A stretch of DNA of 64,000 nt from positions 992,001-1,056,000 of the forward strand of contig NZ_ATUP01000001.1 of NCBI RefSeq assembly GCF_000420265.1. The letters are read 5' to 3'. The stretch is from Oceanicaulis alexandrii DSM 11625. GTDB taxonomy: Bacteria > Pseudomonadota > Alphaproteobacteria > Caulobacterales > Maricaulaceae. The position numbers and the translations under genes were made by a program. The notes beneath the pieces were generated by a model, which was not told the DNA's origin, did not search any database, and saw only the letters and a program-made list of their open reading frames with translations. How positions within the stretch are numbered: the first letter of the stretch is position 1; every line of letters begins with the position of its first letter. This document shows, piece by piece, positions 1 to 64,000 of this stretch.

Positions 1-8
1 CTGATCGG

Positions 9-500
9 TCAGCCAAGCGCAGCCGCGTTCACCTGGGTTTCGGCAATGCGCGTCATCTCGCGATCACCGCCATAGGTCTGATCCAGACATTCCTGAATGC
101 GGACGACGTCTGATTTCAGACCCTGTCGTTGAGCGAAAGCCCGTACGACGCCATAGCCCGCAAGCGCATAATGGGTCATGCGCTGGTATTGGGAGATGAT
201 GGACGCGTCGCGGACATCATCATCGCTGAAATCTTCTTCCAGCGCATGAGCGCGGGCTTCCGCCACCAGGCCTTCCATACCTTTGCAATGCTTGCCATTG
301 GGATTGGCGTCATGGGTTTCGATCAAGGCCTGGATCGTCGCCATGCCCTCTTTGACGCCCTCGGCGCCGCGTTTGAGCGCGGCCTTGAGATCAGGATTGG
401 TCGCCGCTTCGGAAAGCTCTTTCGTCACTGACAGCGATTGCTTGTCAGCGCTGTAAAGGTCCTGCAGCTGGTCGATGTAGAGGTCTTTCAAAGTGTCCAT
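9..500 (-). CDS. YciE/YciF-type ferritin-like protein (DUF892)
   Basis: A 163-residue, all-helical protein beginning MDTLKDLYIDQLQDLYSAD, which is the DUF892 (YciE/YciF) signature. The family forms ferritin-like four-helix bundles with a di-metal site and is usually tied to general stress; its biochemical role is not settled. Acidic and His residues typical of the bundle are spread through the chain (KQSLSVTKEL near the start, HYALAGYGVVRAFA in the last third). I chose the ATG at 500 because AAAGGAGA lies just upstream on the minus strand; the reading frame stays open 31 codons further back, but that stretch is proline-rich and unlike the family. It is encoded alone, downstream of purA and separated from it by a terminator. 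Confidence 0.85.
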   Translation of the reverse strand: MDTLKDLYIDQLQDLYSADKQSLSVTKELSEAATNPDLKAALKRGAEGVKEGMATIQALIETHDANPNGKHCKGMEGLVAEARAHALEEDFSDDDVRDASIISQYQRMTHYALAGYGVVRAFAQRQGLKSDVVRIQECLDQTYGGDREMTRIAETQVNAAALG

Positions 501-639
501 GGTTTGGTCTCCTTTATGGGAGTTCTGAACACGGCCCGCGTCATCCGGGGGGGGCGCCACAGGGCTCGTGATCGGGCGTTCGTTCTGACTCAACGCCTGG
601 TCAGGGCTCGCGTTCCAAATTGGACTCAGCGCACAGACA

Positions 640-670
640 AAAAGGGCGACCCGTCCGGGCCGCCCTTTCT
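640..670 (-). terminator. Rho-independent terminator of purA
   Basis: The stem AAAGGGCG (641-648) pairs with CGCCCTTT (661-668), and an inner CCCG/CGGG extends it. Read on the minus strand, the stem is followed directly by a run of five T. It lies about 30 bp after the purA stop codon. Confidence 0.8.
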
Positions 671-700
671 AAACATCATCACACGGCTGGATCAGCCCGA

Positions 701-1990
701 TCAGGACTTGAACGGATCCTGCATCAGGATGGTGTCGTCGCGCTCTGGGCTGGTGGACAAGAGCGCCACCGGCGTCTCGATCAGCTCTTCAATACGGCGG
801 ACATATTTCACAGCCTGAGCGGGCAGATCCGCCCAGGAGCGCGCACCGGCCGTAGAGCCGTCCCAGCCTTCGAAGGTCTCATAGACCGGCTCGACCCCCG
901 CCTGGGCGCCCGTGCCGGCGGGCAGACGATCATACATCTCGCCGTTGAACTTGTAGCCCACGCAAACTTTCAGCTCGTCAAAGCCGTCCAGCACATCAAG
1001 CTTGGTCAGCGCCACGCCGTTGATGCCGTTGATCTTGCAGCTCTGGCGCACCAGCACGGCGTCAAACCAGCCGCAGCGGCGCTGGCGGGAGGTGACGGTA
1101 CCGAACTCACGTCCGCGTTCGCCGATCTTCTGACCGATCTCGTCGGTCAGCTCGGTGGGAAACGGTCCTTCGCCGACGCGCGTAGTGTAGGCTTTCACAA
1201 TGCCCAGCACATAGCCGACCTTGCCCGGCCCCACGCCTGATCCGGCGGACGCCTGACCCGCGACGGTGTTGGAGCTGGTCACATAGGGATAGGTGCCGTG
1301 ATCCACGTCCAGGAATGCGCCCTGGGCGCCTTCAAACAGGATTTTCTTGTCGTCTGCGATAGCCCGGTCGAGCGTGCGCCAGACAGGGTCCGCATAGGGC
1401 AGGATTTTCGGCGCGATATCCAGAAGCTCGGCGACCAGCGCGTCTTCATCCGCCTCTTCCACGCCCATACCGCGGCGCAGGGCGTTATGGTGATGCAAGA
1501 GTTCGGACACACGGCGGCGCAACTGGGTTTCATCGGCTAGATCAATGACCCGGACGGAGCGGCGTCCCACCTTGTCCTCATAGGCCGGGCCGATGCCGCG
1601 GCGGGTGGTGCCGATCTTCATGCCGTCATCGCGGTTCTCGCGCAGGGCGTCGAGTTCGCGATGGACCGGCAGGATCAAAGTGGCGGTTTCCGCCACGCGC
1701 ACGAGTTTGGGGCTGATGTCCACGCCCTGCTCGCGCACTTTCTCGATCTCGGAGATGAACGCCCAGGGGTCGACGACCACGCCATTGCCGATAAGGGACA
1801 GCTTTTTCTGCACCACGCCCGACGGCATCAGCGACAGCTTGTAGGTCACCCCGTCCACAACCAGCGTGTGACCGGCGTTATGACCACCCTGAAAGCGCAC
1901 GACCACGTCGGCGCGATGAGACAGCCAGTCGACAATCTTGCCTTTGCCCTCATCGCCCCACTGGGCGCCGACAACCACAACATTGGACAT
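701..1990 (-). CDS. purA: Adenylosuccinate synthetase
   Basis: This enzyme makes adenylosuccinate from IMP, aspartate and GTP, the first committed step from IMP to AMP, in the cytoplasm. The 429-residue length is normal for bacterial PurA. The N-terminus carries the diagnostic phosphate loop [16 protein letters not shown], followed by [10 protein letters not shown] (IMP/GTP binding), [14 protein letters not shown] in the first third, and [20 protein letters not shown] in the middle. The ATG at 1990 fits the family start ([12 protein letters not shown]). It lies downstream of serC on the same strand, with about 95 bp between them, and is followed by a terminator at 640-670. Confidence 0.98.
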
Positions 1991-2084
1991 CGCGCATACT
2001 CCGTATCGCGGAAAAACCGGGGGTGGCTTACGCGCTTCTCAGCCCAGGGGCAAGAAGCGCGCTGGCAAAGTCTTTTGAGGACGC

Positions 2085-3251
2085 CTAATCGGCGGGGTTC
2101 GCAAGCGCTTCGTGGTACGCCCAGTCCAGCCAAGGGCCGAGCGCCACGAGATCGTCTGCGTCCACCGTCGGGCCGCACCAGATGCGCAAGCCAGCGGGCG
2201 CCTTCGGGTGGGGAATGACGTCAAACGCCGCTTCTTCGCGGTCCAGCAGCACGCCCATGCGGCGCGACACCGCCCAGCGTTCCGCCTCGGACTTGCCCTC
2301 CAGCTCCTTGCCGGAGAATTTCAGCGTCACCGAGGTTTGCGAGCGGGTGGCGGGATCCTGAGCCAGAAACTCGATCCAGTCGGTCTTTTCCACCCAGGAC
2401 GCCAAAGCATCGAAATTGGCCTGGGTCCGAGCGATCAGCGCTGACACGCCACCCTCTTTCGCCGCCCATTTCAGCGCATCGAGATAATCCTCGGTGCACA
2501 GAAGCGAGGGCGTATTGATGGTGGAGCCTTCGTAGATGGCCGCCGTTTCCTCGCCCGCTTCAAACAATTGCAGAAGGCGCGGCACCGGCCAGCTGGGGCG
2601 GAACTCGCGCAGGCGCTGACGCGCACGGGGGCTGAAGATGGCGATGCCGTGCTGGGCTTCGCCGCCCATGCATTTTTGCCAGCTGAACGTGGTCACATCC
2701 AGCTTGTCCCAGGGCATGTCCATGGCGAAGGCGGCTGACGTGGCGTCGCAGATGGTCAGGCCCTCGCGGTCGTCCGCAATCCAGTCGCCATCGGTGACGC
2801 GCACACCCGCCGCCGTGGCGTTCCAGGTGAAGACCACGTCATTGTTGAAATCGACCTTGGAATAATCGGGCGCCTGGCCATAAGGCGCGTGATGGATGGT
2901 CAGGCCCTCAGGCTTGAGCTCGTCGCGCGCATCGATCAACCAGCGGCCGCCAAACTCGTCGCACGCCAGCACGTCCACGCCGCGCGCGCCCAGCATGGAC
3001 CACATGGCGCCTTCCATCGCGCCGGTGTCAGAGGCCGGAGTGATGATCACCTTGTAATCGTCGGGGATTTCCAGGATCGCGCCGGTGCGCTCAATGGCTT
3101 CGGCCAGGCGCGCTTTCGGCGTGCCGCCGCGATGGGTTCGGCCCAGCGGCGCGGCGGCCAGCGCAGACAATTCCCAACCCGGACGCTTCTTGGTAGGCCC
3201 GCAAGAGAAGCGGGCGTCATTGGGGCGGCTGGTGGGTTTGAGAACCGTCAT
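2085..3251 (-). CDS. serC: Phosphoserine aminotransferase
   Basis: PLP-dependent transamination of 3-phosphohydroxypyruvate with glutamate to phosphoserine, the second step of serine synthesis. The 388 residues match the longer alphaproteobacterial SerC subfamily, which opens with KPTSRPNDARFSCGPTKKRPG. The PLP-lysine region is visible in the middle (DVTTFSWQKCMGGEAQHG), as is the ending with CGPTVDADDL. The usual partner serA is not adjacent here; a phosphoglycerate dehydrogenase is encoded at 47.6-48.8 kb. GAGG sits about eight bases before the ATG at 3251. The upstream 50 nt may be a serC-type leader RNA. Confidence 0.95.
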   Translation of the reverse strand: MTVLKPTSRPNDARFSCGPTKKRPGWELSALAAAPLGRTHRGGTPKARLAEAIERTGAILEIPDDYKVIITPASDTGAMEGAMWSMLGARGVDVLACDEFGGRWLIDARDELKPEGLTIHHAPYGQAPDYSKVDFNNDVVFTWNATAAGVRVTDGDWIADDREGLTICDATSAAFAMDMPWDKLDVTTFSWQKCMGGEAQHGIAIFSPRARQRLREFRPSWPVPRLLQLFEAGEETAAIYEGSTINTPSLLCTEDYLDALKWAAKEGGVSALIARTQANFDALASWVEKTDWIEFLAQDPATRSQTSVTLKFSGKELEGKSEAERWAVSRRMGVLLDREEAAFDVIPHPKAPAGLRIWCGPTVDADDLVALGPWLDWAYHEALANPAD

Positions 3252-3305
3252 GACACGATGACCTCAGCTTTGTTATCGACAGGGCTCCACCGGTAGGCCG
3301 TGCTG
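3252..3305 (-). ncRNA. Candidate serC leader RNA motif
   Basis: The 5' leader of serC on the minus strand holds a hairpin (GGCCTA, loop CCGG, TGGaGCC, around 3283-3299), then an A-rich spacer, GAGG and the start codon. Its position directly before serC in an alphaproteobacterium, and the compact hairpin close to the ribosome binding site, recall the described serC RNA motif. I matched it from memory only; a covariance-model search would decide. Confidence 0.4.
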
Positions 3306-3381
3306 CACATGCGGTCAATTGCGCAAGGCGAGGAAAAATCCTGACTTGACCATGTTCCGTACACGCCGTAGCGCAAATGCC

Positions 3382-4515
3382 ATGACCGATTATCGCGCCC
3401 TGTTCGATCTGCCCGCTGAAACCGCTTACTTCAACGCCGCTCAGGTCGGGCCCTTGCCGATCCGCGCGGCGGAAGCCGGGCAGGCTGCCTTCCGTGACAA
3501 GCTGCGCCCCTGGGCGCACACCACGAACCAGCTGTTCTTCGATCTGCCGGAAAGCGTGAGGAGCGAAGCCGCCCGGCTGTTCAACGCGACCGCCGACGAC
3601 ATCGCCCTGGTCCCCGCCGCCTCCTATGGCCTGGCGACCGCGGCGCGCAATCTTGACCTCAAACCAGGCGATGAGATCGTCATTCTGGACGGGCAATTTC
3701 CCTCCAATGTCTACACCTGGCGCGCGCTGGCGCAGCAGACCGGCGCAGTCATTAAAACCGCCAAACGCACCGAGACCGGGACCTGGACGCAGGCGCTGCT
3801 CGCCACGATCTCGTCGCGCACGCGTCTTGTGGCCTGCGGGGCGTTGCACTGGATTGATGGCGGCCGGATTGATCTTGAAGCGGTGTCAAACGCCGCCAAG
3901 GCGCAGGGCGCGGCGCTTGTGCTGGACCTGACCCAGTCGCTGGGCGTGATGGAGTTTGACGTTAAAGTCGTCGATCCTGATTTCGCCGTCGCCGCCGCCT
4001 ATAAATGGCTGCTGAGCCCTTATGCGACCGGGTATTTGTATGTGGCGCCGCGCCACCAATCGGGCGCGCCGCTGGAGCAAAACTGGATCAATCGCAGCGA
4101 CGCGCAGGACTTCACCCGGCTGACCGATTATCGCGACAGCTATGATGCGGGCGCGCGGCGGTTTGACATGGGCGAACGCTCCAACCACCAATTGCTGCCC
4201 GCCGCGCTTGAAAGCCTCAAGCTGATCAACGGGCTTGGGGTCGCTGACATCGCACGCCAGTGCGCGGCGACCAGCACACGGATCAAGGAGGGTGTCGCGC
4301 CGCTGGGCCTGCTGGCCGACATTCCGGATCAGGCCGCGCACTATCTGTCGCTGAGCCTTCCTGAAACCGCCCCCGCGGACATCGCCGCGCGACTGCGAGA
4401 GCAGGATATTCACGCTTCCCAACGCGGCCCGCGGCTGCGGATCAGCGCCCATATCTATAACACCGACGAAGACGTGGGCCGCCTCGTCTCCGCCTTGAAA
4501 GCCATACTGGGATGA
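3382..4515 (+). CDS. Class V PLP-dependent aminotransferase
   Basis: A 377-residue fold-type I aminotransferase of the class V (NifS/kynureninase-like) group. It starts MTDYRALFDLPAETAYFNAA, followed by GPLPIRAAEAG. The likely PLP lysine is in DFAVAAAYKWLLSPYATGYL (middle), preceded by an ALVLDLTQSLGV stretch that supplies the usual Asp. The substrate cannot be told; relatives are annotated as cysteine desulfurase-like or isopenicillin N epimerase-like. The frame is open back to 3319, and an ATG at 3352 is possible, but the start at 3382 fits the family. Its last four bases overlap the start of an EamA exporter gene, so the two are translationally coupled, suggesting that the exporter handles an amino-acid-like product or waste. 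It is divergent from serC. Confidence 0.85.
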   Translation: MTDYRALFDLPAETAYFNAAQVGPLPIRAAEAGQAAFRDKLRPWAHTTNQLFFDLPESVRSEAARLFNATADDIALVPAASYGLATAARNLDLKPGDEIVILDGQFPSNVYTWRALAQQTGAVIKTAKRTETGTWTQALLATISSRTRLVACGALHWIDGGRIDLEAVSNAAKAQGAALVLDLTQSLGVMEFDVKVVDPDFAVAAAYKWLLSPYATGYLYVAPRHQSGAPLEQNWINRSDAQDFTRLTDYRDSYDAGARRFDMGERSNHQLLPAALESLKLINGLGVADIARQCAATSTRIKEGVAPLGLLADIPDQAAHYLSLSLPETAPADIAARLREQDIHASQRGPRLRISAHIYNTDEDVGRLVSALKAILG

Positions 4516-5411
4516 CGTCGGACAGTCCGGGAGCGAAAGGCTGGAGCGCGCTCGGCCTTCTGGCGCTCGTCTGGGGCAGCGCGTTCGCGTTCATTGCGGT
4601 CGCCGTCGACACCCTGCCGCCTTCGATCATCGTGCTGGGACGACTGAGCCTCGCCGCCGTCATCCTGACGGGCTGGGCGTTTTATCGCCGTCGCCGCTTT
4701 CCGCCGCTGCGCGACGTGCGCTGGCTCTGGTTCCTGGCGCTCGGGTTCCTCGGCAACGCCCTGCCCTTCACCCTGATCGCCATTGGTCAGAAGACGGTGC
4801 CGTCCGGGATTGCGGGCATTCTGATGGGCATGATGCCGCTGACCGTGATCGCGGCGGCGCATTTCATCCTGCCCAATGAACGCCTGAGTCTTCGGAAAGC
4901 CTCGGGATTCCTGATCGGGTTTTCCGGCATCGTGATCCTGATGGAGCCTGCGGCGCTGAAGGGCATGCTGGAGGCGGACTTCCTCGCCCAGCTTCTGATC
5001 TTCATCGCGACCTTGAGCTATGCCGCCAATGCGGTGACCTATCAGGCCTCACCCGAAACCCCGCCCAGCGTCATCGCAGCAGGCTCGATGATCTGCGCGG
5101 CTTTGTTGAGCCTGCCGGTGGCGCTTTACGACATCTTCGCCGGCGCCCCCATCACGCCGAGCCTGCCGTCCATGATGGCGGTGCTGGCGCTCGGGCTGTT
5201 GCCGACCGCGCTCGCGACCATCGTCTATATGGGCGTGGCGCGAAAGGTGGGCGCGTCGTTTGTCGCGCTGATCAATTACATGGTCCCGGTGGTCGCCGCG
5301 GCGATCGGGCTCCTGCGCGGCGAACCCATGACCCTGACCACGATGATCGCGCTCGGCGTCATCCTCTTGGGCGTCTATGTCGCCCGGCGCAAACCCAAAG
5401 CCGCGCCCTAG
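4512..5411 (+). CDS. EamA/DMT-family transporter
   Basis: An inner-membrane protein of 299 residues with about ten hydrophobic segments arranged as two EamA halves (GLLALVWGSAFAFIAVAV at the N-terminus; LALGLLPTALATIVYMGVAR in the second half). Drug/metabolite transporters of this family export amino acids, nucleotides or drugs; the substrate is not readable from sequence. The positively charged tail ARRKPKAAP suggests a cytoplasmic C-terminus. It overlaps the preceding aminotransferase gene by ATGA, so a linked role in amino-acid metabolism is likely. The stop region overlaps the convergent thiD gene by 4 bp. Confidence 0.9.
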   Translation: MTSDSPGAKGWSALGLLALVWGSAFAFIAVAVDTLPPSIIVLGRLSLAAVILTGWAFYRRRRFPPLRDVRWLWFLALGFLGNALPFTLIAIGQKTVPSGIAGILMGMMPLTVIAAAHFILPNERLSLRKASGFLIGFSGIVILMEPAALKGMLEADFLAQLLIFIATLSYAANAVTYQASPETPPSVIAAGSMICAALLSLPVALYDIFAGAPITPSLPSMMAVLALGLLPTALATIVYMGVARKVGASFVALINYMVPVVAAAIGLLRGEPMTLTTMIALGVILLGVYVARRKPKAAP

Positions 5412-6286
5412 TCGAGATCCCCGCGGACCGGCGCGTGAGCGAATTCGGACGCATTGACCGTCCAGCCATGCTGGACCGGGCCATGACCCTCGCCAAACTT
5501 GGGCGCGCGACGGATCGCTTCATACAGATAATCGCCCGCCATCTCGACAGCGCGATCAAGGCCCTGCCCTTGGGCCATCAGCGCGGCGATCGCGCTCGCC
5601 AGCGTGCAGCCCGTGCCATGAGTATGGCGGGTGTGAATACGCGGGCGCGTGAACAGGCGCACGCCATTGCGCGTCGCCAGAAGATCGATGATCTGAGAGC
5701 CTTCCAGATGACCGCCTTTGACCAGCACCGCCTTGGCGCCCATCTCCAGCAATTCGTCGGCGGCGGCGCGCTGATCATCCATGTCTTCGATGGTTCCGCC
5801 CGCCAGAACGGCGGCTTCAGGCGCATTGGGCGTGATCAGGCTGGCGCGCGGCAGCAAAATCGTGCGGATGGCCTCCGCGGTGTCTTCACTGACCAGGGAA
5901 TCGCCCGAGCTCGCCACCATGACCGGATCGACGATCAGCGGCAGACCGACCGTGCCCTCGTCATCCAGCGCCTTGACCACGGCTTCAATCGTGCTGACAG
6001 ATCCCAGCATGCCGGTCTTGATCGCGTCCGTGCCGATATCAGACAGCACCGCACTGATCTGAGCGGCGATCACATCATCAGGAATGGGATGCACGCCCGA
6101 TACGCCCTTGGTGTTCTGAACCGTCACCGCAGTGATCGCCGTCGAGGCGTAGCCGCCCAGCGCCGTCACCGTCTTGATGTCGGCCTGAACACCGGCGCCG
6201 CCCGAGCTGTCAGACCCGGCGACGATCAGGACCCGGCCCTTCGGGTTCTCAAACTCGCCCTCTGCGATGTCGGTCTCGTCGGTCAT
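5408..6286 (-). CDS. thiD: Hydroxymethylpyrimidine/phosphomethylpyrimidine kinase
   Basis: Phosphorylates HMP and HMP-phosphate to HMP-pyrophosphate in thiamine synthesis or salvage. The ribokinase-like fold is evident: substrate motif VAGSDSSGGAGVQADIKT near residue 22, IVDPVMVASSGD in the middle, and the anion-hole motif HGTGCTLASAIAA near residue 230. The 292-residue length exceeds the usual 265 or so because of about 16 acidic residues before the first strand. GGGAG is placed well before the ATG at 6286, so this start was kept. No thiamine pyrophosphate riboswitch was seen upstream, and no other thi gene is nearby. Confidence 0.95.
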   Translation of the reverse strand: MTDETDIAEGEFENPKGRVLIVAGSDSSGGAGVQADIKTVTALGGYASTAITAVTVQNTKGVSGVHPIPDDVIAAQISAVLSDIGTDAIKTGMLGSVSTIEAVVKALDDEGTVGLPLIVDPVMVASSGDSLVSEDTAEAIRTILLPRASLITPNAPEAAVLAGGTIEDMDDQRAAADELLEMGAKAVLVKGGHLEGSQIIDLLATRNGVRLFTRPRIHTRHTHGTGCTLASAIAALMAQGQGLDRAVEMAGDYLYEAIRRAPKFGEGHGPVQHGWTVNASEFAHAPVRGDLD

Positions 6287-6673
6287 GGCTGTGCTCCCTC
6301 AATGTCAGGTGTGAGCTAGTCTGTGCAGCCAGCCCGCGCAAGTCGGGAGGCTGTGTCCAGACAGACACACTGACGCTTATTCGCAACGGACGCCCAACTT
6401 CACTCTGGTCTCCGGTCCAGGGCTGATTTAAGACCCGCTTACCTGACAGGCTTTTCTGTCCAGAAGGAGTATTCGGATCCGTGCCACGATCTTGAGAGCA
6501 GCGGCGGCCTGGTGAAATCCAGGCGGTGAGCGTCGCAGCAAATGTGGACCACGGCGCGCATCGCGTCTGGCCCGAACGCTAAATCCCTCGCCTGTACCGC
6601 AGCCTTACAGATCATGCGTGTCGCCCGTCGCCGGAATCCGGCTGATGACGCCCCGCACGTACGCAGGACCGAG
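6287..6673. other. Intergenic region between divergent thiD and ABC exporter genes
   Basis: 387 bp without a convincing gene. It should carry the promoters for thiD (leftward) and the ABC transporter (rightward). Two small inverted repeats are visible: TGTGTC/GACACA at 6352-6369 and GACAG/CTGTC at 6445-6460. The rightward frame of the transporter stays open back to 6542, but that sequence has no membrane-protein character. No riboswitch, tRNA or clear sigma-70 promoter was recognised. Confidence 0.5.
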
Positions 6674-8470
6674 ATGACCGATTTCAACGATTTTGAAGAC
6701 GACAACACCCCCAGCGCGCGGGTGTTGTCCAATTTTGACGTGCTCCGTTTTGTCGCCCGGCAATGGGCGCGCCGTCCCTGGCTGTTCAGCCTGGTGGTAG
6801 GGTTCTCGGCGCTCGCCACTTTGGCGGACGTCTTTATTCCCGTGGCCGCCGGCCAGCTGATTGATTCCATCAGCGGCGCCAACGCTGACCCGTCAGGCGA
6901 CAGCCACTGGACCGCGCTGATCGTGTTTGTGGGACTCGCCATTCTGGTGAACGCCGCCCGGCAGATCATGGTTCGCTGCGAGATCCCGTTCTCCAGCGCC
7001 AACATGGCGGACATGACGTCTGAGGCCTTCGCCAAGGTCCAGCGCTTCAGCGCGGACTGGCATGCGAACGCCTTCGCCGGCGCGGTGGTGCGCAAGATCA
7101 CCCGCGGCATGTGGGCGTATGACACCATCACCGCCACGCTGTGGTTCTCGATGATCCCGTCGATCGGCGTGATGGTGGCGCTGGGCGTGTACATGTTGCT
7201 GCACTGGCCGATCGTAGGGCTGTATGCACTGGCGGTGACCTTCACCTTCATCGTGCTGACGGTGCTCGTCTCCACCTATTACATCCGCCCGCAGAACGTC
7301 ATCTCGAACGCCAAGGATTCAGAGCTCGGCGGCGCGATCGCGGACGTGATCTCCGGCGTCGCCACGGTCAAAAGCTTCGGCGCGGAAGCGCGTGAAGACA
7401 GCCGGTTTCACACCCTGGCCTGGGGCTGGCGCGCTGCAGCGAAAAAGACCTGGCTTCGCTTCACCAACGCCTGGCTGATCCAGATGACCGCCGTCATCAT
7501 GCTGCAAGCGGGCCTCGCGGGCCTGTTGCTGCAGCTGTGGACGCAAGGCGAGGCGACCGCGGGCGACGTGGTGTTCGGCATCACCGCCTTCTTGATGATG
7601 GCGGGCTATATGCGCCGGTTCGGCGAGGAAGTGCAGAACGTCCAGCGCGGTCTGGACGAGATCCAGGACCTCGCCGCCTTCGCCCGGACCGACGCCCAGA
7701 TCGCAGATCTGCCCGGCGCGCCCGATTTCAAACCCGGACGCGGCGAAGTGGTCTTCAAGGATGTGCGCTTCACCTATCAGGGACAGGACACGCCGCTTTA
7801 CGAAGACTTCTCCCTGACCATTCCGGCGGGCGAGCGGGTGGCGCTGGTCGGTCCGACCGGCTCGGGCAAGTCCACTTTCGTCAAGCTGGTCCAGCGCTTT
7901 CACGATGTGGATGCCGGCGCCATCGTCATTGACGGCCAGGACGTACGGACTGTCACCCAGTCGAGCCTGCGCCGCTCCATCGCGCTGGTGCCCCAGGACC
8001 CGGCCCTGTTTCACCGCACCATTGCGGAGAACATCGCCTATGCCTGCCCGGAGGCCACCGATGAGCAAATCGTGGACGCCGCGAAACGCGCCCGCGCCCA
8101 TGACTTCATCGTCACCTTGCCCAAAGGCTATGACACACTGGTGGGCGAGCGCGGGGTGAAGCTGTCAGGCGGCGAACGCCAGCGCATCGCCATCGCGCGC
8201 GCCGTGCTGGCGGATGCGCCGATCCTGATCTTTGACGAGGCCACCAGCGCGCTGGACAACGAGACCGAACGCGACGTTCAAGAGGCCATGGCGGATGTGA
8301 CCCAAGGCAAGACCGCCATTGTGATCGCGCACCGGCTGTCGACCATTCGGGATGCGGACCGCATCCTGGTTTTTGACAAGGGACGGGTCGTCGAACAGGG
8401 CACGCATGACGAGCTGGCCGCCCAGGGTGAAGGCGTTTATGCGCGCCTCGCAGCGCTGGCGGAGGGCTAG
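6674..8470 (+). CDS. ABC exporter, fused permease and ATPase
   Basis: A 598-residue half-transporter with an N-terminal six-helix type I exporter domain (about residues 30-330) and a C-terminal nucleotide-binding domain. Walker A is GPTGSGKST, the signature is LSGGERQRIAIARA, Walker B is ILIFDEATSALD, and the H-loop is VIAHRLSTI. It resembles the MsbA/multidrug/lipid exporter group and would act as a homodimer in the inner membrane; the substrate is not known. The start MTDFNDFEDDNTPSARVLSN gives a short acidic cytoplasmic leader before the first helix. The next gene, a DEAD-box helicase, begins 166 bp downstream and is probably separate. Confidence 0.92.
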   Translation: MTDFNDFEDDNTPSARVLSNFDVLRFVARQWARRPWLFSLVVGFSALATLADVFIPVAAGQLIDSISGANADPSGDSHWTALIVFVGLAILVNAARQIMVRCEIPFSSANMADMTSEAFAKVQRFSADWHANAFAGAVVRKITRGMWAYDTITATLWFSMIPSIGVMVALGVYMLLHWPIVGLYALAVTFTFIVLTVLVSTYYIRPQNVISNAKDSELGGAIADVISGVATVKSFGAEAREDSRFHTLAWGWRAAAKKTWLRFTNAWLIQMTAVIMLQAGLAGLLLQLWTQGEATAGDVVFGITAFLMMAGYMRRFGEEVQNVQRGLDEIQDLAAFARTDAQIADLPGAPDFKPGRGEVVFKDVRFTYQGQDTPLYEDFSLTIPAGERVALVGPTGSGKSTFVKLVQRFHDVDAGAIVIDGQDVRTVTQSSLRRSIALVPQDPALFHRTIAENIAYACPEATDEQIVDAAKRARAHDFIVTLPKGYDTLVGERGVKLSGGERQRIAIARAVLADAPILIFDEATSALDNETERDVQEAMADVTQGKTAIVIAHRLSTIRDADRILVFDKGRVVEQGTHDELAAQGEGVYARLAALAEG

Positions 8471-8636
8471 GCCCAATCAAGGCCATTTCGGGGCTGATGC
8501 AGGTTTTTCGTATCTTTTCGGTGCGAGGCCTGCTATCAGCCGCCGCTCAGTCGCGCTGGGGCACTCCGCGCGATCAGGTTTTCAGGGCTGGCCTCAAGCA
8601 AGGGATTGTGAGGCGCACGTCCTTTGCGAGGTACAT

Positions 8637-10586
8637 ATGAAGTTCCCCACCACCATTCCTTCAGCGCTGGTCTCAGCGCTGGAGACGAAGGGCTATGACG
8701 CCCTGACCGAAGTCCAGTCCGCGGTTCTGACCGACGAGGCTGTAGGCCGCGACCTTCTGGTCTCCGCCCAGACCGGCTCGGGCAAGACCGTCGCCTTTGG
8801 TCTGGCCATGGCCGAGACCCTGCTGGCCGGCGAAGACCGCCTGCCGCAAGCGGGCGCGCCGCTGGCGCTGATCATCGCCCCGACCCGCGAGCTTGCCCTG
8901 CAGGTTCAGCGCGAACTCGACTGGCTGTACGCTAACGCCGGCGCTCGTCTCGCCAGCGCCGTGGGCGGTCTTGACGCCCGCACCGAGCGCCGGGTTCTCG
9001 ATCGCGGCGCCCATATCGTCGTGGGCACGCCGGGCCGACTGCGCGACCATATCGAGCGCAAGGCGCTGGACCTGTCCAATATCCGCGCCATCGCGCTGGA
9101 TGAAGCGGACGAAATGCTCGATTTCGGCTTTCGCGAGGACCTTGAATTCATCCTCGGCTCTGCGCCCGAAGAGCGCCGCACCCTGTTGTTCTCGGCCACG
9201 GTCTCCAAAGAGATCGCCCGCATCGCCGAGACCTATCAGCGCGACGCCCTGCGCATCTCCAAGCTCAGCGCCACCGGCCAGCACGCCGACATCAGCTATG
9301 TGGCGCACACCGTGTCCGGTCACGACCGCGAGAACGCCGTGATCAACGTGCTGCGCTATCATGCGGCGCCGCGCGCTCTGGTGTTTTGCGCCCGCCGCGA
9401 TGAAGTGAACCGTCTCGCCGCCAAGCTGCACAATCGTGGCTTCCATGCTGTGGCGCTGTCGGGCGAGCTGACCCAGGCCGAACGCACCAAGGCGCTGCAA
9501 GCGCTGCGCGACGGTCGGGCGAATGTCTGCGTCGCCACCGATGTGGCCGCGCGCGGCATCGACCTGCCGGGTCTTGACCTGGTGGTTCACGCCGAGCCGC
9601 CGACCAATGCGGAAAGCCTTCTGCACCGCTCTGGCCGAACCGGTCGTGCGGGTTCCAAAGGCACCAGCGTGTTCGTGGTCGCCAGCTCCCGCAAGGGCCG
9701 GATCATCCGCCTGCTGCGCGACGCCAAGGTTGAAGCGCAATGGGTGGACGCGCCGGACGCGGACGATGTCCGCGAGAAGGACCGCGAACGCCTGGCCGAA
9801 CATCCGGCGCTGGCCAATGATGTGGATGAAGATCGGATCGAGGAGATCCGCGCCCTGATCGAACAGTTTGGCGCTGAAAAACTGGCCGCCGGCTTCCTGG
9901 CCGAGCTTGAACGCCGCATGCCGGCCCCGGAAGAGCTGTCCGGAACGCCAGCGGATCGTCCGCGCGAAGAGCGCGCCGATCGGGGTCCGCGCCGTGGCCG
10001 CGAAGACTTTGACGACGGCCAGTGGTTCGAGATTGATCTGGGCCGCAAGCAGCGCGCCGAACCGCGTTGGCTTTTGCCGCTGATCTGCCGTGTTGGCGGC
10101 GTCGCGGGCAATGATATCGGCGCCATCAAGATTGGCGATTCTGCGACCCGCTTCCAGATCGCCGAAGACAAGATCGAAGGCTTCAAGCAGGCGATGAACC
10201 AGCCGCGAGAAACCGACAAGAATGTGCGGGTCTCACTGGCGGGCGACGAACCGTTTGAAACCGCGGCGCCGGACTTCAACAAGGGTCCGCGCGGCGGCGA
10301 TCGTGACCGGAGCAAGCCCAAGCGCGCGCCGCGTCCTGGCAAGAACGAACGCGCCGCCAAGCGTCATGATGACGATGATTTCTTCGGCGGCTCTGCTGAA
10401 GACACCCGCCCCAAGCGCGACTGGGCGCCGAAAGGCAAGCCGCCATTCAAGAAACGCGATGGCGACAAGCCCTATGCGGCCAAACCCGGCGGCTTCAAGA
10501 AAGGCCCCGGCGCCAAGCCGGCGTTCAAGAAAGCTGAGGGCGGCGATCGCCCGCTGAAGCGCATCAAGCGCAAAACTGACAGCTAG
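8637..10586 (+). CDS. DEAD-box RNA helicase with DbpA-like RNA-binding domain
   Basis: ATP-dependent RNA helicase of 649 residues. Motifs in order: Q motif (YDALTEVQSAV), I (AQTGSGKT), Ia (PTRELALQVQ), II (LDEADEMLDFGF), III (SAT), V (VAARGIDLPGLD), VI (HRSGRTGRAG). After about residue 460 comes WFEIDLGRKQRAEPRWLLPL, with features of the DbpA/CsdA RNA-binding domain (PF03880), then a roughly 130-residue Lys/Arg/Gly-rich tail. Such proteins assist ribosome assembly or cold-shock RNA unfolding. The ATG at 8637 is the natural family start (MKFPTTIPSALVSALETKGY). A strong terminator hairpin follows at 10616-10642. Confidence 0.93.
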   Translation: MKFPTTIPSALVSALETKGYDALTEVQSAVLTDEAVGRDLLVSAQTGSGKTVAFGLAMAETLLAGEDRLPQAGAPLALIIAPTRELALQVQRELDWLYANAGARLASAVGGLDARTERRVLDRGAHIVVGTPGRLRDHIERKALDLSNIRAIALDEADEMLDFGFREDLEFILGSAPEERRTLLFSATVSKEIARIAETYQRDALRISKLSATGQHADISYVAHTVSGHDRENAVINVLRYHAAPRALVFCARRDEVNRLAAKLHNRGFHAVALSGELTQAERTKALQALRDGRANVCVATDVAARGIDLPGLDLVVHAEPPTNAESLLHRSGRTGRAGSKGTSVFVVASSRKGRIIRLLRDAKVEAQWVDAPDADDVREKDRERLAEHPALANDVDEDRIEEIRALIEQFGAEKLAAGFLAELERRMPAPEELSGTPADRPREERADRGPRRGREDFDDGQWFEIDLGRKQRAEPRWLLPLICRVGGVAGNDIGAIKIGDSATRFQIAEDKIEGFKQAMNQPRETDKNVRVSLAGDEPFETAAPDFNKGPRGGDRDRSKPKRAPRPGKNERAAKRHDDDDFFGGSAEDTRPKRDWAPKGKPPFKKRDGDKPYAAKPGGFKKGPGAKPAFKKAEGGDRPLKRIKRKTDS

Positions 10587-10615
10587 CTTACCAAGCGGTC
10601 ACGCTATGGACAGGA

Positions 10616-10642
10616 CAAGCCTGCCGCCGTGCGGCAGGCTTG
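10616..10642 (+). terminator. Hairpin after the DEAD-box helicase gene
   Basis: A perfect 12-bp stem, CAAGCCTGCCGC (10616-10627) with GCGGCAGGCTTG (10631-10642), and a 3-nt loop CGT. It ends only four bases before the ATG of the ankyrin gene, so it also covers that gene's ribosome-binding region. There is no long T-tract after it, so it could act as a terminator, a translation block, or both. Confidence 0.7.
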
Positions 10643-10646
10643 ATTC

Positions 10647-11267
10647 ATGTCGAGCCTGATTGAATGCCTTGAAACCCAAGACGCAATCGCCCTGAGCCAT
10701 TTGCTCGGGCGCTTGCCGCATTTGACCAACGCACCGGTCAAGGATGGCGATCAGACGCCTCACCCGCTTCATGCCATTTGTGATCGGGTATTTGACGGCC
10801 GTCTGACCGAACCGCAAGGGTTGGCCTTCGCCAACGCCTTGATCTCGGCGGGCGCGGATCTGGATGCTGTTCATCCGGGTAATGGCGACACTCTGCTGAT
10901 CAGCGCCATCAGCCTGTCCTGCCCCTCCATCGCCCATCGCCTGCTCGACAAGGGCGCCAATCCCGATCCGCGCGGCCTGTTCGGCGCCACCGCCCTGCAC
11001 TGGGCCGCGATCATGGGCATGGCTGATCTCGTCAAACGCCTGATGGATCATGGCGTCTATATCTATCTGCGCGACGCCCAGTACAGCGCCACGCCGCTGG
11101 GATGGGCCGTGCAAGGCTGGCTGGAGCCGCCCCGCGGCGCCCGTGATGAGCACATCGCCTGCGCCGCTCTGCTGGTTGAAGCGGGCCTGCAGCCAGACGC
11201 GGACTGGCGGCACAGCGAACAGATCATGGGCGACAAGGCCCTGCGTCTGGCTTTGGGCTGGGCTTAG
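10647..11267 (+). CDS. Ankyrin-repeat protein
   Basis: A 206-residue cytoplasmic protein with three to four ankyrin repeats. The clearest are NALISAGADLDAVHPGNGDT, LLDKGANPDPRGLFGATALH and LMDHGVYIYLRDAQYSATPL, each ending in the typical GA(N/D) turn and helix pair. Ankyrin proteins bind other proteins; the partner is not evident. No signal peptide. Its ATG lies four bases after a 12-bp stem, and no free Shine-Dalgarno is visible, so translation may be low or conditional. The 3' end overlaps the convergent folP stop by 4 bp. Confidence 0.8.
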   Translation: MSSLIECLETQDAIALSHLLGRLPHLTNAPVKDGDQTPHPLHAICDRVFDGRLTEPQGLAFANALISAGADLDAVHPGNGDTLLISAISLSCPSIAHRLLDKGANPDPRGLFGATALHWAAIMGMADLVKRLMDHGVYIYLRDAQYSATPLGWAVQGWLEPPRGARDEHIACAALLVEAGLQPDADWRHSEQIMGDKALRLALGWA

Positions 11268-12103
11268 GCCCCGGCGTTCAGAACCGCCGCCTGCACCTTG
11301 AGGGCCTGAACCGTCTCGCGCACATCATGGACCCGCACAATGGCGCAACCGGCCCGTGCGGCGTGCAGGGCGACAGCGAGCGAGCCGCCCAGCCGATCCA
11401 TTGCATCTTCCGCCGTGTGATCAATCGCCTGGATGAAGCGTTTGCGCGAGGCGCCGAACAGAACCGGCAGGCCCAGCGAGACGAAATGCTCGAGCGAGGC
11501 CATGAGCTGGAGATTATGCTCCAGCGATTTGCCAAAGCCGATGCCGGGATCGAGCACGATCAGATCGCGGTCAAAGCCGGTGGCGAGCAAAACTCCAGCG
11601 CGCTGGCCCAGATAGCGCGCCACGTCGTTGACCACATCGTCATAGTGCGGCGCGGCCTGCATGGTGCGCGGTTCGCCCTGCATATGCATCAGGCACACCG
11701 GCACCCCCAGCTCCATGGCGGTTTCCGGCGCCGTATCCGCGCGCAGGGCGTTGACGTCATTCCACAGGCTCGCGCCCGCATGCACGGCGGCGCGCGCCAC
11801 GCCCGGCTTCATCGTATCAATCGAGATCGGCGTGTCCGGGCGTTCCTCAAGGATCGCCTCGATCACTGGCGCGACGCGGTCCAGTTCTTCGCTTTCAGAC
11901 ACGGGTTCGGCGCCCGGACGGGTGCTCTCGCCGCCAACATCCAGACAATCCGCGCCGGCATCCAGCAAGGCCAGCCCGTGATCGCGCGCCGCCTGCGTGC
12001 TGGCGTGACGACCGCCATCTGAAAAGCTGTCCGGCGTCACGTTGACGATGCCCATGACCTGCGGACGACCATCGCTGTGCGGACGGATCGGGAAGGCTAG
12101 CAT
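11264..12103 (-). CDS. folP: Dihydropteroate synthase
   Basis: Condenses p-aminobenzoate with dihydropterin pyrophosphate in folate synthesis; the sulfonamide target. The 279-residue TIM barrel has MGIVNVTPDSFSDGG near the start, DVGGESTRPGAEPVSESEEL (pterin and pyrophosphate contacts), SIDTMKP and DPGIGFGKSLEHN, and ends with VRVHDVRETVQALKV. The frame is open much further upstream, but that stretch is antisense to the LysR gene and lacks homology, so the ATG at 12103 was used. It overlaps the upstream LysR gene by 7 bp and is probably co-transcribed with it. Confidence 0.95.
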   Translation of the reverse strand: MLAFPIRPHSDGRPQVMGIVNVTPDSFSDGGRHASTQAARDHGLALLDAGADCLDVGGESTRPGAEPVSESEELDRVAPVIEAILEERPDTPISIDTMKPGVARAAVHAGASLWNDVNALRADTAPETAMELGVPVCLMHMQGEPRTMQAAPHYDDVVNDVARYLGQRAGVLLATGFDRDLIVLDPGIGFGKSLEHNLQLMASLEHFVSLGLPVLFGASRKRFIQAIDHTAEDAMDRLGGSLAVALHAARAGCAIVRVHDVRETVQALKVQAAVLNAGA

Positions 12104-13029
12104 GGACGGCTCGACGCCTTGGAATAGCGCGACGGCTCGCCATTGCGGAAATGGTCCCGATCCGCGCGCAGGGCTTCGGCGATATGATCGAGCACCGTGG
12201 CTTGCGCGCGGGACCGGCGCACGGCGCCGTGGGCGACCAGCCACAAATCCAGCAAGACCTCGAAATCGGGCAGGATGCGCACAAGCCCGGGACTGACCCG
12301 CGCCAGACGGTGCGAGGTCACCCCAAGCCCCAGACCATTGCGCAGCCCCTCCAGATGGGCGCTGGGATGGGTCGCGATCATGACGTCCCGCCGGGGTTTG
12401 AGCTCGTCGCCAATGGGCGTCCGCGGCCATTGAAAGGCGATCGGCGCCGCCCAGCCCACCGCGACGTGATCGGCGACGTCATCAAGCGTTTGCGGCGCGC
12501 CATGACGTTCGAGATAGCACTCAGAGGCGTACATGCCGCTGCCCACCTCCGCCGCGCGGCGGGCGAGCAGGCTGTGCTGCGGCCCGGGTTGGCCCCAACG
12601 CAGGGCGATGTCGGCGTCGCCGCCCGCCAGATTGGCCGGTTCGAACCCGATCTTGAGCTCGACCGACAGGTCCGGGTGCGCTTGGAGCAAGGGCGTCAGC
12701 GCGCCCGGCAGCCAGTCCGCGCCCACGCCGTCGCTGGCCGCCACGGTGACACGCCCCTCGATCCGCTCATTGCCGCTGCGCGCCGCGCGCTCGATCGCGG
12801 CGGCCTCGTCTTGCATGTTGCGCGCGTGATCAAGAACCGACCGGCCAAGCGCTGTCGGCGTCAGAAGATCGCCACGGCGCTCGAACAAGGCGCCGCCCAG
12901 ATGGGTTTCCAGCGCCCGCATCCGGCGACTGACCGTGGGTTGACTGAGCCCCAGCACACGGCCGGCGGCGGCATGGCTCCCCGCTTCAAAAACAGAGAGG
13001 GCGAGATAATAGTCTGACCAGTTATCCAT
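12097..13029 (-). CDS. LysR-family transcriptional regulator
   Basis: 310 residues with an N-terminal winged helix-turn-helix (LSQPTVSRRMRALETHLGGA at about residues 28-47) and a periplasmic-binding-like effector domain from about residue 90 (GRVTVAASDGVGADWLPGAL). The start MDNWSDYYLALSVFEAGS is typical of LysR proteins that act on a single divergent target. A small gene with a strong ribosome site is encoded divergently 89 bp away (13119), making it the likely target along with the LysR gene itself. The downstream overlap with folP suggests that folP shares this transcript, an unusual pairing. Confidence 0.9.
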   Translation of the reverse strand: MDNWSDYYLALSVFEAGSHAAAGRVLGLSQPTVSRRMRALETHLGGALFERRGDLLTPTALGRSVLDHARNMQDEAAAIERAARSGNERIEGRVTVAASDGVGADWLPGALTPLLQAHPDLSVELKIGFEPANLAGGDADIALRWGQPGPQHSLLARRAAEVGSGMYASECYLERHGAPQTLDDVADHVAVGWAAPIAFQWPRTPIGDELKPRRDVMIATHPSAHLEGLRNGLGLGVTSHRLARVSPGLVRILPDFEVLLDLWLVAHGAVRRSRAQATVLDHIAEALRADRDHFRNGEPSRYSKASSRPC

Positions 13030-13048
13030 TCAACTATGAATACCAATT

Positions 13049-13070
13049 ATGCAGTTTCAGTCAATTGCAC
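13049..13070. promoter_or_regulatory. Possible LysR operator
   Basis: In the 89-bp divergent intergenic region, ATGCA (13049-13053) is mirrored by TGCAC (13066-13070), giving an interrupted dyad close to the T-N11-A form used by LysR proteins. The region is AT-rich relative to its surroundings. This is a visual match only. Confidence 0.3.
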
Positions 13071-13118
13071 ATATGCTGCGGCGCGTCATACTCGTTCCAT
13101 CACTGAATGGAGGCTTAT

Positions 13119-13484
13119 ATGTCCGTGTTTGCAACTGCAATTCTCGCCCTGCAACTGACCGGCGCGCCGGTCCAGGATTTCACCCCGGTCCGTGTGGCCG
13201 ATTCCGATATTCGCGGCTCCGTCCGCGCCCTCAATCAGGGCGACTGGAACACCGCGCTGCACTTCAGCCGCGCCGCGCTGGACGGCGGCTCGCGCACCAG
13301 CGTGCGCATCGCCGCCCATGCCAACGCCTGCATCGCCCTGCATCAGCTGGGCCAGACCGCCGAAGCGGCTCAGGCGTGTGAAACCGCTTTGGCCCTGGCG
13401 CCGAACAACACCGTGCTGGCGTCCAACCTGTCTGCGGTGCAAACCCGCATGGCCGGCGCACCGTCCGCAGGCGCAGGCAACTAA
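13119..13484 (+). CDS. Small TPR-like secreted or periplasmic protein
   Basis: 121 residues. A short hydrophobic N-terminus (MSVFATAILALQLTGAPVQ) may be a signal peptide with cleavage after the Ala-Pro region. The rest forms helix pairs resembling tetratricopeptide repeats (VRALNQGDWNTALHFSRAAL and LHQLGQTAEAAQACETALAL), followed by a Gly/Ala-rich tail. The function is unknown; proteins of this kind often help assemble envelope complexes. GGAGG lies nine bases before this ATG, which is preferred over the in-frame ATG at 13107 that overlaps it. It is divergent from a LysR regulator, its probable controller. Confidence 0.7.
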   Translation: MSVFATAILALQLTGAPVQDFTPVRVADSDIRGSVRALNQGDWNTALHFSRAALDGGSRTSVRIAAHANACIALHQLGQTAEAAQACETALALAPNNTVLASNLSAVQTRMAGAPSAGAGN

Positions 13485-13528
13485 TCACCTGATCACAGGA
13501 ATGCGATTTGCGCCGTCAGGGTCTGTCC

Positions 13529-13542
13529 GGTAACCGGTAACC
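13529..13542 (+). promoter_or_regulatory. Tandem heptamer overlapping the start of the AraC-like gene
   Basis: GGTAACC occurs twice back to back and ends one base before the ATG at 13544, where a ribosome site would be expected. No purine-rich Shine-Dalgarno is present. It may be a binding site for the regulator itself, or a chance repeat in a leaderless message. Confidence 0.35.
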
Positions 13543-13543
13543 T

Positions 13544-14290
13544 ATGACGGCGCAATTCATCACTCAGCTGGGCCCCTATAGCGAAGCGCGGTCTCCCGCC
13601 GGGCGCACTCTGAATATGTGGCGGTATGACGCCGGGTTTCAGAAGCCGCCAGCGCCCCACCGGGTTCTCCCCGAAAGCCGGCTGAGCCTTGTGACCGAAA
13701 GCCTGTATGCGCCGTCTGGCGAAGTGCTGAGCCAGGCGCACTGGGTTTTTGGCCCCATACGAACCCCTCGGCTTTACGCGCCCCCGCCTGGCTCCGTGCT
13801 GGAAGGCGCGTTTATCCTGCCCGAGCACGCCCTATGTCAGCTGGGCGTGCGTCCTGACGAGCTGACCGACGCCATTCTTCCGCAAAGCGACTTCCCACGT
13901 CTGGAACGCCTGCCTGTGCATCCGCCGCGTCAACAAGACCGGCTGGCGATCTGGGCGGCCCGGCTGGTCCGCGCCACGAAAGGCCGTGTCCGCGCCAATG
14001 TCCTCGCAGCGCGCGCCGGGGTGAGCGAACGCCATCTTCATCGCTGCATGAGCGGACGTCTGGGCGTCGGACCCAAAGCCCTTTCCGCTCAGATCCGCGC
14101 CCTGGCGGCCATCGAACGCGCCGATCGCTCCGACCATCCGGACTGGGCCGACATTGCGATCGCCAGCGGCTATAGCGATCAAGCCCATCTCAGCCGGTCA
14201 CTCAAATCCCTGACCGGACTGACGCCGACCGCGCTTCATGCGGAAAGGTCCGTGGAGTCCGAAATCTTCAAGACCGAACCGGCACTTTAG
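13544..14290 (+). CDS. AraC-type helix-turn-helix regulator
   Basis: 248 residues. The C-terminal 110 residues form an AraC/XylS DNA-binding domain with two helix-turn-helix units: VLAARAGVSERHLHRCMSGR, then DIAIASGYSDQAHLSRSLKS followed by LTGLTPTAL. The N-terminal half (GPIRTPRLYAPPPGSVLEGA) looks like the ligand/oligomerisation domain of the AraC group in which an FxxxLGVRPDEL-like motif leads to the DNA-binding part (here LCQLGVRPDEL). The inducer is unknown. It sits just before a secreted LamG-like protein gene on the same strand, a likely target. Confidence 0.85.
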   Translation: MTAQFITQLGPYSEARSPAGRTLNMWRYDAGFQKPPAPHRVLPESRLSLVTESLYAPSGEVLSQAHWVFGPIRTPRLYAPPPGSVLEGAFILPEHALCQLGVRPDELTDAILPQSDFPRLERLPVHPPRQQDRLAIWAARLVRATKGRVRANVLAARAGVSERHLHRCMSGRLGVGPKALSAQIRALAAIERADRSDHPDWADIAIASGYSDQAHLSRSLKSLTGLTPTALHAERSVESEIFKTEPAL

Positions 14291-14332
14291 GGCCAGCCTC
14301 CAGCCATCGTTCTTTCTGGCAGGAGCCCCGTG

Positions 14333-15439
14333 ATGAAACTGTTGATGACCGCCGCCTTGTGCACGGCGATGAGCGCCCCCGCCCTGGCGCAGCAAACGCT
14401 TGAATTTGAGGGCCTGAGCTGGCGCATCGAGGCTGAACTGGCCGAACGGTCGGAGTTTCTCGGTCGTGACGCCCTGCATTTTCGCGACGGCGTGATCTGG
14501 ATTGACAGATCCCGGTTTGAAACCGGCGAGATCACGTTCGAGATGGCGATCAGCGGCTCTCCGGGCCATACCGGCGTTCTGTGGCGCGGCCAGGGCGTGG
14601 GTGATTGGGAGAAGTTCTATTTCCGGCACCATCTCAACAACATGCCGGATTCGGTTCAGTACACCCCTGCTTATGACGCTGTGACAGGCTGGCAGATCTT
14701 TTCCGATCCGGACGCCATCAGCCAGGTCAATCATGGCCTGAACCGCTGGATGGATGTGCGCGTGGTCGTCGCCGAGGATCAGGCCGACATCTTCATGGAC
14801 GGCCAGCGGATCCATCACATTCCCGACCTGCAGCGCGAAGACGGCGCGGGCTGGGTCGGCTTCTGGCAATTGGCGCCCAATGGCGTGGCGTCCGGCTATG
14901 TGCGCAATGTCCAGGTCACGCCTCAGAGGAACCCTGAGATCATTGGCGTCTCCGAACGCAGCATGATGGAGCCTACGGCGAACCTCGTGCGCACCTGGCG
15001 CGTTTCCGCGCCATTCAGCGAAGCCCAACTGGCCGAGCAGAGCTTTGAAAGCCTGCACGCCTCTCGCAATCGCTGGACCGCGCTTGACGCGGCTTATAAC
15101 GAGATCGCCAATCTGGCGAGCGTCACCCGCCATTCCGAAGGCGACACGGTCTTTGCTGAGACCACGATTGTCGCGGACGGCCCCCGCACCGCGCTGGTCC
15201 GCTTTGGTTATTCTGACCGGGTGCAGGTGTTCTTGAATGGCGAGCGTCTGTTTGTCGGCAATAACAACTGGCGCAGCCGCGACTATCGCTATCTGGGCAC
15301 CATCACCCGGCATGTGGCCGTGCCGCTGAACCTGCGTGACGGCGAAAACACCCTGACCTTTGCGGTGTCTGAGACCTTTGGCGGCTGGGGCGTCACCGCT
15401 GCGCTAGAAGACGCGGACGGCGTCCGCATCGCGCACTGA
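14333..15439 (+). CDS. Secreted LamG/concanavalin-like protein
   Basis: 368 residues with a clear Sec signal peptide (MKLLMTAALCTAMSAPALAQ, cleavage after ALA-Q). Residues about 22-200 read as a beta-sandwich of the LamG/3-keto-disaccharide hydrolase-like type (GHTGVLWRGQGVGDWEKFYF, VNHGLNRWMDVRVVVAEDQA, GWVGFWQLAPNGVASGYVRN). A second beta-rich domain follows (VQVFLNGERLFVGNNNWRSR) that resembles carbohydrate-binding or jelly-roll modules. It may bind or cleave a glycan in the periplasm or outside; no catalytic residues can be assigned. AGGAG is seven bases before the ATG at 14333. A strong hairpin terminator follows. Confidence 0.7.
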   Translation: MKLLMTAALCTAMSAPALAQQTLEFEGLSWRIEAELAERSEFLGRDALHFRDGVIWIDRSRFETGEITFEMAISGSPGHTGVLWRGQGVGDWEKFYFRHHLNNMPDSVQYTPAYDAVTGWQIFSDPDAISQVNHGLNRWMDVRVVVAEDQADIFMDGQRIHHIPDLQREDGAGWVGFWQLAPNGVASGYVRNVQVTPQRNPEIIGVSERSMMEPTANLVRTWRVSAPFSEAQLAEQSFESLHASRNRWTALDAAYNEIANLASVTRHSEGDTVFAETTIVADGPRTALVRFGYSDRVQVFLNGERLFVGNNNWRSRDYRYLGTITRHVAVPLNLRDGENTLTFAVSETFGGWGVTAALEDADGVRIAH

Positions 15440-15455
15440 TCGCACCTCCTTCTCC

Positions 15456-15489
15456 ATCAGCCCTGCATGCGCAAGCGTGCAGGGCTGAT
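15456..15489 (+). terminator. Terminator hairpin after the LamG-like gene
   Basis: ATCAGCCCTGCA (15456-15467) pairs with TGCAGGGCTGAT (15478-15489) around a 10-nt loop that can itself pair CGC with GCG. It lies about 16 bp after the stop codon. There is no long T run. Confidence 0.65.
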
Positions 15490-15580
15490 ATGTGTGGAGC
15501 GACAGTGTCGCCGAACAAACTCATAGGTTGTATTTTACCCTCGGGCATACTTGTGGCGCTCTTCATCAAGGGAGGATCCC

Positions 15581-16408
15581 ATGAGCCTGTCCGTGCAATT
15601 GAACATCTTCTCCGGCCGCCCCAACCCGCGCTTCACTCTGTCAGAGACAGAAGCGATATCCCTGTTCAAACGGGCGCTCGAAGCCGGTCCCGCCAGCCCG
15701 AACGCCAGCCGCGGGCTCGGATATCAAGGGTTCACGCTCCTGCCTGTTGAGCCCGGATCAGACATGGACGCGATGAGCCAGGACGCTCTCGGCGCCGCGA
15801 GCGCGCACGGCCTGACCCTCATGGGCGCGCCCGAGCTTGAGCAAGAACTGATCGCGCTGGCGCTCAAGCGTCTGGAGCTAAGCGCTTCCGTGCAATCCGC
15901 CCTCTCAAACGCGCATGAAATTCCCTTGCTCACCGCCCTGCCGCAAGTGGATTGTCCGGACTGCAAAGGCCAGAACGCGCCCGCCTATGATCCTGATTGG
16001 TGGAACAACAATGCTGTGCGGTTAGCGAACAATAATTGCTATAATTACGCCAACAACCAAGCCACCAACACCTTCGCCCAGCCCGGTCGCGCCTCAGGAA
16101 CGCCCATTGCGGGTATGAGCTGCGGCGGGGTTCAGCCCAGCGCCGTCTCGGACGGGCTCGTCGCCTCGGCCAATTTTTCAGACGAGACGCCAGGCTGGTA
16201 CGTGGCGTTGGTCATCTGGCCGGACACTGATTTTCACTGGTACCGTCAGGACACGAACGGCTGCTGGTCGCACAAACCCGGCTCAACCCCTGTGATCAAC
16301 ACTGACAATGCCGGCGCCCAGATCACAGACCCCGCGACCTGTGACCGCGGTCACTACACGCAGTTCTGCAGTTACATGATCACCAATTCCGGCGTGGTGA
16401 TCAGCTAG
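15581..16408 (+). CDS. Two-domain protein: SGRPNP N-terminal domain plus CYNYA/HWYR domain
   Basis: 275 residues, no signal peptide. The N-terminal domain starts LSVQLNIFSGRPNPRFTLSE, has RGLGYQGFTLLPVE around residue 45, and is shared with the next gene. After a helical linker and a CPDC pair (C125, C128) comes a second domain with NNCYNYANNQATNTFAQPGR (C153), then FHWYRQDTNGCWSHKPG (H219, H231) and ATCDRGHYTQFC. One Cys followed by a conserved His about 66 residues later suggests a papain/NlpC-like cysteine hydrolase, but this is inference; I recognise the motifs only from uncharacterised proteins. The ATG at 15581 follows GGGAGGATCCC. The next gene starts 10 bp after the stop. Confidence 0.6.
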   Translation: MSLSVQLNIFSGRPNPRFTLSETEAISLFKRALEAGPASPNASRGLGYQGFTLLPVEPGSDMDAMSQDALGAASAHGLTLMGAPELEQELIALALKRLELSASVQSALSNAHEIPLLTALPQVDCPDCKGQNAPAYDPDWWNNNAVRLANNNCYNYANNQATNTFAQPGRASGTPIAGMSCGGVQPSAVSDGLVASANFSDETPGWYVALVIWPDTDFHWYRQDTNGCWSHKPGSTPVINTDNAGAQITDPATCDRGHYTQFCSYMITNSGVVIS

Positions 16409-16417
16409 GCCGGTTCA

Positions 16418-16768
16418 ATGACCCTTCGTGTGATCCTTCAAATATATTCCGGCCGACGTGATCCTGAATGGCTTGTGACGGGCGAGCTTGAAACCCGTTT
16501 GCTCGAAGCCCTTGAAGGATTGCCCCCCGGCCCGGAATGGACCCCGCCCACAAGGCTCGGCTATCGCGGCATCCGTATCGAGCAAGATAGTCCCGCCCTG
16601 CATTGGCTCTGCGTCAAAGGACAGGTCTTGCGTCAGGAGGGCGCGGGAACACACTGGTTCAAAGACGCTGACTGCACGATCGAGGCGATGGCGCTGGAAA
16701 GCGGACGGACCTTTCTGGATCCGACCACGCTTGATCATCTGATCAAAATGCTCACCGAGGCGCACTGA
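16418..16768 (+). CDS. Small SGRxxP-domain protein, paralogue of upstream N-terminal domain
   Basis: 116 residues, cytoplasmic. MTLRVILQIYSGRRDPEWLV and RLGYRGIRIEQD match the beginning of the upstream protein (LxVxLxI-aromatic-SGRxxPxaromatic, then LGYxG) at the same spacing, so the two genes share a domain. The remainder (HWFKDADCTIEAMALESGRT, then LDPTTLDHLIKML) has no recognised function. It lies 10 bp after the upstream gene and ends before a terminator, giving a two-gene unit. A stand-alone partner of an enzyme-like protein suggests immunity, an inhibitor or a subunit; this is not shown. Confidence 0.6.
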   Translation: MTLRVILQIYSGRRDPEWLVTGELETRLLEALEGLPPGPEWTPPTRLGYRGIRIEQDSPALHWLCVKGQVLRQEGAGTHWFKDADCTIEAMALESGRTFLDPTTLDHLIKMLTEAH

Positions 16769-16774
16769 ATGACA

Positions 16775-16802
16775 AACGGCCGCTCCTGCTGGAGCGGCCG
16801 TT
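16775..16802. terminator. Bidirectional terminator between the SGRxxP gene and ftsH
   Basis: A perfect 12-bp stem, AACGGCCGCTCC (16775-16786) with GGAGCGGCCGTT (16791-16802), and loop TGCT, placed between two convergent genes. It would end both transcripts. Confidence 0.8.
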
Positions 16803-16826
16803 CGATCGTCTGGACTGAGGGGCCTG

Positions 16827-18758
16827 TCAGGCGCCGCCAGGCTTGGGCTCAAGCCCGCCCGTGTTCGGCGCTTCATCCTCGTCATCTTCGATGACCGGCA
16901 CGGCGCCGGACGGCGGCGACCCACCGTCAGCCTTGGGCGGCACTTCAGTGTCGCGATGAGGCTTATTGCCCTTCAGGAGCTCAACAATCTCATCACCGGA
17001 CAGGGTTTCGTATTCAAGAAGCCCTTCGGACAGAGCCACCCAGTCATCATTCTTTTCGGTCAGGATGCGGCGGGCCTCTTTCAGACCGCCCTCAACCAGA
17101 CCTTTGACCTCTTTTTCAATCTTGGCGGCGGTTTCCGCCGAGATCGAGGAGGACTGAACCAATTGCTGACCGAGGAAAACCTCACCCTGGTCTTCGCCAT
17201 AATCCACCGGACCGATCTCTTCAGAGAAGCCCCATTGGGTGACCATGGCGCGAGCCAGACGGGTGGCCTGCTTGATGTCGCTGGCGGCGCCGGAGGTGAC
17301 GTTCTCCTTGCCGAATTTCAGCTCTTCAGCCACACGCCCGCCCATCATGATGGCGAGACGCGACGTCATCTCCTGATGGGTCATCGACAGCTTGTCGCCC
17401 TCGGGCAGCTGCATGACCATGCCCAGCGCGCGACCGCGCGGGATGATCGTCGCCTTGTGGACGGGATCGGCCGCCGGCACGTTCAGCGCCACGATGGCGT
17501 GACCGGATTCGTGATAGGCGGTGAGCGTGCGCTCCTTCTCGGTCATGACCATGGTCCGGCGCTCGGGGCCCATCATCACCTTGTCCTTGGCGTCTTCGAA
17601 TTCCGCCATGGAGACGACGCGCTTGTTGCGGCGTGCGGCCAGCAGCGCCGCTTCGTTCACAAGGTTCGCGAGATCCGCGCCCGAGAAGCCCGGCGTGCCG
17701 CGTGCGATGACTTTTGGGTCAACATCATCCGCCAGAGGCACATCACGCATATGCACTTTGAGGATTTTCTCACGGCCTGTGATGTCCGGGTTCGGCACCA
17801 TGACCTGACGGTCGAAACGGCCAGGACGCAGCAGAGCCGGGTCCAGAACATCCGGACGGTTCGTCGCTGCGATCAGGATGATGCCTTCATTGGCTTCAAA
17901 CCCGTCCATCTCCACCAGAAGCTGGTTGAGGGTCTGTTCGCGCTCGTCATTGCCGCCGCCCAGACCGGCGCCGCGGGAGCGGCCCACCGCGTCGATCTCG
18001 TCGATGAAGATGATGCAGGGCGCGTTCTTCTTGGCCTGTTCGAACATGTCGCGCACACGAGATGCGCCCACGCCGACGAACATTTCCACAAAATCAGAAC
18101 CCGAAATGGTGAAGAAGGGCACGCCCGCCTCACCGGCGACAGCGCGCGCGGTGAGCGTTTTACCCGTGCCCGGAGGGCCGATCAGCAAGGCGCCCTTGGG
18201 AATTTTACCGCCCAGGCGCTGAAACTTCGACGGGTCCTTGAGGAACTCGACGATCTCCTCAAGCTCTTCCTTGGCTTCATCGATGCCGGCCACATCGTCA
18301 AAGGTGACGCGGCCTGTCTTCTCGGTCAGCAGCTTCGCCTTGGATTTGCCAAAGCCCATCGCGCCGCGACCGCCGCCCTGCATCTGACGCATGAAGAAGA
18401 TCCACACGCCGATCAGCAGCAGCATCGGGAACCAGTTGATCAGAATGCCCAGCGGGCTGATGCCGCCTTCACTGGGCTGCTGGGCGGTGATGTCCACATC
18501 CGCAGACCGCAGCGCCGCCGTGACATTGGCGTCTGCCGGAATGGTGGTGCGGAAGGTGGCGCCGCCCGTTGTCTGACCCGTGATCGTGTCGCCCTGAATG
18601 GTGACGGAGCTGACCTGCCCGCTCTCGACCTGATTCATGAACTGGGAATAGTTGATCTCGTTGGAGGGCGTCGATTGGCTCGGCCCCTGGAGCATGTTGA
18701 ACAGCGCCAGAAGCAGCACCAGCAAGATCGCCCAAACCAGGATATTGCGCATATTCAT
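16827..18758 (-). CDS. ftsH: ATP-dependent zinc metalloprotease FtsH
   Basis: Membrane-anchored AAA+ protease that degrades misfolded membrane proteins and short-lived regulators. 643 residues: TM1 ([16 protein letters not shown]), a periplasmic segment, TM2 ([19 protein letters not shown]), then the AAA domain with Walker A GPPGTGKT, Walker B IIFIDEID and SRH ([20 protein letters not shown]), and the protease domain with zinc motif HESGH. The ending is a Pro/Glu/Asp-rich tail. [11 protein letters not shown] was chosen as the start, because AAGGA lies upstream and the ten extra residues before it are not FtsH-like. It is the last gene of the tilS/tol-pal run, a common alphaproteobacterial order. 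Confidence 0.97.
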
Positions 18759-18841
18759 CGTCAGTGTCCTTGTCCGCGCCGCCATCAAGCCGGGCGCGCA
18801 TCTGAGGCCGTCGTCAAAATGTTATGTCTGATATTGGGGCG

Positions 18842-20128
18842 TCAGACCGGTTTCGCCAGTGCGGCGCGGATATGCGACGCATATTTATCCCCATCAAACC
18901 ATGTCGGCGCTTCGCAAGGAAGCAGCCAGCGCCGCAAGCGTGTCATGCAAAGCAGCGACCAATTGTCTGTCTCAGATAGGGCCAAGCCCGGCAGCTCGAC
19001 CACTTCCGGGTCTGAAATACATGAGATGACAGTTAAGGATTGGCGAAGCGCTGGCGGCACATCCGAGAGGGAAACGCCCTCCGGCGTCGCCCTGTCGCCG
19101 AGAGCTGCGACCTGACAGGCCGTCTCTGCGCGCACTTCGAACCGGCCGTCAAACAGGCCGGTTTCACCCGCTTGCAGCTCCAGCACCGCAGGCTCTGCGC
19201 CGCCATCCGCCCGGCCCAGCACCGCACCGGGGTCCCGGCCCATCACGCCGTCTGCGGTCAGCAACACGCCCGATTGCGTATGCGCCTCTTGCGCCTCGAG
19301 CGCCTTCAGGCAAGCCGCCACCCCATCAGGAGCGGGCGTCCGCGCCTCGCCGGACACCGCCAGCATCACTGCTTCCATCGCCCGCAGCGCCATGGGTTTG
19401 GCCGCCAGCGAGAACATGTCCGCATTCAGTCGCGCCCCGCCCCAGGCTGTCCAGCTCACAGCCCGTTCGACCAGGCGCCAGGCGGCGCCGCGCAGCAAGC
19501 GCTCCGCGTCCACGCTCTGGTCTGACAGGCTCAACAACCCATGTTCGGCCGGGCCGCCGGGCGGGTACGCCTTCTGGCGCAGCTGCACGCGCTCATACTG
19601 AGCGTCCTCGTTTGAGGGATCCTCGATCCAGCGCGCGTCAAGGCGTTTGAGATAGTCGCGCAATTGCGCGCGTCTCAGCTCCAGAAAGGGGCGCGCCACT
19701 GTCACGCCCCGCCCTTCAGGCCAGACTGGAGAGGCGTCGAGCGCTGTCATGCCCGTCAGCGTGCGCCACGCCCCCTCACGCTTGGCCCGCATGCGCAAGG
19801 TCTCGACCCGGTCATCCAGGGTATGCCCCAGACACAGCAGACTGACGCCAAGCCCCTCACACGCGCCCGCCAGCAGCGTGTGTCGCGCCTGACGCGCGGC
19901 GGCCTGGCTTTTTCTGGGCGCCGTCCAGCGCAAGATATGAGGCTCAGCGCCCAGAGACCGGGCGTAGTCGGCATTGTCCGCCGCTTCTTCTGCACTTTCA
20001 GGGCGCAGTTGATGGTCGACGATCAAGGCATGCACGGTCTGATCAGGGTGACAGGCGCATAACGCATGCAGCAGAGCGGTTGAATCTCCGCCGCCTGAAT
20101 ACCCGAGCGCCAGCGCCTCAGACACCAC
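18842..20128 (-). CDS. tilS: tRNA(Ile)-lysidine synthetase
   Basis: Converts C34 of the CAU anticodon of tRNA-Ile2 to lysidine, so that AUA is read as Ile. About 428 residues; the N-terminal PP-loop is LGYSGGGDSTALLHAL, followed by DHQLRPESAEEAADN and CLGHTLDDRVETLRMRAKRE (the usual GHxxDDxxET motif). The C-terminal half is weakly conserved, as in the family. GTG at 20128 (or the next GTG at 20125) is the likely start, preceded by GGGGG; it lies just after the cpoB stop, so the two are coupled. A longer frame to 20233 overlaps cpoB and adds no conserved sequence. Confidence 0.92.
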   Translation of the reverse strand: MVSEALALGYSGGGDSTALLHALCACHPDQTVHALIVDHQLRPESAEEAADNADYARSLGAEPHILRWTAPRKSQAAARQARHTLLAGACEGLGVSLLCLGHTLDDRVETLRMRAKREGAWRTLTGMTALDASPVWPEGRGVTVARPFLELRRAQLRDYLKRLDARWIEDPSNEDAQYERVQLRQKAYPPGGPAEHGLLSLSDQSVDAERLLRGAAWRLVERAVSWTAWGGARLNADMFSLAAKPMALRAMEAVMLAVSGEARTPAPDGVAACLKALEAQEAHTQSGVLLTADGVMGRDPGAVLGRADGGAEPAVLELQAGETGLFDGRFEVRAETACQVAALGDRATPEGVSLSDVPPALRQSLTVISCISDPEVVELPGLALSETDNWSLLCMTRLRRWLLPCEAPTWFDGDKYASHIRAALAKPV

Positions 20129-20133
20129 GCCCC

Positions 20134-21108
20134 CTATCGGCAGCCGATCCGGGCGGTTTCGCGTTGCGCCTTGCGGCGGGCGTCCTCGCCGGCGCGCGGG
20201 AATTCGGACGGGAAGGTGGCCAGCACCTGACACGCGCGACTGGTCTCGCCCAACGCCGCGAGAGACGCCCCCAGACGCACCAGAGCGTCCGGCGCGCGCG
20301 CGCCCTGACGATCCGCCTGCAAGGACGCGATGTAGGCGTCCGCCGCATCCTGGAAGTCGCCGTTGATGAAATGGGTTTCGCCCAGCCAGTACCAGGCCTG
20401 GCCGACTTTGGCGTCTTCAGGATAGGCCTGGGTGAACTCGCGCAGCAATTCTCGCGCGCCGCCAAAATCGCCGTCCAGAAGGCGGGCGTTTGCGGTCTGG
20501 TACAAGGTGTCGGCGTCCATCACGACTTCGGGCGGAGCGTCCAGTTCGCTGATGTCTGCGTTCAGCTGGGGCAAAGCCGCGCTCTGAGACAGGTTTTCAC
20601 TCCCAGACCCGCGTGGCGCTTGCGCGTTTTGGCCAGGGGTCGGCGCGCGCAAGGGCTGCACGGTGGACGCGCGGGCTTCAGCGTAAGGATCGCTTGAATC
20701 AATTTCGTCAGAGGACAACAGGTCTGACGGCCCGCCCAGGGACAAAGGATCCCCCGTCGCGCCCGTTTCATCCCCTGCCGCGCCATAGGCTCCGCCGCCT
20801 GACAGCAGCCGGTCCACATTGACGCCCAGCTGTTCGAGTTCCTGACGCATGCGGCGGTTTTCAAAGTTCAGACGTTCGATCTCGCCCGTCTGAACCCGCT
20901 GCTGACGCTCCAGATCGTCAACGCGCATCATCAGAGTTTCCGCGACAGGATCGCCTTGCAGCGCCCTCGCCTCGACCTCCGCCAATCGCGCCTCCACCGC
21001 ATCCAGGCGCGCCGCAAGCTCCCGACGCGATTGCGCCTCGGCTGGAACGGTGATCAGGGCGGTCATCAGCAAAAGCGCTGACAGGGCGGAGAAAAGCGAA
21101 CGAATCAT
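20134..21108 (-). CDS. cpoB: Tol-Pal system periplasmic protein CpoB/YbgF
   Basis: Periplasmic protein that couples Tol-Pal energy to peptidoglycan synthesis during constriction. 324 residues: signal peptide MIRSLFSALSALLLMTALIT...AEA, a trimerising coiled coil (RRELAARLDAVEARLAEVEA to about residue 105), a Pro/Ser/Gly-rich linker, and C-terminal tetratricopeptide repeats (DTLYQTANARLLDGDFGGAR, AWYWLGETHFINGDFQDAAD). This matches the YbgF architecture. Upstream in the run are pal and a small membrane protein gene; downstream is tilS. The ATG at 21108 is preferred to the codon at 21117. Confidence 0.93.
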   Translation of the reverse strand: MIRSLFSALSALLLMTALITVPAEAQSRRELAARLDAVEARLAEVEARALQGDPVAETLMMRVDDLERQQRVQTGEIERLNFENRRMRQELEQLGVNVDRLLSGGGAYGAAGDETGATGDPLSLGGPSDLLSSDEIDSSDPYAEARASTVQPLRAPTPGQNAQAPRGSGSENLSQSAALPQLNADISELDAPPEVVMDADTLYQTANARLLDGDFGGARELLREFTQAYPEDAKVGQAWYWLGETHFINGDFQDAADAYIASLQADRQGARAPDALVRLGASLAALGETSRACQVLATFPSEFPRAGEDARRKAQRETARIGCR

Positions 21109-21184
21109 GGCGCACATGTCCTGTGAAGCGGCTCAGGGCTATGAGCGCTAGTGTCGTCGAGCAAACGGCGAAATCAAGGCGAAG

Positions 21185-21658
21185 TCAGGAATTGTCCAGC
21201 AGACGGACTTCATCGTTCACCAAGAACCAGCCGCCATCCGCCGATTGCTGAAGCCCGAACGTATAGCCATACCCGTCTGCGCGCTGCAGCGTGCATTGAA
21301 GCTGGACATGGCTGGGCGTGCAGGACGCGTCACCGCCGGAGCCGGGCAGCGCCACTTGCTCGGAAAAATTCGCAAGATCGGCGCGACTGTCCACGCCCCA
21401 CAGCCAGTAGGCCTCCGTCCCTTCAAAGACATCCGCGAGAAACGCCGCAGCGCCGCCCTCGTCATAGGGCAGAGCGATCGGCGGCTCGCCCATCGGTTCT
21501 TCATGGGGTTCGGAAACCGGTTCTTCAGTGGCGACCGGCTCAGTCTCAGGCGCGCCATACACGCCCGGTGACGGCTCCATCACCATGGAGAGACCGTACA
21601 GCGCGGCGACAGCGGCCACCGGCGCAACGACAAGTCCAACGAAAGCTCTGATAATCAT
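21185..21658 (-). CDS. Hypothetical single-pass membrane protein
   Basis: 157 residues. An N-terminal hydrophobic segment (IIRAFVGLVVAPVAAVAALY) is probably an uncleaved anchor or signal, followed by an acidic Pro/Glu-rich linker and a small domain with two Cys (GGDASCTPSHVQLQCTLQRA) that could form a disulfide in the periplasm, ending GYTFGLQQSADGGWFLVND. No known family was recognised. It sits between the pal terminator and cpoB, a place where most relatives have no gene, so it may be a lineage-specific Tol-Pal accessory. Confidence 0.6.
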   Translation of the reverse strand: MIIRAFVGLVVAPVAAVAALYGLSMVMEPSPGVYGAPETEPVATEEPVSEPHEEPMGEPPIALPYDEGGAAAFLADVFEGTEAYWLWGVDSRADLANFSEQVALPGSGGDASCTPSHVQLQCTLQRADGYGYTFGLQQSADGGWFLVNDEVRLLDNS

Positions 21659-21677
21659 AAGGCTGCCCCCTCAAGCA

Positions 21678-21712
21678 GAAACGCCCGCAAGGATGAACCT
21701 TGCGGGCGTTTC
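21678..21712 (-). terminator. Terminator after pal
   Basis: Perfect 15-bp stem GAAACGCCCGCAAGG (21678-21692) / CCTTGCGGGCGTTTC (21698-21712), with a 5-nt loop, 24 bp after the pal stop. It separates tolB-pal from the downstream membrane protein and cpoB. Confidence 0.85.
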
Positions 21713-21736
21713 GATCAATCCTTTTCAGGTCCGGTC

Positions 21737-22252
21737 TTAAGACACGGCGCCCGACTGGATCATGGTCATGGCGTTCCGGTTGGTCGCCCAGCAGCTTTCA
21801 TTGGACTGGCGGCAGACCGGGCGCTCTTTACCGTAGGACACGGTGGAGATGCGCGACGGGTCGACGCCCTGGCTCACCAGGAAGTCGCGGGCCGCATTGG
21901 CGCGGCGAGCGCCCAGGGCGAGGTTGTATTCGCGGGTGCCGCGTTCGTCGCAATTGCCGGCGACCAGAATGCGAGCTCCCGGATAGGACGCCAGCCAGGC
22001 GGCCTGACGGCGCAGGGTCGCGCGGGCTTCGCTGGACAGCGTGCTCTGATCCAGCGCGAAGAAAACGCGGTCGCCCGCATTCACTTCAAAGTCTTCAACC
22101 GAACCCGGGGTCGGACCAGCCGGCTCAGGCGCAGGCTCATAGACCGGCTGCGGCTCAGGCTCAGGCATCGGCGCCACCGGCTCCGGCTGGGAAGCACAGG
22201 CGGCCAGCGTGGCGCTGAGCGCCAGGGCGGCAAGAATTGACAGGCGTTTCAT
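21737..22252 (-). CDS. pal: Peptidoglycan-associated lipoprotein Pal
   Basis: Outer-membrane lipoprotein that binds peptidoglycan and TolB. 171 residues: lipoprotein signal MKRLSILAALALSATLAAC with lipobox LAAC, a Pro/Glu linker (PEPVAPMPEPEPQPVYEPAP), then the OmpA-like domain with VFFALDQSTLS, GNCDERGTREYNLALGARRA (meso-diaminopimelate binding), and RISTVSYGKERPVC. The usual GH/GN-x-DERG motif is present as GNCDERG. The ATG at 22252 gives the lipoprotein start; the frame runs further upstream without lipoprotein features. It ends at a strong terminator. Confidence 0.97.
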   Translation of the reverse strand: MKRLSILAALALSATLAACASQPEPVAPMPEPEPQPVYEPAPEPAGPTPGSVEDFEVNAGDRVFFALDQSTLSSEARATLRRQAAWLASYPGARILVAGNCDERGTREYNLALGARRANAARDFLVSQGVDPSRISTVSYGKERPVCRQSNESCWATNRNAMTMIQSGAVS

Positions 22253-22360
22253 ATTGGTGTCGTCCCTCTCCAAGCCTATGGCGATCCGCATAGGCAAATC
22301 GGTGTGGATGCTATCAGAATTGGCGCGCTTCACACCCCAAAAAAACCCCAAAACGCGCAC

Positions 22361-22382
22361 CTCGGTTAAGACCTTAGCCGAG
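22361..22382 (-). terminator. Weak hairpin between tolB and pal
   Basis: On the minus strand, CTCGG-C-TAA and TTA-A-CCGAG form an imperfect stem just after the tolB stop, followed about 10 nt later by a GT-rich run with seven T in a row. It could attenuate read-through into pal or mark a pal-specific promoter region; evidence is weak. Confidence 0.35.
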
Positions 22383-22388
22383 CAAAGC

Positions 22389-23735
22389 TCAGTCGATCAA
22401 GGGCGACCAGGCCGGGTCGCTCGCTTGGCCCTGCGTCGGCAGGCGACGCAGGTTGAAGCCCGCAAGGTCAGTGCTCCAGATCGAGTACGTTGTTCCCTCG
22501 CGTGTTCTGTCGCCCCGTGTGAACAACAGGACGCGGCCATTGGGCGACCAGGCGGGCGTATCCACGAAGTAGCCTTCATAGAGAATTCGCTCTTCGCCCG
22601 AGCCGTCCGCAGCCACAACGCCCAGCATGAACTGGCCATTGCGCTGTTTCGTGAAAGCGATCAGATCGCCGCGCGGGCTCCAGACCGGAGTCGTATAGCG
22701 ACCTTCGCCAAACGTGATGCGTTGCGGGTCGGTCCCGTCCGCGTTCATCACATAGAGTTGAGATTGTCCGCCGCGCGAGGAGGAAAACACGATCCGCTCG
22801 CCATCCGGCGCATAGGACGGCTCCACATCATCGGCCGGGTGCGTGGTCAGCTGGCGCAAGGTGCGCGAGCGCAGATCAAAACGGAACAGGTCATGCCCGC
22901 TATGGCGCTCGGCGGAGACCACCAGCGCGCGGCCCTCGGGATGGAACCGGGCGGACAGGGACTGCCCTTCGCTGGCGAGCGAGGGACCTGAATCAAACAG
23001 CGCTTCCTGACGCCCGGTCTCAAGATCATAGAGATAGCTGGTCGCCCGGCCGTCGCGGAACGACACATAGGTGATCTGCTGGGCGCTCGGCGAATAGTTC
23101 GGCAACAGCGCCATATAGGAGCGGTCGGTCAGGAAGGACGGGTTCGCGCCGTCCTGATCCATCACCGCCAGGCGGCGAATGGGCTCGTCATTGGGGCCAT
23201 AGCCTTCGGACACATAAACGATGCGGGTGTCGAAATACCCGCTTTCGCCGGTCATGCGCTGATAGACGGCGTCAGACACCTTGTGCGCGATCCGGCGCCA
23301 ATTGTCCGGCGACGTCACAAACTGAAGCCCTTGCATCTGCTGCTCGGTGTTGGCGTCCCACAGCCGGAACGCCACCAGCATGCGGTCATTCTCGTCAATG
23401 CTGACCTCGCCGACCAACAAGGCCGACGCATTGATCACCCGCCAGTCGCCAAAGCGGGGGCGAAGATTGATGTCGGTGATGTCTTCAATGAACGCTTCGG
23501 GCTCGACCGGGGCGAACAGCCCTGAAGTCTGAAGATTATTCGTGATCACGCGGGAAATGTCGGCGCCAATCTCGGCTTCGCGGGTTTCCTCGCCCAGAAA
23601 ATCAGGAATGGCGATCGGGGTCGGGTCGAGCGTGCCTTCGGTCACATCCACCACCAGGGGTGTTTGTCCAAAAGCCGATGCGGCCATCACGATCAGCGCA
23701 AAGATCGAGGCGAAGAATTGGCGCAGGGCGGTCAT
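22389..23735 (-). CDS. tolB: Tol-Pal translocation protein TolB
   Basis: Periplasmic beta-propeller protein that moves between Pal and TolA. 448 residues: signal peptide (FFASIFALIVMAASAFGQ), an N-terminal alpha/beta domain (PIAIPDFLGEETREAEIGAD, RFGDWRVINASALLVGEVSI), then WD40-like TolB repeats with the recurrent SPxxxxIAF/PAWSPNGR pattern (TPVWSPRGDLIAFTKQRNGQ; DTPAWSPNGRVLLFTRGDRT). The start MTALRQFFAS at 23735 follows GGGAGC. It lies 29 bp after tolA. Confidence 0.97.
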   Translation of the reverse strand: MTALRQFFASIFALIVMAASAFGQTPLVVDVTEGTLDPTPIAIPDFLGEETREAEIGADISRVITNNLQTSGLFAPVEPEAFIEDITDINLRPRFGDWRVINASALLVGEVSIDENDRMLVAFRLWDANTEQQMQGLQFVTSPDNWRRIAHKVSDAVYQRMTGESGYFDTRIVYVSEGYGPNDEPIRRLAVMDQDGANPSFLTDRSYMALLPNYSPSAQQITYVSFRDGRATSYLYDLETGRQEALFDSGPSLASEGQSLSARFHPEGRALVVSAERHSGHDLFRFDLRSRTLRQLTTHPADDVEPSYAPDGERIVFSSSRGGQSQLYVMNADGTDPQRITFGEGRYTTPVWSPRGDLIAFTKQRNGQFMLGVVAADGSGEERILYEGYFVDTPAWSPNGRVLLFTRGDRTREGTTYSIWSTDLAGFNLRRLPTQGQASDPAWSPLID

Positions 23736-23764
23736 GGGAAGCTCCCGGGTTCGAACGACTGGGG

Positions 23765-24586
23765 TCAGCGATTGCGTTGCGTGTCGACATTGACCCGAAG
23801 CACGCGCCATTGGGCGTAGTGTTCGGGAGGCAGAGGATAGGGCTGGCACCGGATCGCGCCACGTATAGCTTTCTCGCCCGCAACTCTCAGGAAGGAATTG
23901 GGCGAATTCATGATACGCGCTTCGTCAATCAGGCGCGGCGGAACCGACAGGCGACCATTGCGCTCCAGTCTGATTTCCATGGCTACGCGAAGGTCCATAT
24001 TGGCGGGCGCATCCGCGTTTGACCGGATGCAGCTGCTGATATGAGACGCCGCCATCGCCGACAGGCTGGCGGTCATCGCCGTGCCCGGCCCCACCTGATT
24101 GCGCGTCTCGCCAGTTTCTGCGGGACCTTGCGGCGCGGCGTTCTCACGCGACCGGTCCACCAGCTGGGACAATGCGCCCAGATCCAGGGACGGCTGTTGC
24201 GGCTCAGGCTCGCGCGGTCTCGGTGTCGGCTCGGGCTCGGGCTCGGGCTCAGGTTCGGGTTCTGTCGGGGTTGGTTCGGGTTCCGGCTCCGGCTCCGGTT
24301 CATCCTGAGGCGCTGGCGGAATGATTTCCGGCTCGGCTTCAGGCTGGGCAGGCTCAGGCTCCGGCGCGGGTTGAGGCGCGGGCGTTTCCGGCTCGATCTC
24401 GGGTTCAGGCTCTGGCTCGGGACGCGCCGCGCGCACATTCGTCTCCTGCGCCAGCGTCACCAGCTCCACCGGAACCACCATCAGCTCTTCGGTCAGGCGA
24501 CGCGATTGCGGAAACGCGATCAGCGCGCTCGCGACCAGTCCCGCATGAACGCACAGGGACAGGATGAACCCCAGGGCCTGACGCAT
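23765..24586 (-). CDS. tolA: TolA-like energy transducer
   Basis: Inner-membrane anchored protein linking TolQR to TolB/Pal. 273 residues: TM near the N-terminus ([20 protein letters not shown], with the SxxxH motif used to contact TolQ), a long Pro-Glu repeat linker (about residues 55-130, many PEPEP units), and a C-terminal TonB/TolA-like domain ([20 protein letters not shown]). The linker replaces the helical Ala/Lys domain of enterobacterial TolA, as is common in alphaproteobacteria. It is encoded by an imperfect hexamer repeat. Overall gene order leaves little doubt about the role. Confidence 0.9.
24228..24300 (-). repeat. Hexanucleotide tract in the tolA linker
   Basis: GGCTCG-type hexamers (exact at 24228-24233, 24234-24239 and 24240-24245, then degenerate copies) encode the Pro-Glu linker. 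Because the unit is six bases, copy-number change would alter linker length without shifting the frame. Confidence 0.6.
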
Positions 24587-24598
24587 GGCCCGGCCTCC

Positions 24599-25030
24599 CT
24601 ATTCCCGGATCGGTTCGGTGACGAGCCCGATATTGGTGTAGCCAGAGGCTGACACCCGGGCCATCACGCGCATGACGTCGCCATAGGGCGCGCCATCGTC
24701 GGCGCGGATATAGATGCGCGCTTCAGACCCGGCTCCCGTGATCGCCTGAAGGCGCGGCGCCAGCTCGTCAAACGCCACTTCTGTCTCCATCAGATAGAGC
24801 GTGCCGTCTGACTGGATGGTCAGGGTCAAGGGCTCTTCCGACGTGGTCATGGCGCGCGCTTCGGTGTCCGGCAGATCCACCTCGACCCCCACGGTCAGAA
24901 GCGGGGCGGAGATCATGAACACGATCAGCAGCACCAGCATCACATCCACAAAGGGCGTGACATTGATCTCGGCGTTGGGCTTGAAGCGGCGACGTCCATT
25001 GCCGCCGCCGGTGTCGAGTCCGCCAGCCAT
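24599..25030 (-). CDS. tolR: Biopolymer transporter TolR
   Basis: Proton-channel partner of TolQ. 143 residues, ExbD/TolR family: a cytoplasmic stretch with NAEINVTPFVDVMLVLLIVF, where the membrane Asp (VDVML) is the proton-carrying residue, then a periplasmic domain (SGYTNIGLVTEPIRE at the end). Starts 3 bp after the tolQ stop and ends 12 bp before tolA, so it is co-translated. The TTG codon just upstream is a less likely start than the ATG at 25030. Confidence 0.95.
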   Translation of the reverse strand: MAGGLDTGGGNGRRRFKPNAEINVTPFVDVMLVLLIVFMISAPLLTVGVEVDLPDTEARAMTTSEEPLTLTIQSDGTLYLMETEVAFDELAPRLQAITGAGSEARIYIRADDGAPYGDVMRVMARVSASGYTNIGLVTEPIRE

Positions 25031-25033
25031 CAA

Positions 25034-25687
25034 TCAGCTCCCCCGGCTCGCCAGCGCCGCCAGATCATCCACGAGACCTTCAAGGCGGGAGGCGTATTTG
25101 GAGAGGTTTGACGACAGGGCGTTAAAGAAGATCACGGCCGGGATCGCAGCCAGCAGACCCAGCGCGGTGGCGAACAGGGCTTCGGAAATGCCCGGCGCCA
25201 CGACCGCCAGCGAGGTGTTCTCGGACGCGGCGATCGAGCGGAAGGCGTTCATGATGCCCCACACCGTGCCGAACAGACCGATAAAGGGCGCCGCGGAGCC
25301 GATAATGGCCAGAACGCCCAGCCCGCTTTCCATCTTGCTCAGTTCGCGATTGGCTTCGGCGCCACCGCTCTTGGCGACCGCATAGCCGTCCCAGTCGCGC
25401 ATGGACGCAGCGAGCACCCGGCCGAACGGCTCCTTGGCGGGCTTGGCGTATTTGGCGACCAGCTCGTCCAGCGACCCGCCAGACCAGAAATCGTTTTCAA
25501 AGCGCGATGCGCCAGCATGGGCATTATTGAGTTGCAGCCATTTCTCGATGGCGATGGCCCAAGACCAGATCGACATGAACGCCAGGATCGCCATCACCGC
25601 TTTCACCACGATGTCGGCGCGCATGAACAAATGCATGATGGTCAGTTCAGTGGCCGGACCCGTCAGCTCAACTGCAACGCTTTCCAT
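25034..25687 (-). CDS. tolQ: Proton channel protein TolQ
   Basis: Inner-membrane MotA/ExbB/TolQ protein of 217 residues that forms the proton channel with TolR. Three membrane segments: [20 protein letters not shown] near residue 25, [20 protein letters not shown] near residue 125, and [20 protein letters not shown] near residue 165. [14 protein letters not shown] carries the conserved loop. The ATG at 25687 has GGAG at a good distance; the frame is open for 31 more codons upstream without TolQ character. First gene of the tol block after ybgC. Confidence 0.96.
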
Positions 25688-25854
25688 GGAAACTCCGCTA
25701 GACCCTCGCGCATCCGGCGAAACGGATGCGTCATAATGAAACGCCCTCGGGCTGCAGGTGTAACCGCACGCACGCGTCACGCCAAGCCGAACTCGGCTTC
25801 GTCAGTGTGACAGGCTGAGAAAAGACGCAGATTGAGGCGAATTCAGGGAGGATT

Positions 25855-26298
25855 CTAGCCGGTTACGTAGCGCTGCACCTGATCGAGCATGGTCTTGGGC
25901 AAGCGCCTTGGTCGTCCCTGGAGATCAATGCAGGCGGCTTCCACATCCGCCGTGACCAGCACCTCGGCGGCGCACACGACACGCTGGCTGATGACCAGAC
26001 GCGCGCCTTTGACGGTCTTGAACCGTGTCTCGATGGTCAGGGCGTCATCAATGCGGGCGGGCTTGAGATACTCGACCTGAATCTTGCGCACCGCAAAGCC
26101 GAGCGGCGGATCAAGTTTCAGAATCTCGGCATGGCTGACGCCCGCGCAGCGCAGCGCGTCGGTCCGTCCTCGCTCCAGGAATTTGAGATAGTTGGCGTAA
26201 TAGACGACACCGGTGAAATCGGTGTCCTCGTAATAGACCCGGACAGGCAAATGGTGCGTCTTGTCATCCAGCCAGACGCCGGCATGGGGTTGGCTCAT
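25855..26298 (-). CDS. ybgC: Tol-Pal-associated acyl-CoA thioesterase YbgC
   Basis: Hotdog-fold thioesterase of 147 residues. The 4-hydroxybenzoyl-CoA thioesterase motif is clear: RVYYEDTDFTGVVYYANYLK, with the catalytic Asp of YEDTD, followed by FLERGRTDALR. In many Gram-negative bacteria it heads the tol-pal operon and is linked to phospholipid metabolism. The gap to tolQ is 167 bp, so tolQ may also have its own promoter here. Confidence 0.95.
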   Translation of the reverse strand: MSQPHAGVWLDDKTHHLPVRVYYEDTDFTGVVYYANYLKFLERGRTDALRCAGVSHAEILKLDPPLGFAVRKIQVEYLKPARIDDALTIETRFKTVKGARLVISQRVVCAAEVLVTADVEAACIDLQGRPRRLPKTMLDQVQRYVTG

Positions 26299-26303
26299 GG
26301 TGG

Positions 26304-26792
26304 CTATTCAAACGACTGGATATGAGTGACGTTGTTAAAATCAAAGACATTTCTCCAAGGGCCGGTTCCATCACTTGAGCCGACAGAGAAGATCGAGAAC
26401 CCTAGCGCGCCATAGAGGCCGGAGCTGAGGAAATAGTCGCTATTCATGGAATGAGTGAACTCGATGCTCACGTCACACGAGCCGGGCATGACCTGCCAGG
26501 ACCCGGTGTGAAACTCGCCACTCGAGTTGCAATCAGAGTGGGAAGGGAGCGAAGTCTGGATAGCACCCCTGCCGGGTTGAGAGGGGTCTGGAAAGAAAGT
26601 CATCCGCCCCACCCTCGGCGACGGATTCGGGCCTCCCGCTGCCGGCACAAAGCAGATGACCGAGATCACCACCGTACTGAAAGGCGGCGTGTAGGCGCTC
26701 TCATCGCAAGCAGATAGATCCTGAGATTGCGCCATGGCGGCGCCCGTCGCCGCAAGACTAACAATCAAGGCTGATGCTGTCTTGAGTATCAT
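26304..26792 (-). CDS. Hypothetical secreted protein
   Basis: 162 residues with a cleavable signal peptide (ILKTASALIVSLAATGAAMA-Q). The mature part is small, beta-rich and contains four Cys (LSACDES, VICFVP, SDCNSS, GSCDVS), suggesting two disulfides. No family was recognised. Placed 5 bp upstream of ybgC on the same strand and downstream of ruvB. The base composition is slightly more AT than the neighbours, which may mark a lineage-specific gene. Confidence 0.6.
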   Translation of the reverse strand: MILKTASALIVSLAATGAAMAQSQDLSACDESAYTPPFSTVVISVICFVPAAGGPNPSPRVGRMTFFPDPSQPGRGAIQTSLPSHSDCNSSGEFHTGSWQVMPGSCDVSIEFTHSMNSDYFLSSGLYGALGFSIFSVGSSDGTGPWRNVFDFNNVTHIQSFE

Positions 26793-26831
26793 ATTGTCAC
26801 CCCTCGCCTATTCCGACCTTGATAAGCAAAA

Positions 26832-27863
26832 CTAGTTTCCAAACAGATCATCATTCAAGTGTTGCGGCATGGTGAAGCCCAGATGCTCATAGGCGCGCTT
26901 GGCGGCCACACGCCCGCGCGGGGTGCGCATGATGAAGCCCTGCTGAATCAGGAAAGGCTCGACCACGTCCTCCAGCGCATCGCGCGCCTCGGCGCAGGCT
27001 GCGGCCAGCGTCTCAACGCCCGCAGGTCCGCCGCCAAAGCCCTCGATCAGGACGCGCAGATAGCGCCGGTCGAGACTGTCGAGCCCGACCGCGTCCACTT
27101 CAAGCCGCCGCAAGGCGCCGTCGGCGACCTTGGCGTCGATCTCCGGCGCGCCGTCTTCCTCGGCGAAATCACGCACCCGGCGCAGAAGCCGTCCAGCGAC
27201 GCGGGGCGTGCCGCGGGCGCGCTTGGCGATCTCGATCGCGCCATCCTCGCTCATGGGCGCGCCCAGCTTGCGCGCGGCGCGGGCGACGATGCCCGACAAT
27301 TCCTCAACCGAATAAAACTCAAGCCGCACCGGCACGCCGAAGCGGTCGCGCAGCGGCGTCGCCAGAAGGCCGGCGCGCGTGGTGGCGCCCACCAGGGTGA
27401 ACGGCGGCAGATCGATGCGCACAGTACGCGCGCTCGGCCCCTCCCCGATCACCAGATCGAGGCAGAAATCCTCCATCGCCGGATAGAGGATCTCTTCGAC
27501 GGCGGGCAACAGCCGGTGGATTTCGTCGATGAACAGGACGTCGCGTTCTTCAAGATTGGTCAGGATCGCCGCCAGATCGCCCGCCTTGGCGATGACCGGG
27601 CCTGATGTGGCGCGAAAGTTCACGCCCAGCTCTTTCGCCACGATCTGCGCCAAAGTGGTCTTGCCCAGGCCCGGCGGGCCGGACAACAGGACATGGTCCA
27701 GCGCTTCGCCGCGCCGCCCGGCCGCCTGGGTGAAGACTTTCAGGTTTGCGATGGCCGCAGGCTGGCCCACGAACTCGTCAAACGAGAGCGGACGCAACGC
27801 CTTGTCCCGGCCATCGCCGGGGTTCGCGTCTGCAGAGATGATGCGCTCGTCCGGCTCGCTCAA
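26832..27863 (-). CDS. ruvB: Holliday junction branch migration ATPase RuvB
   Basis: Hexameric AAA+ motor that drives branch migration with RuvA. 343 residues: [20 protein letters not shown], Walker [13 protein letters not shown], Walker [16 protein letters not shown], sensor 1 [19 protein letters not shown] with the arginine finger, and the C-terminal winged helix ([20 protein letters not shown]). It overlaps ruvA by ATGA. It is the third gene of ruvC-ruvA-ruvB. Confidence 0.98.
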
Positions 27864-28510
27864 CGCGCCAGCTCCTTCAGGGCCGATTTGATCACCAGCC
27901 CTTCGGTCGCATCATCGCCGAGCTGACGCAAGGCTTCCGCAGCGGCCTTGCGCGCATCGCTTTCCGCATAGCCCAGATTGACCAGCGCGGAGACGGCGCT
28001 TTCACGCATGACATTGTCCGTGCGAGACGACGTGGCGGCTGGCGTATCGGCGCCTGCAGGCGCCAGAGCGGCGGCGAGTCCGGCTGCGCCGGCGCCCAGG
28101 GACCGGCCGAGCGGCGGCGCCTTGTCTTTCAGTTCCGTGGCGATGCGTTGGGCGAGCTTTTTGCCGACGCCCTTGGCGCGTTCAAACGGCATGGGATCGC
28201 CCAGGATCGCCGAGCTTTCAATCTCGCCCACATCAATCGCATCGAGCATGGCGAGGGCGTGTTTCGCGCCGACCCCTTGCACTGATTGCAGACGGACGAA
28301 CCAGGCGCGCTCTGAATCGCTCAAGAAACCGAAGAGTTTGAACTGATCCTCACGCACATGGGTCTCGATATGAAGCGACACGGGCTGTCCCGGCTCCAGC
28401 CGGGCGAGGGTGCGCGATCCGGCGCTGACCAGATATCCGACGCCATTGACGTCAATGACGGCTTCTTCCTCGCCGACACAGTCCACGACGCCCTTCAGCT
28501 TGCCAATCAT
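27860..28510 (-). CDS. ruvA: Holliday junction DNA-binding protein RuvA
   Basis: 216 residues, tetrameric four-way-junction binder. N-terminal OB fold ([29 protein letters not shown]), helix-hairpin-helix region ([19 protein letters not shown] and [20 protein letters not shown]), a flexible Ala/Gly linker, and a C-terminal RuvB-binding domain ([20 protein letters not shown]). It overlaps both ruvC and ruvB by 4 bp. Confidence 0.97.
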
Positions 28511-29004
28511 GACGCCAGTCCTTTCATAGCGGTTCTGTGGTGAGCGTGGCAGACCGCGACCGCCAGCGCATCCGCCGCGTCCGCATCCGCCTTCGAGCCG
28601 GGCAGTAAAATCGCGATCATCGCCGCCACTTGCGCCTTTTCTGCGGAGCCGGTGCCCACGACCGACTTTTTCACGAGTTTGGGCGCGTATTCGCCCACCA
28701 CCAGCCCGGCGCGCGCCGGCGCCAGCATGGCCGCAGCCCGGGCCTGGCCCAGCTTGAGCGCGCTGACGGCGCTGGCGTGAACGAACTGATCCTCAACGGC
28801 AGCTTCATGCGGCTTGAACTGCTCAACCAGCACTTCGATGGCGTTGTAGATCACGGTCAAACGCTCCGCCATCGGCGCCTTGGGCGGCGCTTTGATGACG
28901 CCATACTCCACCAGCGACAGGCGAGAGCCTGTCTGGTCGATCACCCCCCAGCCCGTGGCGTTCAGCCCCGGATCAATGCCCAATATGCGAATCGAAGCGC
29001 TCAT
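28507..29004 (-). CDS. ruvC: Holliday junction resolvase RuvC
   Basis: 165-residue RNase H-fold endonuclease that cuts Holliday junctions. ILGIDPGLNATGWGV gives the first catalytic Asp, EAAVEDQFVHASAVSALKLG the catalytic Glu, and DADAADALAVAVCHAHH the last acidic residues. Head of the ruvCAB operon; the upstream 125 bp is shared with the divergent repeat-lipoprotein gene. Confidence 0.97.
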   Translation of the reverse strand: MSASIRILGIDPGLNATGWGVIDQTGSRLSLVEYGVIKAPPKAPMAERLTVIYNAIEVLVEQFKPHEAAVEDQFVHASAVSALKLGQARAAAMLAPARAGLVVGEYAPKLVKKSVVGTGSAEKAQVAAMIAILLPGSKADADAADALAVAVCHAHHRTAMKGLAS

Positions 29005-29129
29005 CGCTCACACCATAAGGCGCCCAGAACAAAAGGCGACCATTGCATGCACGTTCATCCGTTCAGGTCGCGTTCAGTTTTCTCCAACCCATAATGCGTG
29101 TAAGGTTTTAGTCTATGGGGGAGACGGAC

Positions 29130-29831
29130 ATGAGTAAGAAACGCAAGCTCTCAAGGCGCTCTTTTCTGACGCAAGTCGCGGGCGGCGTCACAGTGATCGG
29201 CGCGGCGGGTCTGACCGGTTGCGCGACCGCCAGCGGTCAGGGTTACACCGGTCAAACGGATGCGGATTCCGGCCCCTATGCGGACGCTGTGGGATATGGA
29301 CGCAATGGTCGGTATGGCGGCGGGCGCAACTGTACGGACGCCGATCAGGGCAATTATGCAGACCCCGCCAATCAGGGACGCAATTGCCGCGGCCAATCCG
29401 GTTACACCGATGCAGACCAGGGCCCGTACGCCGATCCGCCCGGACAGGGCCGAGGGGGCCAGCAAGGCGGGTATACTGATAGCGATCAGGGTCCGTACGC
29501 CGATCCGCCCGGACAGGGGCGTGGCGGCCAGCGCGGCGGCGGTCACACCGATAATGACCAGGGTCCGTATGCCGACCCGCCGGGTCAGGGCCGGGGCGGC
29601 CAGCGCAGTGGTCATACCGATAGCGATCAGGGCCCCTATGCGGACCCGCCCGGACAAGGGCGCGGCGGCCAGCGTGGCGGCGGTTACACCGATAACGATC
29701 AGGGCTCTTACGCGGATCCGGTCGGACAGGGTCGCGGCGGTCAGAGAGGCGGCCGGCGCGGCGGTCGTCAGTGTTCGGATTCTGATTCCGGCCCGTATGC
29801 CGATCCCGCCAATCAGGGCCGGCGCTGCTAA
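29130..29831 (+). CDS. Tat-exported lipoprotein built of acidic/GR-rich tandem repeats
   Basis: 233 residues. The N-terminus has a twin-arginine signal (KLSRRSFLTQVAGG) ending in a lipobox (GLTGC, C31), so the mature chain should be lipid-anchored after folded export. The rest is eight repeats of 19-29 residues with the core (T/S)DxD(Q/S)GxYADPxxQGR, followed by GGQRGG-type spacers; copies 3-7 are nearly identical. Cys residues occur only near the outer repeats (C68, C86, GRQC and the final GRRC). The DxDxG core could bind Ca2+. The ATG at 29130 was chosen for the Tat motif and the GGGGAG before it. The cupin gene starts 5 bp after the stop. Confidence 0.75.
   Translation: MSKKRKLSRRSFLTQVAGGVTVIGAAGLTGCATASGQGYTGQTDADSGPYADAVGYGRNGRYGGGRNCTDADQGNYADPANQGRNCRGQSGYTDADQGPYADPPGQGRGGQQGGYTDSDQGPYADPPGQGRGGQRGGGHTDNDQGPYADPPGQGRGGQRSGHTDSDQGPYADPPGQGRGGQRGGGYTDNDQGSYADPVGQGRGGQRGGRRGGRQCSDSDSGPYADPANQGRRC
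29256..29828 (+). repeat. Coding tandem repeats, eight copies
   Basis: In-frame repeats of about 66-75 bp that encode TDxDQGPYADPPGQGRGG-type units. Copies 3-7 (from 29403) are the most alike, including at silent positions, implying recent duplication or gene conversion. The first, second and last copies diverge and carry the Cys codons. Confidence 0.85.
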
Positions 29832-29836
29832 ACGAC

Positions 29837-31018
29837 ATGACCCTATCTGATGTAACGCCGGGCGTGCTGGCCGAGTTGATCGCTCCGCATGCGGCTGAAG
29901 CCTTTTTCGAGACGGTGTTCGAGACCCGGGCGCTGCACGCGCCGGGCTCGGCGCCGGATCGGTTCACGCCCCTGATCAGCCTTGCGGCGATTGACGCCAT
30001 GCTGGCCGAAGGTCTGTTTCGCGAAGGCGATCTGTCCATGGCGCGCGCCGAACCGCGCCTGCCTGACGGCGCCTGGTTGCGCGAGGATGGCCTGGTGGAT
30101 CGCGGCGAGGTCGCCCGGCTCTATCAGCAAGGCGCGACGCTGATCCTGCCGCAATTGCAGGCGCGACACCGGCCTCTTGCGGATCTGTGCCGCCAGCTGG
30201 AGGCGGACTTTTCCTGCCCGGTGCAGACCAATATCTACCTGACGCCGCCCAATGCGCAGGGGTTTCAGACCCATTACGACAATCATGACGTTCTGGTCCT
30301 GCAGGTGGAGGGCCGCAAGCGCTGGCGGCTTTATGACGCCCCGGTGGGTACGCCCTATCGCGGCGAACGCTTCACCCCGGGCCGCTTCGCCCAGACCGAG
30401 CCTCGCAAAGAGCTGGTGCTGGAGCCGGGCGATGTCCTGTATGTGCCGCGCGGGCTGATGCACGACGCGGTCAATGAGGGCGATGATCAGGCCTCGCTTC
30501 ACATCACAACGGGTCTGCTGGCGAAAACATGGGCGGACTTCCTGCTGGAAGCGGTGTCCGAAGCCGCCCTGCGCACACCCGCCCTGCGCCGGGCCTTGCC
30601 GCCGGGCTACGCCAGGGGCGCGGTCAGCCGCGAACATTTTGACGCGGCGTTTAAAAGCGCGCTGCGCGATGTGGGTCAAAATGCTGATCTTGATGCGGTG
30701 ATCGGCCTGTTCACTGACACCGCCATCACCTCGCGCCCGGCGGACACGCGCGGCGCGCTGACCTTCGGCGCGCTTACCCCGGACACGCAACTCAAACGCC
30801 GGCCGCTGATCGCATTGGAGCTCGCCGAGGATGACGAGCACATCGCCCTGGTCGCCCCTGGCGGCGCGCTGACCTTTGACAGAGACGCCGAGGCCGGGCT
30901 TGAGCGCCTGCTCTCAGGCGCAACGATCAGCCTGTCTGATTTCAGCGCCATGGACGACGCCAAGGCTCGTGATGTGATGGAGCGCCTGATCGCGTACGGG
31001 GTGGCGGAGCGGGCCTGA
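29837..31018 (+). CDS. JmjC-like cupin oxygenase (RoxA/YcfD type)
   Basis: 393 residues, cytoplasmic, of the cupin-4/JmjC family of Fe(II)/2-oxoglutarate oxygenases whose best-known members hydroxylate ribosomal proteins. The iron triad is visible: H146 and D148 in FQTHYDNHDVLVLQVEGRKR and H209 in LEPGDVLYVPRGLMHDAVNE. TNIYLTPPNAQGF precedes it, and a C-terminal winged-helix-like dimer part follows. Relatives with the same motif order act on Arg or His side chains of proteins. It starts 5 bp after a Tat lipoprotein with many GR-containing repeats, so that protein is a plausible substrate; a ribosomal protein is the other option. Confidence 0.8.
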   Translation: MTLSDVTPGVLAELIAPHAAEAFFETVFETRALHAPGSAPDRFTPLISLAAIDAMLAEGLFREGDLSMARAEPRLPDGAWLREDGLVDRGEVARLYQQGATLILPQLQARHRPLADLCRQLEADFSCPVQTNIYLTPPNAQGFQTHYDNHDVLVLQVEGRKRWRLYDAPVGTPYRGERFTPGRFAQTEPRKELVLEPGDVLYVPRGLMHDAVNEGDDQASLHITTGLLAKTWADFLLEAVSEAALRTPALRRALPPGYARGAVSREHFDAAFKSALRDVGQNADLDAVIGLFTDTAITSRPADTRGALTFGALTPDTQLKRRPLIALELAEDDEHIALVAPGGALTFDRDAEAGLERLLSGATISLSDFSAMDDAKARDVMERLIAYGVAERA

Positions 31019-31047
31019 CCCGCCCCGCCCTCCCCGAGGCCACACGT

Positions 31048-31305
31048 TTAACGGTTATCAGGCTGGGCGCGGACCAGCTCCAATCCGCGGCGCGTGACCC
31101 GATAGGGTCCGCCCTTGCGGGAGGCGAGCGCGCGTTTGGCCTTGAGCTTTCTGAACAGGCGCGGCGTCACGCCGGGCATCTTCCAGCCTTCGCGCGTGAT
31201 CAGCTCCACAGTCAAAATGCGGCCCGATGAAGTTTTGACGGCTGTAATGCAGCCGCCCTTGGCCAGCGCGTGCAACACGCGCTGTTCGTCTTTTGAGATA
31301 TCCAT
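31048..31305 (-). CDS. YjhX-family toxin homologue
   Basis: 85 residues starting MDISKDEQRVLHALAKGGCI, the UPF0386/YjhX signature (ISKxEQRVLHxLAxGG). It continues with ILTVELITREGWKMPGVTP and a basic winged-helix-like end. In E. coli, YjhX has been described as a toxin countered by the acetyltransferase YjhQ. No yjhQ-like gene is adjacent here, so it may be an orphan or serve as a regulator. The frame is open upstream to 31410, but homology begins at 31305. Confidence 0.8.
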   Translation of the reverse strand: MDISKDEQRVLHALAKGGCITAVKTSSGRILTVELITREGWKMPGVTPRLFRKLKAKRALASRKGGPYRVTRRGLELVRAQPDNR

Positions 31306-31395
31306 TGGATCTGTCGGTCCCGAGGGTCCGCAGCCGGGCTGCAGACACAAGAAAACGGCGCTCGCCGGCATGCAGCGAACGGGCTCTTGAAGGCC

Positions 31396-31425
31396 GCCTC
31401 TCCCCCGCAAACCGCGAGGAGAGGC
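31396..31425. terminator. Hairpin between tkt and the YjhX gene
   Basis: GCCTCTCC (31396-31403) pairs with GGAGAGGC (31418-31425) across a 14-nt loop. It lies downstream of tkt and upstream of the YjhX-like gene on the same strand. No clear T-tract. Confidence 0.4.
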
Positions 31426-31453
31426 CCTATCGGGTCTCAGACAGAGTATTACG

Positions 31454-31495
31454 CATAAGCGGTCTGGATATCACAAAACACCCAGACCGCCTATG
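31454..31495 (-). terminator. Terminator hairpin after tkt
   Basis: CATAaGCGGTCTGG (31454-31467) pairs with CCAGACCGCcTATG (31482-31495), loop of 14 nt, 10 bp after the tkt stop. A strong GC stem but without a long T run. Confidence 0.55.
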
Positions 31496-31504
31496 TCCTA
31501 AAGG

Positions 31505-33493
31505 TCACACGCGCTTGAGCGCCTGCTCCACCACCGCGTCGGCGGTGACGCCGAAATGCTCATAGAGCGCTTCAGCGGGCGCCGAGGCGCCAAAGCCCTC
31601 CATGCCCACAAAGCCGCCTTCCAGGCCGATCAGGCCGTCCCAGCCCCAGCGCAAGGCCGCTTCGACCGCCACGACGGGCAGTTTCGGATCAACCACGGAG
31701 GCGCGATAGCCTGCATCCTGCTTGAGGAAGGTTTCCAGCGACGGCGCGGAGACGACGCGCGCGCGAACGCCCTTGTCCTTGAGTTTGGCCTGCGCCTCGA
31801 TGGCAAGGCTCAGCTCGGTGCCGGTGCCGATCAGGGTGACTTGCGCCTCGCCCTCCGCTTCGCGGATCACATAAGCGCCTTTGGCGGAGAGGTTCGTCGC
31901 GCCGTCGTCCTGGCGCGCATGGGGAACTTTCTGACGCGACAGCACCAGAACTGTCGGGCCGTCGGTGCGTTCGAGCGCGCATTTCCACGCTTCCGCCGCT
32001 TCCACCGCATCGCCGGGGCGGTACACCGCCACATTGGGCATGGACCGCAGCGCGGTCAGATGCTCGACCGGCTGGTGGGTCGGGCCGTCTTCGCCAAGAC
32101 CGATGGAGTCGTGGGTGAAGACATAGATCACCGGCTGGTTCATCAACGCAGACAGGCGGATCGCGCCGCGGCAATAGTCAGAGAACACCAGGAAGGTGCC
32201 CGAATAGGGCCGCAAGCCGCCATGCAGCGCCATGCCGTTCATGGCCGCCGCCATGCCGAACTCGCGCACGCCATAGTGGACATAGGAGCCCGAGAAATCG
32301 TCCGGCGTGATCGAGGCCATGCCCGGCGCGTGGGTGTTGTTGGAGCCCGTCAGGTCGGCGGAACCGCCGATGAGGCCGGGGAAGGCCTGCCAGAAGGCTT
32401 CGATCGCCTTGCCGGACGACGCGCGGGTCGCCAGCGCCGGCTTGTCGCTGAGCGTTTTCTGGATGTGCGCGTCCAGCGCGTCCAAAGCGGCTTTCGGCGG
32501 TTCAGCCGCCAGTTGCGCGGTGAAGGCGGCGGCCTTGTCAGACGCCTTCAGGCGGGCGTCCCAGGCCTCGCGCGTCTGCGCTCCCAGCTCGGAGACAAAG
32601 CGCCAGCCGTCATAAATCTCGTCGGGGATCACGAAGGGCTCATGGCTCCAGCCCAGCGCTTCGCGTGCGCCCTTGATCTCCTCGGCGCCCAGCGGCGCGC
32701 CATGGCTGCCGGCGGTGCCCGCCTTGGTGGGCGCGCCAAAGCCGATCGTGGTCTTGCACGCGATCAGCACCGGCTTGTCAGACATCTTGGCGTCATTGAG
32801 CGCCTTGTCGACAGCCGCCGCGTCATGACCGTCCACTTCCATCGTGGTCCAGCCTGCGCTCTCAAAACGCTGGCGATGATCGACCGTGTCAGACAGCGCG
32901 GTGTCGCCATCGATCTGGATGGAATTGTCATCCCACAGCACCACCAGCTTGCTCAGCTTGAGATGGCCGGCGATAGAGATCGCTTCCTGGCTGACGCCTT
33001 CCTGAAGGTCGCCGTCAGAGGCGATCACCCAGGTGCGGTGATCCACCAGATCATCGCCGTAATGCGCGTTCATCATGCGCTCGCCCAGCGCCATGCCCAC
33101 AGCCGTCGCCAGGCCCTGGCCCAGCGGGCCGGTGGTGGTCTCGATGCCCGGCGCATGACCGAATTCAGGGTGACCGGCGGTTTTCGAGCCCAGCTGACGG
33201 AAGTTTTTGAGCTCTTCCATCGTCATCTCTTCAACCCCGATCAGGTGCAGGATCGAATAGAGCAGCATGGAGCCATGACCCGCCGACAACACGAACCGGT
33301 CCCGGTCGGCCCATTGGGTGTCCTTGGGATCAAACTTGATATGCCGGGTCCACAAGACCGTCGCCACATCGGCCATGCCCATGGGCATGCCGGGGTGACC
33401 GGACTTGGCGGCTTCAACAGCGTCCATGGACAGGGCGCGAACCGCATTGGCGAGGGGCTGGATCCGGGCCGGATCAAGAGCGGGCTGGGTCAT
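31505..33493 (-). CDS. tkt: Transketolase
   Basis: Thiamine-diphosphate enzyme of the pentose phosphate pathway moving two-carbon units between sugar phosphates. 662 residues: ALSMDAVEAAKSGHPGMPMG, DRFVLSAGHGSMLLYSILHL, GPLGQGLATAVGMALGERMM and the ThDP motif ASDGDLQEGVSQE followed by DDNSIQIDG; in the second half FVFSDYCRGAIRLSALMNQP and THDSIGLGEDGPTHQPVEHL. The ATG at 33493 (MTQPALDPARIQPLANAVRA) is the family start. It lies 70 bp downstream of pgi and probably shares its transcript; a hairpin follows. Confidence 0.97.
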   Translation of the reverse strand: MTQPALDPARIQPLANAVRALSMDAVEAAKSGHPGMPMGMADVATVLWTRHIKFDPKDTQWADRDRFVLSAGHGSMLLYSILHLIGVEEMTMEELKNFRQLGSKTAGHPEFGHAPGIETTTGPLGQGLATAVGMALGERMMNAHYGDDLVDHRTWVIASDGDLQEGVSQEAISIAGHLKLSKLVVLWDDNSIQIDGDTALSDTVDHRQRFESAGWTTMEVDGHDAAAVDKALNDAKMSDKPVLIACKTTIGFGAPTKAGTAGSHGAPLGAEEIKGAREALGWSHEPFVIPDEIYDGWRFVSELGAQTREAWDARLKASDKAAAFTAQLAAEPPKAALDALDAHIQKTLSDKPALATRASSGKAIEAFWQAFPGLIGGSADLTGSNNTHAPGMASITPDDFSGSYVHYGVREFGMAAAMNGMALHGGLRPYSGTFLVFSDYCRGAIRLSALMNQPVIYVFTHDSIGLGEDGPTHQPVEHLTALRSMPNVAVYRPGDAVEAAEAWKCALERTDGPTVLVLSRQKVPHARQDDGATNLSAKGAYVIREAEGEAQVTLIGTGTELSLAIEAQAKLKDKGVRARVVSAPSLETFLKQDAGYRASVVDPKLPVVAVEAALRWGWDGLIGLEGGFVGMEGFGASAPAEALYEHFGVTADAVVEQALKRV

Positions 33494-33563
33494 ATCGCTG
33501 GCCTTTATCGTGTGCGGGTGCGAAGGGCGTATCGGCAAAGTGTTTACACAGCCCTGAGCATCA

Positions 33564-35096
33564 TCAATCAAGGCCCAATCGGTGCGTCAGCTCACGCGCC
33601 GGGCCGTCAAACCCGGCCATGTCGCCGGAAAGGATGGAGCGGGCAAGGCTTTTGCCCAGCTCGACGCCCCATTGGTCAAACGGGTTGAGGCCGTAAATCA
33701 CGGCTTCCACAAAGACTTTGTGCTCGTGCAGCGCGATCAGCGCGCCCAGGGTTTCTGGGTTCAGCCGGTCCATCACGAATGTGGCGCTGGCGCGCCCGCC
33801 CCGGATCGCCTTGTGCTTCGCCAGATCGCCTTCGCCCGTACGGCCATGAGTCAAAGCCGCGCCCTGAGCGGCGAGATTGGCGTTTAGCGCCCGAACGCGC
33901 TCATCCGTCCGGCCATGATCGGCGATGGCGATGAAATCAACCGGCGCTTCATCCAGCCCCTGATGCAGCCATTGAAACACGGAATGCTGCAGGTCTGATC
34001 CGCGTCCGCCCCAGACCAGGGGTCCGCTATGGCCCTCAGACAAGGGCTCGCCTTCCGCGTTCACGGACTTGCCCAGGCTTTCCATTTCCAGCTGCTGCAG
34101 ATAGCTCGGCAGGCGCTCCAGGCGCGAGGAATAGGCCGCCACACAACGAGACGGCAGCCCCAGGCCCGCGCGATTGAACACGTCGATCAACGCTTTCGCC
34201 ACGGGCATGTTGCGCGCGAGCGGCGTTGTCGCGACATGCTCGTCCATCGCTTGCGCGCCTTTGAGCAGGCGATCAAACACGTCAGAGCCCAGACCCGTCT
34301 CCAGCGCCAGCCCGGCGGCTGACCACAGCGAATAGCGCCCGCCCACGCCATCGAGAAAGGCGAAGATCCGTTCGTCATCCAGACCAAACGCCCTGGCCTT
34401 GTCAGGACAGGCGGTGGCGGCGGCGAAGCGGGCGCTGACGCCCGCCTCCCCCAGATGCTCGACGACCCAAGCGCGCGCCGCGCGCGCATTCATCAAGGTT
34501 TCCTGGGTGGTGAAGGATTTGGAGATCACCAGGATCAGCGTGGTCTCAGCATCAGCGCCTTCCAGCGCGTCATCAAGATCGGCCGGATCGAGATTGGAGA
34601 CGAAATGCGTCTCGACGCCGTCGCGGCGGAACGCGCCAAGCGCGTCATAGACAAAGCGCGGTCCCAGATCGGACCCGCCAATGCCGATATTGACCACGCG
34701 CCGCACCGGATGTCCGTCCAGCGCATCGGGCCGCCCCATGAGGTCGGCGAAAGCGCGCGTCTTCTTGCGGGTGGCGATCATCGCCGCGGCGGCGTCCGAC
34801 TCGCCCAACAGCGCAGGATTACGGCAGGCGGGGTGCAGGGCCGGGCGTTGTTCGGTGCCGTTCACGATCTCGCCCGCGAACAGGGCCGCCAGCCGTTCGT
34901 CGACGCCTAACATGTCAGCCCGCTCGACCAGCGCCCGCCAGGTCGGCAGGGTCAGCTTTTGTCGCCGCAAATCGAGATAAAGCCCCGCCGCCTCGAACTG
35001 CAGCGCGTCTGACCGCGCCTCGTCTGACAGAAGGCTCGCCATGTCGACGCTGGCTTGCGCCGCGGCGATCGCCTTCATCCCCGTCTCAGACGTCAT
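33564..35096 (-). CDS. pgi: Glucose-6-phosphate isomerase
   Basis: Interconverts glucose-6-phosphate and fructose-6-phosphate. About 510 residues: VNIGIGGSDLGPRFVYDAL, VISKSFTTQETLMNARAARA, DGVGGRYSLWSAAGLALETG, NAEGEPLSEGHSGPLVWGGR and NPFDQWGVELGKSLARSIL match the SIS-fold PGI family, including the GxGGRxS and QGVELGK-like signatures. ATG at 35096 is preferred (GGGG at a suitable distance); ATG at 35102 is possible. Either way the start overlaps the end of the ArsR-methyltransferase gene, so the two are coupled. Confidence 0.96.
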   Translation of the reverse strand: MTSETGMKAIAAAQASVDMASLLSDEARSDALQFEAAGLYLDLRRQKLTLPTWRALVERADMLGVDERLAALFAGEIVNGTEQRPALHPACRNPALLGESDAAAAMIATRKKTRAFADLMGRPDALDGHPVRRVVNIGIGGSDLGPRFVYDALGAFRRDGVETHFVSNLDPADLDDALEGADAETTLILVISKSFTTQETLMNARAARAWVVEHLGEAGVSARFAAATACPDKARAFGLDDERIFAFLDGVGGRYSLWSAAGLALETGLGSDVFDRLLKGAQAMDEHVATTPLARNMPVAKALIDVFNRAGLGLPSRCVAAYSSRLERLPSYLQQLEMESLGKSVNAEGEPLSEGHSGPLVWGGRGSDLQHSVFQWLHQGLDEAPVDFIAIADHGRTDERVRALNANLAAQGAALTHGRTGEGDLAKHKAIRGGRASATFVMDRLNPETLGALIALHEHKVFVEAVIYGLNPFDQWGVELGKSLARSILSGDMAGFDGPARELTHRLGLD

Positions 35097-36051
35097 CCTC
35101 ATCCCCTTCGATCGGACGCTCCGCCGCCCAGATCAATACCGTCAGCCCGCCCTCAATGCCTTCGGGCTCAAGCGTCCGCAATGATTTCAGCGTGAGCCCG
35201 CTGGTCTGCAGCCAGGCTGTGACCTGAGCGGGCGGGAAGCCCAGCCAGCGGTGATGATGCTGGATGCGCAGGGTCTCGTGGTGATGCTCGGCGAAATCCA
35301 CCACCAACAGCAAGCCGCCGGGCGCCAGCACTCGGGCGCATTCTGACAATGCGGCCTGGGGGTCTGGCAAGTAATGGAGCACCTGATGCAGGGTGACGAG
35401 ATCGGCGGCGCCTTCATCCAGCGGCAGGGCTGACGCATCGGCCTGACGCACAAAGCGGGATGACAAGCCCGCTTCGGTCAGCTTGGCCCGCGCCACATGG
35501 AGCATCTCACGGCTCAGATCGACGCCCATGCCCTCATCGGCCTGATCAATGAAGAGCTCGAGAATACGCCCCGTCCCGGTGCCGACATCCACATGCTGCT
35601 TGAAGCGGCGGTCCTTGGCCAGATCCAGCATCGCAGCTTCCACCTCGGCGTCGGAAAAGTGCAAGGAGCGAATTTGAGACCACTCCTGGGCGGCGGCTTC
35701 GAAATACTTCGCAGCCTCTTCGGCGCGCAGACGCTTGAGCTCCTGCAGGCGCTGACGATCACGATGGACCTGAGGCTCGTTGGCTTCGGTGAATTCCTCC
35801 ACCAGCGCGGCGAGACGGCTCACCGGCCCGGTGCGCATCAGGCGGTAAAACACCCAGCCGCCTTCGGGAAAGCGTTCGCACAGACCGGCGTCGGCCAGAA
35901 GTTTGAGATGGCGCGAAATACGCGGCTGGCTTTGTCCCAGCACCTGCATGATCTCGCTGACGGTGAGTTCGCCCTGCGCCAGCAAAGACACAATCCGCAG
36001 GCGTGTCGGCTCCGCAAGAGCCTTGAGCTTCGCCAACAGATCAGATTGCAT
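35086..36051 (-). CDS. ArsR-family regulator fused to a SAM-dependent methyltransferase
   Basis: 321 residues. The N-terminal ArsR winged helix is LKALAEPTRLRIVSLLAQGE then MQVLGQSQPRISRHLKLLAD. From about residue 145 follows a class I methyltransferase domain (HVDVGTGTGRILELFIDQAD, LHQVLHYLPDPQAALSECAR, LAPGGLLLVVDFAEHHHETL). Such fusions in alphaproteobacteria are often linked to methionine/SAM-cycle genes, where the methyltransferase part may sense SAM or SAH. Here the next gene downstream, overlapping it, is pgi, so it may control central carbon genes instead. GGGAGAG precedes the ATG at 36051. Confidence 0.88.
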   Translation of the reverse strand: MQSDLLAKLKALAEPTRLRIVSLLAQGELTVSEIMQVLGQSQPRISRHLKLLADAGLCERFPEGGWVFYRLMRTGPVSRLAALVEEFTEANEPQVHRDRQRLQELKRLRAEEAAKYFEAAAQEWSQIRSLHFSDAEVEAAMLDLAKDRRFKQHVDVGTGTGRILELFIDQADEGMGVDLSREMLHVARAKLTEAGLSSRFVRQADASALPLDEGAADLVTLHQVLHYLPDPQAALSECARVLAPGGLLLVVDFAEHHHETLRIQHHHRWLGFPPAQVTAWLQTSGLTLKSLRTLEPEGIEGGLTVLIWAAERPIEGDEDDV

Positions 36052-36114
36052 GGTCTCTCCCACCCAGCGCCGAACCGCGCCTGTAGCCTATCCCCCACCG
36101 CTTAGCGGGAGAAT

Positions 36115-36136
36115 GCCGAAAAGTCATCTTTTCGGC
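36115..36136. terminator. Hairpin terminator after the photolyase-like gene
   Basis: GCCGAAAAG (36115-36123) and CTTTTCGGC (36128-36136) form a 9-bp stem with loop TCAT, between the photolyase-like gene and the ArsR-methyltransferase gene. It separates the two transcripts on the minus strand. Confidence 0.65.
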
Positions 36137-36152
36137 GCGGTTTAAGGCGCGG

Positions 36153-37400
36153 TCAGCTCAGGCGGAGTTGGTCGAAGACAGCCGGGATCGCTGTTTTGAA
36201 CTTGAAAAACCCCTTGGTCGCATAGGGGAAGAAGGCCGCATCCCACGGACGTTGCATCTCGCACAGCGTGAGGTCGGCTTGCGCCAGCGCGGCTCGATAC
36301 GCCGCCATCTGGTCCTGACCCGGCCCAACCGCCGGGCGCTGCGTCACAACCTGCTTTGCGCCCAGCGTCCGCGCCGTATCGATAGCAGCGTCAATGTCCG
36401 GGGCAGCTTGCGCGGTGCGCCCGAAATGAGCGCCCGCACGCTGCGCGCCGTCTATGAGGGCCTGCTGCGTAAAGCGCGCCGCGCACTCCCCCAACGCCAG
36501 CGCGCCCCGCGCTAAAGGTTCGGCCTGATAAACCACTGCACGCACGTCGAGCCTGTCCGCAGCCCAGCTTTCCGCATGCAAATCCTCTTCATGCAACCAG
36601 ACCAGAGTGGGGGAGTCAGGGTCTGGCGCCTCCCCAGCCGCAAGCGTCTGCGGGGCCGGATGTTCAAGCGACGCATCAAGCGGCGGCGCCTCTTGCGCCA
36701 GCGCGCCTGCATCCGGCGAGAAGCGGCCCCCGGTATATTTTTCGATGTTGGAGGCGCGGGCCAGATAGGTCTTGCCCGCCGTCTGCAGGCCGCCCACCCA
36801 ACGCCAGCTCAGCGTATTGGAGGCCGGGTCGCCATCGATCAGATGGCGCAGGAACAGATCCGCGCCCAGAACCCAGGGCAGCTCAAGCGTATAGATCCAG
36901 ATCGAGGCAAACCACATCCGTGCATGATTGTGCAGATAGCCGGTCTGAATCAGCTCGCCCGCCCAGGCGTCAAAGCATTCAAGCCCTGTCAGACCGTCCC
37001 GGGCCGCTTCATACCGGCGGCGCAGAGCCTCGTCTTCGCCCAGCGCGTCCAGGGCTTGAGACAGCTCAGTCTTGTACTCTGACCAGCGCGACGGGCGCAG
37101 CTCCAGCCAGCCTTTCCAATAGGTCCGCCAGCAGACCTCCTGAATGAATTTCTCGGCGGCTTGAAGCCCATGAGCGTTCAATGCCGCCTGGGCCAGTTCA
37201 GGCTCCAGAACCAGCCTGTGGCGCACATGCGCGCTCAACACAGAGATGTTGGAGCGGTCTTCAGGACCGAAATCAAAATTGCGCTGCGTCGCATAGCGCC
37301 GCCCCATCATGGGCGTGAAGGCTTTCAGGCGCTCCAGGCCCGCCTGGCGGTCGGGCGTTGGCGGCACGGGTGGCGAAGCGAATAACTCTGTCTGGCTCAT
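36153..37400 (-). CDS. Photolyase/cryptochrome-like flavoprotein with reversed domain order
   Basis: 415 residues. Residues about 25-245 match the helical FAD-binding domain: RNFDFGPEDRSNISVLSAHV, EKFIQEVCWRTYWKGWLELR, GYLHNHARMWFASIWIYTLE and DPASNTLSWRWVGGLQTAGK. In usual photolyases this domain is C-terminal, after a Rossmann-like antenna domain. Here a Rossmann-like segment comes after it, from about residue 265 (SPTLVWLHEEDLHAESWAAD, DVRAVVYQAEPLARGALALG, RTLGAKQVVTQRPAVGP), ending FFPYATKGFFKFKTAIP. It could repair DNA or sense blue light. The identity of the second domain rests on pattern, not on a search. It lies between an aldo/keto reductase gene and the ArsR fusion gene. Confidence 0.75.
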   Translation of the reverse strand: MSQTELFASPPVPPTPDRQAGLERLKAFTPMMGRRYATQRNFDFGPEDRSNISVLSAHVRHRLVLEPELAQAALNAHGLQAAEKFIQEVCWRTYWKGWLELRPSRWSEYKTELSQALDALGEDEALRRRYEAARDGLTGLECFDAWAGELIQTGYLHNHARMWFASIWIYTLELPWVLGADLFLRHLIDGDPASNTLSWRWVGGLQTAGKTYLARASNIEKYTGGRFSPDAGALAQEAPPLDASLEHPAPQTLAAGEAPDPDSPTLVWLHEEDLHAESWAADRLDVRAVVYQAEPLARGALALGECAARFTQQALIDGAQRAGAHFGRTAQAAPDIDAAIDTARTLGAKQVVTQRPAVGPGQDQMAAYRAALAQADLTLCEMQRPWDAAFFPYATKGFFKFKTAIPAVFDQLRLS

Positions 37401-37427
37401 CGGGGCGGAGCTAGACCGGGATCTGCG

Positions 37428-38225
37428 TCAGGAAAGTCCGGCGCTCTCCAGATTGCTGTTGAGATGCGCCCTGCGCGTGGTGGTGAAGAGCGCGCTGACC
37501 ACGCCCGGCCGACCGAGCGCCAGCTTGAGCCCGTCCGGAACCGCGATTCGCCCGCGCCCGGCGCCTTTTGCGCGCACTCTCTTGGCGAGCGGATAGAGGT
37601 CCGCCAGTGAACGCGGCGCCCGCAATCTGGGAGGCGCATCACCGGCGGTTTCAATCGCCATGATGGGAAGCCCCGCCTGCGCAGCCCGGTCGAGCGCCGC
37701 CGTCTCCGCGCTGTCCAGAAAAGGGTGAATCGGGGTCATGAGGACCTCAAACCATCCTGCATCCAGCGCCCAGTCGAGCGCTGGACCGCGTACCGCTGCG
37801 CCCAAAGACCGAAACGCGCCGGCCTGCTTGAGCGCCCGCAAACGCGCCAGCAAAGCCGCATCCAGCTCATGGGGCGCCGCGCCATGCAGGAAGAGGATGT
37901 CGACCCCCTCAACACCTAATCGGCCCAACGAGGCGCGCACGCTGGCCTCAACGCCATCGGGCGACAGATCGCGCCGCCGCCCGGCAAGGCCATGGCTGGT
38001 CAGTCCCGCCTTGGTGCAGACGACAAGGTCCGAGCGATCCAGCGCTTTCAGAGCGACACCCAAACGCCGCTCGGCCTCGCCAGCCCCATAAGAGGGCGCG
38101 GTGTCAAACATTCGCACGCCGCCCTCCACCGCCGCCTTGATCAGCGCCAGCGTCTCTGAGGCTGGAACAAGGGGCGTGCCATGGGCGCCGGAGACGCCAA
38201 AGCCGAGAGCGGAAAACTTCATCAT
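37428..38225 (-). CDS. Aldo/keto reductase
   Basis: NADPH-dependent oxidoreductase-like TIM barrel of about 265 residues. LGFGVSGAHGTPLVPASETL, GGVRMFDTAPSYGAGEAERR (catalytic Asp/Tyr), VVCTKAGL (catalytic Lys) and VDILFLHGA (catalytic His) follow the AKR order. It ends shortly after a short basic stretch (LAKRVRAKGAG), so the C-terminal loop is brief. Substrate unknown. It lies 27 bp upstream of the photolyase-like gene on the same strand and is probably co-transcribed. ATG at 38225 or 38222 are both possible. Confidence 0.85.
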   Translation of the reverse strand: MMKFSALGFGVSGAHGTPLVPASETLALIKAAVEGGVRMFDTAPSYGAGEAERRLGVALKALDRSDLVVCTKAGLTSHGLAGRRRDLSPDGVEASVRASLGRLGVEGVDILFLHGAAPHELDAALLARLRALKQAGAFRSLGAAVRGPALDWALDAGWFEVLMTPIHPFLDSAETAALDRAAQAGLPIMAIETAGDAPPRLRAPRSLADLYPLAKRVRAKGAGRGRIAVPDGLKLALGRPGVVSALFTTTRRAHLNSNLESAGLS

Positions 38226-38295
38226 TCCCACAGGCTAAGCCGTCCCACCCCAAACCGCCATGTGCAGATTCCGCGCCTCGCCCAATCGGTGCAAC

Positions 38296-38325
38296 TTGAC
38301 AACCTTACAGTTCAGAACAGCTAAT
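38296..38325 (+). promoter_or_regulatory. Sigma-70-like promoter of the autotransporter esterase gene
   Basis: TTGACA (38296-38301) and GCTAAT (38320-38325) are spaced by 18 bp, about 57 bp before the ATG at 38382. The promoter lies between arms of an inverted repeat, ATCGGTGC (38285-38292) and GCACCGAT (38352-38359). The ribosome site GGGGAGGAG precedes the start. Confidence 0.5.
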
Positions 38326-38381
38326 CACAGTGTGCGAACAATAAATAATGCGCACCGATACACGCTCTGGGGAGGAGCTTT

Positions 38382-40202
38382 ATGTTTAAACAAATGCTGG
38401 GGGCCTCATTGGCCGCCCTGTCTTTCGCGTCTGCGCCAGCACTTGCGCAATCGTGGGACTTCACCGCCGGCAAGTCTTACGTCTTTGGCGATAGCCTGTC
38501 TGACACCGGCAATGTGTTTTTGGCGGCAGGCGCTGGCGGCCCGCCGGTCTATTTCAACGGCCGCTTTTCCAACGGACCGGTCTGGCATGAATATCTGACC
38601 GGGCAGACGCTGGCGCTGTCGCCCTTCCTGACCGGCGTACTCGGCGACGCCTCAAACGGCATCAATTTCGCCCATGGCGGCGCGCGCACCGCCGGCTTCG
38701 CCAGCACACCCGGCGGTCCGATCCTGCCCGGCTCCATCGAGCAAGCACAGTTCTTCGCCGCCGGCGTCGCCAGCGGGCAGATCGCGGCGCCAAACAGCTC
38801 GGACATCTTCTCCATCTGGATCGGCGGCAACAACTTCCTTGCGGCGCTGAGCGGCGGATCACTGGATATCAATCAGGGCGTGGCCGACATCCAGCAAACC
38901 CTGTCAACGCTGGCGGACGCTGGCGCCCGGCGCTTTGTGCTGTTCGGCGTGCCGCCCATCGGATCATCCGTGGAAGCGCCCGCCCCCTTTGACGCCCAGT
39001 TCGATCAGGCTGCGGCGCAGTTCAATATCGGGTTGCGCGGCGTGGACGCCGCGATCAGCGCGCAATACGGCGCAGATGTGCTCTACATCAATGTCGAAGA
39101 CCTGCTTCTCGACGTCTACGCCAATTCGTCGCTTTACGGCTTCAGCGAAACGTCCACCGATTGCGTCAGCCAGGGCTTGCTGCTCGACGCCTGCCCGTCG
39201 GACTGGAGCGATTATGACGGCATCCATCCGACCACGCAGTCTCACGCCGTGCTGGCCGCTTTCGTCGTCGCCAGCGGCGCGAACGCGGATTATGCCGGGC
39301 AAAGCGCCGGCGGCCTGACCGAGCACGCCTATCAGATCGGCCGCCATTTGATCGTGGACGCGCTCGACGACGCAGGACGCGCCAAATCAGAGACCGGCGG
39401 CTATATCACCGGCGGCTGGCTGGACGGGTCCGTAGACGCCAGCGCAAGCGCAGCTGGTGTTGATTATGACGGCTGGTCCGCCTCTGCGGGCTTCACCGCC
39501 AATCTCGACAACGGCTTCTTCGCCGGCGCGCGCGCCAGCTTCGCCGACACCAGCAGCACCATTAGCGGCGTTCTGCCCGCCTCTGGCGATGCAGAGACTT
39601 TCGCCGTCGCCGTGCATGGCGGCTGGTCGACGGGCGCGTTTTACCTGATGGGCGGCGCGGGTCTGGGCCGCACCGACATGGACACCGTGAGGGCCACCGG
39701 GTTCGCTCCCCGCAACACGGTGACCGGCCAGCTGGTCGTGGATCACAGCTTCACGGCGCTTGAAGCCGGGCTGGACTTCGCTGCGTCCGAATCGTTTGCG
39801 CTGACGCCCTATCTGCGAGCGGTGTTCACCGATTACGACCTCGCAGCCAATGTCGAGCAAGGCGTGCTTCTGAACGGCCGCGTCCAGGCGCTTGATTTCA
39901 GCAGCACGCTTTATGAAGCCGGCGTCCGCGCCAGCTGGCAGGTGTCTGAAGCAGGCAAACTGCAAGCGGGCCTCGCGTATGAGAGCGAAGATGACGCCGA
40001 GCGAACGGTCGGCGTTCTCTTGAACGACATCGACCTGTCCACGGCCCGGATTGGCGGGAATGAAGATGGGCTGCTGCGCGCCCAGCTGGGCTATGAGGCC
40101 CAGATTCGCGACCGGTTGAGCGTCGCCCTGACGGCTGCGGGTCGTTCTGGCGACGGCACGGAAAGCCTGCAGGCGCGCCTGCAGGTGCGTCTGGGCTTCT
40201 AA
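38382..40202 (+). CDS. GDSL/SGNH esterase autotransporter
   Basis: 606 residues, secreted and outer-membrane anchored. Signal peptide MFKQMLGASLAALSFASAPALA; passenger with SGNH block I VFGDSLSDTGN (catalytic Ser), block II-like Gly in FAHGGARTAGF, block III SIWIGGNNFL, and block V YDGIHPTTQSHA (catalytic Asp/His). From about residue 335 a type V autotransporter beta-barrel follows (GWSASAGFTANLDNGFFAGA), ending in ARLQVRLGF with a terminal Phe. EstA-like enzymes of this type cleave esters or lipids at the cell surface. It stands alone and is followed by a bidirectional terminator. Confidence 0.93.
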   Translation: MFKQMLGASLAALSFASAPALAQSWDFTAGKSYVFGDSLSDTGNVFLAAGAGGPPVYFNGRFSNGPVWHEYLTGQTLALSPFLTGVLGDASNGINFAHGGARTAGFASTPGGPILPGSIEQAQFFAAGVASGQIAAPNSSDIFSIWIGGNNFLAALSGGSLDINQGVADIQQTLSTLADAGARRFVLFGVPPIGSSVEAPAPFDAQFDQAAAQFNIGLRGVDAAISAQYGADVLYINVEDLLLDVYANSSLYGFSETSTDCVSQGLLLDACPSDWSDYDGIHPTTQSHAVLAAFVVASGANADYAGQSAGGLTEHAYQIGRHLIVDALDDAGRAKSETGGYITGGWLDGSVDASASAAGVDYDGWSASAGFTANLDNGFFAGARASFADTSSTISGVLPASGDAETFAVAVHGGWSTGAFYLMGGAGLGRTDMDTVRATGFAPRNTVTGQLVVDHSFTALEAGLDFAASESFALTPYLRAVFTDYDLAANVEQGVLLNGRVQALDFSSTLYEAGVRASWQVSEAGKLQAGLAYESEDDAERTVGVLLNDIDLSTARIGGNEDGLLRAQLGYEAQIRDRLSVALTAAGRSGDGTESLQARLQVRLGF

Positions 40203-40211
40203 AGCCGATGA

Positions 40212-40238
40212 GCCCCGGCCTCTTTAAGGGGTCGGGGC
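40212..40238. terminator. Bidirectional terminator between autotransporter and cmk
   Basis: GCCCCGGCC (40212-40220) pairs with GGTCGGGGC (40230-40238), with one G-T pair, between convergent genes; it abuts the cmk stop. Confidence 0.65.
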
Positions 40239-40239
40239 C

Positions 40240-40884
40240 TCAGCCCAGCCTGGCGTCCACCAGCTTGATCGCCTCGCGCACAGCCTCGTCCACCGACATG
40301 TCAGACGTGTCGAGTTCGATCGCGTCATCGGCCTTGATCATCGGGGCGTCCGCGCGGCTGGCGTCGCGCGCGTCGCGCTGGCGCAGCTGGCCCAGCACCT
40401 GCTCGAAACTGATCTCCTCGCCGCGATTGACGAGCTCCGCCCGGCGCCGCCAGGCGCGCGATTCTTCATCTGCGGTGACGAACAGCTTCACATCCGCATT
40501 CGGGCAGATCACCGTGCCGATATCGCGTCCATCCAGCACAGCCCCGCCGTCCTGGGCGGCGAAAGCGCGCTGGACATCCAGAAGCGCCGCTCGCACCCGC
40601 GGATGAGCCGACACCACGCTGGCGGCCACGCCGGCGCCGGCGGTGCGGATCTTGGATTCGTCGATGGCGGCGACATCAAGTTCCCGCGCGACTCGCTCGG
40701 CTTCATCCGCATTTTCCGGCGGCAAACCTTGCTCGAGCATTGAAACCGCCACAGCGCGATAGAGCGCGCCCGTGTCCAGATGCGGCACGCCGAAACGCGC
40801 CCCGAGCGCCCGCGCAATGGTCCCCTTGCCAGAAGCGAGCGGACCATCCACGGCGATGACGATGGGGCGCGACTGACCCGCCAT
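40240..40884 (-). CDS. cmk: Cytidylate kinase
   Basis: Phosphorylates CMP and dCMP. 214 residues: VIAVDGPLASGKGTIARALG (P-loop), HLDTGALYRAVA, VLDGRDIGTVICPNADVKLF, and the LID region with several Arg (ESRAWRRRAELVNRGEE). The ATG overlaps the stop codon of yebC by one base (TAATG), so the genes are coupled. In many bacteria cmk precedes rpsA, but here rpsA is not next to it. Confidence 0.96.
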   Translation of the reverse strand: MAGQSRPIVIAVDGPLASGKGTIARALGARFGVPHLDTGALYRAVAVSMLEQGLPPENADEAERVARELDVAAIDESKIRTAGAGVAASVVSAHPRVRAALLDVQRAFAAQDGGAVLDGRDIGTVICPNADVKLFVTADEESRAWRRRAELVNRGEEISFEQVLGQLRQRDARDASRADAPMIKADDAIELDTSDMSVDEAVREAIKLVDARLG

Positions 40885-41654
40885 TATTCGAGGTTCGCCA
40901 TGTCTTCGTCGGAAATATCGAAGTTCGCGAACACGGTGCTCACATCATCAAGGTCTTCAAGCGCTTCCATGAGTTTCATCACAGTCGCCACCTTGTCGCC
41001 GGTCACCTCGATCAGGTTTTGCGGCTTCCAGATGATGTTGGCGGACTTGGCGTCGCCAAAGCGCTCTTGGAGGTTCGAGCTGACCTCGGCCAGGTCTTCC
41101 CGGGCGCAATAGATCACATGCTCGGGCGCCGGCTCGCCGTCATCATCGAGCAGGTCTTCCTGCACCACGTCTTCAGCGCCGGCTTCAATGGCGGCTTCAA
41201 ACATGGCTTCTTCATCAGCGACCGAAAGCGGGAAGCGGATCTCGCCCACCTGATCGAACATGAAGCTGACAGATCCGGTTTCACCCAGATTGCCGCCATT
41301 CTTGGAAAAGGCGGCGCGCACTTCTCCCGCTGCGCGGTTCTTGTTGTCAGTGGAGGCTTCCACGATCAGGCCGATGCCGGCGGGACCGAAGCCCTCATAG
41401 CGGATCTCGAAATACTCTTCGACATCGCCGCCCGCCGCTTTCTTGATCGCGCGTTCGATATTGTCCTTGGGCATGGACTGGCCCTTGGCGTTCTGAATCG
41501 CCAGACGCAGGCGCGGGTTCATGTCCGGGTCCGGTCCGCCCATTTTCACGGCGACCATGACTTCCTTGGACAAACGCGAGAACAATTTAGCGCGAGCTTT
41601 ATCCTGGCGACCCTTGCGGTGCTGGATATTGGCCCATTTTGAGTGGCCGGCCAT
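40884..41654 (-). CDS. yebC: YebC/TACO1-family protein
   Basis: 256 residues beginning [20 protein letters not shown], the invariant YebC start, followed by [20 protein letters not shown] and [13 protein letters not shown]. Family members act as transcription regulators or as translation factors easing stalls at proline runs, like mitochondrial TACO1. It is coupled to the downstream cmk. The divergent kdsB gene starts about 190 bp away. Confidence 0.96.
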
Positions 41655-41842
41655 GGTCGAAACCTCCGGAAGGCAAATGGCGAGCTGCCAAGCGCGGCAG
41701 CATGAATTCTTGAAGCGGGCCTTCTACCCTATTGAGACCGCTTCGGCCAAGACCTTGAGCGCTCACCGCGCGCACTGGTCTTCAGCGGCGGGCCATGGCA
41801 TTGAACAAGCCAGTCCGCTTTGCTGTTCTTTATAGGCGCCTC

Positions 41843-42619
41843 ATGTCTGTTATCGCCGTTATTCCCGCCCGTTACGGCTCCACGCGTTTTCCGGGCAAAC
41901 CGCTTCATGAAATCGCTGGCGTGCCCATGGTCGAGCGCGTGCGCCGACTGGCCGCAGCCGCGCCCGCAATCGACCGCGTGATCGTCGCCACCGACGATGC
42001 GCGAATCCTTGAGGCCGTGAAGGCTTTCGGCGGCGAAGCCGTGATGACCCCGGAAAGCTGCCGGAACGGCACCGAGCGCGCCTTTGAAGCCGTGCGCGAC
42101 TTCGCCCAGCCCAACGATGTCATCGTCAACCTTCAAGGCGATGCGCCCCTGACCCCACCCTGGGTCGTAGACGCCGCCGCCGCCGCGATGAAGGCGGACC
42201 CGACCCTGCGGCTCGCCACGCCTGCAGTTGCGCTGAGTGAAGACGCACTGGATAAGCTGAGTGAAGCCAAACGCCGCGGCGAAGTCGGCGGCACCACGGT
42301 CGTATTCGACAAGACCCTGAATGCGCTTTATTTTTCCAAGGCCATCATTCCATTCAAACGAGAACAGACAGGCCTGCCGATCTATAAGCACATCGGGCTG
42401 TACGCCTATCGCTTCGACACCTTGTCCAAGCTGGTGGCGCTGGAGCCGAGTCCGTTGGAGTTGGCCGAAAGCCTGGAGCAATTGCGGGCGCTGGAAAACG
42501 GCATCCCGATCCGGATCGTGCTGACCGATTATCGCGGCCGAACGCCGTATTCTGTGGACTCGCCGCGGGACGCCGTCGTCGCGGCGGACATCATCGCTCG
42601 CGAAGGGGAGATTATCTAA
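41843..42619 (+). CDS. kdsB: CMP-KDO synthetase (3-deoxy-manno-octulosonate cytidylyltransferase)
   Basis: Activates KDO with CTP for lipopolysaccharide inner-core synthesis. 258 residues: VIAVIPARYGSTRFPGKPLH at the N-terminus, VIVATDDARILEAVKAFGGE, NGTERAFEAV, IVNLQGDAPLTPPWVVDAAA and IYKHIGLYAYRFDTL. The start at 41843 is the family start. The next gene begins directly after the stop codon, and the following two genes belong to surface glycan synthesis, so this is a small envelope operon. Confidence 0.95.
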   Translation: MSVIAVIPARYGSTRFPGKPLHEIAGVPMVERVRRLAAAAPAIDRVIVATDDARILEAVKAFGGEAVMTPESCRNGTERAFEAVRDFAQPNDVIVNLQGDAPLTPPWVVDAAAAAMKADPTLRLATPAVALSEDALDKLSEAKRRGEVGGTTVVFDKTLNALYFSKAIIPFKREQTGLPIYKHIGLYAYRFDTLSKLVALEPSPLELAESLEQLRALENGIPIRIVLTDYRGRTPYSVDSPRDAVVAADIIAREGEII

Positions 42620-43264
42620 ATGCTGCTGATCCTGGCGCGCCATGGCAATACATTCGGCCCGGACGACACGCCTGTCTGGGTCGGAGCGAACGAAGACCTT
42701 CCCCTCGTTGAAAAAGGCCTCGAGCAATCACGCGCCATGGGTGAAGCCCTGCGCACGCTCAATCAACTGCCCGACCGGATCATCGCCGGACCGCTCAAGC
42801 GCACCCGCACCGGCGCCCGGCTGGTCGGCGAGATTTGCGGGTTCACCGGCGAGGTCGAGATCGATGACCGCTTGCGCGAGATCGATTACGGCGTCTGGGG
42901 CGGCAAGACTGACGCAGAAATCGCCGAAAGCTGGGGGGAAAGCGCCATCACCGACTGGCGTGAGCGCTCTATTCCGCCCAATGGCGCAGGCTGGAGCCCC
43001 ACTGTGGAAACCCTCAAGGCCAACGCCCGCAGCGTACTGGATTCAGTGACGCGCGATCGCAATGATGACACGGTTGTCTTCGTCCTGACGTCCAACGGGA
43101 TACTGCGATATTTCCATGCACTTCTGGCCAAGGATTCCGCCCCGAGCGAAGAGGCCAAGGTCAAAACCGGCCATATGGGCGCTGTGCGCGTGACCGCTGA
43201 CGGACGCGAGTTGCTAGCGTGGAACCTGTCGCCAGAAGACTTCGTAAAGGCTCTGCATCCGTGA
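42620..43264 (+). CDS. Histidine phosphatase superfamily protein
   Basis: 214 residues. The catalytic motif LILARHGNTFGPDD gives the phosphorylated His and Arg; PDRIIAGPLKRTRTGARLVG holds the second Arg, and REIDYGVWGGKTDAEI the acidic proton donor region. At the usual second His site (normally SHG) the sequence reads VFVLTSNGILRYFHAL, with Asn instead of His, which could weaken or change catalysis or mark a distinct subfamily. It starts right after kdsB and overlaps the O-antigen ligase-like gene by GTGA, so a role with sugar phosphates in glycan synthesis is likely. Confidence 0.88.
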   Translation: MLLILARHGNTFGPDDTPVWVGANEDLPLVEKGLEQSRAMGEALRTLNQLPDRIIAGPLKRTRTGARLVGEICGFTGEVEIDDRLREIDYGVWGGKTDAEIAESWGESAITDWRERSIPPNGAGWSPTVETLKANARSVLDSVTRDRNDDTVVFVLTSNGILRYFHALLAKDSAPSEEAKVKTGHMGAVRVTADGRELLAWNLSPEDFVKALHP

Positions 43265-44475
43265 CGACTCGATGGCGTCTCTCCTCGGTCACCCTCGGGG
43301 TGCTGTTGACGCTGAGCGCCGTCTTTATCGCCGCGGGCGGCCTGGGGCTCGCCACATCCATGGCGCTGATCGGCTTCATCTTCACGCCGGTCATTTTCGT
43401 GTCCGGCTGGCGGTCATTCAAGAGTGCGCCGACTCTGGCGTTTCTTGGCGTACTGAGCGTGGCCTGGCTATGCGCCTCACATCTATGGTCGCCGTATGAG
43501 CGGGCCGACCAGGCTTACAAGCTCGCGCTTCTGATCCCGTTATTCGTCATGGGCGCATATATTGCGTGCCGCCTGACCGATGAAGAAGCCGGACGGCAAG
43601 CCAAGCTACTCAGCGTCTTGTCACTTCTCGCGGGGGGCTATTTTCTCATTGAAGCGTTGACGGGCGGCCTGATCGGCGGCTGGATCGAGCTTGAGCTGGA
43701 AGACTCAAACTATCCCGCAGAAGCCATTCGCAACGCCAAGGTCACGCTGTCACGCGGCGCCACCGCCTTCATGATGGTGGCGGGTCCTGTCGCCTTGTAT
43801 ATGTGGCGTCGAGAGGGCGCCTGGCGGCGCGGGCTGGCCCTGACGCTTCTGGCCATGGCCGCGTTCGCGTCAGCCAGTTTTGATGTCGAAGCCAACATCC
43901 TGGCTCTTGTCTTCGGCCTGCTCGCCGCCGCCGCGACCCAGCTCGCCTCGCGTACAGCCTTGCAAGTCATATTGCTGGGCGCTGGCGTCTGGGTGTTGGG
44001 CGCGCCCTTGTTCATGGGCATCGGGCTGGCCTTGCTGCCTGAAAGCGTAGAGCAAGGCCTGCCAGTGTCCTGGGCCTGGCGGCTGGAAATCTGGAAAGCG
44101 GTGCTGGAGCAAATCCGACAAGCGCCGCTGATCGGACACGGGCTTGACAGCATGCGGGTCATGGCGGATCCCGTTCCTTACCGGGACATCATCATCGACC
44201 GCTTGCCGCTCCACGCGCACAACGCCGGTCTGCACATCTGGATGGATGCAGGCGCGATCGGCGCCTTGCTCTGCGCCGCCACGCTGTTCGCCGGAGCCCG
44301 CGCTGTTGGCCGCGCCCCTTTGAACACGGATCAGATCGCGGGCCTGGCTTATGTGGGCGGCATCTGGCTGGTCACCGTCATGCTGGGCTATGGCGTTTAT
44401 CAGGAATGGCATCACGCCGCGCTCGCCTTGGGTGTTTTCGCAGCGTTCCTGAACAGGACAGACGCTCCTGATTAA
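43261..44475 (+). CDS. O-antigen ligase/polymerase-like membrane protein
   Basis: About 404 residues with ten or more predicted membrane helices (GVLLTLSAVFIAAGGLGLAT, KLALLIPLFVMGAYIACRLT, GLAYVGGIWLVTVMLGYGVY) and a large periplasmic loop holding LIGHGLDSMRVMADPVPYRD and LHAHNAGLHIWMDAGAIGAL, the Wzy_C/WaaL pattern with the conserved HxHN. Such proteins polymerise or ligate polysaccharide on undecaprenyl carriers. The GTG at 43261, overlapping the phosphatase stop, is the likely start. The next gene is a sugar transferase. Confidence 0.85.
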   Translation: MTTRWRLSSVTLGVLLTLSAVFIAAGGLGLATSMALIGFIFTPVIFVSGWRSFKSAPTLAFLGVLSVAWLCASHLWSPYERADQAYKLALLIPLFVMGAYIACRLTDEEAGRQAKLLSVLSLLAGGYFLIEALTGGLIGGWIELELEDSNYPAEAIRNAKVTLSRGATAFMMVAGPVALYMWRREGAWRRGLALTLLAMAAFASASFDVEANILALVFGLLAAAATQLASRTALQVILLGAGVWVLGAPLFMGIGLALLPESVEQGLPVSWAWRLEIWKAVLEQIRQAPLIGHGLDSMRVMADPVPYRDIIIDRLPLHAHNAGLHIWMDAGAIGALLCAATLFAGARAVGRAPLNTDQIAGLAYVGGIWLVTVMLGYGVYQEWHHAALALGVFAAFLNRTDAPD

Positions 44476-44555
44476 CGCGTCCCAGCGCGGCGCCATTCTT
44501 GCTCCTCACACTCAAAGCCGCCAGCAGAGCGGCGCCAGTGGATCGAGGAGAGCCC

Positions 44556-45962
44556 ATGTCGTCCCGGATTGATGCACACGCACCGTCATTTGCGCCTGCG
44601 CGCGCTGCGGGCTCGATCAATCCGGTGCAGGTTTTCGTCCTGTCCGACATGAGCGCGATCAGCCTGTCCGGCATTGCGCTTCAGGCGCTGCACGCCGTGA
44701 ACGGCGGCGTCGCAGCCCAAGGCGAACTGGCGATCTTCTTTCTCGCAGGCGTTCTGCTCATGGGCTGGTTCAACGCCCAGGGACACTATCGCAGCCGACA
44801 GCCGGTGATGGGGGTCGCAGGCTCGGTCCTCAAGGCGTGCGGCCTTGCCTGTCTGGCCCAGATCGCCGGCCTTTACGCCTATGGTGAGTTGGCGGGCGCT
44901 TGGCCCCTCATAGCGGCCTGGCTGTGCGTGCCGGTTCTGATTCTGGCGTTGCGGCTTGGCGTGCGCGCCTTGTTCACCGTCAGCGGCGGCTGGCTTCAGC
45001 CGGTCACAGTGCTCGCCCCCCAAGCGCTGACTCTCTCGCCCGACAGCGTCATCCGCTCCGAAGCGGGTCATGGTCTGCATGCCGAACGCAGCCTCGCGCT
45101 GGAGCCGTTCGCCCAGCTCAGCGACGCGGCGCTGCTTGAACAGATCGCACCGCTCGTCCAGCGCCCCGTCTTTCTGGCGCCGGACGCGGCGACGCAAGAC
45201 ATCGCCGCACGGCTGGCGCGGCTCCTGTCGGCAGCAGGCGCATCCTATTATTATCGCCCTGCCCTGGGCGCCATTTCCGGAGAATCCTTCGATCTGGTCC
45301 GCTTCCCGCCCGAAGACGGCGTCATCCTGTCGATGATCAATGCGCAGCACCGTCCCTTTGCTCAAATGGTCAAGCGCGGCTTTGACATCATCGCCTCGGC
45401 CTGCGCGCTGGCGTTTCTCAGCCCGGTCCTGGTCTTCATCATGGTCGCCATCCGCAAGGATGACGGGCCGGTGATGTTCAGCCAGCAACGCGTGGGCGCA
45501 GACGGCCGACCTTTCGGCTGTCTGAAATTCCGCACCATGGTGGTCAACGCCGAAGCGCGCCTGGCTGAAATACTGGAGAGCGACCCCGAACGCGAAGCGC
45601 AATGGCGCGCCTATCAGAAGCTCGACGATGATCCGCGCATCACACCGGTCGGCCGCCTGCTCCGCGTGACCAGCCTGGATGAGCTGCCCCAGCTGATCAA
45701 TGTGCTCAAGGGCGATATGAGCCTTGTGGGGCCGCGTCCGATGACGCTGGATCAGCAAGAGTGTTATGGTCAGGCGATGCTGGATTATCAGCGCGTGCGT
45801 CCGGGCCTGACCGGCTTGTGGCAGGTCAATGGTCGCAACGACACCACGTTTGAAGAACGCGCCCGGCTTGATAGCCATTACGTCCAGAACTGGTCCTTGT
45901 GGCGCGACGTCGTGATCCTGGTGCGGACGGTCCGCGAGGTCTTGTTCAGTTCCGGGCGCTAA
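44556..45962 (+). CDS. Polyprenyl-phosphate sugar-1-phosphate transferase
   Basis: 468 residues; initiates a surface polysaccharide by loading a sugar phosphate on undecaprenyl phosphate. Several N-terminal membrane helices ([20 protein letters not shown] region) precede a CoA-binding-like part, then the catalytic bacterial sugar transferase domain: [66 protein letters not shown] and [15 protein letters not shown]. It resembles the HfsE/PssY/WbaP-type enzymes that start holdfast or capsule repeats. GAGGAG precedes the ATG. It ends overlapping the convergent methyltransferase gene by 4 bp. Confidence 0.92.
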
Positions 45963-46795
45963 AGCGGCAGCCTTTCCAGAACGATCCGGTCCTGAAACTC
46001 GCCCGTACGCTGAGGGGTCGACCAATGTCCGGGCTCGACAGGCTCAGCCAGCCTCAACCCCGCCTGACGCATCCAGTCCTCAAACACGGCGCGCTCATAG
46101 CCGATCGCGCGTTCGGGTTCTCGCGGATCCGCCGCCCAGGCCCCGTCGCGAAACGGCTGCAACGCCAGAACCGCGCCTGACAGCTCCATGCCCGGCTCCA
46201 CAATGAACCCGGTCAGGCACAAGCGCCCGCCCGGTTTCAGGACGCGACCGGCTTCCTTGAGATAGGCCGCGGCGTCTTCGGGGAGTAAATGGCTGAACAG
46301 TGAAATCGCAAGTGCGGCGTCGATGCTGGCGGTGTCGGCCGGAAAGCGATACCCGGTCGCCTTTTCGCCCGCGCCGCCATATTCGCGGCTTTGCACATCG
46401 GCCCGCACGAAGACGAAGTGCGCCTCGCCGGAGACATGATTGCGGGCGAAGCGAAGCGCCCGCTCGGACAAATCAAAACCGGTATAGCGCCCCTGCGCGT
46501 TCAGATATTCCGCAAGTCGAAACGCAATCCGTCCGGCGCCGCAGCCCATATCCAGCACATGGGCGGAGGGTGAAAGCCGGGCCGAACGTTGAAACCAGCT
46601 GAAATAGGCGTGACCGATCTGATGGAAGTCACCGCCGCCCACATTATGCCAGACCCGCCAGGGTCGCGGCTCGCCCGGCGCGCGCCAGCGGGCCGGCAAA
46701 TCCCTGGCGTCGCTTGCAAGATTCCACAGGAAATTCACAAGAGGCCGCGGCAGGGTCTGATGCGTCCAGGTTTTGACCGCGTTTGCAGCGCCCAT
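45959..46795 (-). CDS. Class I SAM-dependent methyltransferase
   Basis: 278 residues. The SAM motif I is AHVLDMGCGAGRIAFRLAEY (around residue 80), followed by YTGFDLSERALRFARNHVSG (motif II acidic) and the GRVLKPGGRLCLTGFI strand. The N-terminus is rich in Arg/Trp. The acceptor cannot be told; its place beside glycan genes suggests sugar or lipid methylation. It is transcribed toward the sugar transferase gene. Confidence 0.85.
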   Translation of the reverse strand: MGAANAVKTWTHQTLPRPLVNFLWNLASDARDLPARWRAPGEPRPWRVWHNVGGGDFHQIGHAYFSWFQRSARLSPSAHVLDMGCGAGRIAFRLAEYLNAQGRYTGFDLSERALRFARNHVSGEAHFVFVRADVQSREYGGAGEKATGYRFPADTASIDAALAISLFSHLLPEDAAAYLKEAGRVLKPGGRLCLTGFIVEPGMELSGAVLALQPFRDGAWAADPREPERAIGYERAVFEDWMRQAGLRLAEPVEPGHWSTPQRTGEFQDRIVLERLPL

Positions 46796-46895
46796 GCAGC
46801 CTTCCTCATTTTCAAACCGGTTTTATGGTGCTGTTATGATTGAGGACTAAAGCTGGTTCAAGATATCGACGTTTCATGACTGACCGGAGTGGCTC

Positions 46896-47546
46896 ATGCA
46901 GATCTTTCTCGACACCGCCGAAATCGCCGAGATTGAAGCTCGCGCCAGCCTGATCGATGGGGTGACCACCAACCCGTCCCTGATCGCGAAATCCGGGGCT
47001 GGCGTGTTTGACCGCGTCAAGGAGATCGCCAAAGCGGTGTCTGGCCCGGTCAGCGCCGAAGTGGTGGCGTCAGATTATGACGGCATGCTGGAAGAAGGCC
47101 GCAAGCTGCGCGCCCTGGGCGACAATGTGGTGATCAAGCTGCCGCTGACGGCGGCCGGGCTTCAGGCCTGCCGCGAATTCCACGCCGAAGGCGTGCCCAC
47201 CAATGTCACCTTGTGTTTCTCTTTGAGCCAGGCGCTGATGGCGGCCAAGGCCGGGGCGACCTTCATCTCTCCCTTTGTGGGCCGTATCGACGACGCCGGA
47301 TCAGACGGGATCAACCTGCTTGAAGACATCCGGGCGATGTATGACCAGTACGGATTTGAAACCTCGATCCTCGCCGCCTCCCTGCGCCATCTCAAGCATG
47401 TGGAAGGGGCCGCCCTGGCCGGGTGTGACGCCGCGACCCTGCCGGTGAAAACCTTCGATCAGCTGATCAAGCACCCCCAGACGGATCTGGGACTGGACGC
47501 CTTCATGGCGGACTGGAAGGCCACAGGACGCGACGGGCTGGTCTAG
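46896..47546 (+). CDS. fsa: Transaldolase-family fructose-6-phosphate aldolase
   Basis: 216 residues, the short transaldolase/FSA (TalC) type. MQIFLDTAEIAEIEARASL, GVTTNPSLIAKSG, NVVIKLPLT (Schiff-base Lys) and VTLCFSLSQALMAAKAGATF, FISPFVGRIDDAGSDGI follow the family. It may act in the pentose phosphate pathway as the transaldolase, since no other tal gene is in the window and tkt is at 31.5-33.5 kb. A small hairpin (CGGGCT/AGCCCG, 47534-47550) overlaps the stop codon. Confidence 0.93.
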   Translation: MQIFLDTAEIAEIEARASLIDGVTTNPSLIAKSGAGVFDRVKEIAKAVSGPVSAEVVASDYDGMLEEGRKLRALGDNVVIKLPLTAAGLQACREFHAEGVPTNVTLCFSLSQALMAAKAGATFISPFVGRIDDAGSDGINLLEDIRAMYDQYGFETSILAASLRHLKHVEGAALAGCDAATLPVKTFDQLIKHPQTDLGLDAFMADWKATGRDGLV

Positions 47547-47563
47547 CCCGCCGCCGTCATGCC

Positions 47564-48787
<1,224 letters not shown>

Positions 48788-48965
48788 GAGGGCGTCCAAT
48801 GATCATGTTGCGTTGCACCACTGTGCCTAAATGACCGGGCATTTCAATGCCGCGTTCGGGCATATCCTGATTTCATCCTGCGCCTCGCCTTGCCGCCACC
48901 CGCGCGCACGCGTATTTGGACGCCATACGCCGTCGATCAGACCGCCATCGCTTGAGGAGGCTTTC

Positions 48966-50078
<1,113 letters not shown>

Positions 50079-50079
50079 T

Positions 50080-50532
50080 CTGACGCTGTTCATCGATGCT
50101 GACGCCTGTCCGGTGAAGGACGAGGCGATCCGGGTGGCCGAACGCCATCGCACCGAGATCAAGCTGGTGTGCGATGGCGGCCTGCGCCGCCCGCAAAGCC
50201 AATGGGCGGAGCTGGTGATCGTGCCGGAAGGCGCGGACGCGGCGGATGACTGGATCGCGGAGCGGATCGGTCCGGGCGATATCTGCATCACCGGGGATAT
50301 TCCCCTGGCCGACCGCTGCTTGAAGGCGGGCGGCAAGGCGATCGACCATCGCGGGACCGAGTTTGACGCCCACTCCATCGGGTCGAAACTCGCCATGCGC
50401 GACCTGATGACGGATCTGCGCAGCGCCGGAACCATGGAGGGCGGTGGCGGCAAGCCCTTCGGCCCCCGCGACCGGTCGAACTTTCTCAACGGGCTCGAAC
50501 GCCTGTTTCAGGATCTCAAACGAGGACGGTAG
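50080..50532 (+). CDS. YaiI/YqxD family protein (UPF0178, DUF188)
   Basis: About 150 residues; NYN/PIN-like nuclease-related fold. [20 protein letters not shown] gives the diagnostic acidic start, followed by [47 protein letters not shown] and [15 protein letters not shown]. The function is unproven. No ATG fits the family start: the CTG at 50080, with GGAG seven bases upstream and within the frmA 3' end, gives the expected length, while an ATG at 50041 would add 13 foreign residues inside frmA. It lies 4 bp before frmB, which is unusual company. Confidence 0.8.
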
Positions 50533-50536
50533 GATT

Positions 50537-51373
50537 ATGGAACTCAACTCAGAGACCCGCAGCTTTGGCGGACGCCAGCAAGTCTGGACCCATGACTCCA
50601 AAGAGACCGGCACGCAGATGACGTTCTCGCTCTACCTGCCGCCCGCCGCGGAAGACGGCCCGGTTCCGGTCGTGCTTTATCTGTCAGGCCTGACCTGCAC
50701 CCACGCCAATGTCACCGACAAGGGCGGCTTCCAGCGCGTCTGCGCCGAGCTGGGCCTGGCGTTTCTGGCGCCCGACACCTCACCGCGCGGTCTCGATCTG
50801 CCCGGCGAGCATGACAGCTATGATTTCGGTTCTGGCGCAGGCTTTTATGTGGACGCCACGCAGGACCCGTGGGCCAAGCACTATCGTATGGAAAGCTATG
50901 TCACCGGCGAACTTCTGAAGGTCGTGGGCGAGGCCGCGCCTTGCCTCGATCTGGAAGACATCGCCATCACCGGCCATTCCATGGGCGGGCATGGCGCGCT
51001 GACCCTGGGCCTGAAGCGCCCCGACCTGTTCAAGGCGATCAGCGCCTTCGCGCCCATCAGCTCGCCGATCCATTGCCCCTGGGGTCAGAAAGCGCTCGGC
51101 GGGTATCTCGGCGACGATCTGAAGACCTGGCGCCGATACGACGCCTGCGCCCTCATTGAAGACGGCGCCCGGTGCGAGGCCGGCATTCTGGTGGATCAGG
51201 GTTTGAGCGATCAGTTCCTGTCTGAACAGCTGAAGCCGGAACTCTTGGAAGAAGCCTGCCGCAAGGCCGGCCAGCCGCTGACCCTGCACCGGCAGGACGG
51301 CTATGATCACAGCTATTTCTTCATCGCCACCTTCATGGAAGACCATTTGCGGTGGCTGGGCGAGCGTCTGTGA
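50537..51373 (+). CDS. frmB: S-formylglutathione hydrolase
   Basis: Esterase-D-type serine hydrolase completing formaldehyde oxidation to formate. 278 residues: TFSLYLPPAAEDGPVPVVLY, LSGLTCTHANVTDKGGFQRV, nucleophile GHSMGGHGALTLGLK, LVDQGLSDQFLSEQLKPELL (Asp) and HRQDGYDHSYFFIATFM (His). It starts 4 bp after the DUF188 gene. The convergent YmdB gene stop is immediately adjacent, with no space for a terminator between. Confidence 0.96.
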   Translation: MELNSETRSFGGRQQVWTHDSKETGTQMTFSLYLPPAAEDGPVPVVLYLSGLTCTHANVTDKGGFQRVCAELGLAFLAPDTSPRGLDLPGEHDSYDFGSGAGFYVDATQDPWAKHYRMESYVTGELLKVVGEAAPCLDLEDIAITGHSMGGHGALTLGLKRPDLFKAISAFAPISSPIHCPWGQKALGGYLGDDLKTWRRYDACALIEDGARCEAGILVDQGLSDQFLSEQLKPELLEEACRKAGQPLTLHRQDGYDHSYFFIATFMEDHLRWLGERL

Positions 51374-52192
51374 TCAGACCTCGGGGATGATCTCTGCGAG
51401 CTGACCGCCCACGCGGATCGGCTCGCAGCGCACCGCCAGCCCCGTCGCGTCATCGGTCTCCACATAGAGCCCGCACACGGTCGCTTCGCCCGAGGCCGGG
51501 GTGAAGCGGCCCGAGCGCATATGGGTGACGAAGCGATTGATCGGCTCGTCCTTCACCATGCCTATGACGGAATCATAATCCCCGCACATGCCCGCATCGG
51601 TCTGATAGGCCGTGCCCTTGGGCAGGATGCGATGATCGGCGGTGGGCACATGGGTGTGGGTGCCGACCACCACGCTGGCGCGACCATCGCAATAATTGCC
51701 AAGCGCCACTTTCTCGCTCGTCGCCTCGCCATGCATGTCGACGATGATGGCGTCCGCCACGGCGCCCAGCGGGCAGGAATCGATTTCATGGCTGACCGAG
51801 GCGAACGGGTCTTCCAGCGGCTGCATGAACAGGCGCAGCATCACATTCATCACCAGCACCCGGCGGCCGTCCGGCAGGTCATAAAGCCCCGCCCCGCGCC
51901 CCGGCGCCGTGCCTTCACGATAGTTCACCGGGCGCAGAAGGCGCGGTTCGCGCTCAATGTGCGACAGGGTTTCAGACTGGTCCCAGGCGTGATTGCCAAG
52001 CGTCAGAACATCCGCGCCCGCGTCGTACATCTCGTTGGCGGTCTTTTCGGTGATGCCGAAACCGCCTGCCGCGTTCTCGGCGTTGACCACGACAAAATCG
52101 AGCTGGAGCTGCTTGCGCAGATCCGGCAACGCCTCGCACAGCCCGTCCCGGCCCGACTTGCCGACTACATCGCCAAAAAACGCAATACGCAT
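51374..52192 (-). CDS. YmdB-family metallophosphoesterase
   Basis: 272 residues of the TIGR00282 family, a calcineurin-like di-metal phosphodiesterase; B. subtilis YmdB hydrolyses 2',3'-cyclic nucleotides and affects biofilm decisions. Metal ligands: MRIAFFGDVVGKSGRDGL, VVNAENAAGGFGI, LTLGNHAWDQS, VDMHGEATSEKVALGNYCDG and VVVGTHTHVPTADHRILP. It lies at the edge of a low-GC insert that begins just upstream of its start. Confidence 0.93.
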   Translation of the reverse strand: MRIAFFGDVVGKSGRDGLCEALPDLRKQLQLDFVVVNAENAAGGFGITEKTANEMYDAGADVLTLGNHAWDQSETLSHIEREPRLLRPVNYREGTAPGRGAGLYDLPDGRRVLVMNVMLRLFMQPLEDPFASVSHEIDSCPLGAVADAIIVDMHGEATSEKVALGNYCDGRASVVVGTHTHVPTADHRILPKGTAYQTDAGMCGDYDSVIGMVKDEPINRFVTHMRSGRFTPASGEATVCGLYVETDDATGLAVRCEPIRVGGQLAEIIPEV

Positions 52193-52410
52193 GAAACCGC
52201 CTATCCTTGCTCAGGCGTGCGGATATAGGCGAAGCGAGCCTGTTAGGCCAGCGGTGCTATGTTAACTCCAGCCGCCCGCCTTACAGTTTATATCTTATTA
52301 ACCAGACTCATGCTGGCGATTCGAATCAATTACGAGTCCAGAATTAATTTATTGATATATATAGAAAAAATACCGTCGACCACTTAAGCACGGTTTGACA
52401 AGCAAATAAA

Positions 52411-53865
52411 TTACTCGACCCAAATAGGAACGTATTTAGCATTTTTCTTAGGCTGGTCGTCAGCTAGCGGCCGGATTAAACGAGCCTCAACAGCTTCCGC
52501 AATAAGGCGTGAAACTTGTGATATTTGGCTGTCTGACAATCCCAAACGCTTTCTCAAACTCATATTCGTAAGATATTCAGACGCCTCCCACCTGAGACAT
52601 GCATGCTGATAGCATGCCCTCAAGCGGTCGTGGCTCGTCATCTTCGCATATGCTTTCTTACAATAGATTGTAACGACCGTTGCACCCTCAACGACTTGAA
52701 ACATGGGTGCCGGCAAGTATGATTTTTCAATAGAAACTAACGCCCTATCAACCCCAGAACCTCTATTTTCGCATAGCTTCGCCAGCCTCATCATGTCCGC
52801 TAAAGATTCGTTTCTTGATTTCGGAGGAGCGTCTATGAATCTATCAGTATTAATAAGAGGAACGCCTGGGTTTGTTATTACAAGCCTATCCTCAAAAATT
52901 TCTATTGTTGGCCTAGAACCTGATTCTGAAAAATCTTGATGAACCAAGGCATTAGCCAAGAATTCACGCACAGCCAACTCAGGTATTGCGTGCTTAACCC
53001 TCCTAACCCCATGCTTCATCTCTTCTTCGTGAGGCAACCTCTGCATAATCGCCGACAATAACCGTGGAAAGGCAATCGCATATCCACGAGCACCTATAAC
53101 ATCATCCTCTGCAACTAATTTATTTTTACCCTTATACTTAATTAGACGAGGCGTTTTTCCTTTCAATGCAGGAAACTGCTTAACGTTTTTCGCGGCAAGC
53201 AATGCGAAAAGATTAGTGACACTAAAGCCACCCTCAATATCTTCGGATATCAAATCCAAACCGACAAGATAATCAATATAAGCCTCATGAGAGGCTCTCA
53301 CGCAGTCCAACATTGAACAAAATGATTCGACATCGAATAAATTGAATATCTCAGCGATAGAAAGGTTGCCACAACAAACACTACCTTCGAAACTATATCT
53401 TGAAGTAGCGGACCAGAGGCTTCGTTCTCTTTCTGGATATGTCGATAGCGGAGATAGGGACTCTCCAATTCTGATATAGGATTTGCCATTATACTGAACA
53501 GGGCTCAGCATTTCAGCATCTATCACTACGACTTCAACACGTAGCTCATCAAACCAGGCTGTACAGAATTCAATATTTAATCTAGGCCGAATTACCTTTG
53601 AAAGCCACTTTTTGAGTGGTTCCGAACCCTGTGTCTCAGAACTAAGATCTACAGAGGTGCCTACAATTTCAAGTGTCTTATCCTTGATCCCATAGAGTAT
53701 GTACGCGTGACGCTTCTGCGCCAACATAGCCGAATTGGCCAATCCAGAAATATACTTAGCCAAAGAGTCTGCAGAAAAGTTATTCTCTTTAAATTCCAAC
53801 CATTCATTCTCCTTGCCTTTCTCAAGCAAGTTGGAAACAAGTCGGGATGGGTCAGTAACAAGCAT
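52411..53865 (-). CDS. AlbA_2 (Schlafen-like) domain / HATPase_c_4 protein
   Basis: 484 residues. The N-terminal AlbA_2/Schlafen-like domain is marked by EWLEFKENNFSADSLAKYIS and QKRHAYILYGIKD, then YNGKSYIRIGESLSPLS. From about residue 285 an HATPase_c_4-like region follows: AIPELAVREFLANALVHQDF, IEIFEDRLVITNPGVPL and MMRLAKLCENRGSGVDRAL. The end carries a winged-helix-like segment (LRKRLGLSDSQISQVSRLIA). Family members are thought to be transcription regulators or defence-related nucleic-acid proteins; the role here is unknown. Base composition and codon use differ from all neighbours. A hairpin lies 14 bp before the start. Confidence 0.8.
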   Translation of the reverse strand: MLVTDPSRLVSNLLEKGKENEWLEFKENNFSADSLAKYISGLANSAMLAQKRHAYILYGIKDKTLEIVGTSVDLSSETQGSEPLKKWLSKVIRPRLNIEFCTAWFDELRVEVVVIDAEMLSPVQYNGKSYIRIGESLSPLSTYPERERSLWSATSRYSFEGSVCCGNLSIAEIFNLFDVESFCSMLDCVRASHEAYIDYLVGLDLISEDIEGGFSVTNLFALLAAKNVKQFPALKGKTPRLIKYKGKNKLVAEDDVIGARGYAIAFPRLLSAIMQRLPHEEEMKHGVRRVKHAIPELAVREFLANALVHQDFSESGSRPTIEIFEDRLVITNPGVPLINTDRFIDAPPKSRNESLADMMRLAKLCENRGSGVDRALVSIEKSYLPAPMFQVVEGATVVTIYCKKAYAKMTSHDRLRACYQHACLRWEASEYLTNMSLRKRLGLSDSQISQVSRLIAEAVEARLIRPLADDQPKKNAKYVPIWVE

Positions 53866-53878
53866 GGCACGCTCAGAT

Positions 53879-53905
53879 AGAAGCTATCTTAGTAAAGTAG
53901 CTTCT
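53879..53905. promoter_or_regulatory. Inverted repeat upstream of the AlbA_2 gene
   Basis: AGAAGCTAtCTT pairs with AAGTAGCTTCT around loop AGTA, an 11-bp stem with one bulge. It lies between the fpr stop and the AlbA_2 start on the minus strand. It could end fpr transcription, or be an operator bound by the HTH-containing AlbA_2 protein. There is no T-tract, which favours an operator. Confidence 0.45.
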
Positions 53906-53911
53906 AAAGCC

Positions 53912-54682
53912 TCAGCCTACAAACGACTTCTCGACCACATATTGGGCCGGGCGCGCGTTGGAGCCTTCTTTCAGACCCGCGCGGTCACACCGCTCCTTGC
54001 ACGAATTGAGCATCTCCATGGAGCCGCAGATCATCACCCGATCGGTGTCGGGGTTGAGCGGCGGGACGCCCAGCTCGTCATAGATGACGCCGTCATCCAT
54101 CAGCTGGGTGATGCGGCCCTTGCGCTCGAACTCCTCGCGCGTGACGGACGGGTAGTAGACCAGCTTGTCGCCGACAAACTCGCCCACCAGCGGGTCTTCG
54201 CGCACAGCGTCCACCAGCTCCTTGCCATAGGTCAGCTCGGCGACCTCGCGGCAGGTATGGGTCAGGATCACCTGATCAAAGCGCTCATAGGTCTCCGGGT
54301 CCCGGATCACCGACGCGAAGGGCGCGATGCCGGTGCCGGTTGAGAGGAGATAGAGCCGCTTGCCCGGCTCCAGCGCATCGAGCACCAGCGTGCCGACAGA
54401 CTTCTTTCCCATCAGGATTTTATCGCCGGGCTTTATATGCTGCAGCTGGCTGGTCAGCGGTCCGTCGGGCACCTTGATCGAATAAAAATCAAGCTCTTCA
54501 TCCCAGGCCGGGCTGGCGATGGAATAGGCGCGCAAGAGCGGCTTGCCGTCGACCATCAGGCCGATCATCACAAATTCGCCCGAGCGGAAACGGAAGCTTT
54601 GCGGGCGGGTCACCCGGAATGAAAACAATCGGTCGGTATAATGCCGAACCGCAATAACGTCCTCTTCCGTAAACGCGCCCAT
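53912..54682 (-). CDS. fpr: Ferredoxin-NADP reductase
   Basis: FAD enzyme exchanging electrons between NADPH and ferredoxin/flavodoxin. 256 residues, the bacterial subclass length. FAD motif LLRAYSIASPAWDEELDFYS (RxYS) and GPLTSQLQHIKPGD, then NADP-binding LYLLSTGTGIAPFASVIRDP and VILTHTCREVAELTYGKELV, MICGSMEMLNSCKERCDRAG, ending VVEKSFVG. The start at 54682 (MGAFTEEDVIAV) fits the family; the longer frame adds an unrelated leader. Confidence 0.96.
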   Translation of the reverse strand: MGAFTEEDVIAVRHYTDRLFSFRVTRPQSFRFRSGEFVMIGLMVDGKPLLRAYSIASPAWDEELDFYSIKVPDGPLTSQLQHIKPGDKILMGKKSVGTLVLDALEPGKRLYLLSTGTGIAPFASVIRDPETYERFDQVILTHTCREVAELTYGKELVDAVREDPLVGEFVGDKLVYYPSVTREEFERKGRITQLMDDGVIYDELGVPPLNPDTDRVMICGSMEMLNSCKERCDRAGLKEGSNARPAQYVVEKSFVG

Positions 54683-54789
54683 CGTCGTCTCGCTTTGTGC
54701 AGTTGATAAGTGAGGGCGTTCTAGGCCGGAGCCGAGGTCTTGCCAATGGTTCGCGCTGCGGCGCGCGGTCACGCCCGTGACAGGCTGGC

Positions 54790-55536
54790 TCAGTCGCCGA
54801 ATCCGGGATCACGGACCTTGTCGGACACCGGCAGCTGGCCAAAGACCGAATGCACGCCGGAGACATAATGGGGCTGGTTGTTATTGACCTGCCCGGGCAG
54901 GGTGAAGCTCCCCATATCCACGGTGGAGCCGCCGGCATAGCCCAGGCTCTCGACCGGGCCGAAGGCCGCCTCGATCTGCGCGATGCCTGCAGCATCCGCA
55001 TAAGCGGCGTAGCCATTGGGATCAGTTTGCGCCGCCGGATCGCAGCCGGCTGCGGCGCGCGTATGCTCAGAGCCGCCCGCACACAACAACCCGCGCAAGG
55101 CCCCCGCCGTGCGTTCGCTGACGGCCGGGCCGGAATCCGGCGCCCAGCCCGCTTGTCCGCCTTCCGCCGTCAACACCTGTTGCGGCGCCGGTTCAGAGGG
55201 TCGCGAAAGGGCCGGCGTCGCAACCTCGGCCGGACGCTGGGGCGCAGGAACAGGTTCTGCAGGCGATGCATCAGAAGTGAGCTCTGGCGCCTCTTGCAGC
55301 GGCTCCAGGACGGGTTGAGGCGCCACAATCTCCTCCGGCTCCACAACAGGCACGGGCTCGACTTCGGGGACCGTCACCATGGTCAGATGGATCGTGCGAT
55401 CCGGTAGCGGCTGCGGGTTCGGCGCATGCAACAGATACAATGCCGCAGCGCCCAACCCCAGATGCAAGGCCGCCGCCACGGCGCCCGACGCCCATTTCAG
55501 CACAGTCGGGCTGATTTCGCCGGTCAGTTTCGACAT
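54790..55536 (-). CDS. TonB/TolA-like membrane-anchored proline-rich protein
   Basis: 248 residues starting MSKLTGEISPTVLKWASGAV. One N-terminal helix (AVAAALHLGLGAAALYLLHA, with a His near the membrane as in TonB/TolA), then a Pro/Glu/Ala-rich linker (PVVEPEEIVAPQPVLEPLQE), then a C-terminal domain with two Cys (LRGLLCAGG, AAGCDPAAQ) and NNNQPHYVSGVHSVFGQLP. No exbBD genes are adjacent, so it may use TolQR or act as an anchor only. Function not known. It lies between the cyclo-ligase and fpr genes on the same strand. Confidence 0.65.
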   Translation of the reverse strand: MSKLTGEISPTVLKWASGAVAAALHLGLGAAALYLLHAPNPQPLPDRTIHLTMVTVPEVEPVPVVEPEEIVAPQPVLEPLQEAPELTSDASPAEPVPAPQRPAEVATPALSRPSEPAPQQVLTAEGGQAGWAPDSGPAVSERTAGALRGLLCAGGSEHTRAAAGCDPAAQTDPNGYAAYADAAGIAQIEAAFGPVESLGYAGGSTVDMGSFTLPGQVNNNQPHYVSGVHSVFGQLPVSDKVRDPGFGD

Positions 55537-55668
55537 GGAAACCGCCGCAAACGATGGGGAGGCGAGCGCGTTCATTCATTCCGCCGCTTGGTTTTGGACC
55601 GCAAGTCAGACAGCAGGGCGGCTTGGGGTCAATGGCGTGAACGCCAGCTTGCCGCTTTGTAATGCGGT

Positions 55669-56244
55669 TCAGGGGGCGATCTGGTGCGCGCCCTGCTCCG
55701 TGACGACCCAATCGAGACGCATGTCGTGCGCCTCGGCGGGAACTTTGGCCAGCCTTTGGGCGGCATAGGCCAGCCCGACGACGGTCAAGGGACCCGATTG
55801 TCTGAGCTTTTCCAGCGTGCGGTCATAAAACCCGCCGCCATAACCCAGCCGCCGCCCCTTAAGGTCAAATCCGACGAGGGGCACAAGGATGAGGCTCGGG
55901 TTCAGTTCAGCATGGTCCGCTCCCGGTTGCCGCGTCCCGAACGGTCCGGGCTCCAAAGGCTGGTCGAGCGTCCAGCTTCGAAAGGTCAGGGGCTGATCCT
56001 TGCCTACGACACAGGGCAGGGCGATGCGCGCCTGCTCCAGCGCGAAGGTCTCAAGCAAGGTCTGAGGGTCGATCTCGTCGCCGATCGCGGCATACCCCGC
56101 CACCACTTGCCGAACCTTCGGCCAAAGGCTGTCGGGGAAGTGTTCGACCAGCCTGCGCCCGGCGTCGGGCTCTTTGGCGTAGGACGCCGCCCGCGCGGCC
56201 CGCGCCGCGCGCCTGGCGTTTGTCTTGCGCCAGGCCGTCAGCAT
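55669..56244 (-). CDS. fau: 5-formyltetrahydrofolate cyclo-ligase
   Basis: Converts 5-formyl-THF to 5,10-methenyl-THF with ATP. 191 residues: TAWRKTNARRAARAARAA (basic N-terminus), QVVAGYAAIGDEIDPQTLLE, ARIALPCVV, PSLILVPLVGFDLKGRRLGY and GGGFYDRTLEKLRQSG (nucleotide loop), then DMRLDWVVTEQGAHQI. The place downstream of zapA with a putative 6S RNA between is the classic order seen widely in proteobacteria. ATG at 56244 used; the open frame up to 56298 lies within the RNA region. Confidence 0.93.
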   Translation of the reverse strand: MLTAWRKTNARRAARAARAASYAKEPDAGRRLVEHFPDSLWPKVRQVVAGYAAIGDEIDPQTLLETFALEQARIALPCVVGKDQPLTFRSWTLDQPLEPGPFGTRQPGADHAELNPSLILVPLVGFDLKGRRLGYGGGFYDRTLEKLRQSGPLTVVGLAYAAQRLAKVPAEAHDMRLDWVVTEQGAHQIAP

Positions 56245-56289
56245 GAAAGGTGGAAAGGCAAGGTGGCGGCGCCAATTCCGCCGGTGGTC

Positions 56290-56455
56290 GTTTTCCAACC
56301 CTGATGACCCGGTAAACCAGGTGGGCGCCGCTTAGATAGGACCACGGTCCAGTCCAGAGGCAGCTCCCTCTCAGAGATGTAAGGTCCTCGGGATGTTAAG
56401 ACCTGTCGAACGGTCCAGCTACCGCCGCTGATATAGATGGGGTCGCGGGGCCTCG
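56290..56455 (-). ncRNA. ssrS: Putative 6S RNA
   Basis: The roughly 160-nt gap between zapA and the cyclo-ligase gene is the standard site of 6S RNA, which binds RNA polymerase holoenzyme. On the minus strand GGACC (56412-56416) can pair with GGTCC (56339-56343), enclosing an internal section with GAGGACCTTA, which recalls the central bubble region. A GC hairpin ACCTGG/CCGGGT follows near 56309-56324. Exact ends and the fold were not computed; location is the main evidence. Confidence 0.45.
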
Positions 56456-56458
56456 CGC

Positions 56459-56863
56459 TCAAGCGCTTTCTCCATCAGACGGCTCCGGTGACGCAGTCAT
56501 GGCATCGGTCGCCGCCTGGACGCCGGTCATGGATTCGAGCTGTTCCGCTGCACTTATGAGGGCTTCCGCAGCCCGCGCCCGGTCCGCACGACGGCGGGCG
56601 TCAGCCTGAGACACCTTCCCTTTGAGGTCCAGAACCGTGTCTTCCAGCTCATCGACCTTGCCCCGGGCCTCGCGCATCTCATCGGTCACGATCAGGGCCG
56701 CCATCAACAGCAGGCGAACATCGCCGATCTGTCCCACCTTGTTCGCCAGATCGCGCACATGGGTGTCCAGATGTCCGGCCAGCTCCCGCAGATAGGCCTG
56801 CTGGCCCTCTTCGCAGCCGATGGTGAAGGCGCGCCCGTTCAGGGAGATGGTGACCTTGCTCAC
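56459..56863 (-). CDS. zapA: Cell division protein ZapA
   Basis: 134 residues; binds FtsZ and stabilises the Z-ring. N-terminal ZapA domain VTISLNGRAFTIGCEEGQQA, followed by LRELAGHLDTHVRDLANKVG, then VRLLLMAALIVTDEMREARG and a coiled coil with a Ser/Asp-rich end. It overlaps the upstream coiled-coil gene by ATGA, so they are co-translated, and is followed by the putative 6S RNA. Confidence 0.93.
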   Translation of the reverse strand: MSKVTISLNGRAFTIGCEEGQQAYLRELAGHLDTHVRDLANKVGQIGDVRLLLMAALIVTDEMREARGKVDELEDTVLDLKGKVSQADARRRADRARAAEALISAAEQLESMTGVQAATDAMTASPEPSDGESA

Positions 56864-57174
56864 GCTGTCTCCTCTGCATCGTCGCTCGCGGCGAGCAGGG
56901 TTTGAAGGTCGCTCATGGCCGCGTCGAGCGCCTGTGCGGCGTCGGTCGCAGCAGCCTGGAGTTCGTCTTCACGCGCTTGCGCCTCATCCAGCGCTGCAGC
57001 CAGGCGGGCGCGGTCATCATCGAGATCACGCGCCGCTTCCACATCGCCAGCAGCCGCGCTCAAGCGCAGCTGGTAGTCATCCAGACGCGCGCCCACGCGG
57101 GACACGGCCCGATTCAGCCGGTCGACGGCATCAGCCAACGGATCGTCGGCGGCAGGGGGTTCAGGCGCACTCAT
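56860..57174 (-). CDS. Small coiled-coil protein preceding zapA
   Basis: 104 residues, almost entirely helical and Ala/Asp/Glu-rich, with heptads (ADAVDRLNRAVSRVGARLDD, DLDDDRARLAAALDEAQARE). It matches the small DUF4164-type proteins often encoded before zapA in alphaproteobacteria; this assignment is from context and composition. It overlaps zapA by 4 bp and probably works in the same division process. The ATG at 57174 is used instead of a TTG at 57201. Confidence 0.7.
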   Translation of the reverse strand: MSAPEPPAADDPLADAVDRLNRAVSRVGARLDDYQLRLSAAAGDVEAARDLDDDRARLAAALDEAQAREDELQAAATDAAQALDAAMSDLQTLLAASDDAEETA

Positions 57175-57253
57175 GCCCTTAAAATCCGCCTTTAACGGCA
57201 AAAGTTCAAGCAGTGTGACAGGGCGAGCCTGAAAGAATCTCTGCGCCCGGCCT

Positions 57254-60200
57254 TCAGCTCAGCTTCAACTGCGCCAACATGTCTGACAAACGGGCCCGGA
57301 CGACCTCGCGCGAGGTCTCCCGGCGGGCGAACTCCACGCCGGCCTGACGCACGTCATTCCAACGGTTTTCATCGTCAAGCATGGCGAGGATATGGCGCAC
57401 GAAGCCTTTTGCGTCCTCAGAGACCAGAACATCGACCCCCGGGGTCAATCCCATGCCCTCCGCCCCGATCGGCGTTGTTATGCAAGGCGTGCCCAGCGCC
57501 AGGCTGGCTGCAACCTTGCCCTTCGCGCCCGCGCCATAGCGCAGCGGCGCGACCGAGGCGCGGACCTCACTGAAGAAGATGTCGACTGTTTCGACAAAGC
57601 CCAACACCTTTACGCCATTCTTGCCATCCAGCGCCTTGAAGCGATCGGGCATCTTGCTGCCCGCCAGGACAAAGCGCGCATCCGGCTTCTGGGCGCGCAC
57701 CTCGGGCCAGACGTCTGACAAGAACCAGTCGACAGCGTCCACATTCGGCGGATGTCCAAACCCGCCGAGAAAGCCGATACCTTCGCGGCGATGAAAGCCC
57801 GCTGCGATGGGCTCAGGGTCATAGATCAGGGGCAATTTGAACGCGGGCGTTTCCGGCGCCTCTTCATCCAGCAACGCGATTTCGGTGTCCGAATGCGGCA
57901 GCACCGCATCCGCTGCACGAATGATCGCCAACTCTCGAAGCTTGGTCTGCGCCGCGGAGTCCTGGGCCAGCGCATCATCGGCCAGTTCAGCCTCCCGATG
58001 CTCGCGCAGGAAATGCAAATCCGCGGGCATGAAGGCGATTTTCGCCTGCGGCGCGTGAGTGCGCAAAGCGCCCATCACGCGCTCGGCGGCGGCGAAGCGG
58101 TGCACGATGACCAGATCAAACTCTGCCCCCCGCGCCGTGATGAACGGTTCGAAGCGCGAATAAAACGGGTGATAGATCGTCTCGACGCCCATCGCCTGCA
58201 ACGGTGCGGAATACGCCTTGGTCCACAGGAAATTATCGACCGGGACGAAGGTCACCTTATAGCCCAGCGCCTGCAGAGCCCGCATCGTCTCCACCGCCAC
58301 CAGCGACCCGGCGTCGTGCTGGGGTTCGGGCGTCGTCATGTCGATGAACAGCACACGCTTTGTGACGCCGCGCTCTTTCTCGCGCTCGGGCTGCTGCCCG
58401 TTGGGACGGTGCGCCGCCAGCACGTCCGACCAGCGGTCGCGCAATTGTTCGAGGTTTTTCACCTGATACGCCTTGGCCCCGGACGCGAGATCCGTGCCCG
58501 AGCTCACCCCTTCGAAATGGATCAGCATGGAACGGGGCTGAAAGACGGTGCGCAGCCCTTCGGCGCGCACGCGGAACGCCAGGTCCGCATCCTCGGCATA
58601 CGCCGGGCGGAAGATATCATCAAAACCGCCCAGTTTTTCCCACAAACCCCGGGGCAATGCGATGGAAGCCCCGGAAATGTAATCCACGTCCCGGGCATAG
58701 CTGAACTCTGGACGTCGGGGGTGGTCAAACCGGCCCAGATTCCAGGCCGAACCGTCCTGCCAGAATATCCCGCCCGCTTCCTGCAACCGGCCGTCAGGAT
58801 AGATCAGCTTGGAGCCGACCAGACCGACCTTGGGATCACCGTCCAGCGTCTCCACCAGCGTATCCAGCCAGTCGGGCAGCACCAGCGTGTCATTATTGAG
58901 CATCAGCACATGCCGGCCACGGGCCTGTTCCGCGGTCAGATTGCAATTGCCGACAAAACCCTGATTGGTCTCGTGGCGCACCCAGCGCACATGATCCATC
59001 GGCACGTTGGCCGCCGCCAGAGTGCCGTCTGTGGACTGGTCATCGCCCACCAGAATTTCAAAGCTCGCATGCGGATTGCTGGCGAAGACGCTCTCGATGC
59101 AGGCCAGCGTATAGGAAATCTGATTATAGGCCGGGATAATGATGGAGACGTCAGGCGAGGATGCGACAGGCCGCTTGGCTGCGACCTTCGCCAAACGCTC
59201 CGCCAGCTTGCGCGCGGCGTCATCGCCCACCACGGTCTTGATCGGCGGCTGGCCTTCTGACTGAAAGGCGAGATCGTATCGGCTGATCAGCTCCGGAATA
59301 TAGCTCGCGGCATCTCCAAACTCTTCGGTCAGCATGCTGTTGAGCGTTTTTATCTGTGACCGGTTTGAGGGTGCGGACGCGCCGCTTTCTGGCGCGCGCG
59401 AAGCATCAAGCTGAGACGCCAGCTGAGACGCTTTGCGAGCGCGCAGCCGCGCGCCGATCTGCCCGGTCGCCGTCCACCAGGCAGCCTTCAGCCCCCGGCG
59501 GATGAGATTCCGGACGCCCGGAAGGCGCGTCATCACAGCCCGCACGGGCGTAGTGGCTTTCCAGATCGAGCTGTCCTCGATGGCTTTCAGACGCACGGCT
59601 TCCGCACGCAAGGCCCGGCGTTCGGAATCAGCCGCCACATAATCCGCCTGGGTTTTCTGAAGCTCGTTCTCCAGCGATTGCGCGTGATCTTGATAAGCGT
59701 GAACAGAGTCTTCGAGCGCTATAAATTCAGTAGTGAGCACTTGCAGTTCATCGCGCGCCTGCTGCACTTCATGATTGGATTGCTCCAACTCGGTTTTAAT
59801 CTTTTCCGCCAAGGCAGAGGCTGAAGTGAACGCCTCGCGAGCCGCATCTCGTTCATTAGCGAGGCGTGCCGTTTGAACTTCGAACGCTTCGCGAGCGGCA
59901 TCCCGCTCTTTGGAAAGACGCGTTTTTTCCTGCTCTAAAGTCTCGCGAGCGGCATCCAGCTCCTTTAGCAGACCTTGCTCGGTCGCCTTCTGATCATTGC
60001 GAGCCTTATCGCGCTCACGCTCAACTTTTGCGACCTGTTTGTGGCCTTCCGCGCGAACGCGCACAATGGAGGCCCGGCTCTGACCGGCCAGCCTCAGGAC
60101 TTCGTCTTCCAACGCGCCTAGATCAGCCAAATGTGCTCCGGCCTCAGCCTCGCCATACAAGTCACTGATCGCATCGAGAACTTTCGTCATGTCGGTGCTG

Positions 60201-60892
60201 AAGACCGCATCCGACGCCGACCGGGGCTCTTTGAGGAATTCATCAATCCGTGCGCTGGCGTCCTGAGTGATCTTGAGCCCGTCAACCTCAAGCCCTTTGC
60301 GCACTGTCTCAATAACCGAACGCCAATCTTGGCGTAGCGCCGAGTAACTGACCACCACGCCGCCATCCGCCTGGAACGCCTTGAGCGCTTTCAAGCTATA
60401 CCAGGCCCATAACAACCCCGCTTCATCGGCCGTGAATTTGTCACGGTGCGCCAGCGATTGCGCGACTTCCGCCGGGTCTCGATGGATCAGTACTTGCGCC
60501 GGCGCATAACCAGCGTGTTGCAGCGCCTGACGCCAGGTCGGCGCATAAAGCGTGCAGCGCGGATCCTTCACCGCAATCAGCTCATGACCGTCGCCGAACG
60601 CCGTCCGGATCGTGTCTGCAGCCGTCTTCACGGCTGTGCGCGGCAGCGCCCCATGGAGCGTATCGTCTTCCAGGAAGGGCGCATCCCAGGCTGCGTCCGC
60701 CTTCGCCAGCCAGGCGTCGTTGAGCGCGACCACATCGGTGGGCTCCCAATAGCCGGACTTGTTGTAGGCGTTCGCCGGCATCAGATCGCCCGGCAGATCC
60801 GCCCCCAGAAGGTTGAGGATGCGCGTAAGCGCCGAAGTCCCAGAGCGGTGCATGCCCAGAACCATGATCGCCGTTGAAGTGTTTTCCGTCAT
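57254..60892 (-). CDS. Sulfotransferase / coiled-coil / GT2 / GT4 fusion protein
   Basis: 1212 residues, four parts. Residues 1-235: sulfotransferase-like, with PAPS loop IMVLGMHRSGTSALTRILNL and AVKDPRCTLYAPTWRQALQH. Residues about 275-440: long coiled coil including three exact 18-residue repeats (RDAAREAF core). Residues about 577-800: family 2 glycosyltransferase (DVSIIIPAYNQISYTLACIE, LVGDDQSTDGT, then HVLMLNNDTLVLPDWL). Residues about 845-1212: GT4-like glycosyltransferase (VLFIDMTTPEPQHDAGSLVA, IGFLGGFGHPPNVDAVDWFL, PLRYGAGAKGKVAASLALGT). It probably builds and sulfates a surface glycan at the membrane. A second sulfotransferase and a GT2 are divergent from it. Confidence 0.85.
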   Translation of the reverse strand: MTENTSTAIMVLGMHRSGTSALTRILNLLGADLPGDLMPANAYNKSGYWEPTDVVALNDAWLAKADAAWDAPFLEDDTLHGALPRTAVKTAADTIRTAFGDGHELIAVKDPRCTLYAPTWRQALQHAGYAPAQVLIHRDPAEVAQSLAHRDKFTADEAGLLWAWYSLKALKAFQADGGVVVSYSALRQDWRSVIETVRKGLEVDGLKITQDASARIDEFLKEPRSASDAVFSTDMTKVLDAISDLYGEAEAGAHLADLGALEDEVLRLAGQSRASIVRVRAEGHKQVAKVERERDKARNDQKATEQGLLKELDAARETLEQEKTRLSKERDAAREAFEVQTARLANERDAAREAFTSASALAEKIKTELEQSNHEVQQARDELQVLTTEFIALEDSVHAYQDHAQSLENELQKTQADYVAADSERRALRAEAVRLKAIEDSSIWKATTPVRAVMTRLPGVRNLIRRGLKAAWWTATGQIGARLRARKASQLASQLDASRAPESGASAPSNRSQIKTLNSMLTEEFGDAASYIPELISRYDLAFQSEGQPPIKTVVGDDAARKLAERLAKVAAKRPVASSPDVSIIIPAYNQISYTLACIESVFASNPHASFEILVGDDQSTDGTLAAANVPMDHVRWVRHETNQGFVGNCNLTAEQARGRHVLMLNNDTLVLPDWLDTLVETLDGDPKVGLVGSKLIYPDGRLQEAGGIFWQDGSAWNLGRFDHPRRPEFSYARDVDYISGASIALPRGLWEKLGGFDDIFRPAYAEDADLAFRVRAEGLRTVFQPRSMLIHFEGVSSGTDLASGAKAYQVKNLEQLRDRWSDVLAAHRPNGQQPEREKERGVTKRVLFIDMTTPEPQHDAGSLVAVETMRALQALGYKVTFVPVDNFLWTKAYSAPLQAMGVETIYHPFYSRFEPFITARGAEFDLVIVHRFAAAERVMGALRTHAPQAKIAFMPADLHFLREHREAELADDALAQDSAAQTKLRELAIIRAADAVLPHSDTEIALLDEEAPETPAFKLPLIYDPEPIAAGFHRREGIGFLGGFGHPPNVDAVDWFLSDVWPEVRAQKPDARFVLAGSKMPDRFKALDGKNGVKVLGFVETVDIFFSEVRASVAPLRYGAGAKGKVAASLALGTPCITTPIGAEGMGLTPGVDVLVSEDAKGFVRHILAMLDDENRWNDVRQAGVEFARRETSREVVRARLSDMLAQLKLS
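59835..59996 (-). repeat. 54-bp coding repeats in the coiled coil
   Basis: Three copies with a period of exactly 54 bp; the shared TCGCGAG begins at 59835, 59889 and 59943. Each encodes an 18-residue helix turn unit with the core ERDAAREAF or ELDAARETL. The exact period suggests recent tandem duplication lengthening the coiled coil. Confidence 0.7.
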
Positions 60893-61045
60893 CTGTCCCG
60901 CCAGCGCCTTGTCATGACCACCTGTGTAGCCCTCATCGGGGCCGCCCCGTCAAGGCGGGAAGTGTGCGCTTGATTGCGTCTGGAGGGAAAAATGCTAAAC
61001 ACGCTGTCTTCGTGCAGATTACTGTTCGCCCCAGGCTCTTCCCGC

Positions 61046-61975
61046 ATGACCACGTCACCGCCCCGGCCCGTTTTCATCATTGGCGCGCCGCGCTCGGGCA
61101 CTTCGGTGATGACCTGGGCGCTCGGCCAGCATCCCGACATTCAGCCCATGCCGGAAACGGCCTGGATCGCGGCAGAAGCCGTGGCGAGCCTGCAATCGTT
61201 CAGACTGGGGTCTGAACGCGGAGAATTCTCTCATCTCTCCAATGTCCGGTTCCCCTTCGATGCGTTCCTGGAGCACAAGGGCCGTGCGATCGACGCCGTG
61301 GTTCATGACGCTTTCGCCAGACGGCTCATGGACAAGTATGGCGACGAAGGCCGCCCCAGCGCCGACCAACTCGCCGATCCTGAGTTCTTGCATATCCGTC
61401 TCGATCCAGATCACCCCAAGACACGCTGGGTGGACGGCGCGCCGATCAACACGTTCTACACCTGGGCGCTGGCCCGAATGTTCCCCGACGCGCAATTCCT
61501 GTTTCATCTGCGTGCGCCGCAGGGCGTCATCGCCTCGCTCGAAAAGTTTGATGTGGCCGGCGGCGTCGCCACCGAACACGAAGCGGCCGTGGCCATCTGG
61601 ACGGAGCATGTGCGCGCCGCCTGGAACACAGAAAGAGCGCTCGGCCCTGACCGCGTCTTCCGCGTCGACTTTGACCGCCTGCAATCTGACCCGGAAGCGC
61701 TGATGGGTGACATCTGTGCGTTTCTGAATGAGCCATCATGCTCGGAGTGCGTCGCTTTCCTGAACCGCAGACTGAACTCTTCAGGAACGCATGAAACCGA
61801 TATTCGCGACACGTTGGGCGCGCTTGCCGGCTTCAAGGAGGCGGCGGCGCTATACGACGCCATCACCGCGACCAGGACAGAGACTGCGGAAGGGCGCGAA
61901 GCAGGCGAGCAATATATCCAGAAGCGCTTTGAATCTCTCTCCGCGGACAGGCCGCTGCTGGGTGGGCGATCATGA
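61046..61975 (+). CDS. Sulfotransferase family protein
   Basis: 309 residues. The 5'-phosphosulfate loop is PVFIIGAPRSGTSVMTWALG near the N-terminus; DAQFLFHLRAPQGVIASLEK carries the 3'-phosphate-binding Arg, and FRVDFDRLQSDPEALMGDIC plus FLNEPSC the usual end. It should use PAPS to sulfate a glycan or lipid. The ATG at 61046 is the family start. It is divergent from the 1212-residue fusion protein gene and overlaps the following GT2 gene by 4 bp. Confidence 0.88.
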   Translation: MTTSPPRPVFIIGAPRSGTSVMTWALGQHPDIQPMPETAWIAAEAVASLQSFRLGSERGEFSHLSNVRFPFDAFLEHKGRAIDAVVHDAFARRLMDKYGDEGRPSADQLADPEFLHIRLDPDHPKTRWVDGAPINTFYTWALARMFPDAQFLFHLRAPQGVIASLEKFDVAGGVATEHEAAVAIWTEHVRAAWNTERALGPDRVFRVDFDRLQSDPEALMGDICAFLNEPSCSECVAFLNRRLNSSGTHETDIRDTLGALAGFKEAAALYDAITATRTETAEGREAGEQYIQKRFESLSADRPLLGGRS

Positions 61976-63000
61976 CGCCTGCTTCAAGCCCGAGGACGTC
62001 ACCGCAGATCACCGTCATCATCGTCGCCTATAATAGCGGCGATTTTCTGCAGCCCTGCGTGGATGCGCTGGCGAAGCAGAGTTTTACAGATTTCGAGGCG
62101 GTGATCGTCGACAACGCCTCCACTGACGGCGCCGTGGAGACGCTGGACTTGCCGGACGCGCGTTTCCGCATCGACAGACCCGGCGCCAATCTGGGCTTTG
62201 CAGGCGGGAATAACCGCGCCGCACGCGAGTCCCGCGCGCCCTGGATCGCCTTGCTGAACCCGGACACCCGGGTCGCGCCAAACTGGCTGGACGCCCTGCT
62301 GGACGGCGCCCGGCGCTGGCCGGACTGTCCGGCGTTCGGCTCGACGCAACTTCGGTTGGATGACCCGGACATTCTCGATGGCGCCGGCGATGTCTGGTAT
62401 GCGGGCGGTGTCGCCTGGCGGGCGCTGGAAGGCCGCCCCCTCAAAGACAATCCGCCTGCGGGCGAGACCTTCGCGCCCTGCGGCGCGGCCGCCTTCTATG
62501 ACCGCGAGCGTTTTCTAGAGCTTGGCGGATTTGACGAAAGCTTCTTTTGCTATTGCGAAGATGTCGATTACGGATATCGCGTCCGCCTGACAGGACAGGT
62601 CTGCATCCAGCTCACGGACGCGATCGTCTATCACGCCGGCTCGGGGACTACCGGCAGGCATTCGGAATTCACTCTGTTTCACGGACATCGCAACCGGATC
62701 TGGGTGTTTTTCAAAAACACACCGACCGCGCTCCTGCCCGTGCTGACCCCGGTTCACCTGGCCATCAACCTTTATCTTTACCTGCGAGCCGACACAGAGC
62801 GGCGCGGTTATCTCAAACGCGCTTATGGCGCCGCCTGGCAGGGCTTGAGCGCGGTGATGCGGCAACGCAAGGGCTTGCGCGCCATCCGAACCGGATCCGT
62901 CTTATCCCTCATGCGCGCCATGATCTGGTCGCCCGTTCTGGTGACACGACGCGGCGCCAAGCTCACCGGGAAAGGCGAGCGCGTCTCCAGCCGTGATTAA
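61972..63000 (+). CDS. Family 2 glycosyltransferase
   Basis: 342 residues, RhamnosyltransferaseT-like GT2. ITVIIVAYNSGDFLQPCVDA, AVIVDNASTDGAVETLDLPD (nucleotide-sugar), NLGFAGGNNRAARES, WIALLNPDTRVAPNWLDALL (DxD-like), ELGGFDESFFCYCEDVDYGY and FHGHRNRIWVFFKNTPTALL follow the WbbL-type order, ending with a short membrane-associated helix pair. The acceptor is unknown. Coupled to the sulfotransferase gene by ATGA, so sulfation and glycosylation belong to one pathway. Confidence 0.93.
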   Translation: MTPASSPRTSPQITVIIVAYNSGDFLQPCVDALAKQSFTDFEAVIVDNASTDGAVETLDLPDARFRIDRPGANLGFAGGNNRAARESRAPWIALLNPDTRVAPNWLDALLDGARRWPDCPAFGSTQLRLDDPDILDGAGDVWYAGGVAWRALEGRPLKDNPPAGETFAPCGAAAFYDRERFLELGGFDESFFCYCEDVDYGYRVRLTGQVCIQLTDAIVYHAGSGTTGRHSEFTLFHGHRNRIWVFFKNTPTALLPVLTPVHLAINLYLYLRADTERRGYLKRAYGAAWQGLSAVMRQRKGLRAIRTGSVLSLMRAMIWSPVLVTRRGAKLTGKGERVSSRD

Positions 63001-63088
63001 CTTTGCACAGCACACAGGCCGAGCGCGTTCAAACCGCTTTTCAGCCGTGCTATGGCCTAGGGGCGCTTTTGAACCGATCTGGAAAACC

Positions 63089-63757
63089 ATGAACCGTTCC
63101 GCCGGGTACACGCTGATTGAAGTGCTTGTCATGCTCGCGGTGACGGCGATCCTAGCAGCGACGGTGCTGGAAACCGTCCGCGCCTCTGCGTCGAACGGCT
63201 TGCGGATCGAACAGGCCGCCCGGAACGCGTCTCAGGATTACATCACTCTGGCGGGCGTCCGCCGTACTGTGGAGAACACGCGCGCCGAATATACGAACGA
63301 ACCCGGCGTGTTTGTTGGCGATGAAACCCAATTCAGCGCGCTGACGAGCCAGGCTCTCATGACAGACAGGCCTTATGCGCAGCGATATACGCTTCGTCTG
63401 ATCAATGAGCCAGACGGCGTATCGCTCATGTATGAGGACCCGTCAGGAGACTTTCGAGTTTCATATTGGCCCAAGTCTCAGGGTCGTTTTTCTTACTATG
63501 GACCCGAGCTTGAACGGCAAGGCGGCTTTTTTGCGCGCGCTGGCGAGCCGACGGACAGGGTGTGGCGCTCTGAATGGCCGTTTCAGTCCGGTCTCCGCTC
63601 TCGATCTGATCAGTCCTACTTCCGGGCTTTGCCCTTAGCGATCCGCGCCGAAATTGAACTGCCGAATGGAGAGGCGCACATCATCGTTTTTCAAATCCAG
63701 GCAACCGCCCCGCCGACGCCACGGATTGAGGACGTGTTAGGCACTCTAGGACCATGA
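63089..63757 (+). CDS. GspJ-like type II pseudopilin
   Basis: 222 residues. The type IV prepilin leader is MNRSAGYTLIEVLVMLAVTA, with a Gly/Tyr before the hydrophobic helix and Glu at position +5, as needed for prepilin peptidase. The remainder is a beta-rich globular domain (YTLRLINEPDGVSLMYEDPS, WPFQSGLRSRSDQSYFRALP) like minor pseudopilins. The ATG at 63089 is the leader start; the frame before it lacks prepilin features. The next gene, starting at the overlapping ATGA, looks like a GspK-type protein. Confidence 0.75.
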   Translation: MNRSAGYTLIEVLVMLAVTAILAATVLETVRASASNGLRIEQAARNASQDYITLAGVRRTVENTRAEYTNEPGVFVGDETQFSALTSQALMTDRPYAQRYTLRLINEPDGVSLMYEDPSGDFRVSYWPKSQGRFSYYGPELERQGGFFARAGEPTDRVWRSEWPFQSGLRSRSDQSYFRALPLAIRAEIELPNGEAHIIVFQIQATAPPTPRIEDVLGTLGP

Positions 63758-64000
63758 CCACACGAAACGGATATGCGCTGCCATTAACGCTGGCAGCTAT
63801 CATCGTGATCGCACTGGTCGCAGCGATTGCGGCTGAACAGGTTCGCAGTTCGACGCGCACCATCAGCGCGCTTTCAGATCAGATCCGATACCAGACCGCG
63901 CTCATTTCAGCCGAGCAAAGCCTGATCTATGAAATGCTGACAGAGCCGATGACGATTGATGGAGTCGCGATTGGCGCTCAAAGCGATGTCACACTGCTCG
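63754..64000 (+). CDS. GspK-like minor pseudopilin (partial)
   Basis: Begins with ATG overlapping the previous stop and runs off the window. The visible N-terminus is MTTRNGYALPLTLAAIIVIA, a short leader followed by a membrane helix, then AEQVRSSTRTISALSDQIRY with a GspK-like pattern. The missing Glu at +5 is usual for GspK. The protein cannot be fully judged. Confidence 0.6.
   Translation, partial: MTTRNGYALPLTLAAIIVIALVAAIAAEQVRSSTRTISALSDQIRYQTALISAEQSLIYEMLTEPMTIDGVAIGAQSDVTLL

Follow-up and report, generated by a model that had tools for sequence, protein, structure and literature searches.

A JmjC-type oxygenase gene paired with the gene for a Tat-exported repeat protein: a candidate system for modifying many like sites in one protein

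A repeat lipoprotein gene and an oxygenase gene in the window

The window, i.e., the whole stretch of DNA that was analysed, comprises 64,000 nucleotides of the Oceanicaulis alexandrii DSM 11625 genome (contig NZ_ATUP01000001.1, positions 992,001 to 1,056,000), and all coordinates given here are positions within it. Two genes lie side by side on its forward strand (Table 1), the first encoding a lipoprotein with a twin-arginine (Tat) signal and tandem repeats, the second a cupin of the JmjC_2 family. Five bases separate the stop codon of the lipoprotein gene (29829-29831) from the cupin ATG at 29837, in agreement with the 5 bp spacing given in a preliminary description of this locus. Homologues of the lipoprotein begin at the codon at 29130, 15 nt inside the open frame (29115-29831, + strand). 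A promoter/terminator scan returned no signal above shuffles.

Table 1. Features of the repeat lipoprotein and cupin genes (window coordinates).
Feature	Position	Strand	Basis
Tat-signal repeat lipoprotein gene	29130..29831	+	Open frame from 29115; start matches five homologues
Twin-arginine motif RRSFL	29154..29168	+	RRSF invariant in homologue alignments
Lipobox LTGC	29211..29222	+	Cys36 counted from 29115
Repeat unit 1, TDADSGPYADAVGYGR	29256..29303	+	Unit pattern
Repeat unit 2	29334-29381; with Cys73 and Cys91 brackets 29331..29387	+	Pattern; Cys counted from 29115
Repeat unit 3	29406..29453	+	Unit pattern
Repeat unit 4	29475..29522	+	Unit pattern
Repeat unit 5	29547..29594	+	Unit pattern
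Repeat unit 6	29616..29663	+	Unit pattern
Repeat unit 7	29688..29735	+	Unit pattern
Repeat unit 8	29775-29822; with Cys220 and Cys238 brackets 29772..29828	+	Pattern; Cys counted from 29115
JmjC_2 / NO66-MINA-like Fe(II)/2OG oxygenase gene, 393 residues	29837..31018	+	Pfam, alignment, fold match
JmjC_2 (PF08007) domain, residues 115-234	30179..30538	+	Pfam 4.8e-30
Predicted iron ligands His146 and Asp148 (HYD)	30272..30280	+	Alignment with NO66
Lys161, aligned with NO66 Lys	30317..30319	+	Alignment
Predicted third iron ligand His209	30461..30463	+	Alignment with NO66

The N-terminal region of the lipoprotein contains a hydrophobic stretch along with the RRSFL and LTGC motifs. The pattern [TS]DxDxGxYADxx[GN]xGR locates eight units at 29256-29822, each 16 residues long with the form TDxDxGxYADPxGxGR and set apart by Gly-, Arg- and Gln-rich linkers. 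With both motifs in place and eight pattern matches, the earlier reading of this gene as a Tat-signal lipoprotein with eight repeats stands; its proposed core ending in DPxxQGR fits seven of the eight units and fails for the first, which reads DAVGYGR. No Pfam or NCBIfam model scored over its cut-off in the repeat region of the window lipoprotein, and eight homologues compared with Pfam yielded a PG-binding tail in one and otherwise no match.

The cupin scores 104.1 bits for JmjC_2, against a Pfam gathering score of 22. Its H146, D148 and H209 line up with the H-x-D...H residues of NO66, the iron ligands of that enzyme, and K161 lines up with the NO66 Lys that binds 2-oxoglutarate (2OG). All four residues are invariant across 33 aligned sequences, and the iron triad first proposed from the window alone is upheld by this alignment. 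By sequence, the nearest solved structures are NO66 (2.3e-28) and MINA (1.9e-25), followed by YxbC and YcfD proteins; B. subtilis YxbC is likewise a bacterial JmjC protein (5.2e-13 to the cupin), albeit shorter than the cupin at 341-342 residues in its PDB chains. Ribosomal oxygenases combine a JmjC domain with dimerisation and winged-helix parts. An AlphaFold model of the cupin built with 7 sequences, of moderate confidence (mean pLDDT 66.8) and with low-confidence middle parts, was matched by Foldseek to NO66 along the chain (9.1e-25, TM 0.63, rmsd 8.7). By eye, the N-terminus of the cupin has no signal-like hydrophobic stretch, so the protein should be cytoplasmic.

The window cupin is the one clear JmjC_2 gene in its genome; a second match, at G000:C2:185250-185537, barely reaches the cut-off. 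Plasmid records contained no match for the repeat protein, and 41 of them carry distant cupins, with at most 32.7% identity among the matches listed (20 of 41). Elsewhere in the window, positions 23765-24586 encode what appears by eye to be a TolA-like protein with long Pro/Glu repeats, and a long + strand ORF opposite this gene is probably its mirror.

Pairing of the two genes across genomes

Surveys covered 200 genomes of the order, 367 of the class and 299 of the phylum. Within the order, a close cupin (defined as 3.2e-78 or better, the next score being 1.7e-38) was present in 40/200 genomes, and a repeat protein adjoins the cupin at 40/40 loci. The search for the repeat protein itself returned 38/200 genomes and missed those of G177, G007 and G043, which were found on reading the cupin loci. 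In the class, where scores fall from 3.3e-88 to 5.9e-53 below the close cupins, 12/367 genomes have a close cupin (13 places); the repeat protein is present in 11 of these 12 and in no other genome. Close cupin (1.9e-104 or better; next score 8.5e-43) and repeat protein were both found in the same 6 of the 299 phylum genomes. Counting each close cupin once, 57 of 58 have a repeat partner beside them (40/40, 10/11, 2/2 and 5/5), a tally in which the 5/5 are five further named loci and a sixth, L006, is counted under G039. The genome survey proposed in the preliminary description thus bears out the conserved pairing: relatives of the cupin might have occurred mostly without the repeat protein, and the opposite was found.

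Fisher tests on the order, class and phylum tables gave p values of 2e-41, 3e-20 and 1e-12, which are too small because the surveyed genomes are related. Joint absences within a genus carry more weight: cupin and repeat protein are both missing from G138 and G173 (genus g1) and from G083 and G183 (g6), and their congeners have both. One genome of the class (G399) has a close cupin and no repeat protein that we could find, on a contig ending 40 bases past the cupin; G086 has an intermediate cupin relative (6.9e-57) and no repeats beside it by pattern; and in G069, of the order, a weak repeat match (8.5e-4) occurs without a cupin. In G523, the second close cupin (L182, G523:C15) has upstream of it a Tat protein whose degenerate units, of the form DxDPxDPIGxG, lack the usual GR. 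As a control, 18 of the 48 lower-scoring cupin places of the class were fetched, two of them from genomes with the pair elsewhere (G007, G346), and 0/18 show repeats by pattern, a result that is not absolute because the pattern can miss divergent units, as happened beside several close cupins.

In most loci, the repeat gene lies upstream of the cupin on the same strand; the order is reversed, cupin first, in G428 and G214, and the two genes are divergent in G720 and G745. In families f1 and f4, most loci have ruvC or ruvA close to the pair, and ruv genes were found near the pair in 0/10 loci from f8, f17, f20 and f132. The tested neighbours ruvC, ruvA and transketolase are lost in other families, and the pair stays. 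Pairs outside the ruv neighbourhood, together with the other gene orders, show that vertical synteny does not by itself account for the linkage. In the window, too, the pair is near ruvC/ruvA (26832-29004); f1 and f4 show more than one arrangement, and a functional link is not evident.

In a quick tree of 75 cupins, all 55 linked cupins fall on one side of a branch with support 100, grouped with the unlinked L106 (G086, on a long branch) and L181 (G399), while 18 other unlinked JmjC_2 proteins fall on the opposite side. The linkage label changes three times on this tree, compared with 17.7 times in shuffles. These results bear on whether the cupin could be an ordinary ribosomal oxygenase with a coincidental repeat neighbour. 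Its closest solved relatives, by sequence and by fold, are indeed ribosomal oxygenases, and it resembles NO66/RIOX1, MINA53/RIOX2 and YcfD/RoxA in its JmjC_2 domain, HxD...H residues, 2OG-Lys position and fold match along the chain; NO66, MINA53 and YcfD are described as modifying ribosomal proteins (PMC6006756). The cupin differs from NO66, MINA and YcfD in belonging to a bacterial clade of its own, one linked to an exported repeat protein. With near-perfect co-occurrence and joint absence, a linkage that survives rearrangement, and linked cupins forming a lineage apart from the 18 unlinked JmjC_2 proteins, we consider the ribosomal explanation very improbable. The oxygenase and the repeat protein are a real, conserved pair.

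In a limited look at its neighbours, the oxygenase was the only constant neighbour of the repeat gene. Among neighbours that were clustered and partly identified, no second enzyme was seen to accompany the pair constantly, and no constant protease or transporter was noticed in the same limited look. Co-occurrence shows shared function, not contact, and would also suit a cupin whose substrate is a third partner or a small molecule, with the unmodified repeat protein working in the same pathway by binding the product or a metal, for instance. Even without modification, the Asp-rich repeats could bind metal ions, and some repeat genes are far from the cupin. Against such a third partner, the pair is kept where the three neighbours named above are lost (with clustering that was partly read), and G202 and G428 each have several repeat loci but a single close cupin, an arrangement that fits an enzyme and its substrates better. 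We therefore regard a third partner as unlikely, and the repeats are very probably the substrate of the cupin.

Selection on the repeats and the candidate target residue

Among the four middle units of the window lipoprotein (6 pairs), silent difference amounts to a pS of 0.685 per site versus a nonsilent pN of 0.042; across all eight units (28 pairs), the means are 0.711 and 0.174. Since silent difference far exceeds nonsilent difference, the units are old and held by selection, as opposed to being recent duplications. The contrast supports the earlier suggestion that selection keeps many like sites, and, along with the recurrence of the gene pair, it rules out a chance or low-complexity artefact.

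Conservation was measured from two anchorings in 115 repeat proteins chosen by TDxD or SDxD plus a Tat motif; an earlier residue table was left unused, its Asp and Gly positions being fixed by the pattern. Anchored on [TSN]DxD, where the constancy of DxD is itself fixed by the pattern, a third Asp follows within 7 residues in 708/725 units and GR or GK follows in 683/725. Anchored from the GR end, 624 of 677 [GN]xGR matches have an Asp three residues earlier, and DxD lies at an accepted distance upstream in 622 of those 624. Three Asp per unit are nearly constant and the Arg almost equally so, the latter being replaced in places by Q, V, H, L or T. A Cys-bracketed unit is present, by pattern, in 39/115 repeat proteins. 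The mature repeat regions contain 13.9% Asp versus 0.4% Glu, 10.7% Arg versus 0.1% Lys, and 0.4% His, while the cupins, linked and unlinked, contain 7.6% Asp, 6.5% Glu, 7.5% Arg and 2.9% Lys.

The use of Asp over Glu and of Arg over Lys suggests either chemistry at the Asp or Arg side chains or exact recognition of them. Asp is slightly favoured as the target, because the Arg is sometimes replaced and is missing beside the second cupin of G523; we would give Asp somewhat less than an even chance, with Arg a possible target of lower probability. The preliminary description had named Arg or His. Arg is widespread in the units and so survives as a candidate, weakened by its replacements and by the greater constancy of Asp, whereas His, at so low a frequency, is not a general target. 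In ribosomal proteins, the nearest characterised relatives are described as hydroxylating His (NO66 and MINA) or Arg (YcfD), not Asp (PMC6006756), which counts against Asp. A possible covariation between the RGE loop of close cupins and loss of the repeat Arg (G523:C15, G399) was rejected: in G428, G523:C20 and G214 the repeats have GR and the cupins next to them also lack RGE. The loop is therefore uninformative about the target.

FIH and the Asp/Asn beta-hydroxylases hydroxylate many sites of ankyrin and EGF repeat proteins, including Asp. The many-site hydroxylation of repeat proteins proposed here is similar, but those enzymes are eukaryotic and act on folded repeats, and FIH is a weak fold match to the cupin model (1.9e-9, TM 0.34).

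Export and the proposed modification

The [RK]RSF Tat motif is present in 76 of 79 ORFs chosen by repeats alone; the three without it, one a partial or disrupted gene and two spurious-looking frames, were dropped. In the set of 115 repeat proteins, which required the Tat motif, 38 have a lipobox pattern. One homologue (L175:3358-4197, G346:C63) has five units followed by a C-terminal PG_binding_1 domain (PF01471, 1.7e-18), a fusion that points to an envelope location. At ten loci of families f20, f132 and f27 (L174-L176, L179, L180, L183, L184, L186, L187 and L217), a similar segment, L-x-D-x-(D/E/Q)-(I/V), was seen by eye ahead of the Tat signal, and the enzyme may recognise it. G720 and G745 each have, in addition, a small ORF distant from the cupin (L214:4446-4754 and L216:5001-5243) that contains TDxD stretches and an ARRGGPG segment; these ORFs have no Tat-like hydrophobic stretch and were left out of the partner count.

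Our preferred reading, which we hold to be probable, is that the two proteins are an enzyme-substrate pair in which the oxygenase hydroxylates the repeats in the cytoplasm before Tat export. The cupin would be a cytoplasmic Fe(II)/2-oxoglutarate oxygenase with a ribosomal-oxygenase fold, hydroxylating the tandem TDxDxGxYADPxGxGR units at many sites per chain, and Tat would then move the repeat protein to the envelope. Where a genome has several scattered repeat genes, a single oxygenase would act on all their products in trans. That modification comes before export, we infer; the preliminary description had argued the same from Tat exporting folded proteins, an argument that is weak here, as structure prediction for the repeat protein gave no usable model and no predicted fold (mean pLDDT 37.1 with 6 sequences). 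Tat is described as handling unstructured hydrophilic segments best when they do not exceed 100-120 residues, with export declining as length grows, and an scFv with an unstructured tail was not exported (PMC6708511). The mature chain of the window protein is about 200 residues, and disordered export is therefore a difficulty, possible but not assured.

The reaction is likely to be hydroxylation. Other chemistry on the same repeats, be it N-demethylation, oxidative crosslinking or hydroxylation toward an Asp- or Arg-derived metal ligand, would draw on the same linkage evidence; JmjC proteins are described as splitting into demethylases and hydroxylases, and BipG, a JmjC enzyme of a RiPP pathway, as hydroxylating ornithine, not Arg (PMC12707348). 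We think such chemistry improbable, given that the cupin is nearest in sequence and fold to the hydroxylases NO66 and MINA, that Lys is nearly absent from the repeats, and that the partly identified neighbours include no constant second enzyme.

BipG, the ornithine hydroxylase of biphenomycin biosynthesis, is also a bacterial JmjC protein that works on a gene-encoded peptide encoded nearby; its substrate is a short RiPP core, and an arginase acts before it (PMC12707348). Here the candidate substrate is a long repeat protein with a Tat signal, and no tailoring cluster was noticed around its gene. A multi-core RiPP precursor, its units modified and then cut out as a released peptide, would account for near-identical repeated units beside a tailoring-type enzyme, and a JmjC enzyme is known from a RiPP cluster (PMC12707348). 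This is nonetheless very doubtful: the proteins have a Tat signal and some a lipobox, the limited look at neighbours brought up no constant protease or transporter, and the PG_binding_1 fusion suits a protein retained in the envelope.

Searches of open-access papers found no description of the cupin/repeat pair, and five repeat strings had no occurrence there. To our knowledge, bacterial JmjC oxygenases have few known protein substrates, mainly the ribosomal protein uL16 and RiPP cores, and comparative genomics here names another likely kind. The consistent neighbour pairing suggests an undescribed system that modifies many like protein sites before export. More tentatively, this may be an envelope system in which one JmjC oxygenase creates many beta-hydroxy-Asp (or hydroxy-Arg) residues in repeat proteins that Tat exports and that are sometimes lipidated or wall-binding, the product being a gene-encoded, oxygen-dependent metal- or surface-binding polymer; a role in metal or cell-wall binding after export is a guess. 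The repeated motif lends itself to tests with a short synthetic peptide, and the proposal predicts many-site modification before Tat export. If it is true, bacteria would have a counterpart of the hydroxylation of repeat proteins at many sites, and a family of Tat proteins in Alphaproteobacteria, so far without a name, would gain a role.
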